Origin: Elusimicrobiales bacterium
GTDB lineage: Bacteria > Elusimicrobiota > Elusimicrobia > Elusimicrobiales > UBA9959
DNA: 64,000 nucleotides
Reading direction: 5' to 3'
Assembly (NCBI GenBank): GCA_028713125.1
Contig: JAQTOU010000001.1
Coordinates: forward strand, 576,273-640,272
Below are positions 1-64,000 of this stretch, piece by piece. The position numbers and the translations under genes are program-made. The stretch's first letter is position 1. Each line of letters starts with the position of its first letter. Below the pieces are notes generated by a model. That model was not told the DNA's origin, did no database searches, and saw only the letters and a list, made by a program, of their open reading frames with translations.

Positions 1-1101
1 TTTGGCCTCTTCCTTGGTGATCGGTTTCTGGATTACGTGCCTCAGGACGTGGTCCGACCCGGATTCCAGGCTGGTGTACTGGAAGGTATTGCCCAGCCGG
101 GCCAGCAGTTCGGCCACTTCGTCGTCGATATTGCGCATGAGCAGCGCCGGGAAATTAACGTGGATCCCCATTTTTACGAACTCGTTGAGGATCAGCTTCG
201 CGCGTTTTTTGTCGAACAGGAAAGAGTCGTCGCAGACGAAGAGTTCCGTCAGTCCTTCTTTGTCCACCATTTCGCGCACGTCGCCCACGACCCTCTCCAG
301 GCTCATGGACCGGACCTTCTTCCCGTGCACGTTGAAGCCGGCGCAGAAATTGCAGTTAAAAGGGCAGCCCCGCGACGTGTAGATGATCCGGGAGACCATT
401 TTCTTGTCGAAATCCTTTTTATACACCGTGCCCTTCTGCTTCGGCAGGTTGAAATTGGAAAGGTCCGTGCAGTTGAAATCGATCGGGGGGATGGAGTCGA
501 GGTCGGCGAGAGTCTTGTTCACGGGCTTGATGCCGGCGGCCAGACTTTCCCTGGTGACGAAGGCGGGATCCGTCCTCACGTACGCGGGAATGTCGCCGCT
601 TTCCGCCAGGCCCAGCAAAGGCAGCTCCCCCTCGCCGAAAACGACCGCGTCGACCGCGGCCTCCGCGGCTATTTCCCGGTGGAGGACCGTCGCCAGGTTT
701 CCGCCGACGATGAGGAACGCCCCCGGGGCGGCTTTTTTTATCCCCGCGGCCACGCGGCCCAGGAACCGGTAGCCCACGTTGAACATGACGGAGATCCCGA
801 CCACGTCAGGCTCGTATTTGCCAGCTTCCGCCGCGACGAATTCCTCGAAGTGCGCCTGCGCGTCGCCGATCATCCTGCCGAGCCGGTACTGCGTGACCAG
901 GTGATCGTTGATGTCGACGATCCTGAACTCGACTTTCCGGCCCGCGTATTTTTTCACGTAGGAACAGAGCGTGAGCAGGCCGTACGGGACGTTCACGATC
1001 GCCCGCGTATCGTATAAATATTTCTGGGCCCCTTCCACGGTCAGGTCCGAGATGGGCATGCTGACCAGCAGGATCCTTACCGCCTTATCGTTCATGGCCA
1101 T
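1..1101 (-). CDS. B12-binding domain radical SAM protein (3' end cut by window)
   Basis: I translated this by eye from the complementary strand; the reading frame is open from an ATG at 1101 (or 1095) to the window edge, 367 codons. The N-terminal half looks like a cobalamin-binding Rossmann domain (a VGISVMFNVGYRF-type segment and a VGGNLATV stretch). Around residue 245 there is a clear radical SAM cluster motif, RGCPFNCNFC. Enzymes of this architecture reductively cleave SAM and often methylate unactivated carbons or rearrange substrates; the substrate cannot be read from sequence. It is the ninth co-directional gene of the operon that starts at 9575, 32 bases downstream of the FkbM gene, so a role in the same sugar or lipid pathway is inferred. 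The start codon lacks a strong ribosome binding site. Confidence 0.85.
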   Translation of the reverse strand, partial: MAMNDKAVRILLVSMPISDLTVEGAQKYLYDTRAIVNVPYGLLTLCSYVKKYAGRKVEFRIVDINDHLVTQYRLGRMIGDAQAHFEEFVAAEAGKYEPDVVGISVMFNVGYRFLGRVAAGIKKAAPGAFLIVGGNLATVLHREIAAEAAVDAVVFGEGELPLLGLAESGDIPAYVRTDPAFVTRESLAAGIKPVNKTLADLDSIPPIDFNCTDLSNFNLPKQKGTVYKKDFDKKMVSRIIYTSRGCPFNCNFCAGFNVHGKKVRSMSLERVVGDVREMVDKEGLTELFVCDDSFLFDKKRAKLILNEFVKMGIHVNFPALLMRNIDDEVAELLARLGNTFQYTSLESGSDHVLRHVIQKPITKEEAK

Positions 1102-1133
1102 ATCCGTTGCCCGGCGCCGCGGTCCAGGGCGTC

Positions 1134-2246
1134 CTATATCGCATATAACACCGTTTGGGTCTGGTTGTCGCTATAATGCCGCAGGTAAAATTTGTACTCC
1201 GGGACGAATGATTTCAGGAGGAGCAGGAGGTCGAACAGGTCTTCCCGCTTATGGTAGGCGCAGACCGCCATTTTAGGCTTCCATTTTTTTATGGTCCGCT
1301 CCGCGCCGAGGATGACGTTGTGTTCGGCGCCCTCGATATCCATCGAAATATAGGTCGCGCGCCGCCCGTCCAGGACGTTATCCACCGAGTCGACTTCCAC
1401 GGGCGTGGAGGGCGATACGCCGTCGCTGGTTTCGGAAATACGCGAACTGCCCTCGCGGCCGTCCTGGAAGTGAAGGAGGGCGCGGCTGTGCCAGGCCCCC
1501 TTGGCATGGACCTCGACGTCCCGGATCCCGTGCCTGGAAAGCGTTTCCCGGAGTATCGCCAGGTTCTTTTTATCGGGCTCGAGCGCTATGATCCCGTCGT
1601 GTTTCCCGCCGGTGCGCCGGGCGAATTCAAGGAGGTCGTCCCCCCGGTAGGCGCCGACGTCGACATAGACCTCGTCGCCCTTTAGCTCGACGATCTCCTC
1701 GTCGAAGTATTCCAGCCCCCCCCTGACCGCGGCATACAGCGAGAAATCGCCGGACAATTTGGCGTTAAGGACATTGATGAAAACTTTTTTAGACGCCGCG
1801 TCGGCGAGAGAGGCATACGCTTCCTCGAACTCCCGGAGATGCCGGCGCACATACTGGTAGGTGAGCTTTTCGCCGCAGACCTCGTAGCCCCGCAGGTACC
1901 AGGCCGGGCTCTTATCGCCCGCCGCCGCCAGCTGCGAGAATATCGCATCCTTATATTGGGGACCTACCGAAGCTACGATCTGGTAGCCGCCCCCCTGGCG
2001 GGCGAACTTTTCCCTTAAGGCTTGATAGTTGTAGACCGGAAGCCCCAGGTGCAGCGTGCCCTGCTTGGCGGGGTTATTATCGCACAGGCAGGCCGGTTCG
2101 ATACCGTGCTCGCGCAGATATGAAGCGATATACCAGGACAGCTCGCCGGCGCCCCAGAGCACGACCGGGGCGCCCGACGCCTTGATCGCGTCAAAGATGT
2201 CTTCTTCAGCGTGCCTGACGTCCCCGATCTGGCCGATAAGCGTCAT
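1134..2246 (-). CDS. FkbM family methyltransferase with N-terminal Rossmann-like domain
   Basis: The 370-residue product has a nucleotide-binding-like N-terminal domain (VVLWGAGELSWYIASYL near residue 28, then CDNNPAKQG), as seen in front of several sugar-modifying enzymes. A C-terminal FkbM SAM-dependent methyltransferase domain follows (VYVDVGAYRGDDLLEF, ALEPDKKN, then YISMDIEGAEHNVILGA). FkbM proteins O-methylate sugars, polyketides or lipids. The start overlaps the stop of the upstream radical SAM gene by four bases (ATGA), so the two are translationally coupled. Inferred role: O-methylation of the glycan or lipid made by this operon. The substrate is unknown. Confidence 0.88.
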   Translation of the reverse strand: MTLIGQIGDVRHAEEDIFDAIKASGAPVVLWGAGELSWYIASYLREHGIEPACLCDNNPAKQGTLHLGLPVYNYQALREKFARQGGGYQIVASVGPQYKDAIFSQLAAAGDKSPAWYLRGYEVCGEKLTYQYVRRHLREFEEAYASLADAASKKVFINVLNAKLSGDFSLYAAVRGGLEYFDEEIVELKGDEVYVDVGAYRGDDLLEFARRTGGKHDGIIALEPDKKNLAILRETLSRHGIRDVEVHAKGAWHSRALLHFQDGREGSSRISETSDGVSPSTPVEVDSVDNVLDGRRATYISMDIEGAEHNVILGAERTIKKWKPKMAVCAYHKREDLFDLLLLLKSFVPEYKFYLRHYSDNQTQTVLYAI

Positions 2247-3295
2247 AGGCTTCCTCCCGCTCTTTTGTCCCGGGGCTTCGCCAGTCTTTTTACCGGAAAG
2301 CCGTCGATATTGTCCCTGGTGTAGTGGTCGTTCAGGTAGAAATCGCAGCGCGCGCAGGAGGAATTTTCGCGGTTCCGGCCCTCAAGCTGCATCTTCTGGA
2401 ACTCGTACCACGGCCCGGAGCCCCAGATCTCCCGCAGGCTCAGCGTCTTCACATTGGCCAGGCTGGTTCCGCCGATAAAATCCACGCAGCAGGGCGAGAC
2501 GTCGCCGTTGCTGCGGACCGCCATGGTCGTGAACGCCATGGGGCAGGCTGTCCGCCGGGTACTGTTCTTCTTAAGGTCCTTGAGGGCGGCGGAAGAGCCT
2601 TCCTTGTAATAATCACCGATGAAATCGGCTCCATCCACCTTGATCCAGCCGTGGGGCTTGTCGATGAACACTTCGTCGGCCACATCTTCATAGAGGCGGG
2701 TAAAATTTTCATTATCGCCGCCGTAGGAATCGAGCATTTTGCAGCTGACGAAAGGCTTTTCGGAACCCTCTCTTTTTTTAATGCTCTGCAGGACCCGCAG
2801 GTTTTCATGGATCGCGGCGATCTTGACGCGCGAACCGGTCACCGCCCGGTGCTTCTCCTGGCCCGGCGCGTAGATGGACACCCGCGCATAGTCCAGCCCG
2901 TACTTCACCAGCTTTTCCGCCACGCCGGGAGTGAGCAGGGAGGCGTTGGTGGTGGTTTCTATCCTCCCGGCTACTCCGGCACGGGAAGCGAGCTTCAGCA
3001 TTTCGCAGAAATCGGGGTTCAGGAGCGGCTCGCCGTAAAGGCTGAGCTTTAGCACTTTAAGTTTCGGCCCGGGCCAGGCTTTCAGCTGGGCAAGGACCTT
3101 CCGGAAGAGCGCCAGCGGCATGTGGCCGCGGCCGCGCGTGAAAGCGGAAGCCGCTTTGCCGCTCTGGAAGCACTGGACGCACCTGAAGTTACAGAGGCTC
3201 GAAGGCTCGATCAGGACCGTGAACGGCTTCGGGAGCGGCAGGACTTTCTTCAGGTCCTGCCGGTCGGTGGATTTAAGTTTCGTGAATCGGATCAT
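2243..3295 (-). CDS. Radical SAM/SPASM domain protein (third of three tandem paralogues)
   Basis: The 350-residue protein has the radical SAM cluster CNFRCVQC at residues 35-42, a TIM-barrel-like middle, and a C-terminal SPASM-type cysteine region (ACPMAF, SPCCVDF, SSCARCDFY) that would hold one or two auxiliary iron-sulfur clusters. Its tail, DNIDGFPVKRL, matches the tail of the next gene (DNVDGFPVDKL), so the two arose by duplication. The start overlaps the preceding stop by four bases. SPASM enzymes modify peptides, proteins or sugars by radical chemistry. No precursor peptide is visible here, and the sugar-gene neighbours suggest a small-molecule or glycan substrate. Confidence 0.88.
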   Translation of the reverse strand: MIRFTKLKSTDRQDLKKVLPLPKPFTVLIEPSSLCNFRCVQCFQSGKAASAFTRGRGHMPLALFRKVLAQLKAWPGPKLKVLKLSLYGEPLLNPDFCEMLKLASRAGVAGRIETTTNASLLTPGVAEKLVKYGLDYARVSIYAPGQEKHRAVTGSRVKIAAIHENLRVLQSIKKREGSEKPFVSCKMLDSYGGDNENFTRLYEDVADEVFIDKPHGWIKVDGADFIGDYYKEGSSAALKDLKKNSTRRTACPMAFTTMAVRSNGDVSPCCVDFIGGTSLANVKTLSLREIWGSGPWYEFQKMQLEGRNRENSSCARCDFYLNDHYTRDNIDGFPVKRLAKPRDKRAGGSL

Positions 3296-4317
3296 GGCCT
3301 CAGCTTGTCTACGGGAAAGCCGTCGACGTTGTCCTCTTCCGGGAACAGCTTGAACCAGTCGCAGTTGGCGCAGATCCTGTTCTCATGCTTGCGGTTCTCC
3401 AGCAGCATTTTCCGGAACTGGAACATGCTTTCCCCGGCCCACAGCTCGCGCAGCGTGCTTTCGACGGAACTGCCTATCTTCGTCCCCTTGGCGGGGTCAT
3501 GGGTGCACATGAGACAATCCCCGATATTATTGATCACCATGGCGATAAAGGGGCGGGGGCAGGCTATACGCCCTTTGTTCAGTCCCTCCGCGTATTCGTT
3601 ATTGGCCTGGCTCTCTTTTTTGCCGTCCTTGTAATACAGCTTCACCAGGTCGTTCCCGCTGTAATTCGTGGCGTTATGCACTTTCTCCAGGCCGATCTCG
3701 TCGGCGATGCCGCGGTACAGGCCGAAGAAAGTTTCGTTCTCATCGCCGTAGGCGTCGAACATTTTCACGAAGATATACGGGGTTTTACTGCCGCGGGCGT
3801 CGCGCATCTCCCTCAGCCGCTTGATATTGTCCCGGATCGTTTCCACGCTGCAAGTCGTTTTGGTAACTTCATGATGGCGCTTGTTCTCCGCGGCGTAGAT
3901 GGAAAAGCGTATCGCGTCCAGCCCGTAGTCGATCAGTTTAGCCGAGATCTCCTCCGTGAGCAGGGACCCGTTAGAGAAGGTGTCCACTTTTTCCGCCACA
4001 TCGGCCTCTTTGGCGAGGCGCACCATCTCGCAGAACTCCGGGTTGACGAAAGGCTCGCCCAGCATCGCGAGCCGCAGGAGCTTGAGGCGCGGGCCCTCCC
4101 ATTCTTTCAGCTCGCGGATGAGCTTTTTATACAAGCCCATCTCCATATGCCTGAGCGGCTTCAGGTCGTTGCGCGTGTTCTCGCTGCCGTGCACGCAGGG
4201 CGCGCAGCGGAAATTGCACACGTTCGTCGGCTCCACGAAAAGGGACAGCGGCTTTTTCAGCGGCAGCCTTCCGCGCAGCGGCAGGCGGTCGTGCGAAATG
4301 ATGGTGAAGTCGCTCAT
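3292..4317 (-). CDS. Radical SAM/SPASM domain protein (second of three)
   Basis: I place the start at 4317 (MSDFTIIS) rather than at the longer open frame to 4707, because the extra 130 residues are low-complexity Arg/Pro sequence lying inside the upstream gene, and because ATG 4317 gives an ATGA overlap with it. The 341-residue product has CNFRCAPC at residues 34-41 and a SPASM-type C-terminus (ACPRPF, CLMCTHDPAKG, ICANCDWF). It ends in DNVDGFPVDKL, nearly identical to the downstream paralogue. The function is unassigned; the operon context points to modification of a sugar-derived intermediate. Confidence 0.87.
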   Translation of the reverse strand: MSDFTIISHDRLPLRGRLPLKKPLSLFVEPTNVCNFRCAPCVHGSENTRNDLKPLRHMEMGLYKKLIRELKEWEGPRLKLLRLAMLGEPFVNPEFCEMVRLAKEADVAEKVDTFSNGSLLTEEISAKLIDYGLDAIRFSIYAAENKRHHEVTKTTCSVETIRDNIKRLREMRDARGSKTPYIFVKMFDAYGDENETFFGLYRGIADEIGLEKVHNATNYSGNDLVKLYYKDGKKESQANNEYAEGLNKGRIACPRPFIAMVINNIGDCLMCTHDPAKGTKIGSSVESTLRELWAGESMFQFRKMLLENRKHENRICANCDWFKLFPEEDNVDGFPVDKLRP

Positions 4318-5375
4318 TTGCTGAAATCCTCGTCGGTAAAGACCTCGGACCAGTGGACGGGCAGGGGCTTGCCCTGGAGTTTCGCCATATATTTGTCGAT
4401 GAATGGCCTGTCCTCGCCGGAAAGGCACAGGGGGTTGTACTCCTTGAAATGCTTTATGCTCAGGCCCCGCTTGAGGATGTCGCCGAGCTTTTCTTCGAAG
4501 ATGCTGCCCAGGGAAATATGAAGGAAGCCGCAGGGCAGGATATCCCCGTACTGGGTCAGGTGCAGGTTGGAATTGACGCAGCCGCAGCCGCGGTCGATCC
4601 CGTAAGTCGGGAAAGTGTCGCGGTGCAGGGCCGGGTAGAGCTTGTTGACCTCGCGCATATAGGCGGCGTCCTTCTCGTCTATCAGGAGGTCGTTCCGGCC
4701 TTCCCATTCGCCGGCGGGATGGGCGATCATGACGTCCACCGCGAAGCCGTTCTCCTGCGCGAATTTCGCCAGCTGGACCGTCCGCTCGGTGCGGCAGTTC
4801 TGGTGGGTGACGCAGGTCTGTATCACTACGCCCAGCCCCGCCTCCCTGGCGTTGAACAGTGCGGCCATGGCCTTCTTGTACGCGCCGGCGCTCCTGCGGT
4901 TCTCGTCGTGGAGCTTTTCGTCGAAATCGTCGAGGCTGATCTTGACCTTGTCGAGGCCCCAGGCCTTCAGGTCCTTCGCCTTTTCTTTCGTCAGGAAATA
5001 GCCGTTCGTGCTCATGGCCAGGTGGAATTTATCCGGCTGCAGGGCCGAGATGATCTCTTTAATATCCTTCAGGACCAGCGGCTCTCCGCCCGAGATGACG
5101 AGCTGGCAAAGCCCGAGCTCATGGGCCTCGTCGCTGAATTTTTTCAGGTCCGCGGGGGTAAGGGTCCGCTCTTTGGCCGTGAAGCGCGTAACGAAGCAGT
5201 GGCGGCATTTCAGGTTGCACACCCGGTCGAAGCAGATATCCACGGCAGGCGTGGCCATCCCGGCCTTGAAACGCTCCTCGAGCCTGATTATTTTCTCGAA
5301 CACGAGCGGCTTCTCTTTCCTGAGCTTTTCGCGCCTGGCGCTCTCCGCCTTCTTTTTTGTTTCTTCGCTTTCCAT
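4314..5375 (-). CDS. Radical SAM/SPASM domain protein (first of three)
   Basis: The 353-residue protein starts with a charged Lys/Glu-rich stretch of about 40 residues, then CNLKCRHC at residues 53-60 and the usual radical SAM GGEPL segment (LVISGGEPLVLKDI). The C-terminal part carries DRGCGCVNSN, LPCGFLH and a later Cys, consistent with a SPASM or twitch domain. It is more distant from the next two genes than they are from each other: it lacks their DN-DGFP tail. It begins 16 bases after the ThDP enzyme gene and overlaps the next gene by four bases. The reaction is unknown. Confidence 0.87.
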   Translation of the reverse strand: MESEETKKKAESARREKLRKEKPLVFEKIIRLEERFKAGMATPAVDICFDRVCNLKCRHCFVTRFTAKERTLTPADLKKFSDEAHELGLCQLVISGGEPLVLKDIKEIISALQPDKFHLAMSTNGYFLTKEKAKDLKAWGLDKVKISLDDFDEKLHDENRRSAGAYKKAMAALFNAREAGLGVVIQTCVTHQNCRTERTVQLAKFAQENGFAVDVMIAHPAGEWEGRNDLLIDEKDAAYMREVNKLYPALHRDTFPTYGIDRGCGCVNSNLHLTQYGDILPCGFLHISLGSIFEEKLGDILKRGLSIKHFKEYNPLCLSGEDRPFIDKYMAKLQGKPLPVHWSEVFTDEDFSK

Positions 5376-5391
5376 AGTTTGTGGCCCGCGG

Positions 5392-7194
5392 TCAGCGCGC
5401 GGTAGTTTTCTTCCCTATCATGTTCGCGGCCAGCTCCTCCGGCGGCAGGTACGGCCACATATCTTCGAGCGGCTTGGAGGCCATGCCGCCGCCCGGCAGT
5501 TTCATGGCCTGGACTTTCGGAGCGGTAACATGGTTTGCCGTGACTTTAACGCGGCAGAGGGCCGGGTCGGCGCCGGCCAGGGTCCGGGCTATGGCGGCCG
5601 GCAATTCTTCATGGCTGGCCGCCTGCTCGGTCCGTATGCCGTAGGCCCCCGCCACGGCGCGGATATCGGGCACGGTAAGGCCGCTGCCCGGCTCGGAGCC
5701 GACGTAGAAGCCGCCGAACATATTGCGCTGCGTGGCCATGATGCTTCCGTAGCCGTTATTGTCTAGGATGAACATCTTGACCGGCAGCTTCAGCCGGACT
5801 ACGGTTTCAAGTTCCTGGATATTGAGCTGGAACGCCCCGTCGCCGTTGATAAGTATGGTGCGCCTGCGGCCGGTGGCTATGCAGGCGCCGATAGCGTAGG
5901 GCAGGCCGAAGCCCATCGCGCCGAGGCCGGCCGCGTTCTTTATCTTCTGCCCGAGCTTGACGCGCATCGCCTGGTAGGTGACCTCGCCGGCCGCACCGGA
6001 GCTCTCCGGGGTGATGACATCGTCGGCAGCCAGCTGTTTGAACAGCTGCTCGGTGAATACGTATAAATTGATCTTGTCCGGACTTTTGTAGTACTCCTCC
6101 TGAACTACCGGGTAGCGCTTTTTCAGCCCGCCGCAATATTCCAGCCATTTGCTCCTGTCTCTCTTCAGGATGTCCGGCTGCCTCGCCGCCAGCGCGCGGA
6201 GGAAATCCCCGGCGTCGGAGGTCACGGGAACGTCTATATGGGCGATCTTGCGGATCTCCGCTTCGTCGATATCCACCATCACCTTGCGGGCATTGGCGCC
6301 GAAGCCGGCGTGGTTGAAAGCGGTGACGCTGGGCTCCAGGCGGCTGCCCAGCACCAGCAGGAGGTCGCAGTTCTGCACCATGAAGTTCGCGGTCCTGCAG
6401 CCCATGATCCCGGGGCTGCCGAAATTAAGAGGATGGTCGTGATCCAGGAAATCTATCGCTTTCCAGGTGAGCAGCACCGGTATATTATTGGCTTCTGCGA
6501 ACCGGACCAGGTCGCCTTCGGCTTTCGCCAGTTTGACGCCGTTGCCGGCCAGGATAAGGGGCCGCTCGGCGGAGTTCAGGAGCTTTACGACCTGATCGGC
6601 CGCGCCGCCCGGTTTATCGGGGCCGGCGGCGGCCCGCTCAGGAACGAAGCCCTTCAGCAGGTCCTCGTCCACCATAGCGGCCTGCACGTCGAGCGGGAGA
6701 TCCAGCCAGACCGGCCCCATCCGCCCGCTGGTCGCCAGATGCCAGGCCTGCTCGAGATGATAGCGGATATCCTCCGGCTCCAGGACGGTCACCGCGTACT
6801 TGGTGATACACGAGACCATGGAAACGATGTCCACCTCCTGCGAGCCCATCTGGCGGACGCCGGTGCCTTTCATCAGGTCGGGGCGCTTGGCCTGCCCGGA
6901 GATAAAAAAGGCCGGCGTGGAATCGATATAAGCCGCGGCTGCGCCCGTGACGGCGTTCGTCGCGCCCGGGCCGGAAGTCACCAGCCCGACGCCGGGCGTA
7001 TTGGTGTACTGGCCATAGGCCTCGGCCGCTATGGCCAGGGCCTGCTCGTGGAGGAAACAGGTGTATTCCAGCTCCCGGCAGCGGCCCAGGGAGTCGTCAA
7101 GGTGCATCGCCCCGCCGCCCGGCAGCATGAAGACGTGCTTCACGCCCTTCCCGACGAGGAACTTAAAGACATAATCCGAAAGTTTGAGCTTCAC
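5392..7194 (-). CDS. Thiamine-diphosphate-dependent enzyme, acetolactate synthase-like
   Basis: I choose GTG 7194 as the start (product begins with KLKLSDYVFKFLVGKGVKHV): an AAGGA lies about 8 bases upstream, and the start falls 4 bases beyond the stop of the phosphatase gene. The 600-residue protein shows the three-domain plan of ThDP enzymes: an N-terminal PYR domain with the catalytic Glu region (CFLHEQALAIAAEAYGQ), a central nucleotide-binding-like domain, and a C-terminal PP domain with GDGAFQLNIQELETV followed by DNNGYGS. Family members include acetolactate synthase and YerE-type enzymes that add a two-carbon unit to a keto-sugar. Among NeuB, phosphatase and epimerase genes, a sugar-branching role is more likely than amino acid biosynthesis, but this is inference. 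Confidence 0.85.
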   Translation of the reverse strand: MKLKLSDYVFKFLVGKGVKHVFMLPGGGAMHLDDSLGRCRELEYTCFLHEQALAIAAEAYGQYTNTPGVGLVTSGPGATNAVTGAAAAYIDSTPAFFISGQAKRPDLMKGTGVRQMGSQEVDIVSMVSCITKYAVTVLEPEDIRYHLEQAWHLATSGRMGPVWLDLPLDVQAAMVDEDLLKGFVPERAAAGPDKPGGAADQVVKLLNSAERPLILAGNGVKLAKAEGDLVRFAEANNIPVLLTWKAIDFLDHDHPLNFGSPGIMGCRTANFMVQNCDLLLVLGSRLEPSVTAFNHAGFGANARKVMVDIDEAEIRKIAHIDVPVTSDAGDFLRALAARQPDILKRDRSKWLEYCGGLKKRYPVVQEEYYKSPDKINLYVFTEQLFKQLAADDVITPESSGAAGEVTYQAMRVKLGQKIKNAAGLGAMGFGLPYAIGACIATGRRRTILINGDGAFQLNIQELETVVRLKLPVKMFILDNNGYGSIMATQRNMFGGFYVGSEPGSGLTVPDIRAVAGAYGIRTEQAASHEELPAAIARTLAGADPALCRVKVTANHVTAPKVQAMKLPGGGMASKPLEDMWPYLPPEELAANMIGKKTTAR

Positions 7195-7198
7195 TTTG

Positions 7199-7675
7199 TC
7201 AGTCCTTGAAAAAACCTTTATCCGCGAGGTGGTCCAGGATCTCGCGGACCGCGCCGTGCCCGCCGGCGGCCTGGGCCACATAGTCGGCCTCGGCCTTCAC
7301 CTTGCCGTACGCGTCGGCGGGCGCGGCGGAGAAGCCGGCGGCGGCCAGGGCGGCGAGGTCGTTCACATCGTCGCCGATGAAGCAGACCTCGTCCAGGGAG
7401 AAGTTATGGGCGGACGCGAACTCCAGCAGCGCGGCTTCCTTGTTCTTGCAGCCCTTGTATACGGCCGAGATCCCCATTTTTTTCGCGAAGCGGTCGACCA
7501 GGGGGCTGGCCTCTCCCGAGATGAGCGAGAAAACTATGCCCGACCTGCCGGCGAGGGAGATCCCCATGACGTCGCGGAACGAGAAACTCTTATACTCCTC
7601 CCCCCCTTCGCCCCAGGTAAAGGTCCCGTCGGTGAGAACGCCGTCTACGTCGAGAGCTACCGCCCTGATCCTCAC
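7199..7675 (-). CDS. KdsC-like HAD phosphatase
   Basis: The 158-residue, capless HAD protein has the nucleophile motif DVDGVLTDG near residue 8 and the C-terminal metal motif GDDVNDLAAL. Length and motifs match the KdsC/NeuNAc-9-phosphate phosphatase subfamily, which removes phosphate from a keto-sugar acid 8- or 9-phosphate. Its start overlaps the NeuB-like gene by four bases (ATGA), so it most likely acts on that product. This pairing is typical of 3-deoxy-keto-sugar acid pathways. Substrate identity is inferred. Confidence 0.9.
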   Translation of the reverse strand: MRIRAVALDVDGVLTDGTFTWGEGGEEYKSFSFRDVMGISLAGRSGIVFSLISGEASPLVDRFAKKMGISAVYKGCKNKEAALLEFASAHNFSLDEVCFIGDDVNDLAALAAAGFSAAPADAYGKVKAEADYVAQAAGGHGAVREILDHLADKGFFKD

Positions 7676-8544
7676 AGTTTCCCGCCTGCGCGGCGAAGCT
7701 TCTTTATGATCGGCTTCTCGCGCTCGAAGACCTTCTTAACGCCGTCGCCGAAAGACGTCTCGACGATGCGGATATCGCGCACGAGCCGCGTGATGCCGCT
7801 GGGGCCGAGGGAAGCGGCGTGGTCGGACCCCCACATCGAACGTTCGAGGGTTATATGCCTCTCCACTACGCACGCCCCCAGGGCCACGGCCGCCACCGAA
7901 GAGGGAAGCCCGGTCTCATGCCCGGAAAAGCCTACGGGGACCCCGTAGCGCTTCCTGAACTCCGGGATGACCCTCAGATTAAGCTCTTCGTAGTTGGAAG
8001 GGTAGGTGCTCGTCGAATGAAGTATGACCAGGTTTTTCTTCCCGAGAACCTCTACGGCGTGATCTATCTCTTCAAGACTGCTCATCCCCGTGGAAAGGAT
8101 CACGGGCTTGTTCTTCGCGCGCGTATGCCTGAGCAGGTTATCGTCGGTGAGGCTGGCGGACGCGATCTTGTAGCAGGGCGGGTTGAAACCGTCGATCATA
8201 TCGACCGCGTTCTCGTCCCAGCAGGAGGCGAACCAGGCGATGTCGAGCTCCCTGCAGTAGGCGTCTATCTCCTTGTATTCCTCCGCCTCGAACTCCAGGC
8301 CGTACTTTAGGTCGCCGTTGGTGGCGCCGAAAGGGTTCTCCCGCGGCTTCGCCAGTTCCTCCGGGGTGTAGACGACGCTGACCGTGCGCTTCTGGAACTT
8401 GACGGCGTTGCAGCCGGAGGCCTCGGCCAGTTCTATAAGCTGCTTGGCGATCTTGACGTCGCCATTGTGGTTGATGCCGATCTCCCCGATGATATAGCAG
8501 GGGTGGCCGTCGCCGACCAGAGAATGTCCTATTCTGACTTCCAT
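7672..8544 (-). CDS. neuB: NeuB-family nonulosonic acid synthase lacking the SAF domain
   Basis: NeuB enzymes condense phosphoenolpyruvate with a hexosamine-type aldose to give a nine-carbon sugar acid. The 290 residues cover the TIM-barrel NeuB domain: GEIGINHNGDVKIAKQLI near the N-terminus, NAVKFQKR, STGMSSLEEID, HSTSTYPSNYEELNL, GFSGHETG and VERHITLERSMWGSDHAAS near residue 245. The protein ends soon after the barrel, so the C-terminal antifreeze-like (SAF) domain of canonical ~345-residue NeuB/SpsE, which closes over the neighbouring subunit's active site, is missing. It lies 2 bases after the epimerase gene and overlaps the phosphatase gene. Confidence 0.9.
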   Translation of the reverse strand: MEVRIGHSLVGDGHPCYIIGEIGINHNGDVKIAKQLIELAEASGCNAVKFQKRTVSVVYTPEELAKPRENPFGATNGDLKYGLEFEAEEYKEIDAYCRELDIAWFASCWDENAVDMIDGFNPPCYKIASASLTDDNLLRHTRAKNKPVILSTGMSSLEEIDHAVEVLGKKNLVILHSTSTYPSNYEELNLRVIPEFRKRYGVPVGFSGHETGLPSSVAAVALGACVVERHITLERSMWGSDHAASLGPSGITRLVRDIRIVETSFGDGVKKVFEREKPIIKKLRRAGGKL

Positions 8545-8546
8545 AG

Positions 8547-9575
8547 CTAAGCTCCTTTTGAAACGGGCATGGTCCGGGAGATCGCTTCGCTCAGCCCGAC
8601 CGTAACCGTTAATCCTAATTCAGACTCCGCGCGCGAGACGTCCGGGACATACCGCTGCGGCTGGCCGCCGCAGGGCGGCTGCGCGACTTTCACGGCAAGC
8701 GGCGGGCTGGCCTGCCCGGCCGCGGCGTTCGCGGTTTCCAGGATGCTCACTGACTTGCCGGAACCCACATTGTAAGGGCGGCAGGGCCGCCCGCGGAAAA
8801 GTATGGTCCAAAGCCAGACGGCCAGGTCCGACGCGTACAGGTAGGAGCGGCAAGGCGTTCCGTCGCCCTTGACCAAAACCGGCCCGCCCGCGGCTGCGTC
8901 CCTGATGAAGTTCCCTATCGCGAAATGGGAATCCAGCGGCATGTCCGGCCCGACGAAAGCGAAACACCTGGCTATTTTGGTTTCGAGCCCCGGACCCCGC
9001 TTATGCGCGAGGGCGCAAAGAAGTTCCGCCGCGCGCTTGCCCTCGCCGTAGTCCGAAGCCGGGTCCATGGTGTCGGGCCCGCCCGGATAAGACTCGGGAA
9101 TGTGCGTCATCTCCGGCGGCTGCTTACCGTAGACGGCGCCGGAGCTTATAAAAAGTAATTTCCGGCAGCCGGTTTTGGAAGCGAATTCCAGGGTTCTCCC
9201 CGTTCCACTGACTATAGTATCGAACCTGGCCAGCGGGCCCTCGGCTTCCCGGTCGGCTCCGGAGGCGGCGGCCCCATGAATAATAAAGGCGTGCTCTTTC
9301 TCCGGGAAAGCGAAACTTCGGATATCTCCCCTGCAAAAAGAGATGGAAGGGTCCCTTCGTATGCCGGGGGCCCGGGAGAGGAAAGCGTCCGGGTTCCTGG
9401 ATAAAACGGTAGCCTCCGCTTTCAGGTCAAGTTTAGAATTGGCGTAAGAGAAGGATTCGAGCAGCCAGCGGCCTATGAAGCACGTGCCGCCGGTGATGAA
9501 GATCCTTTGCCCCCGCAATTCGGCCCACAGGTCCCGCGTTTGAGCCAATATCTGCCCCAAATCCTGTTCTCTCAT
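8547..9575 (-). CDS. NAD-dependent epimerase/dehydratase (extended SDR)
   Basis: The 342-residue protein has the N-terminal cofactor motif ITGGTCFIGRWL (Cys replaces the usual second Gly of GGTGFIG), a serine/YxxxK active site (SSGAVYGK, then DYGEGKR) and a sugar-nucleotide-binding C-terminal region (YNVGSGKSVSI). Extended SDRs epimerise, dehydrate or reduce nucleotide sugars in the cytoplasm. It is the first gene of the nine-gene minus-strand operon and has a good promoter just upstream. It probably supplies the hexose precursor used by the NeuB-like enzyme, or modifies a nucleotide sugar for the later steps. Confidence 0.88.
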   Translation of the reverse strand: MREQDLGQILAQTRDLWAELRGQRIFITGGTCFIGRWLLESFSYANSKLDLKAEATVLSRNPDAFLSRAPGIRRDPSISFCRGDIRSFAFPEKEHAFIIHGAAASGADREAEGPLARFDTIVSGTGRTLEFASKTGCRKLLFISSGAVYGKQPPEMTHIPESYPGGPDTMDPASDYGEGKRAAELLCALAHKRGPGLETKIARCFAFVGPDMPLDSHFAIGNFIRDAAAGGPVLVKGDGTPCRSYLYASDLAVWLWTILFRGRPCRPYNVGSGKSVSILETANAAAGQASPPLAVKVAQPPCGGQPQRYVPDVSRAESELGLTVTVGLSEAISRTMPVSKGA

Positions 9576-9588
9576 ATATATTTAGACA

Positions 9589-9617
9589 ATTATATCGTTT
9601 ATAGACATCATTGTACA
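9589..9617 (-). promoter_or_regulatory. Promoter of the nine-gene sugar/radical SAM operon
   Basis: On the minus strand there is a consensus -10, TATAAT (9589-9594), and a -35-like TGTACA (9612-9617; 4 of 6 consensus bases) at 17-base spacing. The predicted transcription start near 9582 leaves only about 7 bases before the ATG at 9575. Confidence 0.6.
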
Positions 9618-9670
9618 TCGCCGCGGGGCCGTCTCCCGCGGGGGGCCACCCGGTGTTATTATGATAAAAT

Positions 9671-12541
9671 ATGCCGATGAACCCCGGTTTTAAAGTTTTT
9701 CCCGAGTTTTCCGGCAAAGTCCGGGAGCTTTTACGCAAAAAACCGCTTGAAACCCTGTTCATTTTTGCCGCGCTTGCGGCGGCTGCCGCAGTTATTTCCT
9801 CCTATAAAGCAAACGCTTCGGATATTTCCCTTGAAATAACGGGGCGGGACGCTACACTCAGGCTTATACAGGTTTACGGAGTTTCCTCAAAAGGCGTTCT
9901 CTCGGAGCTGGACCGCCGGGACGGGACCTGGGGGCTCGACAAAGGGAACTACGTAAAAAAGCTGCTTATAGCGCTGCCGAAGAACGGTCTGCCTGATATT
10001 ACCGCGGTAAGCGTCAGGGTCGGGAAACGCCTGTTTGAATTCAGCGCGGCCGATTTTCTTAAGTTCGAAGTCCTGCGGCTTGGAGCCGTTCAGAATACCG
10101 AGTGGGACATATATGAATTGCCGTGGATCGTAAAGGACCATAAATCGCTGTCCCCTAATTTCTCCGCTATCAACTGGCGCGGGGACGCTTCTTTCTGCTT
10201 CGGAGCGGCTCTCCGTTTCTCTCTTTTCTGTATCTTGTTCTTAGCGCTCCTCTCACTGCTGGACCCCGCATATTTTACCGGGCGGCACGCGCGTGAAAAA
10301 GCGGCCGGGCGAACCGCTCCGGAGAAGGGCGGGTCTTTTTTTTCGCGCCTGTCCGAAAAGAACAGGACGGTATGGACCTTTGAGCCGGCCTGGCGGTCGC
10401 GCGACCTGAACCTTGGCCGGCCGTTCCACCTGGCCCTCGTTTTCCTGCTCACCGCCGGCGTGGTGGGGGCCATCTCCGTATTGCAGGTGGACCCGCATCA
10501 CGACGGGATCATGCTGAAGCCGGCTTTCGACGTGGCGAGCGGGCAGACCCTTTTCCGCGACACGTTTACCCAGTACGGCGCCCTGACCACCTGGGTCCAG
10601 GCTCTGGCGCTCAAAGTCTTCGGCGGCAGTCTCCTCGTGCTCAGGCTGCTGACGGCTTTTACCTACGGCCTGATAGCGGTTTTGATGTGGCTGCTCTTTT
10701 CGCGCTTTCTGCCGAACTACCTCAACACGTTCACCTGCCTTTCCTGGCTCTTCCTGGGCTATTTCTTCGTAAATTATCCTTCGATGATGATCATGCCTTG
10801 GTCCACCGCCTTCGCAGTGTGTTCGGCGCTTTTCAGCCTTTATCTTCTGGTGAGGTTCCTGGAGCACGGGAGGCTGCCCGTCCTTTTTGCCTCCGGGTTC
10901 GCCGCCGCCCTGACTTTCTGGTTCAAGATCAACTACGGGGTGGTTTCTTTCCTGGCCGCCATTGTCTTCCTGGCCGTCCTGCTCGCGCGGGAAGAACGCG
11001 GGCGCGCGGCGCGGGTCCTCGCCGCGTTTACCGGCGGCCACTTTACGGCCCACGCGCTTTTCGCCGGCTGGCTCGCCGTTCACGGCTCCCTCCGGGATTT
11101 TACGCTCCAATCCGTAAAACTGGCCCTGGCTTTCTCCGGCTACAACGCCTTTTCCACCAGCGAAACCACGGCGGTACGGCTGGTCAAAAGCCTGCTCCAG
11201 GTAGACTCCCCGCACGGCGGGATCTCCTATCTCTGGCTCGTCCTGCCGCTGGTTTCGTGCGGCGTTTTTTTCCACTCCGCCCGGGCGGTCGCGTTTAAAA
11301 AGAACGCTTCCGTTAAAACAAAAACCGTGCTCGCGGTCTCTTCCGCTTCCCTTGCCCTGTGGCTGGGCTATTACCCTATACCCTCGCTCTTTCACATGTA
11401 TCCGAGCTCCGTTCTATTTTTCGGCCTGCTCTCGTATCTCGTGCTTGCGGCCGCCTCCAGGCTGGGCTTTGCCGGGAACCGGCTGCTGGTCCTGGCTATC
11501 CTCGGGATGATATTCCTTCCCGACTTCGCCTACCGCACCAGCAGTTTCATGAGAAAAGTGGCCTGGGTCTCCTCGTGGGAACGGATAGAGAGCCCGGATT
11601 TCCTGCGGGGCATGTACGTCCCCGGGCCGGAAAAAAAAGCTTTCGCCGAGATAGGGACTCTTATAGCCAGGTCGCCGGGAAGGCTGATCAACCTGACGAA
11701 CAGCGCGCTTTATTCGCTGTACAAGACCGGCGGGCCCAACTTCCACAAAATGTATATGGACTGGGGCTGGGCCAATTCATTTCTTTACCCGGATTATGTG
11801 CAGGCCGTGGCCCGGCAGATCCGGACAGGGGAAGGCAGCATAATTTCCAACGACATCTTCATGGTGCCGGGCTACGTTCCCGTCAGGGTGTTCGCGGCTT
11901 TCGTCGGAGGAGAGGTGATCAACAAGCCGCTGGTCCTTCTGCTCCCGGGACAGCGGACCGGAGGATTCAAGTTCACGGGCGCGGACAAGGTCCTGCGGCC
12001 CCGCACTTACGACCGCTTCCCGCTCGGCTACCGCTTCCGGCTGAAGACAGGCGGCGCCACGGTGGTCGTCGAAAGCGTCGTAATAAAGATCCTTTCAAAA
12101 GCCACCGTCCATGACCGCTTGCCCAGGTATGAGTATGAGTACGAGCTTCTCCCGAGGCTCTTCGATCCGGCCGCGGCCGCCCTGGTAGGGAAAGCATATA
12201 TCCTCGACCGGCCGCGGAACGAATACAGGCTCGCCGTGCCGCTTGAAGGAAAAGCCGGGGTCGAGCTGATGGCCGCTATTTCAGGCGCATTCCTGTATGA
12301 GAAGAGCTCCTTTCTGGCGGATACCTTCCCTGATTCTAAAAACCCCAATATTTACCTGTACCGCAACGGGAAGGCCGTCGGCTTCGGGCCCCTTTTCGAC
12401 GGGGCGCCCTACAAAGCCGGGGACACCCTGGACCTTGTGGTCCCGGCCGTGACGATACCCGACGACTATGCCGCAAGGATCCGCATTAATTTCAAGGGCG
12501 GGAAGTACCAGGAAGAAAAGATATTGGTGTACAGGCGGTAG
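9671..12541 (+). CDS. Large GT-C-like polytopic membrane protein
   Basis: The 956-residue protein has one membrane segment near residues 28-45, a predicted extracytoplasmic domain, another segment near 175-195, then a block of about ten hydrophobic helices from residue 250 to 640 and a long C-terminal soluble domain. Right after the first helix of the block comes VDPHHDG (about residues 272-278), and later F-x-x-Y-G-x-L. An acidic motif in the first outer loop is typical of GT-C glycosyltransferases, which use polyprenyl-phosphate sugars. The gene at 42246 has a comparable DNNHD arrangement. The function is a family-level guess. It is divergent from the sugar operon and could act on its product. 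A TATGAT just upstream implies a very short leader. Confidence 0.75.
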   Translation: MPMNPGFKVFPEFSGKVRELLRKKPLETLFIFAALAAAAAVISSYKANASDISLEITGRDATLRLIQVYGVSSKGVLSELDRRDGTWGLDKGNYVKKLLIALPKNGLPDITAVSVRVGKRLFEFSAADFLKFEVLRLGAVQNTEWDIYELPWIVKDHKSLSPNFSAINWRGDASFCFGAALRFSLFCILFLALLSLLDPAYFTGRHAREKAAGRTAPEKGGSFFSRLSEKNRTVWTFEPAWRSRDLNLGRPFHLALVFLLTAGVVGAISVLQVDPHHDGIMLKPAFDVASGQTLFRDTFTQYGALTTWVQALALKVFGGSLLVLRLLTAFTYGLIAVLMWLLFSRFLPNYLNTFTCLSWLFLGYFFVNYPSMMIMPWSTAFAVCSALFSLYLLVRFLEHGRLPVLFASGFAAALTFWFKINYGVVSFLAAIVFLAVLLAREERGRAARVLAAFTGGHFTAHALFAGWLAVHGSLRDFTLQSVKLALAFSGYNAFSTSETTAVRLVKSLLQVDSPHGGISYLWLVLPLVSCGVFFHSARAVAFKKNASVKTKTVLAVSSASLALWLGYYPIPSLFHMYPSSVLFFGLLSYLVLAAASRLGFAGNRLLVLAILGMIFLPDFAYRTSSFMRKVAWVSSWERIESPDFLRGMYVPGPEKKAFAEIGTLIARSPGRLINLTNSALYSLYKTGGPNFHKMYMDWGWANSFLYPDYVQAVARQIRTGEGSIISNDIFMVPGYVPVRVFAAFVGGEVINKPLVLLLPGQRTGGFKFTGADKVLRPRTYDRFPLGYRFRLKTGGATVVVESVVIKILSKATVHDRLPRYEYEYELLPRLFDPAAAALVGKAYILDRPRNEYRLAVPLEGKAGVELMAAISGAFLYEKSSFLADTFPDSKNPNIYLYRNGKAVGFGPLFDGAPYKAGDTLDLVVPAVTIPDDYAARIRINFKGGKYQEEKILVYRR

Positions 12542-12558
12542 CCGGGAAGAACCGGCTC

Positions 12559-12900
12559 CTAGCCGAGGAATTCCAGCTGGTCCCCCGCCGCGAGCCGCCC
12601 GGAGCAGCGCCCGGCCGGCAGCTCGAGCACTCCGCGCGCTCCGTAAACCCACGGGGAAAAACTCCAGGGCTTCATATTTTCCACGACGCGCAGGACTTTC
12701 AGGTCCCGGTCCAGGAAAACCGCGTCGATCGGGAAACGCATAAAGCACATATGGATCATAGCGCAGGGCTCGAGCCAGAGGCCCTCTTCCTCGCCGAGGG
12801 AACGCCGCGGGATAAGGCCGAAGAGCCTGGTGACAAAAGTGTCCGCGCGCGCTCCCGCGCCGCTTACTTTTAAATTCTTTGTCTTGTTGAAAACTTCCAT
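12559..12900 (-). CDS. DUF192 family protein
   Basis: The 113-residue protein fits DUF192: a GLWLEPCAMIHMCFMRFPID core near residues 45-65 followed by AVFLDRDLKVLRVVENMKPW and a C-terminal VLELPAG. The structural role is a small beta-rich fold of unknown biochemical function. Many family members are exported, but no signal peptide is visible here. The gene follows the S8 protease by 17 bases and converges on the GT-C-like gene. Confidence 0.85.
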   Translation of the reverse strand: MEVFNKTKNLKVSGAGARADTFVTRLFGLIPRRSLGEEEGLWLEPCAMIHMCFMRFPIDAVFLDRDLKVLRVVENMKPWSFSPWVYGARGVLELPAGRCSGRLAAGDQLEFLG

Positions 12901-12917
12901 TTTAGTTCCGGCCGGGC

Positions 12918-14516
12918 TCAGCGGATCAGCGCGAGCTTGCCGACCGCGGCGTCCTTATCAGTCTTTACCCTGAAAACATAAACGCCGCTGGCTACCGCGG
13001 CCCCCGCTTCGTTCTTGCCGTCCCAGGCCAGGCCTTCCAGCTTTTTTACAAGTTCGCCCTCGGAGGTATAGATCTTTATCTCGACGTTGGGGGCCGTCAT
13101 CTCCTCGGGCACGGTAAAAGAAACGAGGCGCTGGATTTTAGGCCTGAAAGGGTTGGGATAAGCCACGGCTTTGTTTGTGCCGCGGAACTGCTTGCTGCCG
13201 GTCATGGCGAGGCGCATTGCCTTTAAAGCGTTTATGCGGCCCCAGCCGAAGTCCCGGTCCGGGCCCGGCGAACCGAGGTCGTCAGCCGAATCCTTGATAA
13301 GGTCGAAGATCTGCGCCGCGCTCAGGGCCGGCTTGGCCGACCAGAGCAGCGCGGCGAGCCCTGCCGTCAAAGGAGAGGAGAAGGAAGTTCCGCTGGCCGA
13401 AGCGTAGCCGCTGCTGATATCCGTAGTATAAAGGTCCACTCCCGGCGCCGTCAGACCCTTAGTAAGCATCAGCGTGTCGGTATTGGAAAAAGAAGCCAGG
13501 CTGTCATGCAGGTCGGTGGCGCCAACCGCGATCACCCCCGTACAGTTGGCCGGCGAGTCGATAAAGCCGATGCCGCCGTTGCCGGCGGCCGCGAAAAGCA
13601 TCAGGCCGGCGGAAACGGCCGAGTTAACGGCGGTCTGCAGGGCGCCGGAACAGCCGGCGCTGTCGCCCAGGCTCATGTTAATTATCACCTTTCCGGCCGC
13701 GGCCGTATTATGAAGGGGTATAACGTCGTTGACGGCCGCCGCGATGGCTGTTTCGCTGGTGCTGCAGGAGCCGTAACTTCCGGAGTCGGAACAGTTGGGA
13801 TTGCAGCCGGTGCCGGAAAAAACCTTGAGGGAGAGGAGCTGCGCCCCCCAGGAGATGCCTGCCACCCCGGCAGAGTTATCAGAAGCCGCCGCGGCTACGC
13901 CGGCCGCCCGCGTGGCATGGTTGCAGGCGTGCGTGGCCGTCGCCGCGTCGTTCGAGGCGGCGCCGCTGACCGGGTCGAAAACACGGTTAGTGAGGGCAAG
14001 TTTCCCCGCCAGCTCGGGATGGTAGCCGTCTATACCGGTATCGATAAAAGCGATGGTCGTACGGCTTGAGAAGCCGGTTTCATACTCCCAGGCGCCGAAG
14101 GCCTGGACCTGGGCCAGGGCGTACTGGCGGGGCAGGTAGAGGTCGCTGGAGGTGCGCCGCGGCTTGAAGACGCGGTTCGGGGCGGCCGTTTCGATCTCGG
14201 GAAAAGTTTTAAGCAGCGCGAGCCCGGCGGAGACGCTCATCCCTTCCGGCAGGGCCACCGCCGACCAGTTAAAGCGCTCGAAACTGTTCAGGACGCTGAA
14301 CCCGGCGGAGGCCAGGGCCGCGGAAGCCGCGGCGGTGGAGACGCCCGTTTTAAAAGTTACGATGGCCGACCCGGCCGCGACCTCGAGGGACGAGGTTTTT
14401 CCCGAAGCCGGCGAGAAATAGGCGAGGCGCTCTATCTTAAGGGCGTAAGCGCGGCCGGCCTGCGCGAAAACGAGCAGGAGGAGCAGGCAGGCGGCCGCGG
14501 GGCGCGGTAACTTCAT
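12918..14516 (-). CDS. Secreted S8 (subtilisin-like) serine protease with FlgD-like C-terminal domain
   Basis: The 532-residue preproprotein has a signal peptide (LLLLLVFAQAGRAYA), an I9-like propeptide of about 90 residues, and then the S8 domain: catalytic Asp159 in FIDTGIDGYHPEL, His200 in CNHATRAAG and Ser near residue 375 in ASGTSFSSP. The usual HGTH reads HATR, so the Gly after the catalytic His and the second His are changed. Several Cys-rich insertions follow the His. The last 90 residues (AYPNPFRP, KIYTSEGELVKKL, ASGVYVFRVKT) resemble FlgD-Ig or type IX-like C-terminal domains found on secreted proteins of deep-branching Gram-negatives. The gene overlaps the upstream gene by four bases. 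Confidence 0.9.
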   Translation of the reverse strand: MKLPRPAAACLLLLLVFAQAGRAYALKIERLAYFSPASGKTSSLEVAAGSAIVTFKTGVSTAAASAALASAGFSVLNSFERFNWSAVALPEGMSVSAGLALLKTFPEIETAAPNRVFKPRRTSSDLYLPRQYALAQVQAFGAWEYETGFSSRTTIAFIDTGIDGYHPELAGKLALTNRVFDPVSGAASNDAATATHACNHATRAAGVAAAASDNSAGVAGISWGAQLLSLKVFSGTGCNPNCSDSGSYGSCSTSETAIAAAVNDVIPLHNTAAAGKVIINMSLGDSAGCSGALQTAVNSAVSAGLMLFAAAGNGGIGFIDSPANCTGVIAVGATDLHDSLASFSNTDTLMLTKGLTAPGVDLYTTDISSGYASASGTSFSSPLTAGLAALLWSAKPALSAAQIFDLIKDSADDLGSPGPDRDFGWGRINALKAMRLAMTGSKQFRGTNKAVAYPNPFRPKIQRLVSFTVPEEMTAPNVEIKIYTSEGELVKKLEGLAWDGKNEAGAAVASGVYVFRVKTDKDAAVGKLALIR

Positions 14517-15040
14517 TTTTTCTCTTTCTTGACCCAGGCCGCTATCACGGCCGACTCTACGGAACTTTTAAGAGCCCCGCTGACAAAGACGAGGTCCGGC
14601 GGAAAGGCCACCCAGAAGGCGCCCTCTTCTTTTTTCGAAGCCATGACGCCTGCCACCACCAGGAGGTCCCCGTCTATGGAGAGCTCGGCGTTAGCCACGC
14701 GGGCGGGCGATTTGAGCGGCTTGAAAGAATCCACTTTTACCGCCGGGGCCGCGGGGGCCCTGGCCGGCTTCGCGAAGCCGTTCTTGAAGCAGCCCTCTAT
14801 TTTCAGGTAGAGGCTCTTCGAGAGGATCTTTATATCGGTGTAGGTCTTCCCTTTATTCTCGGTAAAGGGCATGATCACGCCGCCTTTTTCATAGGCGATG
14901 TTTTTTACTGTAATTGCGCCGAAGGTAAAGTCGGCTTTGGCGGCTCCTTTTACCGGGGCCGTGCTTACGGCCGTGATTTCCAGCGCGCCGGCGGAGCCGG
15001 CGGCAAGACAGAGCACAAGAGCGCTAATTAGCTTTTTCAT
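14513..15040 (-). CDS. Exported protein with a SpoVG-like region
   Basis: The 175-residue protein has a clear signal peptide (LISALVLCLAAGSAGA). Residues about 115-175 can be aligned by eye with SpoVG: VANAELSIDGDLLVVAGV corresponds to the SpoVG strand pair before VIxGxxGLFVAMP, here EEGAFWVAFPPD, followed by a final helix. SpoVG itself is a cytoplasmic nucleic-acid-binding protein, so an exported relative would be unusual; the match is weak and unverified. The gene overlaps the HAD gene by 17 bases and the protease gene by 4. Confidence 0.7.
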   Translation of the reverse strand: MKKLISALVLCLAAGSAGALEITAVSTAPVKGAAKADFTFGAITVKNIAYEKGGVIMPFTENKGKTYTDIKILSKSLYLKIEGCFKNGFAKPARAPAAPAVKVDSFKPLKSPARVANAELSIDGDLLVVAGVMASKKEEGAFWVAFPPDLVFVSGALKSSVESAVIAAWVKKEKK

Positions 15041-15713
15041 TCATTCTCCTGATTATAGCCACGATATCGTGGACGTCGTCCAGTTCGTAGTCCGCCCCGG
15101 AGACCTTGGTGTCGAACTCGTTGCCGTACTTGGCCCAGGCGGTCCGCATGCCGAAAGCTTTCGCGCCCTTTATGTCGCGCTCGGCCCAGTCCCCCACCAT
15201 TATGGACTCTTCCGGTTTCACTTCCAGCAGCTCCAGCACTTTCTTGAACGGCTTGGGAGAGGGTTTTTTCTCCCCCGTATCGTCGAAGGTGACCACGTGT
15301 TCGAAGTAATGGTGCAGGCCGAGGCCCACGATGCGCATCCAGACGCTCAGGCGCGGCGCGTCGGAGACCACGCCCATGCGGATGCCCCTTTTAAGAAGGT
15401 CGGTAAGCGTAAGGCGCACGTGGGGGTACAGGGTCATGTGCCCTTCTTTGGCCCGCTTATAGCCCAGGATGCCGGCGGCCAGGATCCTGTAGTCCACCTT
15501 GCCGAACTCCTTCATCAGGACCTTGTCGAAGATATTCTGGTCCTCGATGCCCTCCGCCCAGTACACCTTGAAGATCTTGTCCACCATCTCCTGCTTCTTG
15601 ATGCCCAGGCCGGCGTCGATCATGGCGTCGACGGCAGCATCCACGGCGGCGCGCTTCATGCGCATGAAATCCATCAGCGTATTGTCAATGTCGAAAATAA
15701 CGGCTTTTATCAT
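15024..15713 (-). CDS. HAD-superfamily hydrolase
   Basis: The 229-residue protein has HAD motif I FDIDNTLMDF (Asp8, Asp10), motif II GVVSDAPR, the Lys of motif III in KKPSPKPF, and motif IV MVGDWAERDIKGAKAFGM. A helical cap sits between motifs I and II, as in subfamily I phosphoglycolate-phosphatase or haloacid dehalogenase-like enzymes. The probable reaction is phosphate monoester hydrolysis; the substrate is unknown. It starts 2 bases after the efp stop, so the two are probably cotranscribed. Confidence 0.88.
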   Translation of the reverse strand: MIKAVIFDIDNTLMDFMRMKRAAVDAAVDAMIDAGLGIKKQEMVDKIFKVYWAEGIEDQNIFDKVLMKEFGKVDYRILAAGILGYKRAKEGHMTLYPHVRLTLTDLLKRGIRMGVVSDAPRLSVWMRIVGLGLHHYFEHVVTFDDTGEKKPSPKPFKKVLELLEVKPEESIMVGDWAERDIKGAKAFGMRTAWAKYGNEFDTKVSGADYELDDVHDIVAIIRRMNEKAN

Positions 15714-15715
15714 TT

Positions 15716-16291
15716 TTATCTTTTCGGCTCCGTGAATCTCTCGACGTAAGCCTTCGTGCGGGTATCCACGCGGACCTTGTCGCCCTGCTTGATGAACATG
15801 GGGACTTTTATCTCGAGGCCCGTGGAAACTTTCGCGGCCTTCAGCGTATTGGAGACCGTGTCGCCCCGGACGCTGTCCACCGTCTCGGTAATTTCCATTA
15901 TCAGGTTCGCGGGCAGCTGGATATTGAAGAAGACGCCGTTGAGGTAAAGGCCCTCCACCTGCATGTTCTCGGTCATGAAAGGCAGGCTGGCTTCCAGCTT
16001 GTCGACCGGCAGGCCCGTCTGCTCGTAGTTCTCGTTATCCATGAAGTAGGCCATCCCGCCGTCGGTATAGACGTAGGTCTTGGCGCGCTTTTCCACCGAC
16101 ACGTCCTTGAACTTGTCCTCCGGGCGGTAGGCGGTCTCTATTATCGACCCGGTCTCGATATTGCAGAGTTTCACGCGGACCACGGCGCGGGCCTGGGATT
16201 TGCGGTGATGCTGGACGGTCATGACCTCCACGGTCTGCCCGTTCTCGTTTATGAACATGACGCCTTCTTTGAATTGCGTAGCGAGTATCAT
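15716..16291 (-). CDS. efp: Elongation factor P
   Basis: EF-P binds stalled ribosomes between the P and E sites and promotes peptide bond formation at polyproline. The 191 residues show the three-domain EF-P plan, including GDTVSNTLKAAKVSTGLEIKVPMF in domain III and KVRVDTRTKAYVERF at the end. The loop that carries the modifiable lysine is atypical: the usual KPGKG is HRKSQ, so an ungapped alignment puts Gln33 at the E. coli Lys34 position, with Lys31 nearby. A good AGGAG precedes the ATG. No EpmA/EpmB or EarP gene is in the window. Confidence 0.92.
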   Translation of the reverse strand: MILATQFKEGVMFINENGQTVEVMTVQHHRKSQARAVVRVKLCNIETGSIIETAYRPEDKFKDVSVEKRAKTYVYTDGGMAYFMDNENYEQTGLPVDKLEASLPFMTENMQVEGLYLNGVFFNIQLPANLIMEITETVDSVRGDTVSNTLKAAKVSTGLEIKVPMFIKQGDKVRVDTRTKAYVERFTEPKR

Positions 16292-16324
16292 TTGTGTCTC
16301 CTTGAGTAGTCTAAAGTCCGAGAG

Positions 16325-16355
16325 TCACGGAGCCTAAGGGTCTTAGGGCCCGTGA
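16325..16355. repeat. Imperfect palindrome between efp and htpX
   Basis: The arms TCACGGAGCCTAAG and CTTAGGGCCCGTGA pair over 12 of 14 positions around a GGT loop. It lies 16 bases past the htpX stop. It has no T-run, so it is more like a REP-type or processing hairpin than an intrinsic terminator. Confidence 0.5.
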
Positions 16356-16371
16356 GCCTGAAACTAAATTT

Positions 16372-17421
16372 TCAGCCCTGCGGCTTCCCCGCCTGGTAGG
16401 CCATGACCTTGAGGGCGAGTATGCGCTTCTCCATCGGCGGGTGCGTGGCCAGCAGGTCGGCCGTAAAGCCCAGTTTCTCCTCTATCAGGCTGCCGCGCGG
16501 GTCCGCGATGCACATGTGGGCCACGCCGTTATTGATGGCGTTCGTCGGCATCACCGCCTGGCGTATCTTTTCCAGGGCCGAGACCAGCGCCAGCGGGTTG
16601 CGCGTAAGCTCCGCCGCGCTGGCGTCCGCCAGGAACTCGCGCTGCCGCGAAATGGCCATGGCGAGGAGCCGCGAAATAAGCGGCGCAAGGATCACGAGCA
16701 GGATCCAGACGACGAAGACCACGAGCGCGGCGACGCCGCCTTTGCGCCCGGAGCCGCGCGAGGAAGAGCCGCCGGAGGATAAACCCCGGCCGCCGTAGCG
16801 CATGCTGCGGCCGGCGAAATCGCTCAGCAGCGCTATAGCGCCCATCAGCGCGGCCGTGACCGTCATCAGGCGCATGTCATAATTGCGGATATGGCTCATC
16901 TCGTGAGCCACTACCGCCTGCAGTTCCTCGCGGTTCAGCGAGCCCAGGAGGCCCTCCGTCACGGCGATGACGGAATTCTCCGGGTTCGTCCCGGTGGCAA
17001 AAGCGTTCAGGTCCGGGTCCGGGACGATATAGGCCCCGGGAGCGGGGAGGCCGGAAGCCGTGGACATCTCGGCCACGATATTCAGGAACTGTCTCTCTTT
17101 ATCGCCGGCTGCGCCGACCGCGCGGCGGGCCATCGTGGAGCGCAGGACCATGGCCGGCCCGTTGAACAGGCTGTTGACCGACATCCCGAAGCCTATCAGC
17201 AGCGCTATGATCGTGCCGAAGGGGATATTGGCGGCCGCGCCGGCGGACTTCGCCTCGTAAAACCCGTCGGCGTTCAGCACCATCTGCGGGGCCCCGGCCG
17301 GGTTGAAGTTCAGGTAGAAATAATCGAAACCGAGGCCTATGAACAGGAAAAACGCCACGAACACGGCTATGATCATAGCCGTCATCCGCCGGTTCGCAGC
17401 CTGCTGTTCGAAGATATTCAT
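16372..17421 (-). CDS. htpX: HtpX-like M48 zinc metalloprotease
   Basis: The 349-residue membrane protease has N-terminal membrane segments (about residues 15-35 and 65-85), the zinc site VVAHEMSHIRNYD (HEMSH), two further membrane helices around residues 185-200 and 230-250, and the downstream Glu in SRQREFLADASA. It also has a short Gly/Ser/Arg-rich stretch just before the fourth helix. HtpX degrades misfolded inner-membrane proteins on the cytoplasmic side. The adjacent lemA is a frequent partner. The ATG has no clear Shine-Dalgarno site; the upstream 85 bases are a palindromic repeat. Confidence 0.9.
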   Translation of the reverse strand: MNIFEQQAANRRMTAMIIAVFVAFFLFIGLGFDYFYLNFNPAGAPQMVLNADGFYEAKSAGAAANIPFGTIIALLIGFGMSVNSLFNGPAMVLRSTMARRAVGAAGDKERQFLNIVAEMSTASGLPAPGAYIVPDPDLNAFATGTNPENSVIAVTEGLLGSLNREELQAVVAHEMSHIRNYDMRLMTVTAALMGAIALLSDFAGRSMRYGGRGLSSGGSSSRGSGRKGGVAALVVFVVWILLVILAPLISRLLAMAISRQREFLADASAAELTRNPLALVSALEKIRQAVMPTNAINNGVAHMCIADPRGSLIEEKLGFTADLLATHPPMEKRILALKVMAYQAGKPQG

Positions 17422-17428
17422 CTTAAAG

Positions 17429-17501
17429 GATCGGGGATCAGGAATCGAGAATCGGGAGCAGAATAAATATTTTCTCCGATTCCCGATCCTCGATCCCGAT
17501 C
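17429..17501. repeat. GATCGGG-type inverted repeat upstream of htpX
   Basis: Left arm 17429-17458 and right arm 17474-17501 are built from degenerate GATCGGG/GAATCG units and are imperfect reverse complements separated by an AT-rich loop of about 15 bases. The element fills nearly the whole lemA-htpX gap and would fold in the transcript. It looks like a dispersed intergenic repeat rather than a terminator. Confidence 0.55.
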
Positions 17502-17509
17502 TGGTCAGC

Positions 17510-18073
17510 TTATATCGTCAGGTTGACCTTCACGTTCTCCCGTTCGGGGGAATCAGCGGGCAGCTCCCACAGCGCCGAGGGCGTGAAGCCCAGCAGCGAG
17601 GAGAACAAATTGGTGGGGAACACCTGCTGGTCGGTATTGAACTTGGTCACCACGTCGTTGTAGAACTGGCGGGAGAAGCCGATCTGGTTCTCCGTGTGGG
17701 TCAGCTCTTCCATCAGCTTCTTCACCGAGTCGTTCGCTTTCAGGTTGGGATAGTTCTCCGAGACGGCCATAAGCCGGCCCAGCGCCTGGGAGAGCATGCC
17801 TTCTTTGGCGAGCATTTCGCCGGTGTTCCCGCCCTGGCCGGCGGAGATCGCGGCCGCGCGGGCCTGGATGACGCGCTCGAGGGTTTCTTTCTCGAACTTC
17901 ATTTCGCCCCTGACCGACTCCACCAGGTTGGGGATAAGGTCGTGGCGTCTTTTAAGCTGGACGTCGATCTGGCGGAAAGCGTTCGCAACCTGGTTGCGCA
18001 GCTTTATCAGCCCGTTAAAGGTCATCACCAGCCATCCGCAGAGAACCAGCAGTACAATCGCTAATGCAATCAT
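17510..18073 (-). CDS. lemA: LemA family protein
   Basis: The 187-residue protein has an N-terminal membrane helix (MIALAIVLLVLCGWLVMTF) followed by the LemA helical bundle: LRNQVANAFRQIDVQLKRR, then DLIPNLVESVRG, LMAVSENYPNLKAN and TENQIGFSRQFYND. LemA proteins are membrane-anchored helical proteins of unclear biochemical role, often beside HtpX or TPM-domain proteins. An AGGAGG lies just before the ATG. The gene sits between the M24 peptidase (16 bases) and the repeat that precedes htpX. Confidence 0.92.
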   Translation of the reverse strand: MIALAIVLLVLCGWLVMTFNGLIKLRNQVANAFRQIDVQLKRRHDLIPNLVESVRGEMKFEKETLERVIQARAAAISAGQGGNTGEMLAKEGMLSQALGRLMAVSENYPNLKANDSVKKLMEELTHTENQIGFSRQFYNDVVTKFNTDQQVFPTNLFSSLLGFTPSALWELPADSPERENVKVNLTI

Positions 18074-18089
18074 TCTTCCTCCTGGGCAG

Positions 18090-19136
18090 TTAAGCCGTTT
18101 TTGTAAGTATCTCGCAGCCTGTCTTTGTAACCAGCACTGAATCTTCTATGCGCACGCCGAACTTGCCGTGCAGGTAGATGCCGGGCTCGACGGTGACCGC
18201 CATGCCCGCGCGCAGCACCGCCTCGAAGGTGGTGTTGAGCCTGGGGAACTCGTGGATCTCCAGGCCTATCCCGTGGCCGGTGCCGTGGATGAAATACTGC
18301 CCGTAGCCGGCGTCGGAGATATAGTTGCGGCAGGCGGCGTCGACGTCGCGCGCTTTCACGCCGGCGCGCACTTTGGCCAGGCCCGCTTTCTGGGAGGCGG
18401 CGACCGCAGAATGAACTTTCTTATATTCTTCAGTGGGCTTGCCGTGGAAGTAGCTGCGCGTCATGTCCGAGCAGTAGTTCCCGTAGACGCAGCCGTAGTC
18501 CAGCAGCACGGCCTCGTTGTTCTTAAGCTTCCGCTCCGAAGTCTCATGATGCGGCATGGCGGAGTTGGGCCCGAAGCCGACTATAAGGTTGAAAGAGGGG
18601 CCTTTGGCGCCCATTGCCTGCATCGTGTCTTCGAGTTCGCGGTAGATAGAAAGCTCGGTGCAGCCGGTCTTTATGCGCGGCTTCACTATGCCGAAAGCCT
18701 TGGCGGCGATGCGGCAGGATTTACGGAGAACTTCTATTTCCTCCCCCTCTTTAACGGCCCTCAGCGCGCCTGTAAGGCCGTCTTTCTCGAGCAGGCCGGC
18801 CTTCCGCCAGGCGGTGCCGCGGACATAGGTTTCTGCCTCGGGCTCGAAAGCGGCGCGCTTCAGCTTAAGTTCCTTCACGCGGGCCAGCGCCGCGGCTTCC
18901 ATCGCGCCGGCAGGGGCTACGGCGGTCACAAAATCAACTTTGGAACGGAAATGCTCCAGCAGCATCTTGGGCATGAAGACCCAGGCGCCGGAGCGGGAAA
19001 CGACCATGGCGCAGCCGTCGAGATGGAAGCCGGTGAGGAAACCTATCTCAAGCGTGCGACCCATGACCAGGGCGTCGAGGCCGTTCTGCTTCAGCATGTA
19101 CTGCAGGTCTTTGATGCGTTTAGCGTGTATGTTCAT
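18090..19136 (-). CDS. M24 family metallopeptidase (Xaa-Pro aminopeptidase-like)
   Basis: The 348-residue cytoplasmic protein has a creatinase-type N-terminal domain and a pita-bread catalytic domain with all five expected metal ligands: Asp in LLDYG, Asp in YCSDMTRS, His in IHGTGHGIGLEIHE, Glu in VEPGIY and Glu in RIEDSV. The size fits prolidase or aminopeptidase P of the short type, which release N-terminal residues next to proline. A TATAAT lies 53 bases upstream of the start and suggests its own promoter for the peptidase-lemA-htpX-efp run. Confidence 0.88.
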   Translation of the reverse strand: MNIHAKRIKDLQYMLKQNGLDALVMGRTLEIGFLTGFHLDGCAMVVSRSGAWVFMPKMLLEHFRSKVDFVTAVAPAGAMEAAALARVKELKLKRAAFEPEAETYVRGTAWRKAGLLEKDGLTGALRAVKEGEEIEVLRKSCRIAAKAFGIVKPRIKTGCTELSIYRELEDTMQAMGAKGPSFNLIVGFGPNSAMPHHETSERKLKNNEAVLLDYGCVYGNYCSDMTRSYFHGKPTEEYKKVHSAVAASQKAGLAKVRAGVKARDVDAACRNYISDAGYGQYFIHGTGHGIGLEIHEFPRLNTTFEAVLRAGMAVTVEPGIYLHGKFGVRIEDSVLVTKTGCEILTKTA

Positions 19137-19188
19137 TTTTATCCCCGAATAAAAACAATTAGCCGCCGGCCGGGCCGGAAGCTCTCTA

Positions 19189-19194
19189 ATTATA
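19189..19194 (-). promoter_or_regulatory. Putative -10 element for the M24 peptidase gene
   Basis: A perfect TATAAT on the minus strand in a short AT-rich island between the GT2 and M24 genes. I see no convincing -35 at 16-18 bases. The predicted leader is about 45 bases. Confidence 0.4.
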
Positions 19195-19211
19195 CAATTT
19201 TTTTATATTAT

Positions 19212-19940
19212 TCAGCGGTAGCGGGCGGTGCGGGCCAGGCCCGATCTGTTAAGGAGGAATTCCGCGGCGGCGAGCAGGGTTTCAAGCCCGTAGCGCACGC
19301 TGCTCCAGAAAGCTATGGAAGAAGCCTCGGGGAAATATTTTGCGGGCACGGGGATATCCCCCAGCCGCAGGCCCTTGAAGGCGGCCTGGAAAAGGTACTG
19401 CGAATCGAAGGCGAACCCCTCGGAGTTATCCGCCCAGTTCACTTTCTCCAGCGCGGCCCTGGAATAAGCGCGCAGGCCGCTGTGCCACTCGCCAAGGTTC
19501 TGCCCTGCGGCCAGGTTCTCCACCGCGGTAAGGAACCTGTTGGCCAGGTACTTGTAGACCGGCATCCCCCCGGACAGGGCCTCGGCGCGGGTGCGGATGC
19601 GGTTGCCGAGCACCACGTCGCAGATGCCGTCCTCGATAATTCCAGTCATGAAAGGGATCACGCGCGGGTCGTACTGGTAATCCGGGTGGAGCATGACCAC
19701 GATATCCGCGCCGCGCTCAAGCGCCAGCGCATAGCAGGTTTTCTGGTTGCCGCCGTAGCCGCGGTTTTGCGGGTGCTTTACGGCCTTTATCCCGAGCTCG
19801 AGGGCGAGCTCATAAGTTCCGTCGGAGGAGCAGTCGTCCACCAGCAGCAGCTCGTCGAAAGCCCCGGCGGGCAGGGAGCCCACGGTGTCCCTCAGGGTGG
19901 CGGCGGCATTATAGGCCGGCAGGACTATTATCTTTTTCAC
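19212..19940 (-). CDS. GT2 family glycosyltransferase, polyprenyl-phosphate mannosyltransferase-like
   Basis: The 242-residue soluble GT-A protein starts with VLPAYNAAATLRDTV and has LLVDDCSSDGTYELAL, the loop NRGYGGNQKTCYALAL, and a metal-binding-like LHPDYQYDP in place of the usual DxD. It resembles dolichol- or undecaprenyl-phosphate sugar synthases but lacks their C-terminal membrane helices. It probably transfers a sugar from a nucleotide donor to a lipid carrier or glycan at the membrane face. It is the last gene of the TPR-NTPase-murC-rsmA operon, with an ATGA overlap with rsmA. Confidence 0.88.
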   Translation of the reverse strand: MKKIIVLPAYNAAATLRDTVGSLPAGAFDELLLVDDCSSDGTYELALELGIKAVKHPQNRGYGGNQKTCYALALERGADIVVMLHPDYQYDPRVIPFMTGIIEDGICDVVLGNRIRTRAEALSGGMPVYKYLANRFLTAVENLAAGQNLGEWHSGLRAYSRAALEKVNWADNSEGFAFDSQYLFQAAFKGLRLGDIPVPAKYFPEASSIAFWSSVRYGLETLLAAAEFLLNRSGLARTARYR

Positions 19941-20704
19941 TTCCCCCCCAGGCAGGCCGCCAGGCCGGCGAAGCCTTCGAGAGAAATTTCCTGGGCCCTG
20001 ACCGAGGGCTTGAACCCGGCTTTTTCCACGGCGGCGGCCGCGGCGGCTTTATCCACCCCGCAAAGCCCGAGTGAATTGACCAGCGTCTTGCGCCGGTGCG
20101 AGAAAGCTTTCCTGACCAGGGAACGGAAGGCCGCTTCATCCTCCGGAACGGTAAAGAAAGCCTTAGGCCGGAAAACCAGGACCGAGGAATCTACGGCCGG
20201 CACGGGCGTAAAGCTCGCCGCCTTTATGTCCATCAGGAGTTCCGCCGAGGCGCGCGAGGCCGTCAGCAGGGAGAGCGCGCCGTAGTCGCTGTCGTTCGGC
20301 GCGGCGGTGAGCCGGCGGGCGACCTCCTTCTGGAACATGAAAACGGCCAGCGACAGGCCGCCGTAAGCCAGGGTCTTTTCCAGGATGGCCGTCGCGCACT
20401 CGTAAGGGAGGTTGCCTATAAAAGCGGCCCGGCCCGGCCCGCAGAGAGCCGCGAGGTCCGTCTGCAGGAAATCCGCGTTCACCACGTCGAGCCCTTTGAA
20501 CTTTTCGCGGAGGCCAGGCAGCAGCGAGGGGTCGATCTCCACCGCTTTCATGAGCGACCAGTATTTGGGGAAAAGGAAGGTGGTCAGGGCGCCGCCGCCG
20601 GGACCGATCTCGATCAGGCGGTCGAAAGAGGCGTCGTCCAGGGCGCCCGCTATGCGCGCGCAGATTTCTTTATCGTTCAAAAAGACCTGGCTGAATTTGG
20701 GCAT
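19937..20704 (-). CDS. rsmA: 16S rRNA (adenine1518-N6/adenine1519-N6)-dimethyltransferase
   Basis: RsmA dimethylates two adjacent adenines in the 3' hairpin of 16S rRNA during late 30S maturation. The 255-residue protein shows the SAM-binding IEIGPGGGALT near residue 32, the catalytic NLPYECATAIL near residue 98 and the conserved basic segment KAFSHRRKTLVNSLG in the C-terminal domain. It begins QVFLNDKEIC, where family members usually read GQNFL. The start shares one base with the murC stop (TGATG), so reinitiation is likely. Confidence 0.92.
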   Translation of the reverse strand: MPKFSQVFLNDKEICARIAGALDDASFDRLIEIGPGGGALTTFLFPKYWSLMKAVEIDPSLLPGLREKFKGLDVVNADFLQTDLAALCGPGRAAFIGNLPYECATAILEKTLAYGGLSLAVFMFQKEVARRLTAAPNDSDYGALSLLTASRASAELLMDIKAASFTPVPAVDSSVLVFRPKAFFTVPEDEAAFRSLVRKAFSHRRKTLVNSLGLCGVDKAAAAAAVEKAGFKPSVRAQEISLEGFAGLAACLGGK

Positions 20705-22089
20705 CAGGTTAGGGTTTCCATCTTCCTCAGTATCTCTTCGCCGAGCTTCCAGACGTCGCCCGCGCCGAGCGTGAGAAAAACGTCCCCCGGCTTAAGCTCT
20801 TTCATGGTCTCGAGCACGCCGGGGAAGGCGGAGGCGGGCGCGCCGTTCCTCAGGAGCTGGCGCAGGATCAGGCCGGAATCCACTCCGGGCAGCGGCTTTT
20901 CCCCGGCCGCGTAAAGAGGCGCGATATAGACCCGCGAGGCGCCGCCGAAAGCCTTGCCGAACTCTTTATAAAGCAGCGAAGTGCGGCTGTAGCGGTGCGG
21001 CTGGAAAAGCGCCACCAGCCTCCTCCCGGGAAAAAGCCCGCGCGCGGCGTCCAGGGTGGCCCGGATCTCCGTGGGATGATGGCCGTAGTCGTCGATAAAA
21101 TCTATCCCGCCCGCCGAGCCCAGCTTGTCCATGCGCCGCTTAACCCCGGCGAAGTTCCAGAGGCCTTGCGCGAGTTTCCCGAACTCAAAGCCGAGGTAGG
21201 AACCGGCGGCCAGCGCGAGCAGCGAATTGCGGACATTGTGCGCCCCGCCGCAGCGCAGGCGCACGCGGCCCTTGAATTTACCCCGGAAGAAGGCCTTGTA
21301 GGAAGCGCCGGCGGCGGAGAATTCGGCGTCGCGCGCCGTCCAGTCGGCCCCGGCTCCCAGGCCGCAGGTGACCAGCGGGACTTTAAGGGAGGGGATAATT
21401 TCCCGGATGACGGGGTCGTCGGAACAAAGGGCGGCCAGGCCGTAAAAAGGGAGGCGGCGCAGGTGCTTTCTGAAAGCCTCCTTCAGATTTTCCATATTCC
21501 CGTAATGGTCCAGGTGGTCGGAGTCGATATTGGTGACGCAGGCCACCAGCGGCGAGAAATAGAGAAAAGAGCCGTCGGACTCGTCGGCCTCGGCGACGAG
21601 GTACTCGCCGCCGCCCAGCTTCACGTTGGACCCCGCGCCCTTTATTATCCCCCCGACCACGGCGGTGGCGTCCGCACCGGCCGCCTCCAGCGCGGCGGCC
21701 GTCATGGTGGTGGTGGTGGTCTTGCCGTGGGTGCCCGCGATGGTCACGGTTTTTTTCAGCTCGGCAAGCTTGGAGAGCATCAGCGCGCGGCGCGCCACCG
21801 GCAGGCCCCGCCTGAATGCGGCTTTAAGCTCCGGGTTCTCCGGCCGGACGGCCGAGCTTATCACTACGATGTCGGGCGAGCCGAGTGCGTCCGCGGAGTG
21901 GCCCTCGGTTATCTCGGCCCCTTCCCGGGCGAGGGCCCGCGTGATCTCGGAGGCCTTAGCGTCGGAGCCGCTGACCTTGTAGCCCAGGCCCAGCATAAGG
22001 CGGGCTATCCCGCTCATGCCGATGCCGCCTATGCCTATGAAATGCGCCTTTTTAATTTCGCCCATCGAAAAATCTTCGGTGTAAGTCAT
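20704..22089 (-). CDS. murC: UDP-N-acetylmuramate--L-alanine ligase
   Basis: MurC adds L-alanine to UDP-MurNAc in cytoplasmic peptidoglycan synthesis. The 461 residues have the N-terminal Rossmann motif FIGIGGIGMSGIARLM, the ATP-binding loop GTHGKTTTTTM near residue 118, AEADESDGSFL, TNIDSDHLDHYG and a C-terminal DDYGHHPTEIRATL. The start at 22089 overlaps the previous gene by 4 bases. It is not in a dcw cluster here but sits between an NTPase-like gene and rsmA. Confidence 0.94.
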   Translation of the reverse strand: MTYTEDFSMGEIKKAHFIGIGGIGMSGIARLMLGLGYKVSGSDAKASEITRALAREGAEITEGHSADALGSPDIVVISSAVRPENPELKAAFRRGLPVARRALMLSKLAELKKTVTIAGTHGKTTTTTMTAAALEAAGADATAVVGGIIKGAGSNVKLGGGEYLVAEADESDGSFLYFSPLVACVTNIDSDHLDHYGNMENLKEAFRKHLRRLPFYGLAALCSDDPVIREIIPSLKVPLVTCGLGAGADWTARDAEFSAAGASYKAFFRGKFKGRVRLRCGGAHNVRNSLLALAAGSYLGFEFGKLAQGLWNFAGVKRRMDKLGSAGGIDFIDDYGHHPTEIRATLDAARGLFPGRRLVALFQPHRYSRTSLLYKEFGKAFGGASRVYIAPLYAAGEKPLPGVDSGLILRQLLRNGAPASAFPGVLETMKELKPGDVFLTLGAGDVWKLGEEILRKMETLT

Positions 22090-22640
22090 TTCTTGTTGAT
22101 CTCCATCTCTCCCGCCAGGCGGTCCAGCCAGGCCTCCGCGGCCGCTACCGCTTCCGCCCAGCCGGCTTCGGTCAGCTCAATTATAACAGTATCGTTCATT
22201 TTAGAGAAAGCGTCCTCGAAGACGGCCGCGCCGCGCCGGTAAAAGACCAGGCAGGGAGCAGGCGAAAAAAGAAGCTCCACGGCGCGCTCGCTGAATTTCC
22301 CGGACTTCATGGCCATCGGCCCTAGCTCGTCGAAAAGCAGGACCTTCCCGGCGGCAGCCGCCGCCTCCAGCGCCGATAGCGCGGTAGCTTCCAGCGCGGC
22401 CAGGTTCAGCGCGTACTTGTTGAAAGAAACGGCGGAAACCATCTCCCTGGAAGCCAGGACCGCGCTCCCCCCGCCCAAAGCCTCTATCTCGAACCCCTCG
22501 CGGGTTTTGCCGCGGCGCAGCTCCAGCGTGCGGAACCCGCCGAGCCAGCGCCCGTAGGCTGAGCAGAGCCTGGACGAAAGGCGCTCCTTGAGCGCGCAAT
22601 CTGAAAAGCTGAAGACCAGTTTTGCCGGGGACGGGTTCAT
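22086..22640 (-). CDS. THEP1-like nucleotide-binding family protein without a recognisable P-loop
   Basis: The 184-residue product has several THEP1/NTPase landmarks: GFRTLELRRGKTREGFEIEAL, a VLASREMV segment, the strand KVLLFDELGPMAMKSG that corresponds to Walker B plus its Met, and FSERAVELLFSP. The N-terminus, where family members have GxxGxGKT, reads KLVFSFSDCALKERLS, so no Walker A is present. Either the protein does not hydrolyse NTP or the family assignment is wrong. It is translationally coupled (4-base overlaps) to the TPR gene before it and murC after it. Confidence 0.6.
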   Translation of the reverse strand: MNPSPAKLVFSFSDCALKERLSSRLCSAYGRWLGGFRTLELRRGKTREGFEIEALGGGSAVLASREMVSAVSFNKYALNLAALEATALSALEAAAAAGKVLLFDELGPMAMKSGKFSERAVELLFSPAPCLVFYRRGAAVFEDAFSKMNDTVIIELTEAGWAEAVAAAEAWLDRLAGEMEINKK

Positions 22641-24289
22641 TTATCGGCGCCCTCCAGCCAGGCGCGGTTGGCCAGCGCGGTCTTGTTGGCTGGCTCCAGG
22701 CGCAGCGCTTCCCGGCATTCGGCCAGGGCTTTCTCCTCGGAACCGGCCTCCACCCAGGCCGCGGCGCGGCCAAGCGCGGCCTGCGCGCCAGTGCCGGAAA
22801 ACTGTTCAAGGGCCATAGAATGTTCACCCATCAGGAGGTACCCCAGGCCTTTGATCAGCCTGAATTCGGGATCGGGAGAGGGGGAGGCCGCCTCTATCTC
22901 CTCCAGCGCCTCGGAAGCGTTATCCAGCCAGTTATCGCCCATCACCCACAGTCCCATGTCGTTTCCCACGTCGCGCGGCTTGTACAAGGCCCTGCTTTTC
23001 GAGTCCTTGCGGGAGGAGGAAGGGGCGGCGGTCTCGATATTAAAATTGAGGCGCGCGTCGCTGCCGGCGGAAACGCCTTTGACAAGCTTGTCGCTTTCCG
23101 CGGCGATCTCCCCCGCTTTCTTAAGCCTTTCCTCCGGAGAGGAGGCCGGCAGGAAATATTCCCGCTTCGTATAGCCGACGCTCGGCCTTTTGAAAGCGGA
23201 CTGCAGCCGCCCGGCCAGCTTTTCTCCCCGCGGGGGGTCGGTGAGGACCGCCTTGGGGGTCTCCAGAAGCTCGACGACGATGCGGGCCTCCTGCCCTGGA
23301 GGGATCTTGGAGAGGGCTGAAAAGAGCGGGCTCTGCTGCTGCTCGGCGCTCCCGCCCGCGGCCCCGGCTCCGGGGGCGCCCCCGGCGTAAGCGAGGGCCA
23401 TGGAGATGCCGCCCTTCTCGTTGGCCGGCGCCAGCAGGAAAGCGCCGTCCAGCGCTTTTTTCGCCTCGGCGCCGCGGCCGGCCTTGCGCAGGGCCCAGGC
23501 GAGCCTGAACCTGACCACCGAATCGCGGGGCTTGATCGAAAGGGCCCTGCGGTAAAGTTTTACCGCTTCGTTAAGCCTGCCTTCCCGCTCCCTCAGCACG
23601 GCGAGCTCCAGCAGGGCGTCCTCGTAATCGGAGAAAAGCGAAACGGCTTTTTCGAACTGGGCGGCGGCCTGCTCGTAACGGCCCGAGCGGGAATAGAACA
23701 TGCCGAGCTGGAAGCGGTAAAGCGGGTTGGCGGGTTCGGAGCCTACCGCCGCCCTGAAATAATCCAGGGCCTTCCCGGGGTCGCCCAAGGCCTGGTAAAC
23801 GGAGCCGGCGTTCATCTTTACGTCGGAGCGCTCGGGGGCCAGCCGCTCCGCCCTGAGGAAATCCTCCAGGGCTTTGGCGTAGTCCCCGGAGCGGGCGCGC
23901 ACTATGCCGCGCAGCTGGAAGGCCATGGAATTCGCGGGGTCGAGGCGCATGGCCTCCTCGAATTCGGAGAGAGCTTTTTCCGGTTCCCCCAGCCAGTAGA
24001 GCGCGGAGCCGTACAGCAGCCGGGGCCACGGGCTTCCGGGATCGTTGCGGGAGGCTTTGTAGAATTCGTCGGCGGCGGCGGGATAATTCTCCTCCCCCAT
24101 CAGGGCATAGCCGCGGCGGAGGTTTATGGCGCTCTGGTCCTCCATAAGCCGGTCCCAGACCGTCTTGCCTGAGGCGGTTCCGGTCACGGCCGCGGCCGGC
24201 AGGGAAAGCGCCGCAAGCAGGAAGCCGGAGAGGAAAAAGAAAGGGGCCGCTTTCAGCATAATGGAATGAGTAGAGGAAGGTGTTTTCAT
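22637..24289 (-). CDS. Exported TPR repeat protein
   Basis: I use ATG 24289 (MKTPSSTHS) because it gives a plausible signal peptide (PFFFLSGFLLAALSLPAAA); ATG 24259 is an alternative and neither has a strong ribosome binding site. The 550-residue product has about seven TPR units between residues 60 and 300 (for example YPAAADEFYKASRNDPGSPW, ALSEFEEAMRLDPANS). A middle region of about 150 residues rich in charged sequence follows, with another TPR-like pair at the C-terminus. It is probably a periplasmic scaffold. It heads the operon with the NTPase-like gene and murC. Confidence 0.8.
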   Translation of the reverse strand: MKTPSSTHSIMLKAAPFFFLSGFLLAALSLPAAAVTGTASGKTVWDRLMEDQSAINLRRGYALMGEENYPAAADEFYKASRNDPGSPWPRLLYGSALYWLGEPEKALSEFEEAMRLDPANSMAFQLRGIVRARSGDYAKALEDFLRAERLAPERSDVKMNAGSVYQALGDPGKALDYFRAAVGSEPANPLYRFQLGMFYSRSGRYEQAAAQFEKAVSLFSDYEDALLELAVLREREGRLNEAVKLYRRALSIKPRDSVVRFRLAWALRKAGRGAEAKKALDGAFLLAPANEKGGISMALAYAGGAPGAGAAGGSAEQQQSPLFSALSKIPPGQEARIVVELLETPKAVLTDPPRGEKLAGRLQSAFKRPSVGYTKREYFLPASSPEERLKKAGEIAAESDKLVKGVSAGSDARLNFNIETAAPSSSRKDSKSRALYKPRDVGNDMGLWVMGDNWLDNASEALEEIEAASPSPDPEFRLIKGLGYLLMGEHSMALEQFSGTGAQAALGRAAAWVEAGSEEKALAECREALRLEPANKTALANRAWLEGADK

Positions 24290-24406
24290 CCGGGAGAGCC
24301 CTGCCGCGCGCGCGGAACAGAGCCGGGCAGAACTCACTTAAACCGACGTCGTCGTCGGACGGGACCTACCTGAACGAGAACTGAATTCCGCCGTGCGCCG
24401 GCCGGC

Positions 24407-25564
24407 TTATCTCCCGCCGCCGACCCTTAAGGGGCGGGGCGCGCTGAACTTCCCCTCGAAGCCGAGCAGGTCCACCAGCGCGATGCGCATGAAGTAATTG
24501 CCCGGAGGCAGCAGTTCGTTAAGGTCTATCTTGTCGAAAGCGTCGTATTCCTTGTTGAGCACGGTGGTGGTGAAAGCCTGGTCTTTCGACACCTGGAGGT
24601 GATAGCTCTGGATAGGGTTGCCCACCGAAAGCATCTTTACTATCTCGGCGGTGTCGATGTTCTTGTCGTTCAGGTCGACCTTCGGGATATCCTTGGGCAG
24701 CTCGCCTTTAGGCAGGTTCGCGGCCGGGCCGCCAGTCTTGCCCATAGGTTTCATGTTGGCGATGGACACGATCCCCCCGTCGCTGTTGAACTGCGCCTTG
24801 CCGGAGGCCGTAAGAGCAGTAGCAGAGCCCTGCTCGAACTGCGGCAGCGGCGGCAATTTCACCGGCTGGGAAGGAGGCATGTCCATCTTGACCTCGGAAG
24901 CGAAGCCTTCCAGAACTTCGACCGTCTTGCCCTGCGCCTCGACGTCGACCTTTCCCTTGGTGACCTGCACCAGAGTGGTAAGGTCGTCCTTGAGCTTGGC
25001 CCCGAATTCGGTATCCTTGGTCTTGGGCGTGATCCTGGCGGAAGCGGTGATCACGCGGGACCTGACGCCGCGGAGCTCTCCGGCCAGAAGTTCCACGTCG
25101 ACGTTCTTTTTGCCGGGAGGGCGCAGGACCGCTATGGAGTTGGGGAAAAGGTTGAGGATCTCGCCGGTATAGAACTTGACGTCGGCGCGGGCGTCGGCCA
25201 TGGTGCGCAGGGTGTCGTTCTTGAACAGGTCCATCTTCATATTCACGCCCTGCCAGTCGGTGACCCCGGTCCGCCTGAAGAGGACCTCGTTCAGGGAATA
25301 GACCAGTTTCGCCGCCCGGTATTCTTCCTTCAAGAGGGTCGTCGGGACCCGGAGCGGCATGCCGGGCAGCGCGATGGACGGGTCCGAGGACGGAAGGCGG
25401 TTATACTTGAGGATCACGTTCCACTTCTTCGGGTCTTTCAGGTAGGTGTTCGAGATGCTCCACAGCGTGTCGCCGGGCTTTACTACTATGGTCTGCAGTT
25501 CCTCGGCCGCGTAACCGGAGCCGGACCGCAGAAGCATGAGCAGGCTCATGATAAATATTTTCAT
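24407..25564 (-). CDS. Exported LysM and FecR-like domain protein
   Basis: The 385-residue protein has a short signal peptide, a LysM domain at about residues 24-75 (TIVVKPGDTLWSISNTYLKD, then NRLPSSDPSIALPGMPLRVP) and a FecR-like region near 95-235 (LFKNDTLRTMADARADVKF, LLAGELRGVRSRV, VTKGKVDVEAQGKTVEV, LEGFASEVKM). It ends with an Ig-like segment. LysM binds peptidoglycan glycan strands, and FecR domains transmit signals across the envelope. The start overlaps the stop of the histidine kinase gene by four bases, which suggests a shared envelope-sensing function. Confidence 0.85.
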   Translation of the reverse strand: MKIFIMSLLMLLRSGSGYAAEELQTIVVKPGDTLWSISNTYLKDPKKWNVILKYNRLPSSDPSIALPGMPLRVPTTLLKEEYRAAKLVYSLNEVLFRRTGVTDWQGVNMKMDLFKNDTLRTMADARADVKFYTGEILNLFPNSIAVLRPPGKKNVDVELLAGELRGVRSRVITASARITPKTKDTEFGAKLKDDLTTLVQVTKGKVDVEAQGKTVEVLEGFASEVKMDMPPSQPVKLPPLPQFEQGSATALTASGKAQFNSDGGIVSIANMKPMGKTGGPAANLPKGELPKDIPKVDLNDKNIDTAEIVKMLSVGNPIQSYHLQVSKDQAFTTTVLNKEYDAFDKIDLNELLPPGNYFMRIALVDLLGFEGKFSAPRPLRVGGGR

Positions 25565-27699
25565 ACCGTCCCCCCCGGGTTGACGATCACCCTGCCGGCG
25601 TCGTCCTTGGCGAGGTTCTTCGGGATAGTGAAGAGGAACTTGGCGCCCTTGCCCGGCTCCGATTCCGCCCAGATCTTTCCCAGGTGCGCGGCAGCCACGT
25701 ATTTGCAGATAGTCAGGCCCAGGCCGGTGCCGCCCGCCTTCTGGCCCTTCACCTGCTCGAATTTCTCGAAGACCTTGTCCAGGTATTCCGGCGGAATGCC
25801 GTCGCCGGTGTCGCGCACCCAGGCGGTCAGGTGGTCCCCGTCGTCGGAGATGCCGCAGGTGATGGCCCCGTTCTCCGGCGTGAATTTTATGGCGTTGCCG
25901 ATCAGGTTGGTGAACATCCGCTCCATCAGGCCGGAGTCGGCGTTCACCAGGGTCTGCTCCGCCCCCTCCACTTCGAAGCGGAGGTGCTTGCGCTGGCCCA
26001 GCGACTCCATCAGCGAGTTGACCCTAAGGGCCACCTCGCGCAGGTTCAGCGGCGCCAGGCTTATCTCCATTTTGCCGGCCTGCATCTTGGCGGAGTCGAG
26101 GATATTGTTGATCATGCCGAGGAGCCTGAAAGAGGCGCGGTCGATGGAGATCAGCATCTTTTTCTGGGACTCGTTTATCGGCCCCGGGATCTCCTTGAGC
26201 ATGAACTCCACGAAGCCCTTTATCGCGCCCATCGGGTTGCGCAGGTCGTGCGTGATGGAATGGAGGAAGTCGTCCTTCATGCGGGCGAGCTCCTTGTCGA
26301 GCGTGATGTCGTAAAAGCCTACCAGCCTGCCCAGCGCCTCGGAACGGCCCGGCGCCGTGATGGGCATGGCAAAGCATTTGAAGAAGCGGTGCGACTGCTC
26401 CTGGGAGATCTCTATCTCCCGCGAATAATTTTCCTCGCGGTTCGCGAACACGTCCATCACGGGCTCTTTGATGGTCTCGGACGCTATCAGGCCGGCCAGG
26501 GCTTTCCCCTCGACCGGCTCTTTCTGCCCTATGCCCAGCACGGACCTGGCTTTGCGGTTGGCCACCTGGACGCTGCCGGCCAGGTCGGTCATGACTATGC
26601 CGTCCTCGGTGGAGAAAAGTATGGCCTCGGTATTTTTCTGCTCGCGGATGATGCGGTCCACCTGCATGTCGGAATAGGACTTCAGCTGCGAGACCATCTT
26701 GTTGAAGGTCTCGGCGAGGTCCTTCAGCTCGTCCGAAGTATCCACGTCGGCCGTGCGCGAAAAGTCCCCCGCGGCCACATGTTCGGCCGCGCGGGTGAGC
26801 ACGGTTATGGGTTTCGTAAGGCTGCGGCTCAGGAACCAGCCCGCGGCCACCGCCAGCGCCAGGAAAACAAGCACGGCGTAAATGGCCTGTTTGCGCATGA
26901 ACATCGCGTACCGGTAAGCGCCCTCGCGCGGCTGGCTGACCACGACCGCGCCGCCCAGCTCGGTAATGGGCGAATAGGCGCCCAGCATCTCGACGCCGGA
27001 TGCGTCCAGGAACTCCCCGGAACCGGAGGAAAGGGACTTAACGGCGTTCTTCGAGATCTCCCATCCGGCCGCCGCGGCCGCGGTTTCGGCGGGCAGGTCC
27101 CTTGGCCAGGCTATGGGAACGCCCGAGGCGTCAAGGATCACGGGGAAGCCTTTTTCCCCGACCCGCTTCAGGTCGAGGGAATCTATGAAAGCGGGCAGGT
27201 CGAGCTCAGAGCGCAGCGCCATGTCCTTGCCGAAGGGATAATAAAAGACCGCGTGGTGCGTCTTCCCGTCGACCGAAAGATGGCGTTTTCCCGCCCTGGC
27301 CGCCTTGAAGCCTTCGTCCCCCGGGTATTTCTTCAGCGCCCCGCTTCCGCCGTCGAAAGGCGAAATGATCTTTACGACCTCGGAGCCGTCCTTCAGGAGC
27401 ACGGAAATTTCCTTGATCTCCCGGCGGGCCTCCAGCAGGGCCGCGAGCATGGTCTGCTTGTTTTCCCAGTCCATCTGGGCCATGGCGTTTATCGAGGAGC
27501 GCAGCCCGGCGTCGGCGCTTCTGAGGTAGGCGTTGAACTCCGAAGCGATCTTGTCCGCGGTGGTCAGGTGCAGCTCAAGTATGGCCGTCCTGACTCCCAG
27601 CTGCCCCAGGCTTATCAGCCTGAAGCCTAGAAGCGCCATCGGGAGCACCGAGATCAGCGCCATAACGGCGATAAATTTGTGAAGCAGCCTGAATCTCAT
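25561..27699 (-). CDS. Membrane sensor histidine kinase (HAMP-PAS-HisKA-HATPase)
   Basis: The 712-residue kinase has membrane helices at about residues 10-30 and 270-292 flanking a periplasmic sensory domain, a HAMP linker (SRSLTKPITVLTRAAEHVAAG), a PAS domain around residues 350-460, HisKA with the phosphoacceptor His near residue 483 (HDLRNPMGAIKGF), and HATPase boxes NAIKFTPENG (about 603), DTGDGIPPEY and GTGLGLTICKY (about 660). No response regulator is adjacent; its immediate partner is the LysM/FecR gene. The stand-alone receiver at 59932 is far away, so the output is unknown. Confidence 0.92.
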   Translation of the reverse strand: MRFRLLHKFIAVMALISVLPMALLGFRLISLGQLGVRTAILELHLTTADKIASEFNAYLRSADAGLRSSINAMAQMDWENKQTMLAALLEARREIKEISVLLKDGSEVVKIISPFDGGSGALKKYPGDEGFKAARAGKRHLSVDGKTHHAVFYYPFGKDMALRSELDLPAFIDSLDLKRVGEKGFPVILDASGVPIAWPRDLPAETAAAAAGWEISKNAVKSLSSGSGEFLDASGVEMLGAYSPITELGGAVVVSQPREGAYRYAMFMRKQAIYAVLVFLALAVAAGWFLSRSLTKPITVLTRAAEHVAAGDFSRTADVDTSDELKDLAETFNKMVSQLKSYSDMQVDRIIREQKNTEAILFSTEDGIVMTDLAGSVQVANRKARSVLGIGQKEPVEGKALAGLIASETIKEPVMDVFANREENYSREIEISQEQSHRFFKCFAMPITAPGRSEALGRLVGFYDITLDKELARMKDDFLHSITHDLRNPMGAIKGFVEFMLKEIPGPINESQKKMLISIDRASFRLLGMINNILDSAKMQAGKMEISLAPLNLREVALRVNSLMESLGQRKHLRFEVEGAEQTLVNADSGLMERMFTNLIGNAIKFTPENGAITCGISDDGDHLTAWVRDTGDGIPPEYLDKVFEKFEQVKGQKAGGTGLGLTICKYVAAAHLGKIWAESEPGKGAKFLFTIPKNLAKDDAGRVIVNPGGTV

Positions 27700-27768
27700 A
27701 TTCGTAATTTATTATAGCATTCTAAGATACCGGCGCCTTAAAAGGTCGCCGGCCGAAAAAATCGCCGC

Positions 27769-28383
27769 CTAACTTGCAGGCCGCGCCGCGGGGAACAAGC
27801 GCAGCAGTTCGGGAAGCAGGCCCTTCAGGGCCTGCGCGCGGTGGCTGACCGAATTCTTTTCCCGCTCGGAAAATTCAGCCAGCGTCCTGCAACCTCCGGC
27901 TACCTCGAAAACCGGGTCATACCCGAAACCTTCCGCGCCGCGCCCCCCTCCGGTTATCCTGCCCTCAAGAACTCCCCGGCAGGTCAGGAGGTCCCCGGAC
28001 GGGGAAGCCAGCGCCATCACGCAGGCGAAGCGCGCCAGGCGCTTTTCGGAAGGCAGCCCTTCGAGCGCCAAGAGCAGCTTGGCGGTATTGTCCGCGGAGG
28101 AGGAACTCTCGCCGGCATAGCGGGCCGACCTGATCCCCGGCCCGCCGCCCAAAGCGTCCACTTCCAGCCCGGTATCGTCAGCAAGGGCCCAGAGGCCGGT
28201 AAAGCGCGCGGCGGCCAGGGCTTTTTTCGCGGCGTTCTCCTCCAGCGTGGCGCCGTCCTCCTCGGCGGGAACGGAGCCCGGGAAATCCGAAAGCGCCTTC
28301 AGCGCGAGCTGAGCGGGAAGGATAGCGCGTATCTCCAGCAGCTTATGGGGATTGAAAGTAGCTATCACCAGTACTTTTTTCAT
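27769..28383 (-). CDS. rdgB: XTP/dITP diphosphatase (Ham1/RdgB)
   Basis: RdgB hydrolyses ITP, dITP and XTP and so keeps deaminated purines out of nucleic acids. I place the start at 28383 (MKKVLVIATFNPHKLLEI); the 14 extra residues of the longer frame are not family-like. The 204-residue product shows TFNPHK, EEDGATLEENAAKKA, ADDTGLEVDALGG, GIRSARYAG and, near the end, GYDPVF and SHRAQALKGL, as expected. It is divergent from the TPR gene at 28398 with only about 14 bases between starts. Confidence 0.93.
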   Translation of the reverse strand: MKKVLVIATFNPHKLLEIRAILPAQLALKALSDFPGSVPAEEDGATLEENAAKKALAAARFTGLWALADDTGLEVDALGGGPGIRSARYAGESSSSADNTAKLLLALEGLPSEKRLARFACVMALASPSGDLLTCRGVLEGRITGGGRGAEGFGYDPVFEVAGGCRTLAEFSEREKNSVSHRAQALKGLLPELLRLFPAARPAS

Positions 28384-28388
28384 GCAAA

Positions 28389-28394
28389 TATAAT
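28389..28394 (+). promoter_or_regulatory. Putative -10 element for the 28398 TPR gene
   Basis: TATAAT within the 14-base gap between the divergent starts of rdgB and the TPR gene. If used, transcription would begin near 28401, which would make the second ATG (28410) the real start with a leader of about 9 bases. No clear -35 is seen. Confidence 0.35.
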
Positions 28395-28397
28395 AGA

Positions 28398-30845
28398 ATG
28401 TATCCTTGTATGGAGAATTCTCCAAATCTTAACATTTTTGAAAGCGCGCCGGCCTCCTTCCGGGACGCCCTGCCGCTTTTTTCCGCCGTTCCCGACACGG
28501 TGCTTCCGGTACAGGCGGAGGCCGCGGGCCAGGCCCGGCTATACACTATCTCCCAGGTCCTGGAGGAGGGCCAGCCCGCGCTGCCCGCTTTCACGAGCGA
28601 GGCGCTGCTGAACCCTCCCCTTATCAGGAAGAGCCTGGCCGAGACGGCGGCTCTTTTTTTTCATGCGCCCGCCCACGAGATCTTTATCTTCAATCCCTCC
28701 CATCCGCAGTCCCGCCTGGCCGCGACGCCTCTCAAAGCCTCCCGGCGGGATCTCTCGCTGCTTGCCGGGTTCCTGAGGCTGGCCGGTAAAAATTTACAGG
28801 CGGACCCGGCCAACCTGGCCGCCGGAGAATTCGCGCTGGGCAATTTGCACGAGGCGCACTACCTGTTCGCCGCGGCGGCGGCCCGCAACCCGGCCTCCCG
28901 CGCGCGGTTCCAGCTGGGCACGGTGCTCGTGGCGCTCGGCCTTCTTCAGGAAGCTTACGATTCGCTAAAAACCGACACGGACCCCGAAGCGCTCCTTTGC
29001 CTCGCGATGATACACCGAAAGACCGGCAATAACGCCCTGGCAAGGAAAGCTCTTTCCTCCCTCGGCCAGGGAACGCAGCTTGAAGAAAGAAGGGTCATGG
29101 AATCGGCCTGGTTGGACCTCGAGGAAGGAAAAGAAGAGGAGGCCGTAAAGACTTTCCAGCGCCTCTCCTCGTCCGCCTTCGACAAAGCGGAAGCCCTTTC
29201 GGGACTCGGCGCCGCGATGGCGAAGACGGCTTTCAAGACCAAGGACAGGGGCAGGCTGGCGGCCGCCGCCTCCGCTTTGAGATCCGCGCTTGCCACCCCC
29301 TCCCCGATCTCAGTGCACATTTTTTTCCAGCTCGGGAATCTCTATTTCCGCTCCGGCGAAACGGCGCAGGCGGAGGCCTGCTACCGGCGCTCGGCCGCGC
29401 TTGCGCCGGCGATACAGGCCCTGGCTAACCTGGCGCTTACGCTCATTAAAACCGGCAAGAGGGAAGAAGCCGCCGCGGTCACCGCGCAGATCGCTCTTAC
29501 GGACATAGCTTCGGCCCGGCGCCTGATCGCCGAATTCCCTAAAGATATCCTGGCCTCCCTGTTCCAGCCGCAGACGCAGGAGGCCCGCAGCGCGCCCATG
29601 CCGCACCCTGCCGCGCAGGCCGGGCCGGCGCCCCTCCCGGAGAAACCGCGGCCGTCGCCGGAGCCGCGCCAGGAGGCCCCGGTACCGGAGCCGAAGCCGG
29701 CGCCCGTACCTCAGCAGGAAGCTCCGAAGCCCGCGCCGCAGCCGTCTGTTCAGGCCGGCTCGGGGCTGGAGTCGGCCGCCGGGAACTTCCAGTTCATAAA
29801 TCCATTGGCGAAACCGGCCGCCGAGGAGGCGAGCGGCCCGAGCCTGCTTTCCCCCGCCCAGCCGAAGCCCTCTATTTCCGGCAGGCAGCCAAGGGCGGCG
29901 GCCCCCGCCGAGTCCTCGCCGATCCAGTTCGAAACGGTGAGGGACATCATGTCTTCGGCCTCCCATCCCACAGAGGAGGAAAGCCGGAAGGACGATTTTA
30001 TCTCCCGCGCCTTCAAGCTGGCCTCCGCCCTCGAGGACGAGCTCGGCCGCAAGATCTACTTCAACCTCGACGGGCTCAGCGAAGTCGAGAAAAAGCTGCG
30101 GGTTAAATTCATAAAATCCGCCTCGAACCCGCAGGGGACGCTGGAAGCGGTCAGGGACTGCTCGGCCTTCCTCTGCTATTTTCTACAGGAGCGGTACAAG
30201 GGCCGCCTGATAAAAATGGCGGATTTCGACCCCTGGGGCTGGCCCATGATCTTCGAGCAGCCCGGGCAGAAGATAACGACCTACCCGATACAGCGCGCCT
30301 GGCGCCTGCTCTGGGAAGATACTGTGCCCGAGCCGGGCTGGCTCACGAAATATTCCCACTGGCTGGAAGCCAGGCTCAGGCAGACCGGCGCTCTCCCCTG
30401 CGGCGCCGCCGCGGCAAAGGGAAAGGTCATGAGCCACCCGGAAAGGATAGTCGACGCGCAAACCGAGCACAAGCGCATGATGGTGCTGATCTCCTCTCTC
30501 AGCGAAACCTCGCACATAGAGCTGGGCCGCTCCGGGATGCTTAAGATGGAAACCGCTATAAAGAACAGTTTCAAACCCTCCATCCCCCCTACCGCGGACG
30601 GCTGGAAGATGCTGCGCTGCTACGGCCACCTGATGGCGGCTATCCTGGCGAGGGACTTCAAGGCTGCCTGGTACAATGTAGACGGCGACGACGGCGGCTG
30701 GTCCATGCAGTTGCCCTGGAAAACCCTTATCTTCCCCATCGGCAAGATCTACAGGACAGCTTCTCTGCGCGACGACCTGGACGCTTATTATGAAACGATC
30801 CTCCAGGAAAAGCTCAAGTACCGCGGCGGGCCCACGGCCGGCTAG
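28398..30845 (+). CDS. TPR protein with proline-rich linker and duplicated C-terminal domain
   Basis: The 815-residue protein has no signal peptide. Residues about 130-390 are TPR-like helices (AEACYRRSAALAPAIQAL is the clearest). Residues 400-500 form a Pro/Ala/Glu linker. The C-terminal 280 residues contain two copies of a similar unit: CSAFLCYFLQERYKGRLI...WGWPMIFEQ...TYPIQRAWRL, and CYGHLMAAILARDFKAAW...GGWSMQLPW...IFPIGKIYRT. I cannot name this domain. ATG 28410 is an alternative start. It may be a cytoplasmic scaffold with a ligand-binding tail. Confidence 0.82.
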   Translation: MYPCMENSPNLNIFESAPASFRDALPLFSAVPDTVLPVQAEAAGQARLYTISQVLEEGQPALPAFTSEALLNPPLIRKSLAETAALFFHAPAHEIFIFNPSHPQSRLAATPLKASRRDLSLLAGFLRLAGKNLQADPANLAAGEFALGNLHEAHYLFAAAAARNPASRARFQLGTVLVALGLLQEAYDSLKTDTDPEALLCLAMIHRKTGNNALARKALSSLGQGTQLEERRVMESAWLDLEEGKEEEAVKTFQRLSSSAFDKAEALSGLGAAMAKTAFKTKDRGRLAAAASALRSALATPSPISVHIFFQLGNLYFRSGETAQAEACYRRSAALAPAIQALANLALTLIKTGKREEAAAVTAQIALTDIASARRLIAEFPKDILASLFQPQTQEARSAPMPHPAAQAGPAPLPEKPRPSPEPRQEAPVPEPKPAPVPQQEAPKPAPQPSVQAGSGLESAAGNFQFINPLAKPAAEEASGPSLLSPAQPKPSISGRQPRAAAPAESSPIQFETVRDIMSSASHPTEEESRKDDFISRAFKLASALEDELGRKIYFNLDGLSEVEKKLRVKFIKSASNPQGTLEAVRDCSAFLCYFLQERYKGRLIKMADFDPWGWPMIFEQPGQKITTYPIQRAWRLLWEDTVPEPGWLTKYSHWLEARLRQTGALPCGAAAAKGKVMSHPERIVDAQTEHKRMMVLISSLSETSHIELGRSGMLKMETAIKNSFKPSIPPTADGWKMLRCYGHLMAAILARDFKAAWYNVDGDDGGWSMQLPWKTLIFPIGKIYRTASLRDDLDAYYETILQEKLKYRGGPTAG

Positions 30846-30926
30846 GTCTTTCGACCTTGCTTATACCCGCCCTTTTCAGCAATAATTAATAAGCATCAGC
30901 TAAAATGTTATGTTCAGGAGCCGACC

Positions 30927-32288
30927 ATGATTCTTTCCTTCCTCTCCTCACTGCTTCTGCTTTCGGCCGGAGCGACACCGGCTATCGACTCCCTTTCATC
31001 CCAGGCCGGCCCCGCTTCGGCCATAGCCTCCCCCGAACCTGCCCGCTCCCCGCTCCGGGAATGGACCGTAATGGTCTATATGAACGGCAAGAGCAATATC
31101 GAACCCTTCGCCCTGGGCGACCTGAACCGCTTTGAAACTGTAGGTTCGAGCGAAAAAGTGGCGATCGTGGCGGAGATAGGCCGCTCGAAAGGCCTGGACA
31201 ACGACACCACGGCCGACGGCGACTGGGCCGGCGTGCGCCGGTATTACGTGACGAAGGACCAGGACAAGGAGCATATCGCTTCCACGCTGCTCGCGGACCT
31301 GGGCAGCCCGGACATGGGCGACTGGAAAGAGGCGGCCGCCTTCCTTAAATGGGCCAGGGCCGAATACCCCGCGAAAAAATATTTATTCATTATCTGGGAC
31401 CACGGCTGGGGCTGGCTGGACCCGGTAAAACCCGGCGCAAACCTGCTGGACGACAATAAATCCATCTCGCACGACTTCGTTACCGGCAACTACATCGCCA
31501 CGCGCCAGATGGGCAAGATCTTCAAAGAGGCCGGCAAGGTGGACATGTACGTGTCGATGGCCTGCTTCATGCAGATGGCCGAGGTGGCCTACGAGATCAA
31601 GGACGGCGCCGACGTGATAGTAGGCGCCGAGGAAGTGATACAGCTCCCGAGCCTGAACTGGGAGGATTTCCTGGCGCAGCTCGAAGCGAACCCCGCCGCC
31701 GCCCCCGAAGCCGCCGGCGTCGTCATGGTAGACACTTTCAAAGAGATGTATTCCCGCCCGGAGATGCAGCAGCTGCTCGCGGACGGCGGCTACGGCACGC
31801 AGCTCTCCGCCATACGCGGCGCGAAGATGCGGGAACTGGCTAAAAAGATCAAGAACTGGCACACCCTGGCAATGGCCGCCGGAGACAAGGCCGCGCTGGC
31901 GAAAGCCAAGGCCGGCGTAGTGCGCTTCGAGATAGGCGACCCGGTTACGGACCCCGACAAGCGAATCGCTTTCTACGGCGACCTGCATAATTTCGTAGAG
32001 CTCGCCGCGCTCAACGCGGACAAGTCGCTCCCTGGCGCCGCGGAAGCGCTGGCCGCCGGCGAGAAGCTGAACAAGTTCATAACCTCCGAGCTGGTAATAA
32101 AGAACGCCGCGGTCGGCAAGGACCGCACCGGCAAGGATTTCTCGGCCGTGAAAGGCCTGGCCATCAACATCCCGGGCAAGCCCGGAACGCTGATAGAATA
32201 TTACCCGACCTATTCGAAGCTCTTCTTCGCGCAGGACAGCGGCTGGGAGACCTTCATGAAGTACCTGGACGGCGTAGAGAACAGGTAA
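30927..32288 (+). CDS. Secreted clostripain-family (C11) cysteine protease
   Basis: The 453-residue protein has a signal peptide (LSFLSSLLLLSAGATPA) and the C11 landmarks: WTVMVYMNGKSNIEP near residue 46, the catalytic His in FIIWDHGWGW near 157, and the catalytic Cys in YVSMACFMQMAEVAYEI near 213. Clostripain-like enzymes cleave after Arg or Lys and mature autocatalytically. An AGGAGC ribosome binding site precedes the ATG. It is a single-gene unit, closed by a terminator. Confidence 0.9.
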   Translation: MILSFLSSLLLLSAGATPAIDSLSSQAGPASAIASPEPARSPLREWTVMVYMNGKSNIEPFALGDLNRFETVGSSEKVAIVAEIGRSKGLDNDTTADGDWAGVRRYYVTKDQDKEHIASTLLADLGSPDMGDWKEAAAFLKWARAEYPAKKYLFIIWDHGWGWLDPVKPGANLLDDNKSISHDFVTGNYIATRQMGKIFKEAGKVDMYVSMACFMQMAEVAYEIKDGADVIVGAEEVIQLPSLNWEDFLAQLEANPAAAPEAAGVVMVDTFKEMYSRPEMQQLLADGGYGTQLSAIRGAKMRELAKKIKNWHTLAMAAGDKAALAKAKAGVVRFEIGDPVTDPDKRIAFYGDLHNFVELAALNADKSLPGAAEALAAGEKLNKFITSELVIKNAAVGKDRTGKDFSAVKGLAINIPGKPGTLIEYYPTYSKLFFAQDSGWETFMKYLDGVENR

Positions 32289-32320
32289 CCGCCATATAAA
32301 GGCTCTTTATTAAGGAAAGA

Positions 32321-32354
32321 AGCGGGTCCGTAGTCCGGACCCGCTTTTATTTTT
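32321..32354 (+). terminator. Intrinsic terminator after the C11 protease gene
   Basis: A 9-base-pair stem GCGGGTCCG/CGGACCCGC with a 5-base loop is followed by TTTTATTTTT. Confidence 0.85.
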
Positions 32355-32434
32355 AGGGAGAACGGGCGCGGGCGAGGTTTCAATTGCGCCCCCAATTTTA
32401 TAGAATTGATTAAATTATCACATCTGGAGCGACT

Positions 32435-32998
32435 ATGCTGAAATCCGACGCGTGGATACGGGAAATGTGCCGCAGGAAGAAGATGATCTCCCCCTTCGTG
32501 GAGGGGCTGGTGGCGAAAGGGAAGGTTTCCTACGGCCTCTCCTCTTACGGCTACGACATAAGGGTCGCAGACGAATACAAGGTTTTCACCGACGTGCACA
32601 ACTGCGTGGTGGACCCCAAGAATTTCAACGACAAATCCTTCGTGGACATAAAGGCCCCGTACTGCATCGTGCCCGCGCATTCCTTCGCGCTGTCCCGCTC
32701 GGTGGAGTATTTCAAGATCCCGCGCAGCGTCATCGGCCTCTGCATCGGGAAGAGCACCTACGCGCGCTGCGGTATAGTGGTCAATATCACCCCGCTGGAG
32801 CCGGAGTGGGAGGGCCACCTTACCCTGGAGATCTCCAACACCACCCCGCTGCCGGCGAAGATCTATTCCAACGAGGGCATCGCCCAGCTGGTCTTCCTTG
32901 AATCCGACCGGGAGTGCGAAACCTCCTATAAGGACAGGAAAGGGAAATACCAGGCCCAGCGCGGCGTTACGCTGCCGAGGATACTGAAACCCAGATGA
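32435..32998 (+). CDS. dcd: dCTP deaminase
   Basis: Dcd converts dCTP to dUTP for thymidylate synthesis. The 187-residue product has the family signatures [19 protein letters not shown] and [20 protein letters not shown], and the C-terminal IAQLVFLES. The length matches the E. coli enzyme. Whether it is the mono- or bifunctional (deaminase/dUTPase) type is not decided. A GGAG lies 8 bases before the ATG. The TPR gene that follows overlaps its stop (ATGA). Confidence 0.93.
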
Positions 32999-35019
32999 GG
33001 ACTTCCCGCGGCCCGAAAATAATACGCGCGGCGGCCGGCTTGCTGGCCGCCGCGCTGTTTTCGCACGGGCCCGCCCGCGCCGCGGAAGAGTTCAAGCGCG
33101 CCCATGAGGCCGCGGCGCTGGGGTCCGAGTCCGTGGCTTTCGACATAGCGCTGGAGGGGCTGAAGGCCGGCCGCCCCGACAGGGAGCTTTTCCTCTACGC
33201 CGTGGAGCTGCTCCCGGAAAATTCGCCGGACCGCGCCAGGGTGCTGGCCTCCATAGCGGGCGCCCGCCTGCAAGAGAACAAAGAGGACTACGCCTGGTAT
33301 ATAGGCATCTGCAAAGCCATGCGCATCACGGGGCGGTCCCCCGAAGCCCTCTCAAACTGTAAAAAAGCCATGGAGCTGGACCCTACCGTTTACCCGGTCT
33401 ACCGCGAGCTGGGCCTTACCTACGCCGCCGCGGGCAGCCCCCGCAAAGCGGCGGAGACGCTTGCGCAGGGAGTAGAAATTTCTTCATCAAACTACCAGGC
33501 GCATTACTACCTGGCCAAAGTGCTGGAAAAGCGCGGCGACTCGAGCAGGGCCGCGGCCTCCTACGCCAGCGGCCTGGCGCTGATGAAACTCGACACGGAC
33601 CCCGACGCCGGCCGCTACCGCGCCCTGATAAAGGCCGGGATCAAGAGGACCTCGCAGGCAAAAGCAAAACCGCGGGCTAAAGCCCCGGAGCCGGCCGCCG
33701 CCGGGAATACGCGCCAGCCGGACGCCCCCGGGAGCAAGCAGCTCGCCGCCGCGTGCCTGGCCAGGTTCCGCGGGGAGTTCCTTAAAGATAACCTCGGCAC
33801 GGCGCTGGAGGAGAGCGGCGCGTGCCTGAAGCTGGCCCCCGCCGACCCGCAGCTGGCCGCCGAGCGCGCGCCGCTGATGGTGCGCTTGGGCAGATACGAG
33901 GACGGCGTAAAAGAATACGAGAGAGCGGCCTCCTTATACGGGAGCCAGAAGTCCGCCGCCGCCTTTTGCAGGGTTAAAGCCGCCGAGACCTGGATAAAGC
34001 TGGGGAAATACGAGAAGGCGGTGGCCCAGTACAAGCTGGCGCTGAAGGACGATCCCCGGGAGATGAACGCCCTTAAAGGCATGGCCGCCGCGCAGGAAGC
34101 TCGTTCCGATCTAAGCGGGGCGGTACAGACTTACGACGAGATCCTCAGGCTGGAGCCGGGCAATAAAAAGGCGCGGGTACGGAAAGAGGAGCTCAAGTCC
34201 GGCGCGCTTTCCAGCGCCGAAATGCTGGAGGAGCTGAGGCTGCGCCGCCTGGTAGACGATAAAAAGACGGAGCCGCTGCCCGAAGATATAAAACTTTTCA
34301 AGGCCGTCAAGGCCGCCGAGTTAGCCGGCGCGGTGGACTACCTCAAGAAGAAAGTGCCCGGCGGCGCGAGGGGACTGATCGCGGAGCGCCAAACCCCGGA
34401 GGGAACAAAGCTCATGCTGAACGTGGACGGCTATAAGGCCTATGTGTTCCACGCTTCCCGCGAAGCGGTAAAGTTTTACGAAGGGCAGGGGATCGGGCTG
34501 CGCGAGGTCTTCACGCTGCGCACGCTCGCCGGGGCGCCCGTCTTCGACCGGGGCGGCAAGCTGACCCGGGAAGGCGAGGAGGCCTGGAGAAATTCCTCCC
34601 CCGGGAACAAGAACTGGCTGCTGGTCTACGAGCCGGTACCCGCCAGCCCGGAGGCGGAGAAGGCGGACAAGGAAATAGAGGAAGCCAAGAAGGGCGGCTA
34701 CGCCGAGATCTACGAGCCGGAATACCTGTGGCTGCTGCAGAAGACCCAATGCCCCGAGGACGTCCTGCAGGACGCGCCGATAAAACTTCTCATACTCAAC
34801 GACGGCACGAGGCGGCGCTATATGATGTGCTGGTTCGAAACCGGAACCTGCATGAACGGCGTGAACGACAAGCTTCCTTCCTATATAGAGAGCTACCGCG
34901 GCGGGAACACCGATGTGAACGATTCAAAGACCTCCACGGCCTTCTTCGGCACTGGCGCGGTAAAAAAAGCCCATTTCTGCGAGAAAGGGAAAATATGGGC
35001 CGGAGAAAGCCCTAAATGA
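32995..35019 (+). CDS. Exported TPR protein with unknown C-terminal domain
   Basis: The 674-residue protein has a twin-Arg-free signal peptide ([21 protein letters not shown]). Two TPR blocks follow (about residues 105-215 and 250-400; for example [21 protein letters not shown] and [20 protein letters not shown]), separated by an Ala/Lys/Pro linker. The C-terminal 250 residues contain conserved-looking Trp and Cys ([29 protein letters not shown]) and match no family I know. It is coupled to dcd and to the small membrane protein downstream by ATGA overlaps. Confidence 0.8.
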
Positions 35020-35465
35020 ACGGGCAGGTCAGGAATATTTTTTACCTTATCTTCGCGGCGGTAACGGCGGCCATGCTGCTGGCCCTGTTCGGCGGCCTGG
35101 CCAGGAACCTGACCCCCTCCTTCAGGGCGAGGCTGGAAAAGAAAGCCTCGAGCGCGCCGCTGCTCAGGACCGCAAAGAGGTCCGGCCTCACTTATGAAGC
35201 AGCGCTCGGCGCGCCGGCGGAAGCGCTGGGCAAGCCTGTTCTCTGGTGCGTGAATATCTCGTCCTCGCAGGTTTACCTGCCGCCGGGCCGGGGCAAGCCG
35301 CTGGACGTCGCCAATATCGGCGAAATGCCGGTGGAACTCTACGGCAAGTATTCCGGCGAATACGATTGCAGGAACGCCCTGTTCGAGATAACCGGCGTCA
35401 AGACTTTCGACTTCGAAGGGGCCAGGGCCGTGCGCTTGCAAGCCAGTTTTATAGACTACCAGTAG
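35016..35465 (+). CDS. Small membrane-anchored protein of unknown function
   Basis: The 149-residue product has one N-terminal membrane helix (IFYLIFAAVTAAMLLALF) and an extracytoplasmic part with two Cys (LWCVNISSS, EYDCRNALFEI). I recognise no family. The four-base overlap with the preceding TPR gene suggests that the two proteins work together at the envelope. Confidence 0.7.
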   Translation: MNGQVRNIFYLIFAAVTAAMLLALFGGLARNLTPSFRARLEKKASSAPLLRTAKRSGLTYEAALGAPAEALGKPVLWCVNISSSQVYLPPGRGKPLDVANIGEMPVELYGKYSGEYDCRNALFEITGVKTFDFEGARAVRLQASFIDYQ

Positions 35466-35520
35466 CCGCCGCTTTGGCCGTCTAATTAGCCTGGCTCCTG
35501 AGACGGCACAGCCATAGGCT

Positions 35521-35549
35521 TTGCAATACCCCGGAAAATTTGGTAGTAT
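35521..35549 (+). promoter_or_regulatory. rplM promoter, leaderless-type
   Basis: TTGCAA (35521-35526), 17-base spacer, TAGTAT (35544-35549), then only 9 bases to the ATG at 35559. Transcription should start about 3 bases before the start codon, leaving no room for a Shine-Dalgarno site or an autoregulatory leader. Confidence 0.7.
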
Positions 35550-35558
35550 TGTTCTACT

Positions 35559-36008
35559 ATGATACAGAAAACAACTTTGCCTAAAGCCGATACGGCCGAA
35601 AAAACCAGGAAGTGGCATTTCCTAGACGCTAACGACCAGATTCTGGGCAGGCTCTCCACAAAGATCGCCGTCCTCCTGATGGGCAAGCACAAGCGCGACT
35701 TCTGCCCCAATGTGGATTGCGGCGACTTCGTCGTGGTGACCAACACCGATAAGGTGCGCATCACCGGCAACAAATCCGAGGCCAAGTTCTACTTCCGCCA
35801 TTCCGGCTACGCCGGCGGCGCGAGAACCATCCCCTACAAACGCCAGATGGAAAACGACTCCACCCGCGTGATGGAACTGTCCGTGCGCCGCATGCTGGAC
35901 GACAATAACCTCCGCGGCAGGCGCATGAAACGCCTCCGCATCTTCGCCGGGCCCCAGACCCAGTTCGCCGCCGCGAAGACCGTAAAAGCAACAGCAGCCA
36001 AGGAATAA
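35559..36008 (+). CDS. rplM: 50S ribosomal protein L13
   Basis: L13 is an early-assembling 23S rRNA-binding protein. The 149 residues show the L13 core: WHFLDANDQILGRLSTKIA, LMGKHKRDFCPNVDCGDFVVV and a RRMLDDNNLRGRRMKRLRIF segment near the end. It starts MIQKTTLPKAD and precedes rpsI by six bases, the usual L13-S9 pair. It is transcribed from its own promoter with almost no leader. Confidence 0.96.
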   Translation: MIQKTTLPKADTAEKTRKWHFLDANDQILGRLSTKIAVLLMGKHKRDFCPNVDCGDFVVVTNTDKVRITGNKSEAKFYFRHSGYAGGARTIPYKRQMENDSTRVMELSVRRMLDDNNLRGRRMKRLRIFAGPQTQFAAAKTVKATAAKE

Positions 36009-36014
36009 GAGAAT

Positions 36015-36413
36015 ATGGAAAACAAGAACCTCATACTGGCCACCGGTCGCCGCAAAACTTCCGTAGCCCAGATCAGAATGTCTCAGAGCGGCGAAGGCAA
36101 GCTGACCATCAACGGCAAAACTCCCGAAGCCTACTTCGGGAACACCCCCAGGCTCAAGCACGTCATCTGCGCCCCTTTCGATCTTACCAAGGACCAGAAA
36201 TTCGACTGCGTGATCAAGGTTGACGGCGGCGGGCATTCCAGCCAGGCCGGCGCCATCCGCCACGGGATCTCCCGCGCGATCGCCAGCCTCGGCGACAGCT
36301 TCCGCGCCTCCATGAAGAAAGCCGGGTTCCTTACCCGCGATTCCCGCATGGTGGAAAGGAAGAAGCCCGGCCAGCCCAAAGCCAGGAAACGCTTCCAGTT
36401 CTCCAAACGTTAA
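36015..36413 (+). CDS. rpsI: 30S ribosomal protein S9
   Basis: S9 reaches with its basic tail into the P site of the 30S subunit. The 132-residue protein shows ATGRRKTSVAQIRM, GEGKLTINGKTPEAYFG, VDGGGHSSQAGAIRHGISRA, DSRMVERKKPGQPKARKRF and the universal C-terminal Lys/Arg (FSKR). It is cotranscribed with rplM and followed by a strong terminator. Confidence 0.96.
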   Translation: MENKNLILATGRRKTSVAQIRMSQSGEGKLTINGKTPEAYFGNTPRLKHVICAPFDLTKDQKFDCVIKVDGGGHSSQAGAIRHGISRAIASLGDSFRASMKKAGFLTRDSRMVERKKPGQPKARKRFQFSKR

Positions 36414-36435
36414 TCGACGCTTGGCGTACTGCCGA

Positions 36436-36470
36436 CCGCGGGAGGCCCAAAGCCTCCCGCGGTTTATTTT
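36436..36470 (+). terminator. Intrinsic terminator of rplM-rpsI
   Basis: An 11-base-pair perfect stem CCGCGGGAGGC/GCCTCCCGCGG with a 5-base loop, followed by TTTATTTTA. Confidence 0.88.
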
Positions 36471-36566
36471 ATGCCGGCGGTCTGCCGGCCGGCGGCCGGT
36501 GTTTCGGCGCGGCCCGGCCGCTGGTTTGCCCCCCATCCTCCCTTTTTCTTATCATTACCTTAATAT

Positions 36567-37109
36567 ATGAGAAAACTCTGGCTTGCGCTGACCGACCGGC
36601 GCCTTAAAGCGGCGTTAAATGCGCTGCGCGGCTCCGGAACGGGCCTCGGAGACCTGGTCAAAGATCCAGCCGGCGCGCCAGACTTCTTCAGGCCGCTGCG
36701 CTCGGCGCTGCGGAAAGCCTCGGGCGCCCCCCCCTCTTTACCGGCATGCGCCCAGGCCCAGGCGGCGGCGGAGGATTTCACGGCGCGGCTTGAAAAGTTT
36801 TTTTCCGACCTCGCCCTTCACGGCACGCCCCCGGACGCGGCCGCGATGCAGGCGCTGCTTTGCCTCCAGAAAGCCTGCGGCGAGGCCGGCGGGCTCCTGT
36901 CCCCCTGGGGCGGGGCCCCCGCCCTCGCCGTCATCCGCGGCCTTTCCGCCGGGGCGCGTAAAACCCTGTCCCAGGCCGCCGGCGCGGCCGCTGCGTCCGC
37001 CGGCGATTTTCCGCAAAATCTCAAATTTAGTAGTATATACTCCGGACTTGACGCTATTTTTGACGCTTACGAGCGCTGCGCCGAGGCCCTTTACAGGAGC
37101 CAATCATGA
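36567..37109 (+). CDS. Hypothetical helical protein upstream of the 5'-nucleotidase
   Basis: The 180-residue product is Ala- and Leu-rich and predicted helical, without signal peptide or recognisable motif. The ATGA overlap with the next gene and the shared strand support it as a real gene over the longer overlapping frame that starts at 36619, whose product is a Pro/Arg-rich shadow. The function is unknown. Confidence 0.6.
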   Translation: MRKLWLALTDRRLKAALNALRGSGTGLGDLVKDPAGAPDFFRPLRSALRKASGAPPSLPACAQAQAAAEDFTARLEKFFSDLALHGTPPDAAAMQALLCLQKACGEAGGLLSPWGGAPALAVIRGLSAGARKTLSQAAGAAAASAGDFPQNLKFSSIYSGLDAIFDAYERCAEALYRSQS

Positions 37110-38659
37110 AAAAGCTATTAGCGGCGGCCATACTGTTCAGCTGCCTTTCCCCGGCGTGGACCCTGACCATCTCCGTCTACCATACCAGCGACGCGCACGG
37201 CTGGTACTCCGCCCGCCCCGCCAAATGGGACAAAGAAAATTCAACCCGCTCCATAGGCGGCTTCCCCGCGCTTTACGCGCTGGTCAAAAAAGAAAAGAAT
37301 CCCTATATACTTCTGGACTCCGGAGACATGTTCCAGGGCACGCCCGAAGGCAATTTCACCAAGGGGATGGCTACGGTCGCGCTTATGAACAGGCTCGGCT
37401 ACTCCGCGGCGCTGGTCGGGAACCACGATTACGACTACGGCGAGGAAAGCCTCAAGGCGATGATCTCCAGCGCCTCCTTCGTAATGCTCGGTGCGAACGT
37501 CTACAGGAAGGCGGACGGCCAGCATGCCGCTTACCTGAAGCCTTATACTATTATTGAAAAGGCCGGCAAGAAGATAGCCGTGCTCGGGATAGCGGGCAGG
37601 CACACGGCCACCTCCACACTCCCGGCCAACGTCAAGCACCTCGAGTTCCGCGGCGAGGAAGAAGAAGCGGCGAAGTGGACGGCCGAAATTAAAAAGCAGA
37701 AGCCCGACGCCATAATAATCCTCGCCCACGTGGGGATAGGCGGCGACACGTCCGGCAGGAACACCGACGTTTCGACCTGGACCTTCACCGCGCAGGAAGC
37801 CTCCCAGGGGACCATCGGCATAGCGCGAGCCGCGAACGGGGCGCAGGCCGTATTCGGCGGCCATAACCACGCCGGCCTGACCAAGGGCTGGTACGACAAG
37901 GAAAGTTCCACTCTTATCCTGGAAAGTTTCTGGGGCCTGACCGACGTCACGAAGCTCGACCTGCAGTTCGACGACGCCACCGGGGCCTTCACCGGGGCGA
38001 AGGCCGACCTGATCCCGCTCTGGACCGACAAAACAGGAGAGGACGAGGGAACGAAAGTCCTCATAAACGGTTTTACGAAAGACGTGGACAAAGAAATGGG
38101 GGTCGTTATCGGCGAGAGCGCCTTCGACCTGGAAAAATCCACGGACGGCCTGGACTCGGCCATCGGCAACTGGTTTACCGACGCAATGCGCCGCCAGTCC
38201 GGCGCCGACGTCGCCTTCCAGAACACCGCGGGGATCAGGGCCGAGCTGAGGAAAGGCCCCGTCATGATAAGGGATGTCTACCAGGTGATGCCTTTTGAAA
38301 ACACGCTGGTAAAACTTACCATGACCGGCGAACAGCTGAAAAGGCTGCTGGCTGACAACCTCTCCGGAGGTTTCTCGAAGCTGCAGGTCTCGGGCCTGAA
38401 GGTCCGCTTCAGGTCTCCCGCCAGGACCCCGGGGAACGTTGAAATAGAGAAGGACGGGAAGCCCGTAGGCGACGGCGACAAGCTGACCGTGGCCACCAAC
38501 AATTACCTGACCACCGGCGGCACCGGCGGAAAAGTTTTCGGCGAGGCAGAAAAGTCGGAAGACACCATGCAGCCCATAAGGGACCTGCTGCTGAAAGACA
38601 TAAAAGCCTACCCGGTAAAGTCCGCGCCTGAGCGCGGAAGGATAATACGCCTGGAATGA
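37106..38659 (+). CDS. Periplasmic 5'-nucleotidase/UshA-family metallophosphatase
   Basis: The 517-residue exported enzyme has a signal peptide and the full dinuclear metallophosphatase set: Asp29/His31 in HTSDAHG, Asp74 in LLDSGDMFQGTP, GNHDYDYG at 105-112, His in ILAHVGIGG near 215 and FGGHNHAG near 258. The C-terminal 5'-nucleotidase substrate-binding domain includes FQNTAGIRAELRKGP and VYQVMPFENTLVKLTM. It should release phosphate from nucleotides or sugar nucleotides in the periplasm. It begins a cluster with two degenerate phosphatase homologues. Confidence 0.92.
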   Translation: MKKLLAAAILFSCLSPAWTLTISVYHTSDAHGWYSARPAKWDKENSTRSIGGFPALYALVKKEKNPYILLDSGDMFQGTPEGNFTKGMATVALMNRLGYSAALVGNHDYDYGEESLKAMISSASFVMLGANVYRKADGQHAAYLKPYTIIEKAGKKIAVLGIAGRHTATSTLPANVKHLEFRGEEEEAAKWTAEIKKQKPDAIIILAHVGIGGDTSGRNTDVSTWTFTAQEASQGTIGIARAANGAQAVFGGHNHAGLTKGWYDKESSTLILESFWGLTDVTKLDLQFDDATGAFTGAKADLIPLWTDKTGEDEGTKVLINGFTKDVDKEMGVVIGESAFDLEKSTDGLDSAIGNWFTDAMRRQSGADVAFQNTAGIRAELRKGPVMIRDVYQVMPFENTLVKLTMTGEQLKRLLADNLSGGFSKLQVSGLKVRFRSPARTPGNVEIEKDGKPVGDGDKLTVATNNYLTTGGTGGKVFGEAEKSEDTMQPIRDLLLKDIKAYPVKSAPERGRIIRLE

Positions 38660-38660
38660 A

Positions 38661-40133
38661 ATGGTAAAGCCGGCCGGCCTGCGAACAGCTTTCCTCGCCC
38701 TCCTGCTGGGCGCGGGAGCCTGCTCTAAAAAGGAGCAGGTTGTAATTTTCGCCACGGGACGGTCGCAGGGCCGCATCTGGGCCGAGGCGGCGCCGGGCTC
38801 CACTGATAAATCCGGCGGGTTCGCGGTTTTCAAAAGCCTGTACGACAAAGAAAAACTCCCCAGGGTGGCCGTGGACACCGGCAACTGGTTCTCGGCCACG
38901 CCGGAAGGCTGGCTGACGCGCGGCCGCTCGACGCTGACCTGCATTAACGCGGTTCCCTACGCCGCGGCGGCGCCCGGGTACGAGGACCTTTCGCTGGCGC
39001 CGCAGGAGCTGCAGAAACTGGCTGAAGCCTCGGCGGTACCGCTGCTGGCCTCTAACCTCTATCTTAAGACCAACAGCAAGCCCCCCTACCTTTCCAGTTC
39101 GCGCATGATAGAGGCGGGCGGGCGCAAGATCGGGATCTTTTCGGTAATTATTTCCTCCCCCTCGAGCCCGAACAAGCCCAAATACCTGGCCAACTATAAG
39201 CTGGAGAAAGAAACCTACGAGTCCCAAAAAGCGATAAAGACGCTCAGGGACGGCGGCGCGAAACTTATAGTGATGCTTGCGGTCATCAACCCCAGGGAAA
39301 AGGCCCAGCCGGCTTTTTTCCGCGACCTCCTCTCAAAACTGCCGAAGATAGACCTGGTAATAACCGACGAGCCCTCGATAAAGAAACCTTTCAAGGTAGA
39401 ACGCGCCTGGGTGGCCGGCGCGGGGCTGGGAATGGCTTACGCGGCCAGGCTGACGCTTACGCTGGACAGCTCGACGGGCCGGATGACGGACCTGGACTGG
39501 AAGCTGCTCCCTCTCGACGCCGGCAAATACGGCGAGGCCCCGGCCATGGTCAAAGTCATCTCGGGCTTCAAGAAGTCCGCCGCCGCCCATTTCTCGAAGC
39601 AGGTGGGGTTCCTTAGCGCCGCGCTGCCGCTGGACGACCGCGGGGTTTCCCCGGCCGCCGATTTCGCGGCCGACTGCATGCGGCGCTGGGCCAGGACCGA
39701 CGCGGCTATCATCGGGCTCAGGGAGCCCGCGGCCGGCTTTTCCAGCGGCACTGTCACCGTCGGCGACCTCTACACCGCCTTTCCCCTCGACTCCAGCATA
39801 GTTTTCGTCAAGATCCGCGGGGACGACCTCGAGCGGGCGCTGGCCGGGCTACAGCCGGGGGAGATAAGCGTTTCCGGGCTGAAGCTTTTCCTCAAGGACG
39901 GCATTCTCGAGCGCGCGGAAAGCGAGAGCGGGGCGCTCGCCGCCGGACATATCTACAGGCTGGCGGTTCCGGATTCGCTGGTCACCGGGCGCGAAAACCC
40001 CCTCCTTTCAAGCGCTATGGAGTTCGCAAATTCGAGGCGCTACCTCCGCGAGGTCGTGGGCTGGTGCTTCTCCAGGCAGAAATCCTTCGGCAGCCCCGCC
40101 GGCGGCAGGGTCATCCGGGCCGGTGATAAATAA
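38661..40133 (+). CDS. Lipoprotein paralogue of 5'-nucleotidase with lost metal ligands (pseudoenzyme)
   Basis: The 490-residue product has a lipobox (LLGAGAC, Cys21) and aligns through its length with the preceding 5'-nucleotidase, one base downstream. Every metallophosphatase motif has changed: HTSDAHG is ATGRSQG, DSGDMFQGTP is DTGNWFSATP, GNHDYDYG is PGYEDLSL, and GGHNH is TDEPS. The C-terminal domain is kept, including the TVGDLYTAFPLDSSIVFVKI counterpart. The frame is intact and long, so this looks like a maintained non-catalytic protein, not decay. It may bind ligand or regulate the active paralogue. Confidence 0.82.
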   Translation: MVKPAGLRTAFLALLLGAGACSKKEQVVIFATGRSQGRIWAEAAPGSTDKSGGFAVFKSLYDKEKLPRVAVDTGNWFSATPEGWLTRGRSTLTCINAVPYAAAAPGYEDLSLAPQELQKLAEASAVPLLASNLYLKTNSKPPYLSSSRMIEAGGRKIGIFSVIISSPSSPNKPKYLANYKLEKETYESQKAIKTLRDGGAKLIVMLAVINPREKAQPAFFRDLLSKLPKIDLVITDEPSIKKPFKVERAWVAGAGLGMAYAARLTLTLDSSTGRMTDLDWKLLPLDAGKYGEAPAMVKVISGFKKSAAAHFSKQVGFLSAALPLDDRGVSPAADFAADCMRRWARTDAAIIGLREPAAGFSSGTVTVGDLYTAFPLDSSIVFVKIRGDDLERALAGLQPGEISVSGLKLFLKDGILERAESESGALAAGHIYRLAVPDSLVTGRENPLLSSAMEFANSRRYLREVVGWCFSRQKSFGSPAGGRVIRAGDK

Positions 40134-40720
40134 TGTTCCAGGCTATCGCGGCTTTTTTCTCAAAATGGTTCGGCAGGCTCAGGGCCTTCGCCATGCTGGC
40201 CGGGGCCTGGGGCTTCCTTTTCAGCGTAAACTCCCTCATAGGTTTCCAGGCAGGCTTCGAATACGACGACGGGCTGGTCTACTCCACGCCCGCTTTCCAG
40301 GCCGCCGAAAAGGACAAGGCCCCGCAGGGCTCCCCCGATTACTGGAACGCGGTAAACCGCTCCTTCAGCTATGAGCGCCTTAAGCCGGTCCCCTGGCTAG
40401 CAGCCTGGGCGCTCAAGGGCCTCGGCATAAAAATAGCCTTCTTCTGCGACCGCGGCAGCGAGGGCGGGGACAGCCTGGAAGCGTCCTGGCGGAAGCTGGC
40501 CGATTATTTTTACTTCGTCAGGACCGAGGATGAAAAATACAAGATCCTCGAGAAGAGGCGCTTCATCCTATATGCCGCCCCCTCCGACTCCGGGATAATC
40601 CAGGCCAGGAAGGCGGGCGTCACTCCGCTCCGCATCAGAAAAAGCGGGAAGTCCGTAAACCCGCTGGAAAGCACTCCGGGCAAATTCAAAGAGAGAACCC
40701 TTCCCCTTTCGGAATTCTGA
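40133..40720 (+). CDS. AphA-like (class B acid phosphatase, HAD) homologue lacking the nucleophile
   Basis: The 195-residue protein has an N-terminal hydrophobic stretch (about residues 17-38) that is a signal or anchor. It then follows class B acid phosphatase order: FEYDDGLVYSTPAF at 42-55 where AphA has FDIDDTVLFSSPxF, SPDYWNAVNR, IAFFCDRG where AphA has IFFVTGR, and an RKAGVTPLRIRKS tail. The catalytic Asp of motif I is Glu43 and the Thr of DDT is Gly47; the GDSDND motif IV reads AAPSDSG. Activity is doubtful. The start overlaps the preceding stop. Confidence 0.7.
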   Translation: MFQAIAAFFSKWFGRLRAFAMLAGAWGFLFSVNSLIGFQAGFEYDDGLVYSTPAFQAAEKDKAPQGSPDYWNAVNRSFSYERLKPVPWLAAWALKGLGIKIAFFCDRGSEGGDSLEASWRKLADYFYFVRTEDEKYKILEKRRFILYAAPSDSGIIQARKAGVTPLRIRKSGKSVNPLESTPGKFKERTLPLSEF

Positions 40721-40743
40721 CCGCGGCTTCCCGGAGAAAGCTT

Positions 40744-41505
40744 ATGGACCGAAAGCTTATCTACATCATCCCCATGGCCGGCCTTGGCTCCCGCTTCGTC
40801 AAAGCCGGGTACGACATCCCAAAATATATGATCCCCGTCCGCGGCGCCACGGTGTTCGAGCACGCCATGCGCAGCCTGCCGCTGGAGCCGGCCGGAAAAA
40901 TAATTTTTGTCGCGCTCCGGGACCACCAGCGCGACCACGACCTAGAGAAATTTATAGGCGAGTCTTTGAGGCGCCTGCCCGCCGGCCTGCCGCCGGGGAT
41001 AAAGACGGAGATAATATTGCTTGAGAAGCCCACTTCGGGACAGGCCGAAACGGTGCTGAAAGCGCGCGACGCCGTGCCGCCCGGCGCCGGGCTGGCGATC
41101 TATAATATCGACACCCATTTCAGTTCGGCGACTTTGGCCGCCACGCTTGCCGGGCCGGAAAAGAAGGACGGGGTGATAGGGGCTTTCACCCTGGAAGAGG
41201 CGGACCCCAAGTGGAGCTTCGCCGCCCTGGGCCCCGACGGCACTGTAGCGGAGACCGCGGAAAAAAAGCAGATCTCCGGGAACGCGCTCACCGGGTTTTA
41301 CCATTTCACGGACGCCGAAGGCTTTTTCCGCGTCGCCGCGGCCGCGCTCACCTCCGGTGAAAAAACCAATGGCGAACTCTATGTGGCCCCCCTCTATAAC
41401 GCCCTTATACGCGAGGGACATAAATTCGTGCTCGACCGCGCCGGGGTCATCGTCCCGCTGGGCACGCCTGAAGACATCGTAAAGGCGGAAGCCCATGCTT
41501 TCTGA
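40744..41505 (+). CDS. Sugar-phosphate nucleotidyltransferase family protein
   Basis: The 253-residue GT-A-like protein starts with IIPMAGLGSRFVKAGYDIPKYMIPV, the nucleotide-binding signature of sugar nucleotidyltransferases, and continues with LLEKPTSGQAETVLKA, IYNIDTHFSS and GFYHFTDAEGF. It should form an NDP-sugar from a sugar-1-phosphate and NTP, but the specific sugar cannot be read. It overlaps the following GT2 gene by 11 bases and probably provides its donor. Confidence 0.85.
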   Translation: MDRKLIYIIPMAGLGSRFVKAGYDIPKYMIPVRGATVFEHAMRSLPLEPAGKIIFVALRDHQRDHDLEKFIGESLRRLPAGLPPGIKTEIILLEKPTSGQAETVLKARDAVPPGAGLAIYNIDTHFSSATLAATLAGPEKKDGVIGAFTLEEADPKWSFAALGPDGTVAETAEKKQISGNALTGFYHFTDAEGFFRVAAAALTSGEKTNGELYVAPLYNALIREGHKFVLDRAGVIVPLGTPEDIVKAEAHAF

Positions 41506-42253
41506 CCCCGGGCCCGCCGGCGCCGGCGGGATCTTCTGCTCCATCGTTATCCCGTGCTACAACGAGGAGGAGAACCTCCGCCCCCTGCTTTCCGGATTTT
41601 CCGCCGCGCTCAAAGCGCCGGACATAGAGCTGATCCTGGTGGACAACGGCTCGACTGACGGCACGGCGGACCTCCTGCGCGCCGCCGCCGCGGAGTTTCC
41701 ATTTCTCCGCGCCGTCTCCTGCGAAAAGAACCTCGGCTACGGCGGCGGGATACTCGCCGGGCTCCGCGCGGCCCGGGGGCGATGCGCGGGCTGGACCCAC
41801 GGGGATATGCAGTACGCCCCGGCCGAAGTCCTGCAGGCGGCCGAAAGCCTGAGACAATTCGGGGCCGAGAGGATCTTCATGAAGGGGCTCCGCGGGAACC
41901 GCACGGCGGCCGACCATCTTTTCACGGCCGGCATGGCGCTGTTCTCCACGCTCGCGCTGGGCCTGCCGCTGCGCGACATCAACGCCCAGCCCACATTTTT
42001 CAGCCGCTCCCTTTACGAGGGCTGGACGGCACCGCCCGCGGATTTTTCCCTCGACCTCTACGCCTACGCGGACGCCCTTCGCCGGGGATACAGGCCGATA
42101 CGCAGAAAAGTCACCCTTAACCGGAGGCGGCACGGGAGCTCGTCCTGGAACCGCGGACTGGCCGACAGGCTGCGCCTGGCGGGCCGGATGGCCGCGGCCG
42201 TCCTGAGCATACGCGGCAAGCTTAAGGGCGAAAGCGGGCGGCAGGATGCGTGA
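41495..42253 (+). CDS. GT2 family glycosyltransferase
   Basis: The 252-residue GT-A protein has SIVIPCYNEEENLRPLL, LILVDNGSTDGTADLL, NLGYGGGILAGLRAARG and HGDMQYAP at the DxD position, closely resembling the HPDYQYDP of the GT2 at 19212. The C-terminal INAQPTFFSRSLYE and RRHGSSSW parts match polyprenyl-phosphate glycosyltransferases without membrane helices. It lies between a nucleotidyltransferase and a GT-C-like gene, the arrangement expected for making and then using a lipid-linked sugar. Confidence 0.88.
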   Translation: MLSDPGPAGAGGIFCSIVIPCYNEEENLRPLLSGFSAALKAPDIELILVDNGSTDGTADLLRAAAAEFPFLRAVSCEKNLGYGGGILAGLRAARGRCAGWTHGDMQYAPAEVLQAAESLRQFGAERIFMKGLRGNRTAADHLFTAGMALFSTLALGLPLRDINAQPTFFSRSLYEGWTAPPADFSLDLYAYADALRRGYRPIRRKVTLNRRRHGSSSWNRGLADRLRLAGRMAAAVLSIRGKLKGESGRQDA

Positions 42254-44276
42254 ATACCTCCTCCAGTACAGCGTCATACTTTGCTGGGCCGCGAATCTCT
42301 TCTTCCTCGGCAAGTTCGCCATAAACTGGTGGCGCAATGAACCGTCCCGCGGGAGCGCCCTCCTGGCGCTCGCCGCGGTAGCCGTTCCGGCGACCATAGC
42401 GGCTTTCCTGCTGCCGGCGCGCGGAGGGTACGACAATAATCACGATTTTCTGAGCCTGGGCACTACTTTTTTTACCGGACGGCCGCTCGTCTATAACCTC
42501 TTCAAGGAATATTCCCCCCTATTCACCGACGGGATCTCCGATATCCTGAGCGGCTATTCCCTGCAGGCCGTCCTGTTCAAGAACCGGCTGCTCCCCGTCC
42601 TGTCGATATTCGTCTTTTACGCCGGGCTGCGCCGCCTCGGAGCCGGCCTGGCGGCGAGCGCCGGCGGCACGGCCCTGCTGTTCCTGAACTTTCTTTCCCC
42701 GCTCAACGCCTCGTCTTTTTCCACGACCTCGGCTAACATGTTCATCTGGCTGCTTTCGCTGCTCGCGCTGTTCGACGCGCACGCCTCGGACCGCCTGGGC
42801 GCGGGAAACCTGGCCTGGATAGGCAGCTCCACTATCCTGGTCATCGCCGCCCGCTTCGAATTCCTGCCGGCGAACCTCCTTATTTTAGCCGCCGTCTTCA
42901 TTTCCAGGCCCGCGCCGGAAAAGAGAGCTTTATTAAAACCCGCAAATCTCCTTCTGGTCATTTCCGCGACCTGCCTCCTCGCTCTCTGGGGAGCGCGGGC
43001 GCTGAGCGGCGACCCGGGCCGAATGGTGCGCGACCCCTTCTCGCCGGCCCAGCACCTGGTTTCGCAATTGGGAGAGCGCAACCTGGGCATTCTCTCCGGC
43101 GCTAACCCGCCCTCCGCGGAAAATCCGGGACCGCAGGCCCCGCCGCAAAACGGCGGCGGCGCCGCCGCCCTATGCTGGGGCTTTATTTTAGCTTCGCTCT
43201 CCGGCGCGGCGCTCGGCGGCTTCGCCGATAGGGAAAAAGCGAAGCGGTACGCGGTTTTCGCCGCCCTGCTCTCTCTCTGGCTGGTTTATTTTTCGATGAT
43301 ATTCAGCTCGGCCGACCACTACCCGCTTCATTTTATGCGCCACCAGCTGTACTTCTTCCTGCCCTGCGCTTACCTGTTCTCACTGGGCCTGGACGGCCTG
43401 GGAACCGCGGTGCGGCGACTGCCCGCCTCCGGCGGAAAAGCGTCACAGGTCCTTTTAACCCTTCTCCTGGCGTCTTACGCTTTCCTGAACGCCAGGGCGG
43501 CCCTCGGCCTGAACGGAGCGCTCAGGACGAACGACAGGGAGCTCGCCCTACTCATGGAGGCGCAGCGGGACTGGGAGCCGGGCTGCCTTGCGGTCTACCC
43601 GAAACTAGTACGGACCGACGCCAGGGCCGGCCTGATCGAGAAATACTTTCCTGTCATGAAGAGCTGTGACGGCGGCGAGGGCCAATGCCTTCTTAAATAT
43701 GTTTCGCCGGAGCCCGCGATATTCGCCGCTCGGGAGGCCTCCCCGCTGGCTCAAAAAAGCCTCCTGGCCGGCACTGAAGGCGAGGCCTGGCGCGCTATCT
43801 CTTTCAGGCACTCTTTCTACACCATACTTAACCGGCCGGGCGGGGCTTCGGAGCAGCGCCTGGAAACGGCCGAACCCGTACCGCTGAACATAGGTTTTTT
43901 CAGGCTGGATTACTCCGGGCGGGATAAAGCTTTCCTGGATTCCGCGGCCGGGGTGTGCGCCTTTAAAGCTGGCGACTACGGGAAGGCAAAGGCCAAATTC
44001 AGCGAGGCCGTAAAAGAAGATCCTTCCTGCCTTAACTGCAAATACTTCCTGGCCGTTTCCGAAGCGGCTTCAGGCGGCGTCAGGACCGCCTCCGCGATAC
44101 TCGGGGAAATTGACAGGGCTTCCACCGGAGCGCTGGCCCCCGCGCACCGTGCCCTGATACGGGACCTGGCGGACGGGAACCTGGCAGGGGCGGAGGCCCG
44201 CGCCGGCGAACTCCGGGGCCTGGACCCGTATTTTTTCTTCGGAGAAAATCCCTCCGGAAGGCCGGGGCGGCGCTGA
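42246..44276 (+). CDS. GT-C-like membrane protein with C-terminal TPR region
   Basis: The 676-residue protein has about ten membrane helices up to residue 420 and a C-terminal soluble part with TPR-like CAFKAGDYGKAKAKFSEAV. After the second helix comes YDNNHDFLSLG (residues 61-71) and NLFKEYSPLFTDG, parallel to VDPHHDG and FTQYGALTTW in the gene at 9671. This suggests a GT-C glycosyltransferase using the lipid-linked sugar made by the preceding two genes. The acceptor is unknown. It overlaps the GT2 gene by 8 bases. Confidence 0.78.
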   Translation: MREYLLQYSVILCWAANLFFLGKFAINWWRNEPSRGSALLALAAVAVPATIAAFLLPARGGYDNNHDFLSLGTTFFTGRPLVYNLFKEYSPLFTDGISDILSGYSLQAVLFKNRLLPVLSIFVFYAGLRRLGAGLAASAGGTALLFLNFLSPLNASSFSTTSANMFIWLLSLLALFDAHASDRLGAGNLAWIGSSTILVIAARFEFLPANLLILAAVFISRPAPEKRALLKPANLLLVISATCLLALWGARALSGDPGRMVRDPFSPAQHLVSQLGERNLGILSGANPPSAENPGPQAPPQNGGGAAALCWGFILASLSGAALGGFADREKAKRYAVFAALLSLWLVYFSMIFSSADHYPLHFMRHQLYFFLPCAYLFSLGLDGLGTAVRRLPASGGKASQVLLTLLLASYAFLNARAALGLNGALRTNDRELALLMEAQRDWEPGCLAVYPKLVRTDARAGLIEKYFPVMKSCDGGEGQCLLKYVSPEPAIFAAREASPLAQKSLLAGTEGEAWRAISFRHSFYTILNRPGGASEQRLETAEPVPLNIGFFRLDYSGRDKAFLDSAAGVCAFKAGDYGKAKAKFSEAVKEDPSCLNCKYFLAVSEAASGGVRTASAILGEIDRASTGALAPAHRALIRDLADGNLAGAEARAGELRGLDPYFFFGENPSGRPGRR

Positions 44277-44344
44277 TGCTCCCCGCCGCAGGCGTTCAGA
44301 AACCTGGATTTCCTCCCTTTTAGCCCCCCCAGAAGACTCACCCA

Positions 44345-44373
44345 TTGCCCTAAGGCCTATAAATATATAAAAT
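44345..44373 (+). promoter_or_regulatory. Promoter of the HIT gene, leaderless-type
   Basis: TTGCCC (44345-44350), 17-base spacer, TAAAAT (44368-44373), then 7 bases to the ATG at 44381. The expected transcription start falls on or one base before the A of ATG. Confidence 0.68.
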
Positions 44374-44380
44374 ATAGTCA

Positions 44381-44722
44381 ATGGCGGACTGTATTTTCTG
44401 CAAGATAGCCGCAGGCGAGATCAATGCAAGGGTTGTTTACGAAGACGCGGACACTATCGCATTCCTTGACCTCAACCCACAGGCCCCTACTCACGCGCTG
44501 GTGATCCCCCGCAGGCATATACCCCGCCTGACCTCGGCGGAAGACGGCGACGCGGACCTGCTGGGGAAACTGCAGCTGGCGGCCGCAAGAACCGCAAAAT
44601 TTCTCAAGGTTGAAAGCGCTTTCAGGCTGGTCATGAACAACGGCAAGGGCGCGGGGCAGTCGGTGGACCATCTGCACTTCCACCTGCTCGCCGGAAGAAA
44701 GCTGCTCTGGCCCCCGGGCTGA
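44381..44722 (+). CDS. HIT family (histidine triad) nucleotide-binding protein
   Basis: The 113-residue protein is a HinT-type purine nucleoside phosphoramidase: CIFCKIAAGEINARVVYED at the N-terminus, ALVIPRRHIP, and the triad HLHFHLLAG (His-x-His-x-His) near the end. It is encoded upstream of rpsU-dnaG-rpoD with its own promoter, 57 bases before rpsU. Confidence 0.93.
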   Translation: MADCIFCKIAAGEINARVVYEDADTIAFLDLNPQAPTHALVIPRRHIPRLTSAEDGDADLLGKLQLAAARTAKFLKVESAFRLVMNNGKGAGQSVDHLHFHLLAGRKLLWPPG

Positions 44723-44763
44723 GACGGCGCCACAGGTTTAGAAGTTTTAATTGTACATACCCA

Positions 44764-44775
44764 AAAGGTGGTGAT
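44764..44775 (+). promoter_or_regulatory. Extended Shine-Dalgarno site of rpsU
   Basis: AAAGGTGGTGAT differs from the full anti-SD complement AAGGAGGTGAT by one base. It decides the start: GTG 44780 lies 4 bases downstream, whereas the in-frame GTG codons at 44768 and 44771 lie inside the site itself. Confidence 0.8.
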
Positions 44776-44779
44776 TAGC

Positions 44780-44971
44780 GTGGTATACATCAAAGTAAGA
44801 GACGAAGAATCCATCGAAGAGGCTCTCAGGCGCTTTAAACACGACTGCGAGCGCAACGGCATCCTCAAGGAAATAAAGCGGAGGGAGCATTATATGACCC
44901 CCGTGATGAAGCGCAAGCTGAAGTCCCAGGAAGCCCGCCGCAAAGTGCGCAAAGGCAGAAGGTCGTTCTAA
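44780..44971 (+). CDS. rpsU: 30S ribosomal protein S21
   Basis: The 63-residue basic protein starts at GTG 44780 (MVYIKVRDEESIEEALRRF), chosen from the near-perfect Shine-Dalgarno site. The remaining sequence (FKHDCERNGILKEIKRREHY, then PVMKRKLKSQEARRK) is typical S21. S21 binds near the anti-SD of 16S rRNA and affects initiation. It is the first gene of the rpsU-dnaG-rpoD operon and is followed by a strong hairpin. Confidence 0.94.
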   Translation: MVYIKVRDEESIEEALRRFKHDCERNGILKEIKRREHYMTPVMKRKLKSQEARRKVRKGRRSF

Positions 44972-44983
44972 CCGCTGCTACCC

Positions 44984-45016
44984 AAAAAGCCGTCCGTCTC
45001 AGGCGGACGGCTTTTT
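44984..45016 (+). terminator. Terminator between rpsU and dnaG
   Basis: A 13-base-pair stem AAAAAGCCGTCCG/CGGACGGCTTTTT with a 7-base loop and a T-run. In E. coli a terminator at the same place lowers dnaG and rpoD expression relative to rpsU; the position here suggests the same partial termination. Confidence 0.85.
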
Positions 45017-45046
45017 GCCTATTTACCGCGGGACACAGTTCATATA

Positions 45047-46789
45047 ATGAGTTCATCCCCAGTCATAGAACTTATCAGGGAAAAACTGGACATCGTAGAT
45101 GTCGTCAGGGACTACGTGCCCGCCCTGAAGAAGGCCGGGAAGAACTATACCGCCCCGTGCCCGTTCCACAATGAGAAGACCCCCTCGTTCAACGTCAGCC
45201 CCGACAAGCAGTTCTTCTACTGCTTCGGCTGCAGCGAGGGCGGGGACGTCTTCACTTTCCTGATGAAGATAGAAGGCATCACTTTCCCCGAAGCCGCCAG
45301 GAAGCTGGCCGCGAAGGCCGGAGTGGAGTACGGCGACGAGCGCTCCCACGCGATGACGGAAGACGACAAGGAGCGGCTGGAGCTGAAGAAGATGCTCAAG
45401 CACGCCGCGGCCTTCTACCATTCCTCCCTTTTTTCCCCCGCCGGAGAGAAAGCCCGCCTGTACCTCGGCGAGCGCCGGCTGAGCAAGACCACGGTGGAGC
45501 GCTTCGAGCTGGGCTGGGCCCCGGCCGGCGGCTCCGCGCTGATGGACGAGCTGAAAGAGAAAGGCTGGAGCAGGGACCTGGCGGTAAAGGCCGGGCTGGT
45601 GACCGAGCGGGAAGGCGGCAGGGTAGGAGATACCTTCCGCGGCCGCATCATGTTCCCGATCCTCAACCAGGCCGGCGACACGGTGGCCTTCGGCGGCCGG
45701 GTGCTGGACCCGGAAGCCAAGCCGAAATACCTCAACTCCCCGGAAACAGTTTTATTCTCCAAGCGCCGCACCCTTTACGGCCTGCACGAAGCCCTGCCGC
45801 AGATCCGCAAGACCGGGAAGCTCCTGCTGCTGGAAGGCTATATGGACGTGATCGGCGCGCACCAGCACGGCGTGGACTGGGCCGTAGCGCCGCTAGGGAC
45901 CAATCTTACCGTAGAGCACGCCGGGCTGATCCGCCGCTACGCCAAGGACACCGTGGTGATGTTCGACGACGACCGCGCCGGCATCCAGGCCTCCGTCAGG
46001 GCCGCCGAGATCTTCATGGAAGCCGGGCTCTATGTGCGCCTCGCCAGCCTCGCCAACGGCCAGGACCCGGACGAATACCTGAACGACCACGGGCGCGAAG
46101 AATTCGAGAAAAAGCTGGTAGAGGCCGCCGACCCGCTCGATTTCCGGATGAACCTTTTTTTCAAGGGCCGCAAAACCCCGCCCACCTCGCAGGAAAAGGC
46201 CCAGGCGATAGCGGTCCTGCTGGAGACCGTGGCGAAGCAGCCCGACGAGATCTTAAAGAGCGAATGGGTGAAATCCCTGTCCACCCGCTTCGGCGTGGAA
46301 GAAGCCTCCGTCCTAAAACAGCTTAGAAAAGCGCCCCTCCCCGCGCCGGCGGAAGGAAAGCGCGGCGCGGCCCTGGCGGTAAAGGCCATCCCGGCCCTCG
46401 AGCGCGGCTTTGTCCAGCTGCTTCTGCGCGAGCCGGCTCTGATAGAGCAGGCCGCGGCCCTGGAGCCGGAAGATTTCACCAGCCCGCTGGCGCGCCGGCT
46501 TTTCGACGCCCTGCGCGCCCTTCCGGCGGCCGAGCGGGCGAAAGCCCCCACCGCGCTCGCCGCGGAGTTCCCGGAGGACGCGGCCCTCGTGATGGAGCTG
46601 GCCGTTACGGACCTGGGCGGGGAGATCACCGGCGCGCAGAACGCGGCCGCGGCGATAAAGAGGCTCAAGCGCCTCTCCCTTGAAAGACGGCTGAAAGAAC
46701 TGAAGGCCGCCGGGCCCATGGACCCGCAGCAGCTTAAAGAGTACAGCAGGCTTATGTCCGAGCTTAAATCCTCGGTCAAAGAACTTTAG
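45047..46789 (+). CDS. dnaG: DNA primase
   Basis: DnaG makes RNA primers at the replication fork. The 580-residue protein has the zinc-binding CHC2 domain (Cys38, His41, Cys59, Cys62; [13 protein letters not shown] and [11 protein letters not shown]), the DnaG core starting near residue 120, the Toprim acidic residues in [10 protein letters not shown] and MFDDDRAG, and a helical C-terminal helicase-binding region. No Shine-Dalgarno site is seen, but TATAAT overlaps the ATG; translation may depend on the rpsU transcript. Confidence 0.96.
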
Positions 46790-46812
46790 ACAGAGCAAGT
46801 CAGGAGATCACA

Positions 46813-48522
<1,710 letters not shown>

Positions 48523-48552
48523 GCGCCCCTATCGAGGCTCAGCCTCAATAGA

Positions 48553-48588
48553 AAAAAAGCCCCGGGGAAACCCGGGGCTTTTATTTTT
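48553..48588 (+). terminator. Intrinsic terminator after rpoD
   Basis: A stem AAGCCCCGGG/CCCGGGGCTT with a GAAA loop and TTTTATTTTT. With the A-run on its left side it can act on both strands and so also serves the converging MscS-like gene. Confidence 0.88.
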
Positions 48589-48604
48589 GAGGCAGGCGAA
48601 GAGC

Positions 48605-49288
48605 TTATTTTTCTTCTTTGTTCTCGGTGAAGAGGTTCCTCAGGACGTCGTGCGCTATGTCCTTGGCGCCCAGGCCCACCGCGATGGCGAAAGCCAGGCC
48701 CAGCGAGGCCAGCATGATATTGATGCCGCCGATGATCATCTTCATCTTTATGCCGAGCTGCTCGATAGCCGCGATCAGCGTAAAGACCACGATCACGAAA
48801 TGCACGATCTTCGAGAGCGAGCGGCCGCCGCGCAGATTATTGGAGATAGCCGAATTCATCACGATGTCGGCCATGAAGCGCGCGAACAGCAGCCCGCCGA
48901 AACCGATGAAGATGGCCGCCATCAGATTGGGAAGGAAGTCCACGAACCGCTTGAGGATCTCGGAGATCACGGTCAGGTTGAGGATATTGGCCGCCGTGAC
49001 GAGGAACACCAGCAGCAGGGCCCAGTAAACGACGAAGGAAACGACCTGCGTGGTGGACTTGCCCAGGCCGAACCGGATGAGGATCTCGTTAATGCCGACC
49101 CGGCTGGTATAGGAATCGAGCTTTATCTTCCTGAGGAACTGCTCTAGGAGGGAGCTGACTACGCGGGCGATGAAGAGCCCGAAAAGGACGAAAGTAAAAG
49201 CCGCCACGAGCTTGGGGACATACTCGGAAAACTTGGCCCAGACTTCCAGCACCGGCTGAAAAAAAGGTTCTATCATCTCATTGATCAT
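48605..49288 (-). CDS. MscS-like membrane protein with conserved TM-helix repeats, no beta domain
   Basis: The 227-residue protein has five or six hydrophobic helices with the repeated TM-helix signature of the PF05552 type: LPNLMAAIFIGFGGLLFARF and LGLAFAIAVGLGAKDIAHDVL. It ends right after this last helix with a short charged tail, so the cytoplasmic beta domain of MscS channels is missing. It could be a small mechanosensitive or osmotic membrane protein, or a CmpX-like component. GGAGG precedes the ATG. Confidence 0.82.
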   Translation of the reverse strand: MINEMIEPFFQPVLEVWAKFSEYVPKLVAAFTFVLFGLFIARVVSSLLEQFLRKIKLDSYTSRVGINEILIRFGLGKSTTQVVSFVVYWALLLVFLVTAANILNLTVISEILKRFVDFLPNLMAAIFIGFGGLLFARFMADIVMNSAISNNLRGGRSLSKIVHFVIVVFTLIAAIEQLGIKMKMIIGGINIMLASLGLAFAIAVGLGAKDIAHDVLRNLFTENKEEK

Positions 49289-49342
49289 CAGTTTCCTCCG
49301 TTGACGGCAAAGTTATTCTATTATTTATATTCCCCTTAAAGC

Positions 49343-49370
49343 AAAAAACCCGCGGGAGAAGCGGGTTTTT
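49343..49370 (-). terminator. Terminator after the small secreted protein gene
   Basis: A symmetric stem AAAAACCCGC/GCGGGTTTTT with a 7-base loop, A-rich on the left and T-rich on the right. It lies 25 bases beyond the stop of the 49395-49895 gene. Confidence 0.75.
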
Positions 49371-49394
49371 CGGGAGCGGGCCGGCGGCCGGCCG

Positions 49395-49895
49395 TCAGAA
49401 AGTATTGTTAACCTTGACCGGGTCCGCATGCAGCGGCTTGCCGGACTTGGTTTTGTTGATCAGGGACCGGGCCTTTACCGGCCTGAGCGCGCCCGAACGG
49501 CCTTCTTTTGAGATAGGCGCGTCGCGCATGACCTTCCCGGCGGCGGCTTTTTTCGCGCCGCCTTTTACGGACTGCTTCAGGAGTTCTTTCGAGCCCTCGC
49601 GATAAAGCTGGTCGTTCACGGAAGTTACGGCGTCGAAATCCGTGTACTCGGACGAACCGATGGTGAGCTGCGCGGTAGCGGAATTCTTAAGGGCCAGGGG
49701 CGCCGCGTCCCTGGCGCTCACGGCCGCCGGCTTCACGGAGACCCTCGCGGGGTCATTGAGCGCCAGGAGCGTATTGTTTTCGGCGCGCGCGGCGGCTGAA
49801 AAAAGAATTACGGCCGAAGCCGCCAGGAGAAAACCGCATATCTTTGGCCGACTGAACACACCGTGTTTGATGCGGCATAAACGCAAGTTTAACAT
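49395..49895 (-). CDS. Small exported protein of unknown function
   Basis: I use ATG 49895 (MLNLRLCRIK) because GGAGG lies 5 bases upstream; the longer frame to 49976 has no such site. The 166-residue product has an N-terminal signal sequence (ICGFLLAASAVILFSAAARA) and a low-complexity, Ala/Lys-rich mature part with no recognised domain. It is divergent from the B12 radical SAM gene. Confidence 0.65.
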   Translation of the reverse strand: MLNLRLCRIKHGVFSRPKICGFLLAASAVILFSAAARAENNTLLALNDPARVSVKPAAVSARDAAPLALKNSATAQLTIGSSEYTDFDAVTSVNDQLYREGSKELLKQSVKGGAKKAAAGKVMRDAPISKEGRSGALRPVKARSLINKTKSGKPLHADPVKVNNTF

Positions 49896-50096
49896 CGAAG
49901 CCTCCGGTTTGGACATATGGTGCATGACTATATTATGGAATAAAAAAGACCGGCGCGTAAGTAGCCAAAGGCCCAATTTAGCGTGGGCCCTAAGACCCCG
50001 GGGCGGGCCACGAAGCCGGGAAAACGCTTATTCCCTAATATGATAAAATAGTCTTTAAGCCCGGCACCAGACTCGCGACGGACCGGTATATTTATA

Positions 50097-51548
50097 ATGG
50101 CGCAAATAATCCTTTTCAGGCCAAATGCCAGCCACAAGCTGCTCAAGCGCAGCCCCCTCGGGCTGGTCTATATAGCCACGCCCCTGCTTCTGAAGGGCTA
50201 CACGGTGGAGATAATCGACCAGGGCATCACGGCCGACTGGCAGGGGCAGCTAGCCAAATGCCTTGGCCCCGAGACCCTCTGCGCCGGGGTCAGCGCTATG
50301 ACAGGCAGCTCCATCACGGCCGGCCTGGAATTTTCCGAATTTTTCAAGAAGAACAGCAAGGCCCCGGTGGTCTGGGGCGGGATCCACGCCAGCCTCCTGC
50401 CCGCGCAGACGCTTCTGAACCCTTTCGTGGACGCGGTCGTCATCGGCGAGGGCGAAAAAAAATTCGCCGACCTCGTGGAGTGCCTTAAGGAGGGCCGCTC
50501 TCTCGATCTGGTCAGGGGCATAGGGTTCAAGAAAGACGGCGTCCCTGTTTTTACGCCTCCGGCGGACAACCTGGCCATGGACGACCTCCCGCTGCCGGAC
50601 TTCAGCCTGATAGACGCGGAATATTATATCCGGGAGTCAAAAAGCTCCTACGACGGCCGGCGCTGCCTCGACCTGAACGTGGACCGGGGCTGCCCCTACC
50701 GCTGCGCTTTCTGCTACAACATCAAGTTCAACGAGAGAAAATGGCGCGCGATGTCCGCCGGCAGGCTGCTGGACGTGCTGCAGGCGCTCAAGGACAAGTA
50801 CCGGCTGGGCGCGATCAATTTCGTTTCGGATAATTTTTTCGTGGACAAGAAACGCGCCGAGGCCGTCTGCCGGGGCATGGTGGAGCGCGGCCTCGACCTG
50901 AAATGGCATTCCGATATAAGGATAGATACTTTCCTGCAGTACGACGCCGCCGGGCTGGAACTGATCAAAAAGAGCGGCTGCGACAATTTGACCTTCGGCG
51001 TGGAAAGCGGGTCCGACCCGGTGCTGAAAAAAATAGACAAGGACATAACCGTAGCGCAGGTCCTGGAGGCCCACCGGAAAGTTATCGCGGCCGGCTTCAA
51101 GGCGAATTACCATTTCATGCTGGGCTTCCCGGAAGAGACCAGGGAGGACATACTCGAGACCGTCAGGATCGCCGCTATCCTTACTGAAGACAGGGACACC
51201 AACGTCTACGGGCCCTCGATGTATATCCCCTACCCCGGGGCCCCGCTTTTTGACAAGTGCGTGAAGATGGGCTTCATCCCCCCTTCGAAGCTGGAGGAGT
51301 GGGGCGCTTTCGACTGGGAAGAGACTTCCAAACTCCCCTGGCTCACGGCCGAAGACAAGACTTTCATGAACGAGGTGCAGACGCTGGCGCGGGGAGCGTT
51401 CCACAACAATTTGCGCGGCGGCCTGATGACTTCCCTGGTCTATTTTTACTGCAGGCTCAGGCTGTTCGGCCTGCGCCGCGGGCTCACCCTGCGCGACCTG
51501 GACACCGGGCTTATGCGGCGCGTCCGCGACCGGAGAAAGCCTTCCTGA
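50097..51548 (+). CDS. B12-binding domain radical SAM protein
   Basis: The 483-residue protein has an N-terminal cobalamin-binding domain (GLVYIATPLLLKGYTVEIID, then APVVWGGIHASLLPAQTL and VIGEGEKKFADLV), the radical SAM cluster RGCPYRCAFCYN near residue 199, FGVESGSDPVLKKIDKDIT and FMLGFPEETREDILETV. This is the BchE/P-methylase-like class. The substrate is unknown. It stands alone, with an AT-rich upstream region and no obvious partner. It is a separate copy from the gene at 1-1101. Confidence 0.9.
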   Translation: MAQIILFRPNASHKLLKRSPLGLVYIATPLLLKGYTVEIIDQGITADWQGQLAKCLGPETLCAGVSAMTGSSITAGLEFSEFFKKNSKAPVVWGGIHASLLPAQTLLNPFVDAVVIGEGEKKFADLVECLKEGRSLDLVRGIGFKKDGVPVFTPPADNLAMDDLPLPDFSLIDAEYYIRESKSSYDGRRCLDLNVDRGCPYRCAFCYNIKFNERKWRAMSAGRLLDVLQALKDKYRLGAINFVSDNFFVDKKRAEAVCRGMVERGLDLKWHSDIRIDTFLQYDAAGLELIKKSGCDNLTFGVESGSDPVLKKIDKDITVAQVLEAHRKVIAAGFKANYHFMLGFPEETREDILETVRIAAILTEDRDTNVYGPSMYIPYPGAPLFDKCVKMGFIPPSKLEEWGAFDWEETSKLPWLTAEDKTFMNEVQTLARGAFHNNLRGGLMTSLVYFYCRLRLFGLRRGLTLRDLDTGLMRRVRDRRKPS

Positions 51549-51559
51549 CGACAGGTTAT

Positions 51560-51588
51560 TTGCCTGTTCCCGTTTTTTTTGGTATCAT
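51560..51588 (+). promoter_or_regulatory. rplU promoter, leaderless-type
   Basis: TTGCCT (51560-51565), 17-base spacer, TATCAT (51583-51588), then 9 bases to the ATG at 51598. This is the same geometry as the rplM promoter, and it leaves no room for a classical L21 leader. Confidence 0.7.
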
Positions 51589-51597
51589 ATACATACT

Positions 51598-51909
51598 ATG
51601 TACGCAATAATCGAAACAGGCGGCAAGCAGTACTGGGTAGTCCCCGGCGAGATCGTGCAGGTTGAAAAACTAACAGAGGCAGAAGGCGCGGAAGTAACCT
51701 TCAAGGCCCTGTGGTCAGCTTCGCTCGACGAAAAAAGCGCTACGGCTGCAAAGTCTCCCTCCGCTAAAGTAACAGCCCGGATCGTCCGGCATTTCAAAGG
51801 CCCGAAAATAATAGTTTTCAGGAAAAAATCCAAGAAAGCTTATGAAAAAGGTTCGGGTCACCGCCAGGAACTGACTGAGATAGAAGTTAAAGATATCCAG
51901 TTGGCATAG
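51598..51909 (+). CDS. rplU: 50S ribosomal protein L21
   Basis: The 103-residue protein begins YAIIETGGKQYWVVPGEIV, the L21 signature, and ends with YEKGSGHRQELTEIEVKDI. It contacts 23S rRNA with L20. It is the first gene of the rplU-rpmA-obg unit with its own promoter. Its internal lysine-rich KIIVFRKKSKKAY segment is normal for the family. Confidence 0.96.
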   Translation: MYAIIETGGKQYWVVPGEIVQVEKLTEAEGAEVTFKALWSASLDEKSATAAKSPSAKVTARIVRHFKGPKIIVFRKKSKKAYEKGSGHRQELTEIEVKDIQLA

Positions 51910-51973
51910 TTCCTGGTCCCAGTTGGAAAGCGCCTCAAGGCTTCTCACCAACGATTTAACATAGAGGTTCAAT

Positions 51974-52234
51974 ATGGCCAGTACAAAATCACAAGGTTCA
52001 AGCACTAACGGGCGTGACAGCAAAGGCCAGCGCCTTGGCGTGAAGCGTTACGGCTGCCAGAAAGTCAACGCCGGAGAGATCCTGGTCCGCCAGCGCGGCA
52101 CCAAGTTCCTCCCGGGCGAGAACGTAAGGCGCGCCTCGGACGACACCCTCTTCTCCATAGTCACCGGCGAAGTGAAGTTCGAGTGGGCGAAACGCGGCAA
52201 GAAACAGATCAGCGTTTACCCCTCCGCGAAATAA
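51974..52234 (+). CDS. rpmA: 50S ribosomal protein L27
   Basis: The 86-residue protein has the L27 core [39 protein letters not shown] and [17 protein letters not shown]. It starts [10 protein letters not shown] with no cleavable N-terminal extension of the Firmicutes type. A GAGG lies a few bases before the ATG. It is 64 bases after rplU and followed by a weak terminator before obg. Confidence 0.95.
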
Positions 52235-52251
52235 CCTTTCGCTAGGTAAAG

Positions 52252-52286
52252 CCTCCTGGGTGCTGAAAGCGTTCAGGAGGTTTTTT
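52252..52286 (+). terminator. Intrinsic terminator after rpmA
   Basis: A 7-base-pair stem CCTCCTG/CAGGAGG with a 15-base loop, followed by TTTTTT. The stem is short, so some read-through into obg is likely. Confidence 0.65.
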
Positions 52287-52311
52287 ATTATATTCCCTCC
52301 AGGCAAGCATT

Positions 52312-53685
52312 ATGGCTAAAATACAAGACCACCGCGTAGCTTCGGGCTTCGTAGACACCGCCCGCGTTTATCTTAAAGCGGGCAAGGGCGGCGACGGCTG
52401 CTCCTCCTTCCGCAGGGAAAAGTACATCCCTTACGGCGGCCCCGACGGCGGGCACGGCGGCAAGGGAGGCAGCATCTGGTTCGAAGCCTCCGCCAATATC
52501 ACCACGCTGGCCGAGATAGCCTGCCACCCCCATATCACCGCCCAGGACGCCTCCCCCGGCAAGGGCAACCGCAAGGACGGCGCCTATGGCGAGGACCTTA
52601 CTCTTTACGTCCCGTGCGGCACCGTGGTAAAGCGCGCCGGGACCGTCCTGGCCGACCTGAAGAAGGACGGCGAGCGCTTCATGGCCGCCAAAGGCGGGCG
52701 CGGCGGCCGCGGCAATACCGCTTTCAAGACCAGGTTCAACACCGCCCCCAAGATCTCGGAGCTGGGCGAGCCCGGAGAAGAATACGAAGCGCGCCTCGAG
52801 CTGAGCGTGCTGGCCGACGTCGGCTTCGTGGGCATGCCCAACGCCGGAAAATCCACTCTCCTCGCGGCCATCTCGGCGGCGCGGCCGAAAATAGCGGACT
52901 ACCCTTTCACCACGCTGAACCCGAATATCGGCATAGTCAGCCATAAGGGAAAAAGTTTCGCGGCCGCGGACATCCCCGGCATCATCGAAGGAGCGCACGA
53001 CGGGAAAGGCCTGGGCGTCCTCTTCCTCAAGCACATCCTGCGGACCAAGATACTGATCCACCTCGTGGACCCCATGGGCTTCGGCAAAATGAAGCCGGAA
53101 AAAGCCGTGCGCGTTATAGAGAAAGAGCTGAAGGATTACCATCCCCTGCTGGCCAAAAAGATCACCATACTGGCCGTGAATAAATCAGACCTCCCGGAAG
53201 CGGCCGAGGTCCAGAAAGTCCTGGCCAAGAAATTCAAAAAGCGGGAGGTCTTCCTTATCTCCGCCGCCACCCGCAAGGGGCTAAGCCCCCTCCTGGACCA
53301 CATCCTGAAGCTGCTGCCCACGGTAAAAGAAGGAGATCTTTACCAGGCCGCCGCGCTCTCCGTCCCCGCCCCGAAACAGGCTAAAGGCGGCTTCACCGTT
53401 ACGGTGGACGCCGACGGACTTTATTCCGTAAAGGGCACGAGGGTCGAAAAGCTCATCTCCATGACCAACTTCGGCCAGCCGGACTCCTGGGACAGGCTGC
53501 ACAGGATCTTCAAGACCATAGGCATGGACAAGGCCCTCAAGAAAGCCGGCTGCGTCTCCGGAGATATGGTGCGCGTGGGCAATAAGGAATTCCAATGGAG
53601 CGACGAGGCGATGGCGGCCGGCAGGCCGGGCAAGTTCGCCTACAAATACAAGAGGTTCGACCAGGAATACGGCGACCAAAGGTAA
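52312..53685 (+). CDS. obg: Obg family GTPase
   Basis: Obg is a ribosome-associated GTPase that acts in 50S maturation and growth control. The 457-residue product has the Gly-rich Obg fold (GKGGDGCSSFRREKYIPYGG, GGRGGRGNTAFKTRFN), a G domain with GMPNAGKSTLLAAI near residue 176, DIPGIIEGAH and AVNKSDLP, and a C-terminal OCT domain. The N-terminus is a few residues longer than usual (MAKIQDHRVAS). It is downstream of L21-L27 as in many bacteria. Confidence 0.95.
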   Translation: MAKIQDHRVASGFVDTARVYLKAGKGGDGCSSFRREKYIPYGGPDGGHGGKGGSIWFEASANITTLAEIACHPHITAQDASPGKGNRKDGAYGEDLTLYVPCGTVVKRAGTVLADLKKDGERFMAAKGGRGGRGNTAFKTRFNTAPKISELGEPGEEYEARLELSVLADVGFVGMPNAGKSTLLAAISAARPKIADYPFTTLNPNIGIVSHKGKSFAAADIPGIIEGAHDGKGLGVLFLKHILRTKILIHLVDPMGFGKMKPEKAVRVIEKELKDYHPLLAKKITILAVNKSDLPEAAEVQKVLAKKFKKREVFLISAATRKGLSPLLDHILKLLPTVKEGDLYQAAALSVPAPKQAKGGFTVTVDADGLYSVKGTRVEKLISMTNFGQPDSWDRLHRIFKTIGMDKALKKAGCVSGDMVRVGNKEFQWSDEAMAAGRPGKFAYKYKRFDQEYGDQR

Positions 53686-53705
53686 GCGGAGCCGCCCATA
53701 AAAAA

Positions 53706-53735
53706 AGAACCCGGAGACAGCTCCGGGTTCTTTTC
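53706..53735. terminator. Bidirectional terminator between obg and the Pal-like gene
   Basis: An 11-base-pair stem AGAACCCGGAG/CTCCGGGTTCT with a 4-base loop, flanked by an A-run on the left and TTTTCTTTTA on the right. It serves both converging genes. Confidence 0.85.
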
Positions 53736-53774
53736 TTTTATTCTTCCCTGATCCACGACCCCGATTTTAGATCC

Positions 53775-54263
53775 TCAGTATACCGTTCCCCAGTCGCGCG
53801 TGGTGATACGGAACTCTACCCTGCGGTTCAGGGCCCGGGCCTGCTCCGTGGTCTCGCTCACTACCGGCTGTTTCTCCCCGTAGCCGTAGACGCGCACCGA
53901 ATCCGGGTGCACGCCTTTCGTGGCCAGGTACATCTTCACCGCGCCCGCCCGCCTCTCCGAAAGGTCCTGGTTATACTCGTCCGTGCCCACGTCGTCGGTA
54001 TGGCCGGAGACTATCAGCTTGAGCTTGTTATGGTTAAGCAGGACGGAGGCCACCCGGTCCAGGATGGGCCTCGATGATTCCAGCAGCCGGGCGGAGCCGG
54101 ACTCGAATTCCACGGGAGAGATCTGCCGCGAAGAAGCCATGTCCATCACGGAGTTCAGTTCGAGCGCCGCCCGCCGGGCCTCTTCCCTCTCGGCCGGATT
54201 AAGCTGCCGCGCGCAGCCGCAGACGGCGAAGACCCCGGCCAGCAGGAATATTGTTTTTTTCAT
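53775..54263 (-). CDS. OmpA-family peptidoglycan-associated lipoprotein (Pal-like)
   Basis: The 162-residue lipoprotein has a lipobox in LLAGVFAVCGCARQ (Cys17) and an OmpA domain: IVSGHTDDVGTDEYNQDLSE with the diaminopimelate-binding Asp, LSERRAGAVKMYLATKGV, and NRRVEFRITTRDW. It should be anchored in the outer membrane and bind peptidoglycan. It follows the squalene-synthase-like gene with a four-base overlap. No tol genes are nearby. Confidence 0.9.
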   Translation of the reverse strand: MKKTIFLLAGVFAVCGCARQLNPAEREEARRAALELNSVMDMASSRQISPVEFESGSARLLESSRPILDRVASVLLNHNKLKLIVSGHTDDVGTDEYNQDLSERRAGAVKMYLATKGVHPDSVRVYGYGEKQPVVSETTEQARALNRRVEFRITTRDWGTVY

Positions 54264-55330
54264 ATCGCCCTCCCCTCGAAATTTCCGCCAGTTATTGACC
54301 CTATCAGCGTCTCCCTGCGGAACCGGTAGCCGCGCGCGAAAGCCGTGTTGCTGAGCAGCAGCGGGGGCGTGGAGGCTATGGTGGTGTAGATGCGGCTGCG
54401 CCCTACGCCGGGCCTGTCGCCCGGGTCCAGCAAATTGGAATGCGCCGCTTTTTCGAGCGTATCCATAGCCCAGTAAACCGGCCAGATCACCGCGGCCCGC
54501 AGCGAAAGTTCCGTTTTAGGCACGGCCGAGACGAAAGCCTCGCACTGGTCCAGCCTGTCCAGGGCCCAGTACATCCACTTGGAAGTGATGTCGCGAACCC
54601 GCTCCATATTCGAAGAAAGCAGGAGGTCCGCCGGTTTCATGTTCCTGGAATCCAGGTCTTCCTGCGGCAGATAGCAGCGCCCAAGCCTGAGGTCGGCGGC
54701 CATGCCTTTAAGGATATTGGTCATCTGCAGCGCCGAGCCTATCATCTCGGCGTCCTTTTCGGACGGAAAAAAAGAGATGCCGGCGCTGGAGCGCCGCATA
54801 GCTTCGCGGTAAAGCCCGGCCCAGAAGACGCCGGGAGCGCCGCCCGTATGCGCGCAATAGAGCTCAAGCTCCCGGACGGTTTTAAAAGCCGCCGGCCCGC
54901 CGCCCGGGAAAGAGCGAACGTCCATCTCGAGGCCGGAGGAGACGCCGTGGAGCAGCCCGGAGAACAAGACCCTCTCTTCTTCCGGGAAAGACGAATAGAC
55001 GGAAAGTATCTTGCCCAGTTTAAGCAGCAGCTCCCGCTCGCCCTGGCTGGCAGGGAGCGAAGAGAACGGGCGGATATGCTCGAGCAGCGCGTCGGTGCTT
55101 CCCGGCTTATCCAGCCCGCGCGCCAGCGCGAGGATCCTTAGTTTTTCGGCCGCCGGAATTCCCTGGGCGTCCACCACCGTGTCCAGGACCCTGCACAGCA
55201 GGTACCCGATGCCCATGGAAGTCCTTACGGGCTCGGGCAGGATATTCAGGCTTAAATAGAGCGAGCGCGAGACTTTTTTAAGAATAGTCCTGATATCTCC
55301 GGAGAGATGCACCCGTTCGCGTTTTTCCAT
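54260..55330 (-). CDS. Squalene/phytoene synthase-family protein with altered second Asp motif
   Basis: The 356-residue protein shows the head-to-head prenyl synthase plan. The first Asp motif LLCRVLDTVVDAQ (DxxxD) is complete and squalene-synthase-like. The second motif reads QMTNILKGMAADLRLGRCYLP, where family members have NILRDxxED: the first Asp is Gly and ED is AD. GRCYLPQEDL is kept. Canonical members condense two isoprenyl diphosphates to squalene or phytoene; loss of one Mg-binding Asp makes activity uncertain. There is no desaturase or cyclase in the window. The start shares no overlap with the MFS gene (46-base gap) and has its own -10. Confidence 0.82.
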   Translation of the reverse strand: MEKRERVHLSGDIRTILKKVSRSLYLSLNILPEPVRTSMGIGYLLCRVLDTVVDAQGIPAAEKLRILALARGLDKPGSTDALLEHIRPFSSLPASQGERELLLKLGKILSVYSSFPEEERVLFSGLLHGVSSGLEMDVRSFPGGGPAAFKTVRELELYCAHTGGAPGVFWAGLYREAMRRSSAGISFFPSEKDAEMIGSALQMTNILKGMAADLRLGRCYLPQEDLDSRNMKPADLLLSSNMERVRDITSKWMYWALDRLDQCEAFVSAVPKTELSLRAAVIWPVYWAMDTLEKAAHSNLLDPGDRPGVGRSRIYTTIASTPPLLLSNTAFARGYRFRRETLIGSITGGNFEGRAI

Positions 55331-55339
55331 ATCTGTTAA

Positions 55340-55345
55340 ATTTTA
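55340..55345 (-). promoter_or_regulatory. Putative -10 for the squalene-synthase-like gene
   Basis: TAAAAT on the minus strand, 9 bases before the ATG at 55330, the same distance as in the rplM and rplU promoters. The -35 region is poor. Confidence 0.4.
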
Positions 55346-55376
55346 CCAAACTTTGTTTGTGCCGCAGGAGACCGGT

Positions 55377-56699
55377 TCAGACCGGGCGCTCGGCCCGCTC
55401 CGCTTCCCCCAGCTCGCCGGCAGCTATCCCTTCAAACCCCAGGCTGCTGTACACCGGGGCCGCGTGGGCGGAGATCTCCTTAAGCTTCAGAGAAAAACCC
55501 GCCGCGCCCGCCAGCATGAAAATACCGCTGAGCGCCATGGTGTGCGCCACGCCTATCCTGCTGGCCGCCCAGCCGGCCAGCAAGCTGCCGAAAGGAGCCA
55601 TGCCCATGAACGCCACCGAATAGAGCGCCATCACTCTGCCGCGCTTGTCGTCCTCGACCAGCGTCTGGATGATCGTATTGCCGGAGGCGAAGAAGCTTAT
55701 CATGCCGAAGCTCGCGCAGCCGAGCAGAAGGGCCGAAAGGGCGAAATTAGTCGAAAAAGAAAAAGCCAGGAGGCCGAGGCCGAAAATACCGGTGAAGAGC
55801 GGTATGCCCCGCTCGAGGCCGGCGGGGTGCCTGCGCCCGGCCAGACGCAGCGCGCCTATAAGCGCCCCTACCCCGGAACACCCCATTATAAAGCCAAGCA
55901 TCCTCGGCCCCCCGTGGAGTATCTCCCGTACATAGGCCGGCATAAGCACGGCGTAGGGCATGCCGAGCAGGCTGCCCGTGCCCATCAGAAGTATCACGTA
56001 TTTTATCGGCGGAAAGCCGAAGGCGTAGTTCAACCCTTCGGTAAAACCTCCGCGCGCCTTTTCGCCTGCCCCCCCGCCTCTCCGTGCGGGCAGCCGTATG
56101 GCGAGCAGCGCCGCTATAACCCCCAGATAGGAAAGCGCATTGGCAAGGAAGCAGACCCCCTCGCCGAAAGCGGCTATACAAACGCCGGCTATCGCCGGCC
56201 CTAAAAGCCTGGCGGAATTGAACATCGAGGAGTTCAGGGCTATGGCGTTAGCCAGGTCTTCGCGCCGCTCCACCAGCTCCACTATGAAAGACTGCCGGGC
56301 CGGGACGTCGAAGGCGTTTATGAACCCGAGGACCGAGGCCAGCGCTATTATCTGCCACACCTGCGGCGAGCCGGACAGGACGAGCAGCGCCAGCGCGAAC
56401 GCCTGCAGCATGGATAATATCTGGGTGACGACCAATATTTTGCGCCGGTCAAAGCGGTCCGCGGCCGGGCCGGTGAAGGGGACGAGCAGCAGGCTTGGCG
56501 CCTGGGAGGCGAAACCCGTTATGCCCAGCAGGAGCGGCGAGCCCGTAAGGCGGTAGACCAGCCAGCTCAGGGCCACGCTCTGCATCCAGGTCCCGATCAG
56601 GGAAACGCACTGGCCGCCGAAGAAAAGGCGGTAGTTGCGGTACTTGAAAGCCCGCAGCATCAGGCTCAGCCTTGAGCGGTTTTTTTCGGACGCAGACAT
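55377..56699 (-). CDS. MFS transporter of the EntS-like group
   Basis: I choose ATG 56699 (MSASEKNRSRLS), which shares one base with the anmK stop; the longer frame runs into anmK. The 440-residue protein has about 12 hydrophobic helices and MFS signatures: FKYRNYRLFFGGQCVSLIGTW at the N-terminus, AADRFDRRKILVVTQ (loop 2-3) and VEDDKRGRVMALYSV (loop 8-9). It probably exports a small molecule. It is in an operon with anmK. Confidence 0.87.
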   Translation of the reverse strand: MSASEKNRSRLSLMLRAFKYRNYRLFFGGQCVSLIGTWMQSVALSWLVYRLTGSPLLLGITGFASQAPSLLLVPFTGPAADRFDRRKILVVTQILSMLQAFALALLVLSGSPQVWQIIALASVLGFINAFDVPARQSFIVELVERREDLANAIALNSSMFNSARLLGPAIAGVCIAAFGEGVCFLANALSYLGVIAALLAIRLPARRGGGAGEKARGGFTEGLNYAFGFPPIKYVILLMGTGSLLGMPYAVLMPAYVREILHGGPRMLGFIMGCSGVGALIGALRLAGRRHPAGLERGIPLFTGIFGLGLLAFSFSTNFALSALLLGCASFGMISFFASGNTIIQTLVEDDKRGRVMALYSVAFMGMAPFGSLLAGWAASRIGVAHTMALSGIFMLAGAAGFSLKLKEISAHAAPVYSSLGFEGIAAGELGEAERAERPV

Positions 56700-57808
56700 C
56701 AGGGATTTATTATCTTGCCGAGCACGCGGGGCCCGCGCGCGCCGGTGGCCGAGGGGCAATGGTTCACGCGGCCTTCGAGAGCCAGCCAGGCCAGCAGCGC
56801 GAAGCAGGCCGGCTCCTTGGCCAGCGGGTGCAGCCCGAGCTCGGCGCAGGAGCGGACCCTCACGCCTGAAGGCAGCAGCAGGGCCGCCAGGTTATCCATA
56901 AGCGCGGGGTTCAGGGCCCCGCCGCCGCTCACTATAAGCTCCCGCGTTCCGCGCGGGGAGAAACGCTTAAAGGCCAGGGCTATGGATGCCGCTGTAAAAA
57001 GGTTGAGCGTAGCCAGCAGGTCCCGGGAGCGGCGCGGGTTAAGCAGGGCCTTAAAATGTTTCCGTAGAAAGTCCGCGGAGAATTCGCTGCGGTCCAGCGA
57101 CTTCGGAGGGCGGCGGCTGAAAAAGCTCAGCGCTGTAAGTTCCCTGACCTTCGCCTGGTCGGGGTTGCCCGCATAAGCCCAGGCCCCGTCCTTGTCATAA
57201 GAAAGCCTGCCGCCGGATAGCCTGTTAACCGCGGTATCCATCAGGGAGTTCCCGGGGCCGGTGTCAAAGCCGAAAGTTTTAACGCCCCTGCCCGCGAAAG
57301 CTATGTTGCCTACGCCCCCTATGTTCTGCAGGGCCACCGGCTTCCCTCCCCCGTAAAGATATTCGTCAAGGAAAGGAATGAGCGGGGCGCCCTCCCCTCC
57401 CGCCGCCATGTCGGCCGGGCGGAAATCGCAGACTACGGGGCGCCCCGTTTCCTCAGCGATAAAAGAAGCTTCGCCTATCTGCAGGGTGTGGCCGGACCGG
57501 CCGGGAGCGTGCCAGACGGTCTGGCCGTGCGAACCGATGGCCGCTATGCTTTTATAAGCTATTTTATGCGCGCGACAGAAGCGCTTTACCATGCCGGCCC
57601 AGAGGCGGCCCAGCTCAAAATTCAGCGCCGAAAGATCCGGCGCTTTCATATCCTTCGCCGAAATTATCCGCGCCTGCAGTGCCGCCGGGTAAGGATAATT
57701 TCCGAAAGCTTTAACTTTAAGCCCGGGGCCGCCGGCCTCGCAGAGCGCTATGGAAAGCCCGTCCGCGGAAGTTCCGCTCATAAGCCCCAGGATATCGGAC
57801 TTTTTCAT
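56699..57808 (-). CDS. anmK: Anhydro-N-acetylmuramic acid kinase
   Basis: AnmK phosphorylates and opens 1,6-anhydroMurNAc for cell-wall recycling. The 369-residue protein has LGLMSGTSADGLSIAL at the N-terminus, AAIGSHGQTVWHAPG, ADMAAGGEGAPLIPFLDEYL, LQNIGGVGNIAF, FDTGPGNSLMD and the C-terminal LIVSGGGALNPAL. The Asp that often follows DGV in the first motif is Ser here. One base separates the Nudix stop from its start region. Confidence 0.92.
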   Translation of the reverse strand: MKKSDILGLMSGTSADGLSIALCEAGGPGLKVKAFGNYPYPAALQARIISAKDMKAPDLSALNFELGRLWAGMVKRFCRAHKIAYKSIAAIGSHGQTVWHAPGRSGHTLQIGEASFIAEETGRPVVCDFRPADMAAGGEGAPLIPFLDEYLYGGGKPVALQNIGGVGNIAFAGRGVKTFGFDTGPGNSLMDTAVNRLSGGRLSYDKDGAWAYAGNPDQAKVRELTALSFFSRRPPKSLDRSEFSADFLRKHFKALLNPRRSRDLLATLNLFTAASIALAFKRFSPRGTRELIVSGGGALNPALMDNLAALLLPSGVRVRSCAELGLHPLAKEPACFALLAWLALEGRVNHCPSATGARGPRVLGKIINP

Positions 57809-57809
57809 A

Positions 57810-58268
57810 TCAGTATTTTTCCACGCTGTATTCGGCTAGGCGGCCTTTTTTGTATCGGAACTTGCCTGAGAAATGTCCGCGCCGCCTCAGCAGCGGCAGG
57901 AAAACTTTGTCGCCCTCCCAAAGGTTAAGCTTCAGCAGGTCCCTGTCCTTTATCCAGGCCAGGTCGCCCTCGTCCGAGTCTATGAGGCGGCCGGTAAATC
58001 GGGAAGCGGTAAAAACAAAAACATACCAGTCTTCTTTCCCGGCAAAGTCGGGAAAAGTCAGCACGCCTTTCAGCAGGGGGTTCTTTATCTTCAGCCCGGC
58101 TTCCTCCAGGATCTCGCGCTTGACGCAGTCCTCCGGAGACTCTCCCTGTTCGAACTTGCCGCCCAGGCCGTTCCATTTCCCCTCGTGGACGTCGTCCTGC
58201 TTCTTTACGCGGTGAAGCATAAGGGTTTTTCCGCCCTTTCTGACATAGCACAAGGTCGCTAGTTTCAT
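57810..58268 (-). CDS. Nudix hydrolase (8-oxo-dGTP diphosphatase-like)
   Basis: The 152-residue protein has a complete Nudix box, GGKFEQGESPEDCVKREILE followed by EAG, with all three catalytic Glu, and a mutT-type N-terminus (YVRKGGKTLMLHRVKKQDDV). It likely cleaves an oxidised or damaged nucleoside triphosphate. It is 4 bases after cysK and one base before anmK, so all are probably cotranscribed. Confidence 0.9.
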   Translation of the reverse strand: MKLATLCYVRKGGKTLMLHRVKKQDDVHEGKWNGLGGKFEQGESPEDCVKREILEEAGLKIKNPLLKGVLTFPDFAGKEDWYVFVFTASRFTGRLIDSDEGDLAWIKDRDLLKLNLWEGDKVFLPLLRRRGHFSGKFRYKKGRLAEYSVEKY

Positions 58269-58272
58269 AGAT

Positions 58273-59220
58273 TTAAATATGCGAGATACCGACCGGGGGA
58301 ATGCCCTCGAACAGCCAGGTGCTCAGGTAGCGCTCCCCGGTATCGGGAAGAACGACAACTATCGTTTTTCCGTCAGATGAAGGCTCTTTTGCGATCTCAA
58401 CGGCGGCGTGCATGGCGGCGCCGGAAGAAATTCCGCAGAATATCCCCTCCTCGCGCATAAGCCGCCTTGCCATAGCGCCCGCCTGCTCGTCGCCGACAGG
58501 CACCACGGCGTCGATAAGGTCACGCCGCAATATTTCAGGCACGAAATTGGCGCCGATACCCTGTATCCGGTGAGGTCCGGGCTTGCCTCCCCCCAGGAGC
58601 GGGGAGGCGGCGGGCTCTACGCCGATTATCCTGAGCCCGGGGCGGCGCTTCTTAAGCGCTCTGGCGACGCCCGTTATCGTTCCCCCGGTCCCTATCCCGG
58701 CCACCAGCACGTCTATTTTCCCGTCCGTATCGCTCCAGATCTCTTCCGCGGTAGTGGTTTCATGGATGAGCGGATTGGCGGGGTTGGAAAATTGCCGGGG
58801 CATGAAAGCGCCGGGAACTGAGGCTTGTATTTCTTCGGCCTTCGCTACGGCTCCGGCCATCCCCGCCGAACCCGGGGTCAGAACTATCTGCGCCCCGAAA
58901 GCGTCCATGATCTTGCGTCTCTCAATGCTCATGGTTTCCGGCATGGTAAGGACCAGGCGGTAGCCCCTTATAGCGCAGATCCAGGCCAGCCCTATCCCGG
59001 TATTGCCGCTGGTGGGCTCTACCACCAGCGCGCCCGGCTTCAGCAAACCCTTTTCCTCGGCGTCTTTCAGCATGCCCCAGGCCGCCCTGTCCTTCACGCT
59101 GGAGGTAGGATTGAAGAATTCAAGCTTGGCCAGCAGAAGCGCCGAAGTGCAGCACACACGGTTTATTTTTACCAGAGGCGTGCGGCCTATGAGGCCTATC
59201 ATGTTCCCGGCGTATTTCAT
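58273..59220 (-). CDS. cysK: Cysteine synthase A (O-acetylserine sulfhydrylase)
   Basis: CysK makes cysteine from O-acetylserine and sulfide with PLP. I use ATG 59220 ([20 protein letters not shown]), which overlaps the cysE stop by four bases; the longer frame lies in cysE. The 315-residue product has GRTPLVKIN, the PLP Lys in [12 protein letters not shown] near residue 43, [28 protein letters not shown] and [15 protein letters not shown]. It is the classic cysE-cysK pair. Confidence 0.94.
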
Positions 59221-59837
59221 TTCTTTACCATTTCCTTTCTCAGATCGTCCAGCTGCTGCTGCATCCGCCGCATTTCTTCGCTGCAATAGTCCGGCAGCTT
59301 GTTATGGTCCAGCTGCGCCTTGGCCGGCGCTCCGCCGCGCGCGCTGTGCGCCGGGACGCCGAACACCGTGGTGTCCGGCGGAACTTCCTGCAGGACCACC
59401 GAGCCCGCTCCTATGCGCGAGCGGTCTCCGATCCTTATCGCGCCGAGAATGATCGCGCCGGAGCCCACCACCACGCCATTGCCCAGCGTAGGATGTCGCT
59501 TTTTATGCTCCAGCGAGGTTCCGCCCAGGACCACCCCCTGGTACATCAGGACGTCGTCGCCGATCTCGGCCGTCTCGCCTATGACGACCCCCATGCCGTG
59601 GTCTATGAAAAAGCGGCGGCCTATTTTAGCGCCGGGGTGGATCTCGATCCCGGTCAGCAGGCGGGCCAGGTGCGAGATCAGGCGGGCCGGGAAATAGAGG
59701 CCCATTTCCCAAAGACTGTGGGCCGGCCGGTAAAGCCACACGGCATGCAGCCCGGGGTAGCATAAAAGCACTTCGGGAAGACTGCGGGCGGCGGGGTCTT
59801 TTTCGAAAACCGTCTTTATGTCCTCGGCGATGTTCAT
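59217..59837 (-). CDS. cysE: Serine O-acetyltransferase
   Basis: CysE transfers acetyl from acetyl-CoA to serine for cysteine synthesis. The 206 residues have a helical N-terminal domain and a left-handed beta helix with hexapeptide repeats: [20 protein letters not shown] (catalytic His), [13 protein letters not shown] and [15 protein letters not shown] basic and acidic C-terminal tail is present, where CysK would bind. AAGGA precedes the ATG by 6 bases. It is divergent from the receiver gene. Confidence 0.95.
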
Positions 59838-59886
59838 TTTTTCCTTTTTGGAGAGGCCATGGTTTTTGCCAGCCCCGAAAGTATTA

Positions 59887-59892
59887 TATAAT
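59887..59892 (+). promoter_or_regulatory. Putative -10 of the receiver gene
   Basis: TATAAT in an AT-rich island between cysE and the receiver gene. A TTGCCA at 59866-59871 gives a spacer of 15 bases, shorter than optimal. Confidence 0.45.
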
Positions 59893-59931
59893 TTTTATAT
59901 AAGCGGCCTGTTTATCCCGGAGAAAACAAAG

Positions 59932-60306
59932 ATGTCCACCATACTTATGATCGACGACGACGAGGATTTCGGGGACCTTGTCTCCCTGCATTTCTCCGGG
60001 CAGGGACATACGGTAGCCCTGGCCCACAACGGGAAAGACGGCATGAAAAAGGCCGCGACCCTTAAGCCGGATATCATCTTCCTGGACGTAACGATGCCCG
60101 AAATGAACGGGATAGAAGTGCTGAGGGAACTGCAGGCGGGCGACGAAACGGCGGACATCCCGGTCTTTATCATGACCGGCAACTTTTACGACAAGGGCAT
60201 GAGCCAACTCTTTACCCAGGAGAGGAACTGCCGGGACTTTATCAGCAAACCCGTAAGCCTCGCCAATTTGCAGCAGAAAGTGGAAACCCTGCTTAAGAAA
60301 AAATAA
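59932..60306 (+). CDS. Stand-alone response regulator receiver domain
   Basis: I choose ATG 59932 (MSTILMIDDDEDF) because it begins at the receiver fold; the longer frame from 59818 overlaps cysE. The 124-residue protein has the phosphoacceptor Asp52 in FLDVTMPEMNG, the acidic pair near residue 8, Thr in IMTGN and Lys in ISKPVS. There is no output domain, so it should act by protein contact. No adjacent kinase is present. Confidence 0.92.
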   Translation: MSTILMIDDDEDFGDLVSLHFSGQGHTVALAHNGKDGMKKAATLKPDIIFLDVTMPEMNGIEVLRELQAGDETADIPVFIMTGNFYDKGMSQLFTQERNCRDFISKPVSLANLQQKVETLLKKK

Positions 60307-60335
60307 GCGTACGGCCGCCGCGGAGGCGGCCATAG

Positions 60336-60372
60336 AAAAGAGAAGACCGGGCCAGTCCCGGTCTTCTCTTTT
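60336..60372. terminator. Bidirectional terminator after the receiver gene
   Basis: A 16-base-pair perfect stem AAAAGAGAAGACCGGG/CCCGGTCTTCTCTTTT with a 5-base loop. It separates the receiver gene from the converging exported-protein gene. Confidence 0.88.
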
Positions 60373-60385
60373 CCGCCCGCAGCGG

Positions 60386-61294
60386 CTATATTTTAGAGAT
60401 GTCCAGTATGCCGCCCTGCAGCCTGAAACTGTAGCTCCTCTCGAAAGCGGGAAAAGTGACCCCGGAAGGTTTTATATCCGAAGCGTTAAAAATAAAATAG
60501 GTGGTCGCGTCCACTACCGGGAAAGGGAGCATCAGAAGCAGCAGTTTGGAAGTGAATTTCGCCCCGCCGGGCCCCTGGACTATCTCGTTCCCATAGGCCA
60601 GCTTATAAGACCTGCCCAGCCTGACGTCCACGCCCCTGGCGGCCACGGCCTCCCCGATCTTCTTAAGGGTAGCGCTGAGCGCCACGCCGCGCGGCCCCTT
60701 AACTTCAAGCACGCTTTCCTCCGGGGAAGTGGCGTCGGCGAGGATCTTTACCACGTACTTCTCCCCGTCTATAGTTACCGTCTTTGAGCCGCTGTAAAAG
60801 ATCCCCCAGTTAATAATATCCCCGGCCCGTACGAAGTAGCTCTCGCTCCTGCCGGTCGTCAGCACCAGGAAAAATTTCTCCTTTTCCTCGCAGGAGTTGC
60901 CGCCGTCCGGGCAGTTAGCCGCCTTGGTGCCGCTGACATACACCTTCGTGCCTGCACCGGTGGTAAAAGTAATGGCGGGTTTGAGATAGGCGTTCCTTAT
61001 AGGTTCAAGTTTGATAGAGACGACAGGGGCCTTTTCGAGGCCGCCCGCGCCCTTTTCCCCCGACAGTTGCAGCGCCCACGGCATTTCGGCGCGGCCGAAG
61101 CCGCGGAAAAGGTCCAGGCTCCCGGACTCAGGCTGGCCGGCGGATCCGGCGGCCGGCAAAGGAACTTCCGGCATTTCCACGGCTTCCACTCCGAGGCCGG
61201 CCGACCTCAAAACATCGCTTCCGGCAGCGGAAGAGCAAGGAATTAAATTCAGGAACAGGAGCCCCGCCGCCATGACCTTTACAATATTTTCCAT
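60386..61294 (-). CDS. Exported protein of unknown function
   Basis: The 302-residue protein starts MENIVKVMAAGLLFLNLIPC, a signal peptide that could also be a weak lipobox (PCSSAAG). The mature part has a Gly/Pro-rich region and then a beta-rich domain with one Cys pair (NCPDGGNSCEEKEKFF). I recognise no family. AGGAG lies about 11 bases before the ATG. It appears to be a single-gene unit. Confidence 0.75.
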   Translation of the reverse strand: MENIVKVMAAGLLFLNLIPCSSAAGSDVLRSAGLGVEAVEMPEVPLPAAGSAGQPESGSLDLFRGFGRAEMPWALQLSGEKGAGGLEKAPVVSIKLEPIRNAYLKPAITFTTGAGTKVYVSGTKAANCPDGGNSCEEKEKFFLVLTTGRSESYFVRAGDIINWGIFYSGSKTVTIDGEKYVVKILADATSPEESVLEVKGPRGVALSATLKKIGEAVAARGVDVRLGRSYKLAYGNEIVQGPGGAKFTSKLLLLMLPFPVVDATTYFIFNASDIKPSGVTFPAFERSYSFRLQGGILDISKI

Positions 61295-61453
61295 AGATTG
61301 TCGCTCTCCTGCTTAATTTTTCTGCCTTCAAAGTATTTATACCACAGGAACGCTCAGCCGGCAAGCCCGAATGGGCTTGACTTGTCAAGCTATTGTGCCC
61401 ATCTGTAAATAGGACTTTGGACCCAGACGAGAAGGTATTTGAAGCGAGGACTA

Positions 61454-62743
61454 TTATCTTACCAGCGGCTTGAAGCCAGAGACGAAAAGAAGCAATTCTA
61501 CCGGGCCCACGGACTTCACGGTGCGCACCTCGCGCACCATCAGGAAAAGCGGGATAACGGCCAGGGCACGGAGGAAAGCGGAAATAAGCAGGAGGAAAAC
61601 AAAAGCGCTGCCCCACAGGGCGGGAAGGCGCTCGTAAAGCCAGCCGCCCGCGAGCGCGCCGCCGAACTGGGCGAGGCCGTTAGTGAAGCTGAAAAAAGCG
61701 TTATAGCCCGCGCGGGAATGGGCCGGGATGGTCTCGTAAATAAAATTATTCATGCCGATAAGATAGGCGCCCCAGATTACTCCGGAATACATCTCCACGG
61801 CGGCCAGGTAATAAAAATTCCGGTGTAGCGCCCAGAGGAGCGGGACTGTCGGGATAAGCAGGAAGGCGGCCTTGAGTATCTTCACGCTGCCGTAGGCGTC
61901 GGCCGCCTGCCCCCAGCGCTTCATGAACAGGTAGGTCATAAGCGGGCCTATGCTCATCAGGACCATGTACTGCAGGTAATCGCACTTAAGCTCTTTGAGG
62001 GAGTATACGCTGAAGTAAGGCGCGGCCAGGTAAGTGGACCCCAGCAGCACAAGCACGGAGAAAAAAAGCGCGGGAACCCTGCCCCTGCGGAAATCGAGAG
62101 AGGTTAAAAAGTTCACCTCAGTGCCGCGCGGCATATGGAAGCAGGTGCGCGGCTCGTACATGGCGGTGATGAAATAATAGGACAGGCACCTGAAAACGCC
62201 CGCGGCGCAGAAAACGGCGCAGAAGCCCCAAAGCGCCCCCCCGCCGGCCAGGCCGAGGATCTTCGAAGCCAGGAAGCTGGCCGCGAAAAAAGTAAGCCCG
62301 ACCACCTGGAAGCGGAAGCCGAAGAAATTCCCGCGCCTGGAAGCCGGGATATATTCGCCCATGAGCACGGCCCAGGGCGGGCCGGACATGTTCCCGGCTA
62401 CCGTATACACGACCACCGAGGCCAGTAGCGCCGGGAAGGCCGCTGCGGACGGCAGGAAAACAGCCCCGGCGGCGGCGAAGAGCGAAAGCGCCTGGAGGCC
62501 CACGGTAAGAAGCAGCGCCTTTTTGCAGCTGCCCAGGCCCTGCACCATTTTTTCATTGAAGAACTGGAAGAAAGAAGACGCCAGCGAGGGGACGGAGCGC
62601 AGGACGCCGATCCCCATTGTGGAAGCGCCGAGGGCCATCGCGAAAGGCACGGCGTAGGGGTCGGCGAAACCGCTCATCGCCGCCCAGGCCAGCCCGTCTT
62701 TTATGGAAGCTTTTACGCTGGTTTTTACCCGCCGTTTTTGCAT
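61454..62743 (-). CDS. MFS transporter
   Basis: The 429-residue protein has about 11-12 hydrophobic helices, including FADPYAVPFAMALGASTMGIG at the N-terminus and a MFS-like PASRRGNFFGFRFQVVGLTFF loop. It is distinct from the EntS-like and the 63784 transporters. The substrate is unknown. On its left, 61295-61453 is an intergenic gap of about 160 bases with nothing I can identify; it is divergent from the WD40 gene on the right. Confidence 0.85.
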   Translation of the reverse strand: MQKRRVKTSVKASIKDGLAWAAMSGFADPYAVPFAMALGASTMGIGVLRSVPSLASSFFQFFNEKMVQGLGSCKKALLLTVGLQALSLFAAAGAVFLPSAAAFPALLASVVVYTVAGNMSGPPWAVLMGEYIPASRRGNFFGFRFQVVGLTFFAASFLASKILGLAGGGALWGFCAVFCAAGVFRCLSYYFITAMYEPRTCFHMPRGTEVNFLTSLDFRRGRVPALFFSVLVLLGSTYLAAPYFSVYSLKELKCDYLQYMVLMSIGPLMTYLFMKRWGQAADAYGSVKILKAAFLLIPTVPLLWALHRNFYYLAAVEMYSGVIWGAYLIGMNNFIYETIPAHSRAGYNAFFSFTNGLAQFGGALAGGWLYERLPALWGSAFVFLLLISAFLRALAVIPLFLMVREVRTVKSVGPVELLLFVSGFKPLVR

Positions 62744-62754
62744 GTTGTCCGTAA

Positions 62755-62764
62755 ATTATATAAA
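62755..62764. promoter_or_regulatory. Overlapping divergent -10 elements (MFS and WD40 genes)
   Basis: TATAAT on the minus strand (62755-62760) lies 11 bases before the MFS ATG at 62743. TATAAA on the plus strand (62759-62764) lies 26 bases before the WD40 ATG at 62791. The two -10 hexamers overlap by two bases, so the promoters should compete. Confidence 0.4.
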
Positions 62765-62790
62765 TTATGAACTGCGGCCAAGGGGGACCT

Positions 62791-63660
62791 ATGAACGAAA
62801 CAGTTCCGCTCAAAACTTTAACCGGCCATAACGACGGCGTTCTGACCCTGGCTTTTTCCCCCTGCGGGAAATTCCTGGCCACGGCCGGCGAAGACAATAC
62901 CATACGGCTCTGGGACAATCCCGACGGGATACAGATACAGTCCATCCAGGCCCATAAAGGCGACGTGCGCTGCGTGGCCTTCGATCCCGACGGCGACGTT
63001 TTCGCCTCGGCCTCCTGGGACAAGACCATCAAGATCTGGCAGACCTCCGACTGCTCCACTTTGGCCGAGGCCGCGCAACATGAAGGCCCGGTAAACTGCC
63101 TGGCCTTCTCTCCGGACGGGAAGCTCCTTTATTCCGGCTCCGACGACGCCACCATAAAAGTTTTTTCTTCGCCCAAGGGTTCCCTGAAGGACACTTTCAA
63201 ACCGGAGATCGGGGACATCAAGGCCCTGGCCGTTTCCTCGAAAGGCCTCCTGGCCGCGGGCGGCTCGGAGCTCCAGTTCCTAGACGATTCAGGCAAGATG
63301 CTGAAAGACAATGACAACTACCTCTACGGGATAAAGCACCTGGCTTTCTCCCCGGACGGAAAAATGCTCGCGGCCGCCACCGGCATGGAAAAACGTCTCG
63401 AGATCTGGAACGCGGAAACGCTCGAGGAGGCCGGGTCGGTAAAGGACACCGACTGGATCAACTGCGTGGCTTTCACCATGGACGGGAAACATGTCGTGAC
63501 AGGCGGAACCGCCGTAAAGATCTGGGACCCCGTTTCCGGGACCTGCGTCAGGACCCTGGAGGGCCATACCGACGAGATCTACGATATAGCCGTCTCGCCG
63601 GACGGGAAATACATCGCCTCGGCTTCGAACGACAAGACCGTGAAGCTCTGGGCCCTGTAA
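62791..63660 (+). CDS. Seven-bladed WD40 propeller protein
   Basis: I use ATG 62791 (MNETVPLKTL) because AGGGGG lies 6 bases upstream; the frame from 62767 adds only MNCGQGGP. The 289-residue protein consists of seven WD repeats, for example GVLTLAFSPCGKFLATAGED, DVRCVAFDPDGDVFASASWD and IYDIAVSPDGKYIASASNDK, with no signal peptide or other domain. It is a cytoplasmic scaffold of unknown partner. Confidence 0.92.
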   Translation: MNETVPLKTLTGHNDGVLTLAFSPCGKFLATAGEDNTIRLWDNPDGIQIQSIQAHKGDVRCVAFDPDGDVFASASWDKTIKIWQTSDCSTLAEAAQHEGPVNCLAFSPDGKLLYSGSDDATIKVFSSPKGSLKDTFKPEIGDIKALAVSSKGLLAAGGSELQFLDDSGKMLKDNDNYLYGIKHLAFSPDGKMLAAATGMEKRLEIWNAETLEEAGSVKDTDWINCVAFTMDGKHVVTGGTAVKIWDPVSGTCVRTLEGHTDEIYDIAVSPDGKYIASASNDKTVKLWAL

Positions 63661-63738
63661 AAGCGCCGCGGCCTTTCCGCGTGCCCCGCGGAACGACCTT
63701 TTACACGGATTTTACATTCCAGCGGTTACTCAAATTCA

Positions 63739-63744
63739 TATAAT
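63739..63744 (+). promoter_or_regulatory. Putative -10 of the last MFS gene
   Basis: TATAAT 39 bases upstream of the ATG at 63784, in the gap after the WD40 gene; the leader contains AGGAG. No clear -35. Confidence 0.4.
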
Positions 63745-63783
63745 TTGAAGGATACTTCAGCTTAACTCAACAGGAGCCTATAA

Positions 63784-64000
63784 ATGTCCGAAGCCCCCGT
63801 CCACGCGCCCGAATACCGCCGCCGCCGTTTCCTGAACTGGTTCCCCCTCGGCCTCACCTACGCCACTTTCTACATGGGCCGCTACAACCTGAACGTAGCG
63901 TCCAAGACCATGATGGACATGTTCCACCTCAGCAAGGCGGAGTTCGGCATTATCGCCACCGCCGGCTTCTGGACCTACGCGCTCTCCGTCATGTTCAACG
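63784..64000 (+). CDS. MFS transporter, sugar-phosphate antiporter-like (5' part)
   Basis: The frame is open from ATG 63784 to the window edge, 72 codons, with AGGAG 8 bases before the ATG. The visible N-terminus has RRRFLNWFPLGLTYATFYMG then RYNLNVASKTMMD, the YMGRYN pattern of GlpT/UhpT-type organophosphate antiporters. The rest is outside the window, so family placement is provisional. Confidence 0.8.
   Translation, partial: MSEAPVHAPEYRRRRFLNWFPLGLTYATFYMGRYNLNVASKTMMDMFHLSKAEFGIIATAGFWTYALSVMFN

What the first reader, a model, noticed from the sequence alone, without database searches (positions are those of the whole stretch)
16160..16230. EF-P with an atypical modification loop (HRKSQ instead of KPGKG)
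Seen: aligned without gaps to E. coli or B. subtilis EF-P, the modified-Lys position is Gln33 and the nearest Lys is two residues earlier. Known: EF-P activity usually depends on the residue at this tip. Either a new modification or an unmodified mode is suggested.
Basis: partly seen in the sequence, partly recalled or inferred. Interest (0 to 1): 0.55.

Follow-up and report, generated by a model that had tools for sequence, protein, structure and literature searches.

The report
Translation factor with a swapped loop
A bacterial helper protein that keeps ribosomes from stalling has, in one branch of the Elusimicrobiota, replaced its usual lysine-tipped active loop by a strongly conserved glutamine-tipped one, and none of the known enzymes that activate such loops was recognised in the genome, so how it works is an open and testable question.

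Summary
Window 15716..16291 (-) encodes a 191-aa elongation factor P (EF-P), the only copy in its genome. Its loop reads H29-R-K-S-Q33-A-R-A36. Without any gap, Gln33 takes the place of the modified lysine and Lys31 that of the -2 proline. I read the loop in 124 of the 318 Elusimicrobiota genomes with a match: 67 have R[KM]SQ[AS][RKA], 55 the standard KPGKG loop, 2 KMAAEE. The Gln-loop proteins form one clade, even with the loop columns removed. All six loop positions are fixed differently in Gln and Lys types. Lys31 becomes Met in some members; Arg30, Ser32 and Gln33 do not vary. EarP and deoxyhypusine synthase are not found in the genome; EpmA and YmfI give only sub-cut-off hits. In print (Volkwein 2019), changes at each of P32, G33 and K34 inactivate E. 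coli EF-P, and the Gly is needed in the arginine type too, so this loop fits neither characterised class. Most likely (about 0.5) it works unmodified. A new glutamine modification (about 0.25) or an altered role (about 0.15) remain open. Gln tips were already counted as rare (0.6%): a new variant of a known kind.

The parts
15716..16291 (-). efp gene, 191 aa, single EF-P of the genome
16187..16204 (-). codons 30-35 (R-K-S-Q-A-R), the six loop positions that differ completely between Gln-type and Lys-type EF-Ps of the phylum
16193..16195 (-). codon CAG for Gln33, at the position of the modified lysine
16199..16201 (-). codon AAA for Lys31, at the position of the -2 proline; Met in some relatives
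16217..16219 (-). codon for Thr25, in the strand before the loop; Trp in all 36 Lys-type rows, never Trp in 46 Gln-type rows
15024..15713 (-). HAD-family hydrolase directly downstream of efp; neighbour, not part of the loop system
18090..19136 (-). M24 (Xaa-Pro peptidase-like) gene upstream; a conserved neighbour of efp in much of the phylum

Best explanation
This is a genuine, single EF-P. Its peptidyl-transferase loop was rebuilt once, in an ancestor of a large Elusimicrobiota clade, from a lysine-type loop (KPGKGG) into a glutamine-type loop (R[KM]SQ[AS][RKA]). It most likely still relieves stalling at proline stretches, and does so without a loop modification. [quoted passage not shown] Shown here: identity, register, conservation, a single origin under the sampled tree, and that EarP and deoxyhypusine synthase are not found and EpmA and YmfI hit only below cut-off. 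Inferred: retained activity, lack of modification, and the contacts.
For: One intact EF-P in a genome rated 100% complete. Q33, R30 and S32 do not vary among the Gln-type loops listed while their codons do. Six loop columns are fixed differently from the Lys type. One change on a tree built without the loop columns. No EarP, with a working positive control; no deoxyhypusine synthase in the own genome; EpmA not over cut-off in 21 close relatives and 36 genomes across the phylum; YmfI not over cut-off in 21; no extra HemK-type methyltransferase. The valyl-tRNA synthetase keeps a triple proline, so the need for EF-P persists. Unmodified EF-P modes (stiffer or longer loops) are described in print (PMC11611912, passages).
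Against: In E. coli EF-P the single change K34Q is inactive (PMC6544042), although tested in the KPG context only. An unknown enzyme would not be seen by these searches. Basic charge in the loop varies from +1 to +3, so charge alone does not explain it. No functional or mass data exist here.
Confidence: 0.5

Rival explanations
1. Gln33 (or Arg30) carries a modification not yet described for EF-P, for example an N5-methylated glutamine like the GGQ glutamine of release factors (recalled knowledge), added by an unknown enzyme or by PrmC acting on a second substrate.
For: Gln33 does not vary, and in the two characterised classes EF-P needs or gains from an extended tip residue (PMC6544042). A HemK-family methyltransferase is present in 41 of 43 genomes tested, the own genome included.
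Against: The HemK family is single-copy in Gln-type and Lys-type genomes alike and gave no hit in two Gln-type genomes (G171, 82% complete; G174, 91% complete). No enzyme following the loop type was found; the neighbouring HAD hydrolase does not follow it.
Confidence: 0.25
2. The Gln-type EF-P has a reduced or shifted role (weaker at proline stretches, other stall motifs, or binding without acting at the peptidyl-transferase centre), with other factors taking over.
For: Published changes at the P32, G33 and K34 positions each inactivate E. coli EF-P. A further loop, KMAAEE, with two acidic residues arose separately in the same phylum. Some genomes carry a second, divergent EF-P.
Against: The Gln loop is very strongly kept, and the own genome has no second EF-P. 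The triple proline in valyl-tRNA synthetase remains.
Confidence: 0.15
3. Alignment or sequence artefact: Lys31 is the real tip and is modified by a diverged known enzyme.
For: The genome has sub-cut-off hits to YmfI-like reductases (best 212.2 bits, cut-off 238), so a diverged enzyme cannot be fully excluded.
Against: Lys31 is Met in 15 of 110 distinct Gln-type proteins; there are no gaps; the loop recurs in many separate assemblies.
Confidence: 0.04

Closest known systems
Lysine-type EF-P (KPGKG loop; EpmA or YmfI pathways)
   Same: Same fold, length, register and domain set; the Lys-type relatives in the phylum are its nearest kin.
   Different: Tip is Gln, -2 is Lys/Met instead of Pro, -1 is Ser instead of Gly; EpmA and YmfI not over cut-off.
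Arginine-type EF-P (EarP rhamnosylation)
   Same: No proline at -2 (rule from PMC6544042).
   Different: Tip is Gln not Arg; -1 is Ser not Gly; EarP not found in the genome.
EfpL/YeiP and the unmodified EF-Ps with stiffer loops
   Same: Would be a further solution that works without loop modification (passages of PMC11611912).
   Different: Far below the EfpL models (107.5 bits against 264.05); loop not lengthened; tip Gln.
Gln-tip EF-Ps counted by Volkwein et al. 2019
   Same: Tip Gln without Pro(-2); 0.6% of 1166 sequences. The present clade may be among them or related.
   Different: Which species these were is in a supplement I could not open; no native Gln-type EF-P was reported as tested in the passages and the section I read.

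Membership tests
Elongation factor P (EF-P) | Passes curated EF-P model and has the three EF-P domains | tested here: met
   TIGR00038 186.9 bits, cut-off 185.8; PF08207, PF01132, PF09285 over their cut-offs
Elongation factor P (EF-P) | EF-P fold | tested here: met
   AlphaFold2 mean pLDDT 84.4; the 21 best Foldseek PDB rows are EF-P or EfpL entries
Elongation factor P (EF-P) | Relieves stalling at proline stretches | not testable with these tools
   Needs a translation assay
Lysine-type EF-P | Lys at the loop tip, Pro at -2, Gly at -1 | tested here: not met
   Gln33, Lys31, Ser32
Lysine-type EF-P | EpmA or YmfI present | tested here: not met
   EpmA 0 of 21 over cut-off, 0 of 36; YmfI 0 of 21 over cut-off, own best 212.2 of 238 bits
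Arginine-type EF-P (EarP) | Arg at the loop tip, Gly at -1 | tested here: not met
   Gln33, Ser32; class rules from PMC6544042
Arginine-type EF-P (EarP) | EarP present | tested here: not met
   0 of 21; own genome none while the control record scored 330.6 bits
Deoxyhypusine-synthase-linked EF-P | DHS-like protein in the genome | tested here: not met
   None in G000; 10 of 21 genomes have one
EfpL/YeiP | Passes the EfpL models | tested here: not met
   117.8 of 216 and 107.5 of 264.05 bits
Gln-tip EF-P (counted in Volkwein 2019) | Gln at position 34 (E. coli numbering), no Pro at 32 | tested here: met
   definition

The most novel reading that the evidence does not exclude
The clade runs a third chemistry of EF-P: its fixed RxSQ loop carries an undescribed glutamine modification (for example methylation like that of release-factor GGQ), so that EF-P and release factors would present similar glutamine groups at the peptidyl-transferase centre.
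Probability: 0.15. Interest if true: 0.8.

Novelty: new variant of a known kind. Interest (0 to 1): 0.5.

Why it matters
EF-P activity is usually explained by an extended Lys or Arg at the loop tip. Here a whole clade has replaced that loop, including the Gly(-1) that both characterised classes need, and keeps the replacement strictly. Sister families in the same phylum keep the standard loop, and a third loop (KMAAEE) arose separately, which gives a natural experiment on what the loop must do at the peptidyl-transferase centre. If the Gln loop is active bare, loop modification is not required in principle; if it is modified, there is a new enzyme to find.

Tried and rejected
A gapped register that would put Lys31 at the tip: rejected, 0 gaps in columns 27-40 of 84 rows, and Lys31 is Met in 15 of 110 distinct proteins.

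The downstream HAD hydrolase as a modification partner: no hit in 4 of 4 f2 Gln-type genomes tested, and adjacent to efp in the two Lys-type f12 genomes. An extra HemK/PrmC-type methyltransferase in Gln-type genomes: none, one copy each in 41 of 43 genomes, no hit in 2. Deoxyhypusine synthase as the Gln-loop enzyme: absent from the own genome and from 11 of 13 genomes of its genus.

Plasmid and phage collections: apart from one 38-residue fragment at 63%, the listed rows were at most 40% identical; I read loops only of the five plasmid records I fetched, and none had a Gln tip.

Papers: PMC7269679 and 10.1016/j.celrep.2024.114063 are not held. The search for 'elongation factor P' with 'Elusimicrobi' gave 2 papers; I looked into one, which only lists the phylum, and did not open the other. 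Searches showed no title or abstract start on this loop in Elusimicrobiota.

A possible circularity: the Gln group was picked by the letters SQ in the loop, so invariance of S32 and Q33 there is partly by selection. The non-circular statement is the full listing of loops, in which every main EF-P read fell into one of three classes.

Full report
What is there. Window 15716..16291 (-) is a gene of 191 sense codons. Its product passes the NCBIfam EF-P model TIGR00038 narrowly (186.9 bits, cut-off 185.8) and is far below the EfpL/YeiP models; the three Pfam EF-P domains are present. The own genome, rated 100% complete, holds one copy. Named relatives in public genomes are mostly titled Elusimicrobia/Elusimicrobiota MAGs. 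AlphaFold2 gives an EF-P fold (mean pLDDT 84.4; the block of residues 31-40 averages 74), and Foldseek lists solved EF-Ps first.

The loop. phmmer aligns the protein to solved EF-Ps without gaps over the loop: HRKSQARA lies on VKPGKGAA (1yby) or VKPGKGSA (6rji), with Q33 on the modified lysine. In 84 phylum sequences there is no gap in columns 27-40, H29 is invariant, and A36 is A in 82 of 84. So Lys31 lies on the -2 proline.

How widespread. The phylum search matched 318 of 340 genomes. I read the loop of the main EF-P in 124 of those 318, namely the 30 best hits plus about one or a few per genus: 67 have R[KM]SQ[AS][RKA], 55 have KPGKG, 2 have KMAAEE (the tally over genomes is mine from those lists). 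All 80 named loci have the Gln loop; these partly repeat the same genomes, and they were the best 80 of 111. Gln loops occur in family groups f1, f2, f9, f10, f11, f13, f15 and in three of the four f14 genera; Lys loops occur in f5-f7, f12, one f14 genus and in all families read outside the class. One genome (G327) gave only a truncated hit without the loop and was not counted. In 110 distinct Gln-type proteins the codons for R30, S32 and Q33 vary (6, 6 and 2 codons) while the residues do not; residue 31 is K in 95 and M in 15 (see the circularity note in Tried and rejected).

History. A tree of 112 rows puts 53 Gln rows in one clade (100/99). Rebuilt with 101 rows and loop columns 28-38 removed, the Gln rows still need one change (94/90; one change in 93% of 200 bootstrap trees; the bootstrap had not fully settled), KMAAEE one, and all three states together two changes, the least possible. 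Lys-type f12 shares the efp-HAD neighbourhood with 17 of 19 Gln-type loci looked at; the M24 peptidase gene lies within 1.5 kb of efp in 10 of 10 Lys-type loci there and in 0 of 19 Gln-type ones, but is found in 72 of 80 named Gln-type loci of f1/f2 type. Shared neighbours in both types fit conversion in place. Comparing 46 Gln with 36 Lys rows, columns 30-35 and 25 share no residue between the types; column 25 is Trp in every Lys row and in none of the Gln rows.

Known modification routes. EarP (PF10093): 0 of 21 genomes; since no control genome rang, I repeated it on a record with an annotated EarP (Ilyobacter), which scored 330.6 bits while the own genome gave nothing. EpmA (TIGR00462): no hit over cut-off in 21 close relatives or in 36 genomes over the phylum; the best hit in nearly every genome lies in an open frame of about 480 codons or more, the size of a lysyl-tRNA synthetase (my reading; not annotated), the short ones (G077, G146, G182) being at or near contig ends. 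Deoxyhypusine synthase (PF01916): absent in the own genome, present in 10 of 21. YmfI (NF047420): 0 of 21 over cut-off; the own genome's best is 212.2 bits against 238, as expected of FabG-like relatives but leaving a small doubt. HemK family: one copy in 41 of 43 genomes, no hit in two Gln-type genomes, no extra copy in the Gln type. The genome's best valyl-tRNA-synthetase hit (594.5 bits, just under its cut-off of 612.1) keeps DTPPPTVSG, so ribosomes must still make a triple-proline stretch.

Against the literature. Volkwein et al. 2019 (PMC6544042; passages, and section 19 read in full) count tips in 1166 EF-Ps: Lys 81.11%, Arg 14.75%, N 2.23%, M 0.77%, Q 0.6%, A 0.51%; Gln never with Pro(-2). 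In E. coli EF-P, K34Q, P32S and G33S each abolish activity, and the equivalent Gly is also crucial in P. putida EF-P. The Gln loop found here departs at all three places, so it meets the loop rules of neither characterised class. Sieber et al. 2024 (PMC11611912; passages) list Gln among tips and name two ways to work unmodified: stiffer or longer loops. My reading that the Gln loop is a further such way is inference from the loss of all Gly and Pro in columns 30-35, the invariant Arg30 and the missing enzymes.

Weak points. There are no functional or mass data. Gln-tip EF-Ps outside the phylum could not be located. The negative gene searches can miss unknown or diverged enzymes. The loop's charge in columns 30-35 varies from +1 to +3 among Gln types, so basic charge alone does not explain it.

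Noticed in passing
L152:1498-2052 (G169, family f8) and L160:98-652 (G001, family f3): The sole EF-P found in these two genomes (100% and 92% complete) has a loop KMAAEE: Ala at the tip followed by two Glu, net negative. Both pass TIGR00038 clearly (225.5 and 217.4 bits) and form their own clade. This is as odd as the Gln loop.
   Followed up: partly
L207-L212, L214, L215 (genomes G330, G219, G173, G174, G187, G175, G178, G176): A second, divergent EF-P paralog, in seven of the eight with a glycine-rich loop such as HTGGGKTG or HAGAGKSG (L207 differs), occurs beside the main copy; the eight form one clade. Two of them tested score 183.4 and 187.1 bits with TIGR00038.
   Followed up: partly
G187/G188 (L188, L171; family f14, genus g51): These keep the Lys loop while the other three f14 genera have the Gln loop; they sit on a long branch with Lys-type f12, so either transfer or grouping of long branches may be at work.
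   Followed up: no
22 of 340 phylum genomes (e.g. G134, G027, G217): No EF-P hit at E <= 0.001 although some are 94-99% complete; true loss or assembly gap is not known.
   Followed up: no
relatives: Deoxyhypusine synthase-like genes are in 8 of 8 family-f2 genomes but in only 2 of 13 genomes of the own genus, without following the EF-P loop type.
   Followed up: no
window 16372..18073: HtpX-like protease and LemA-like genes (labels mine, not from a family search) stand between the M24 peptidase and efp in this family, whereas 30 of 80 named loci show M24, efp and a DUF192-like gene without them.
   Followed up: no
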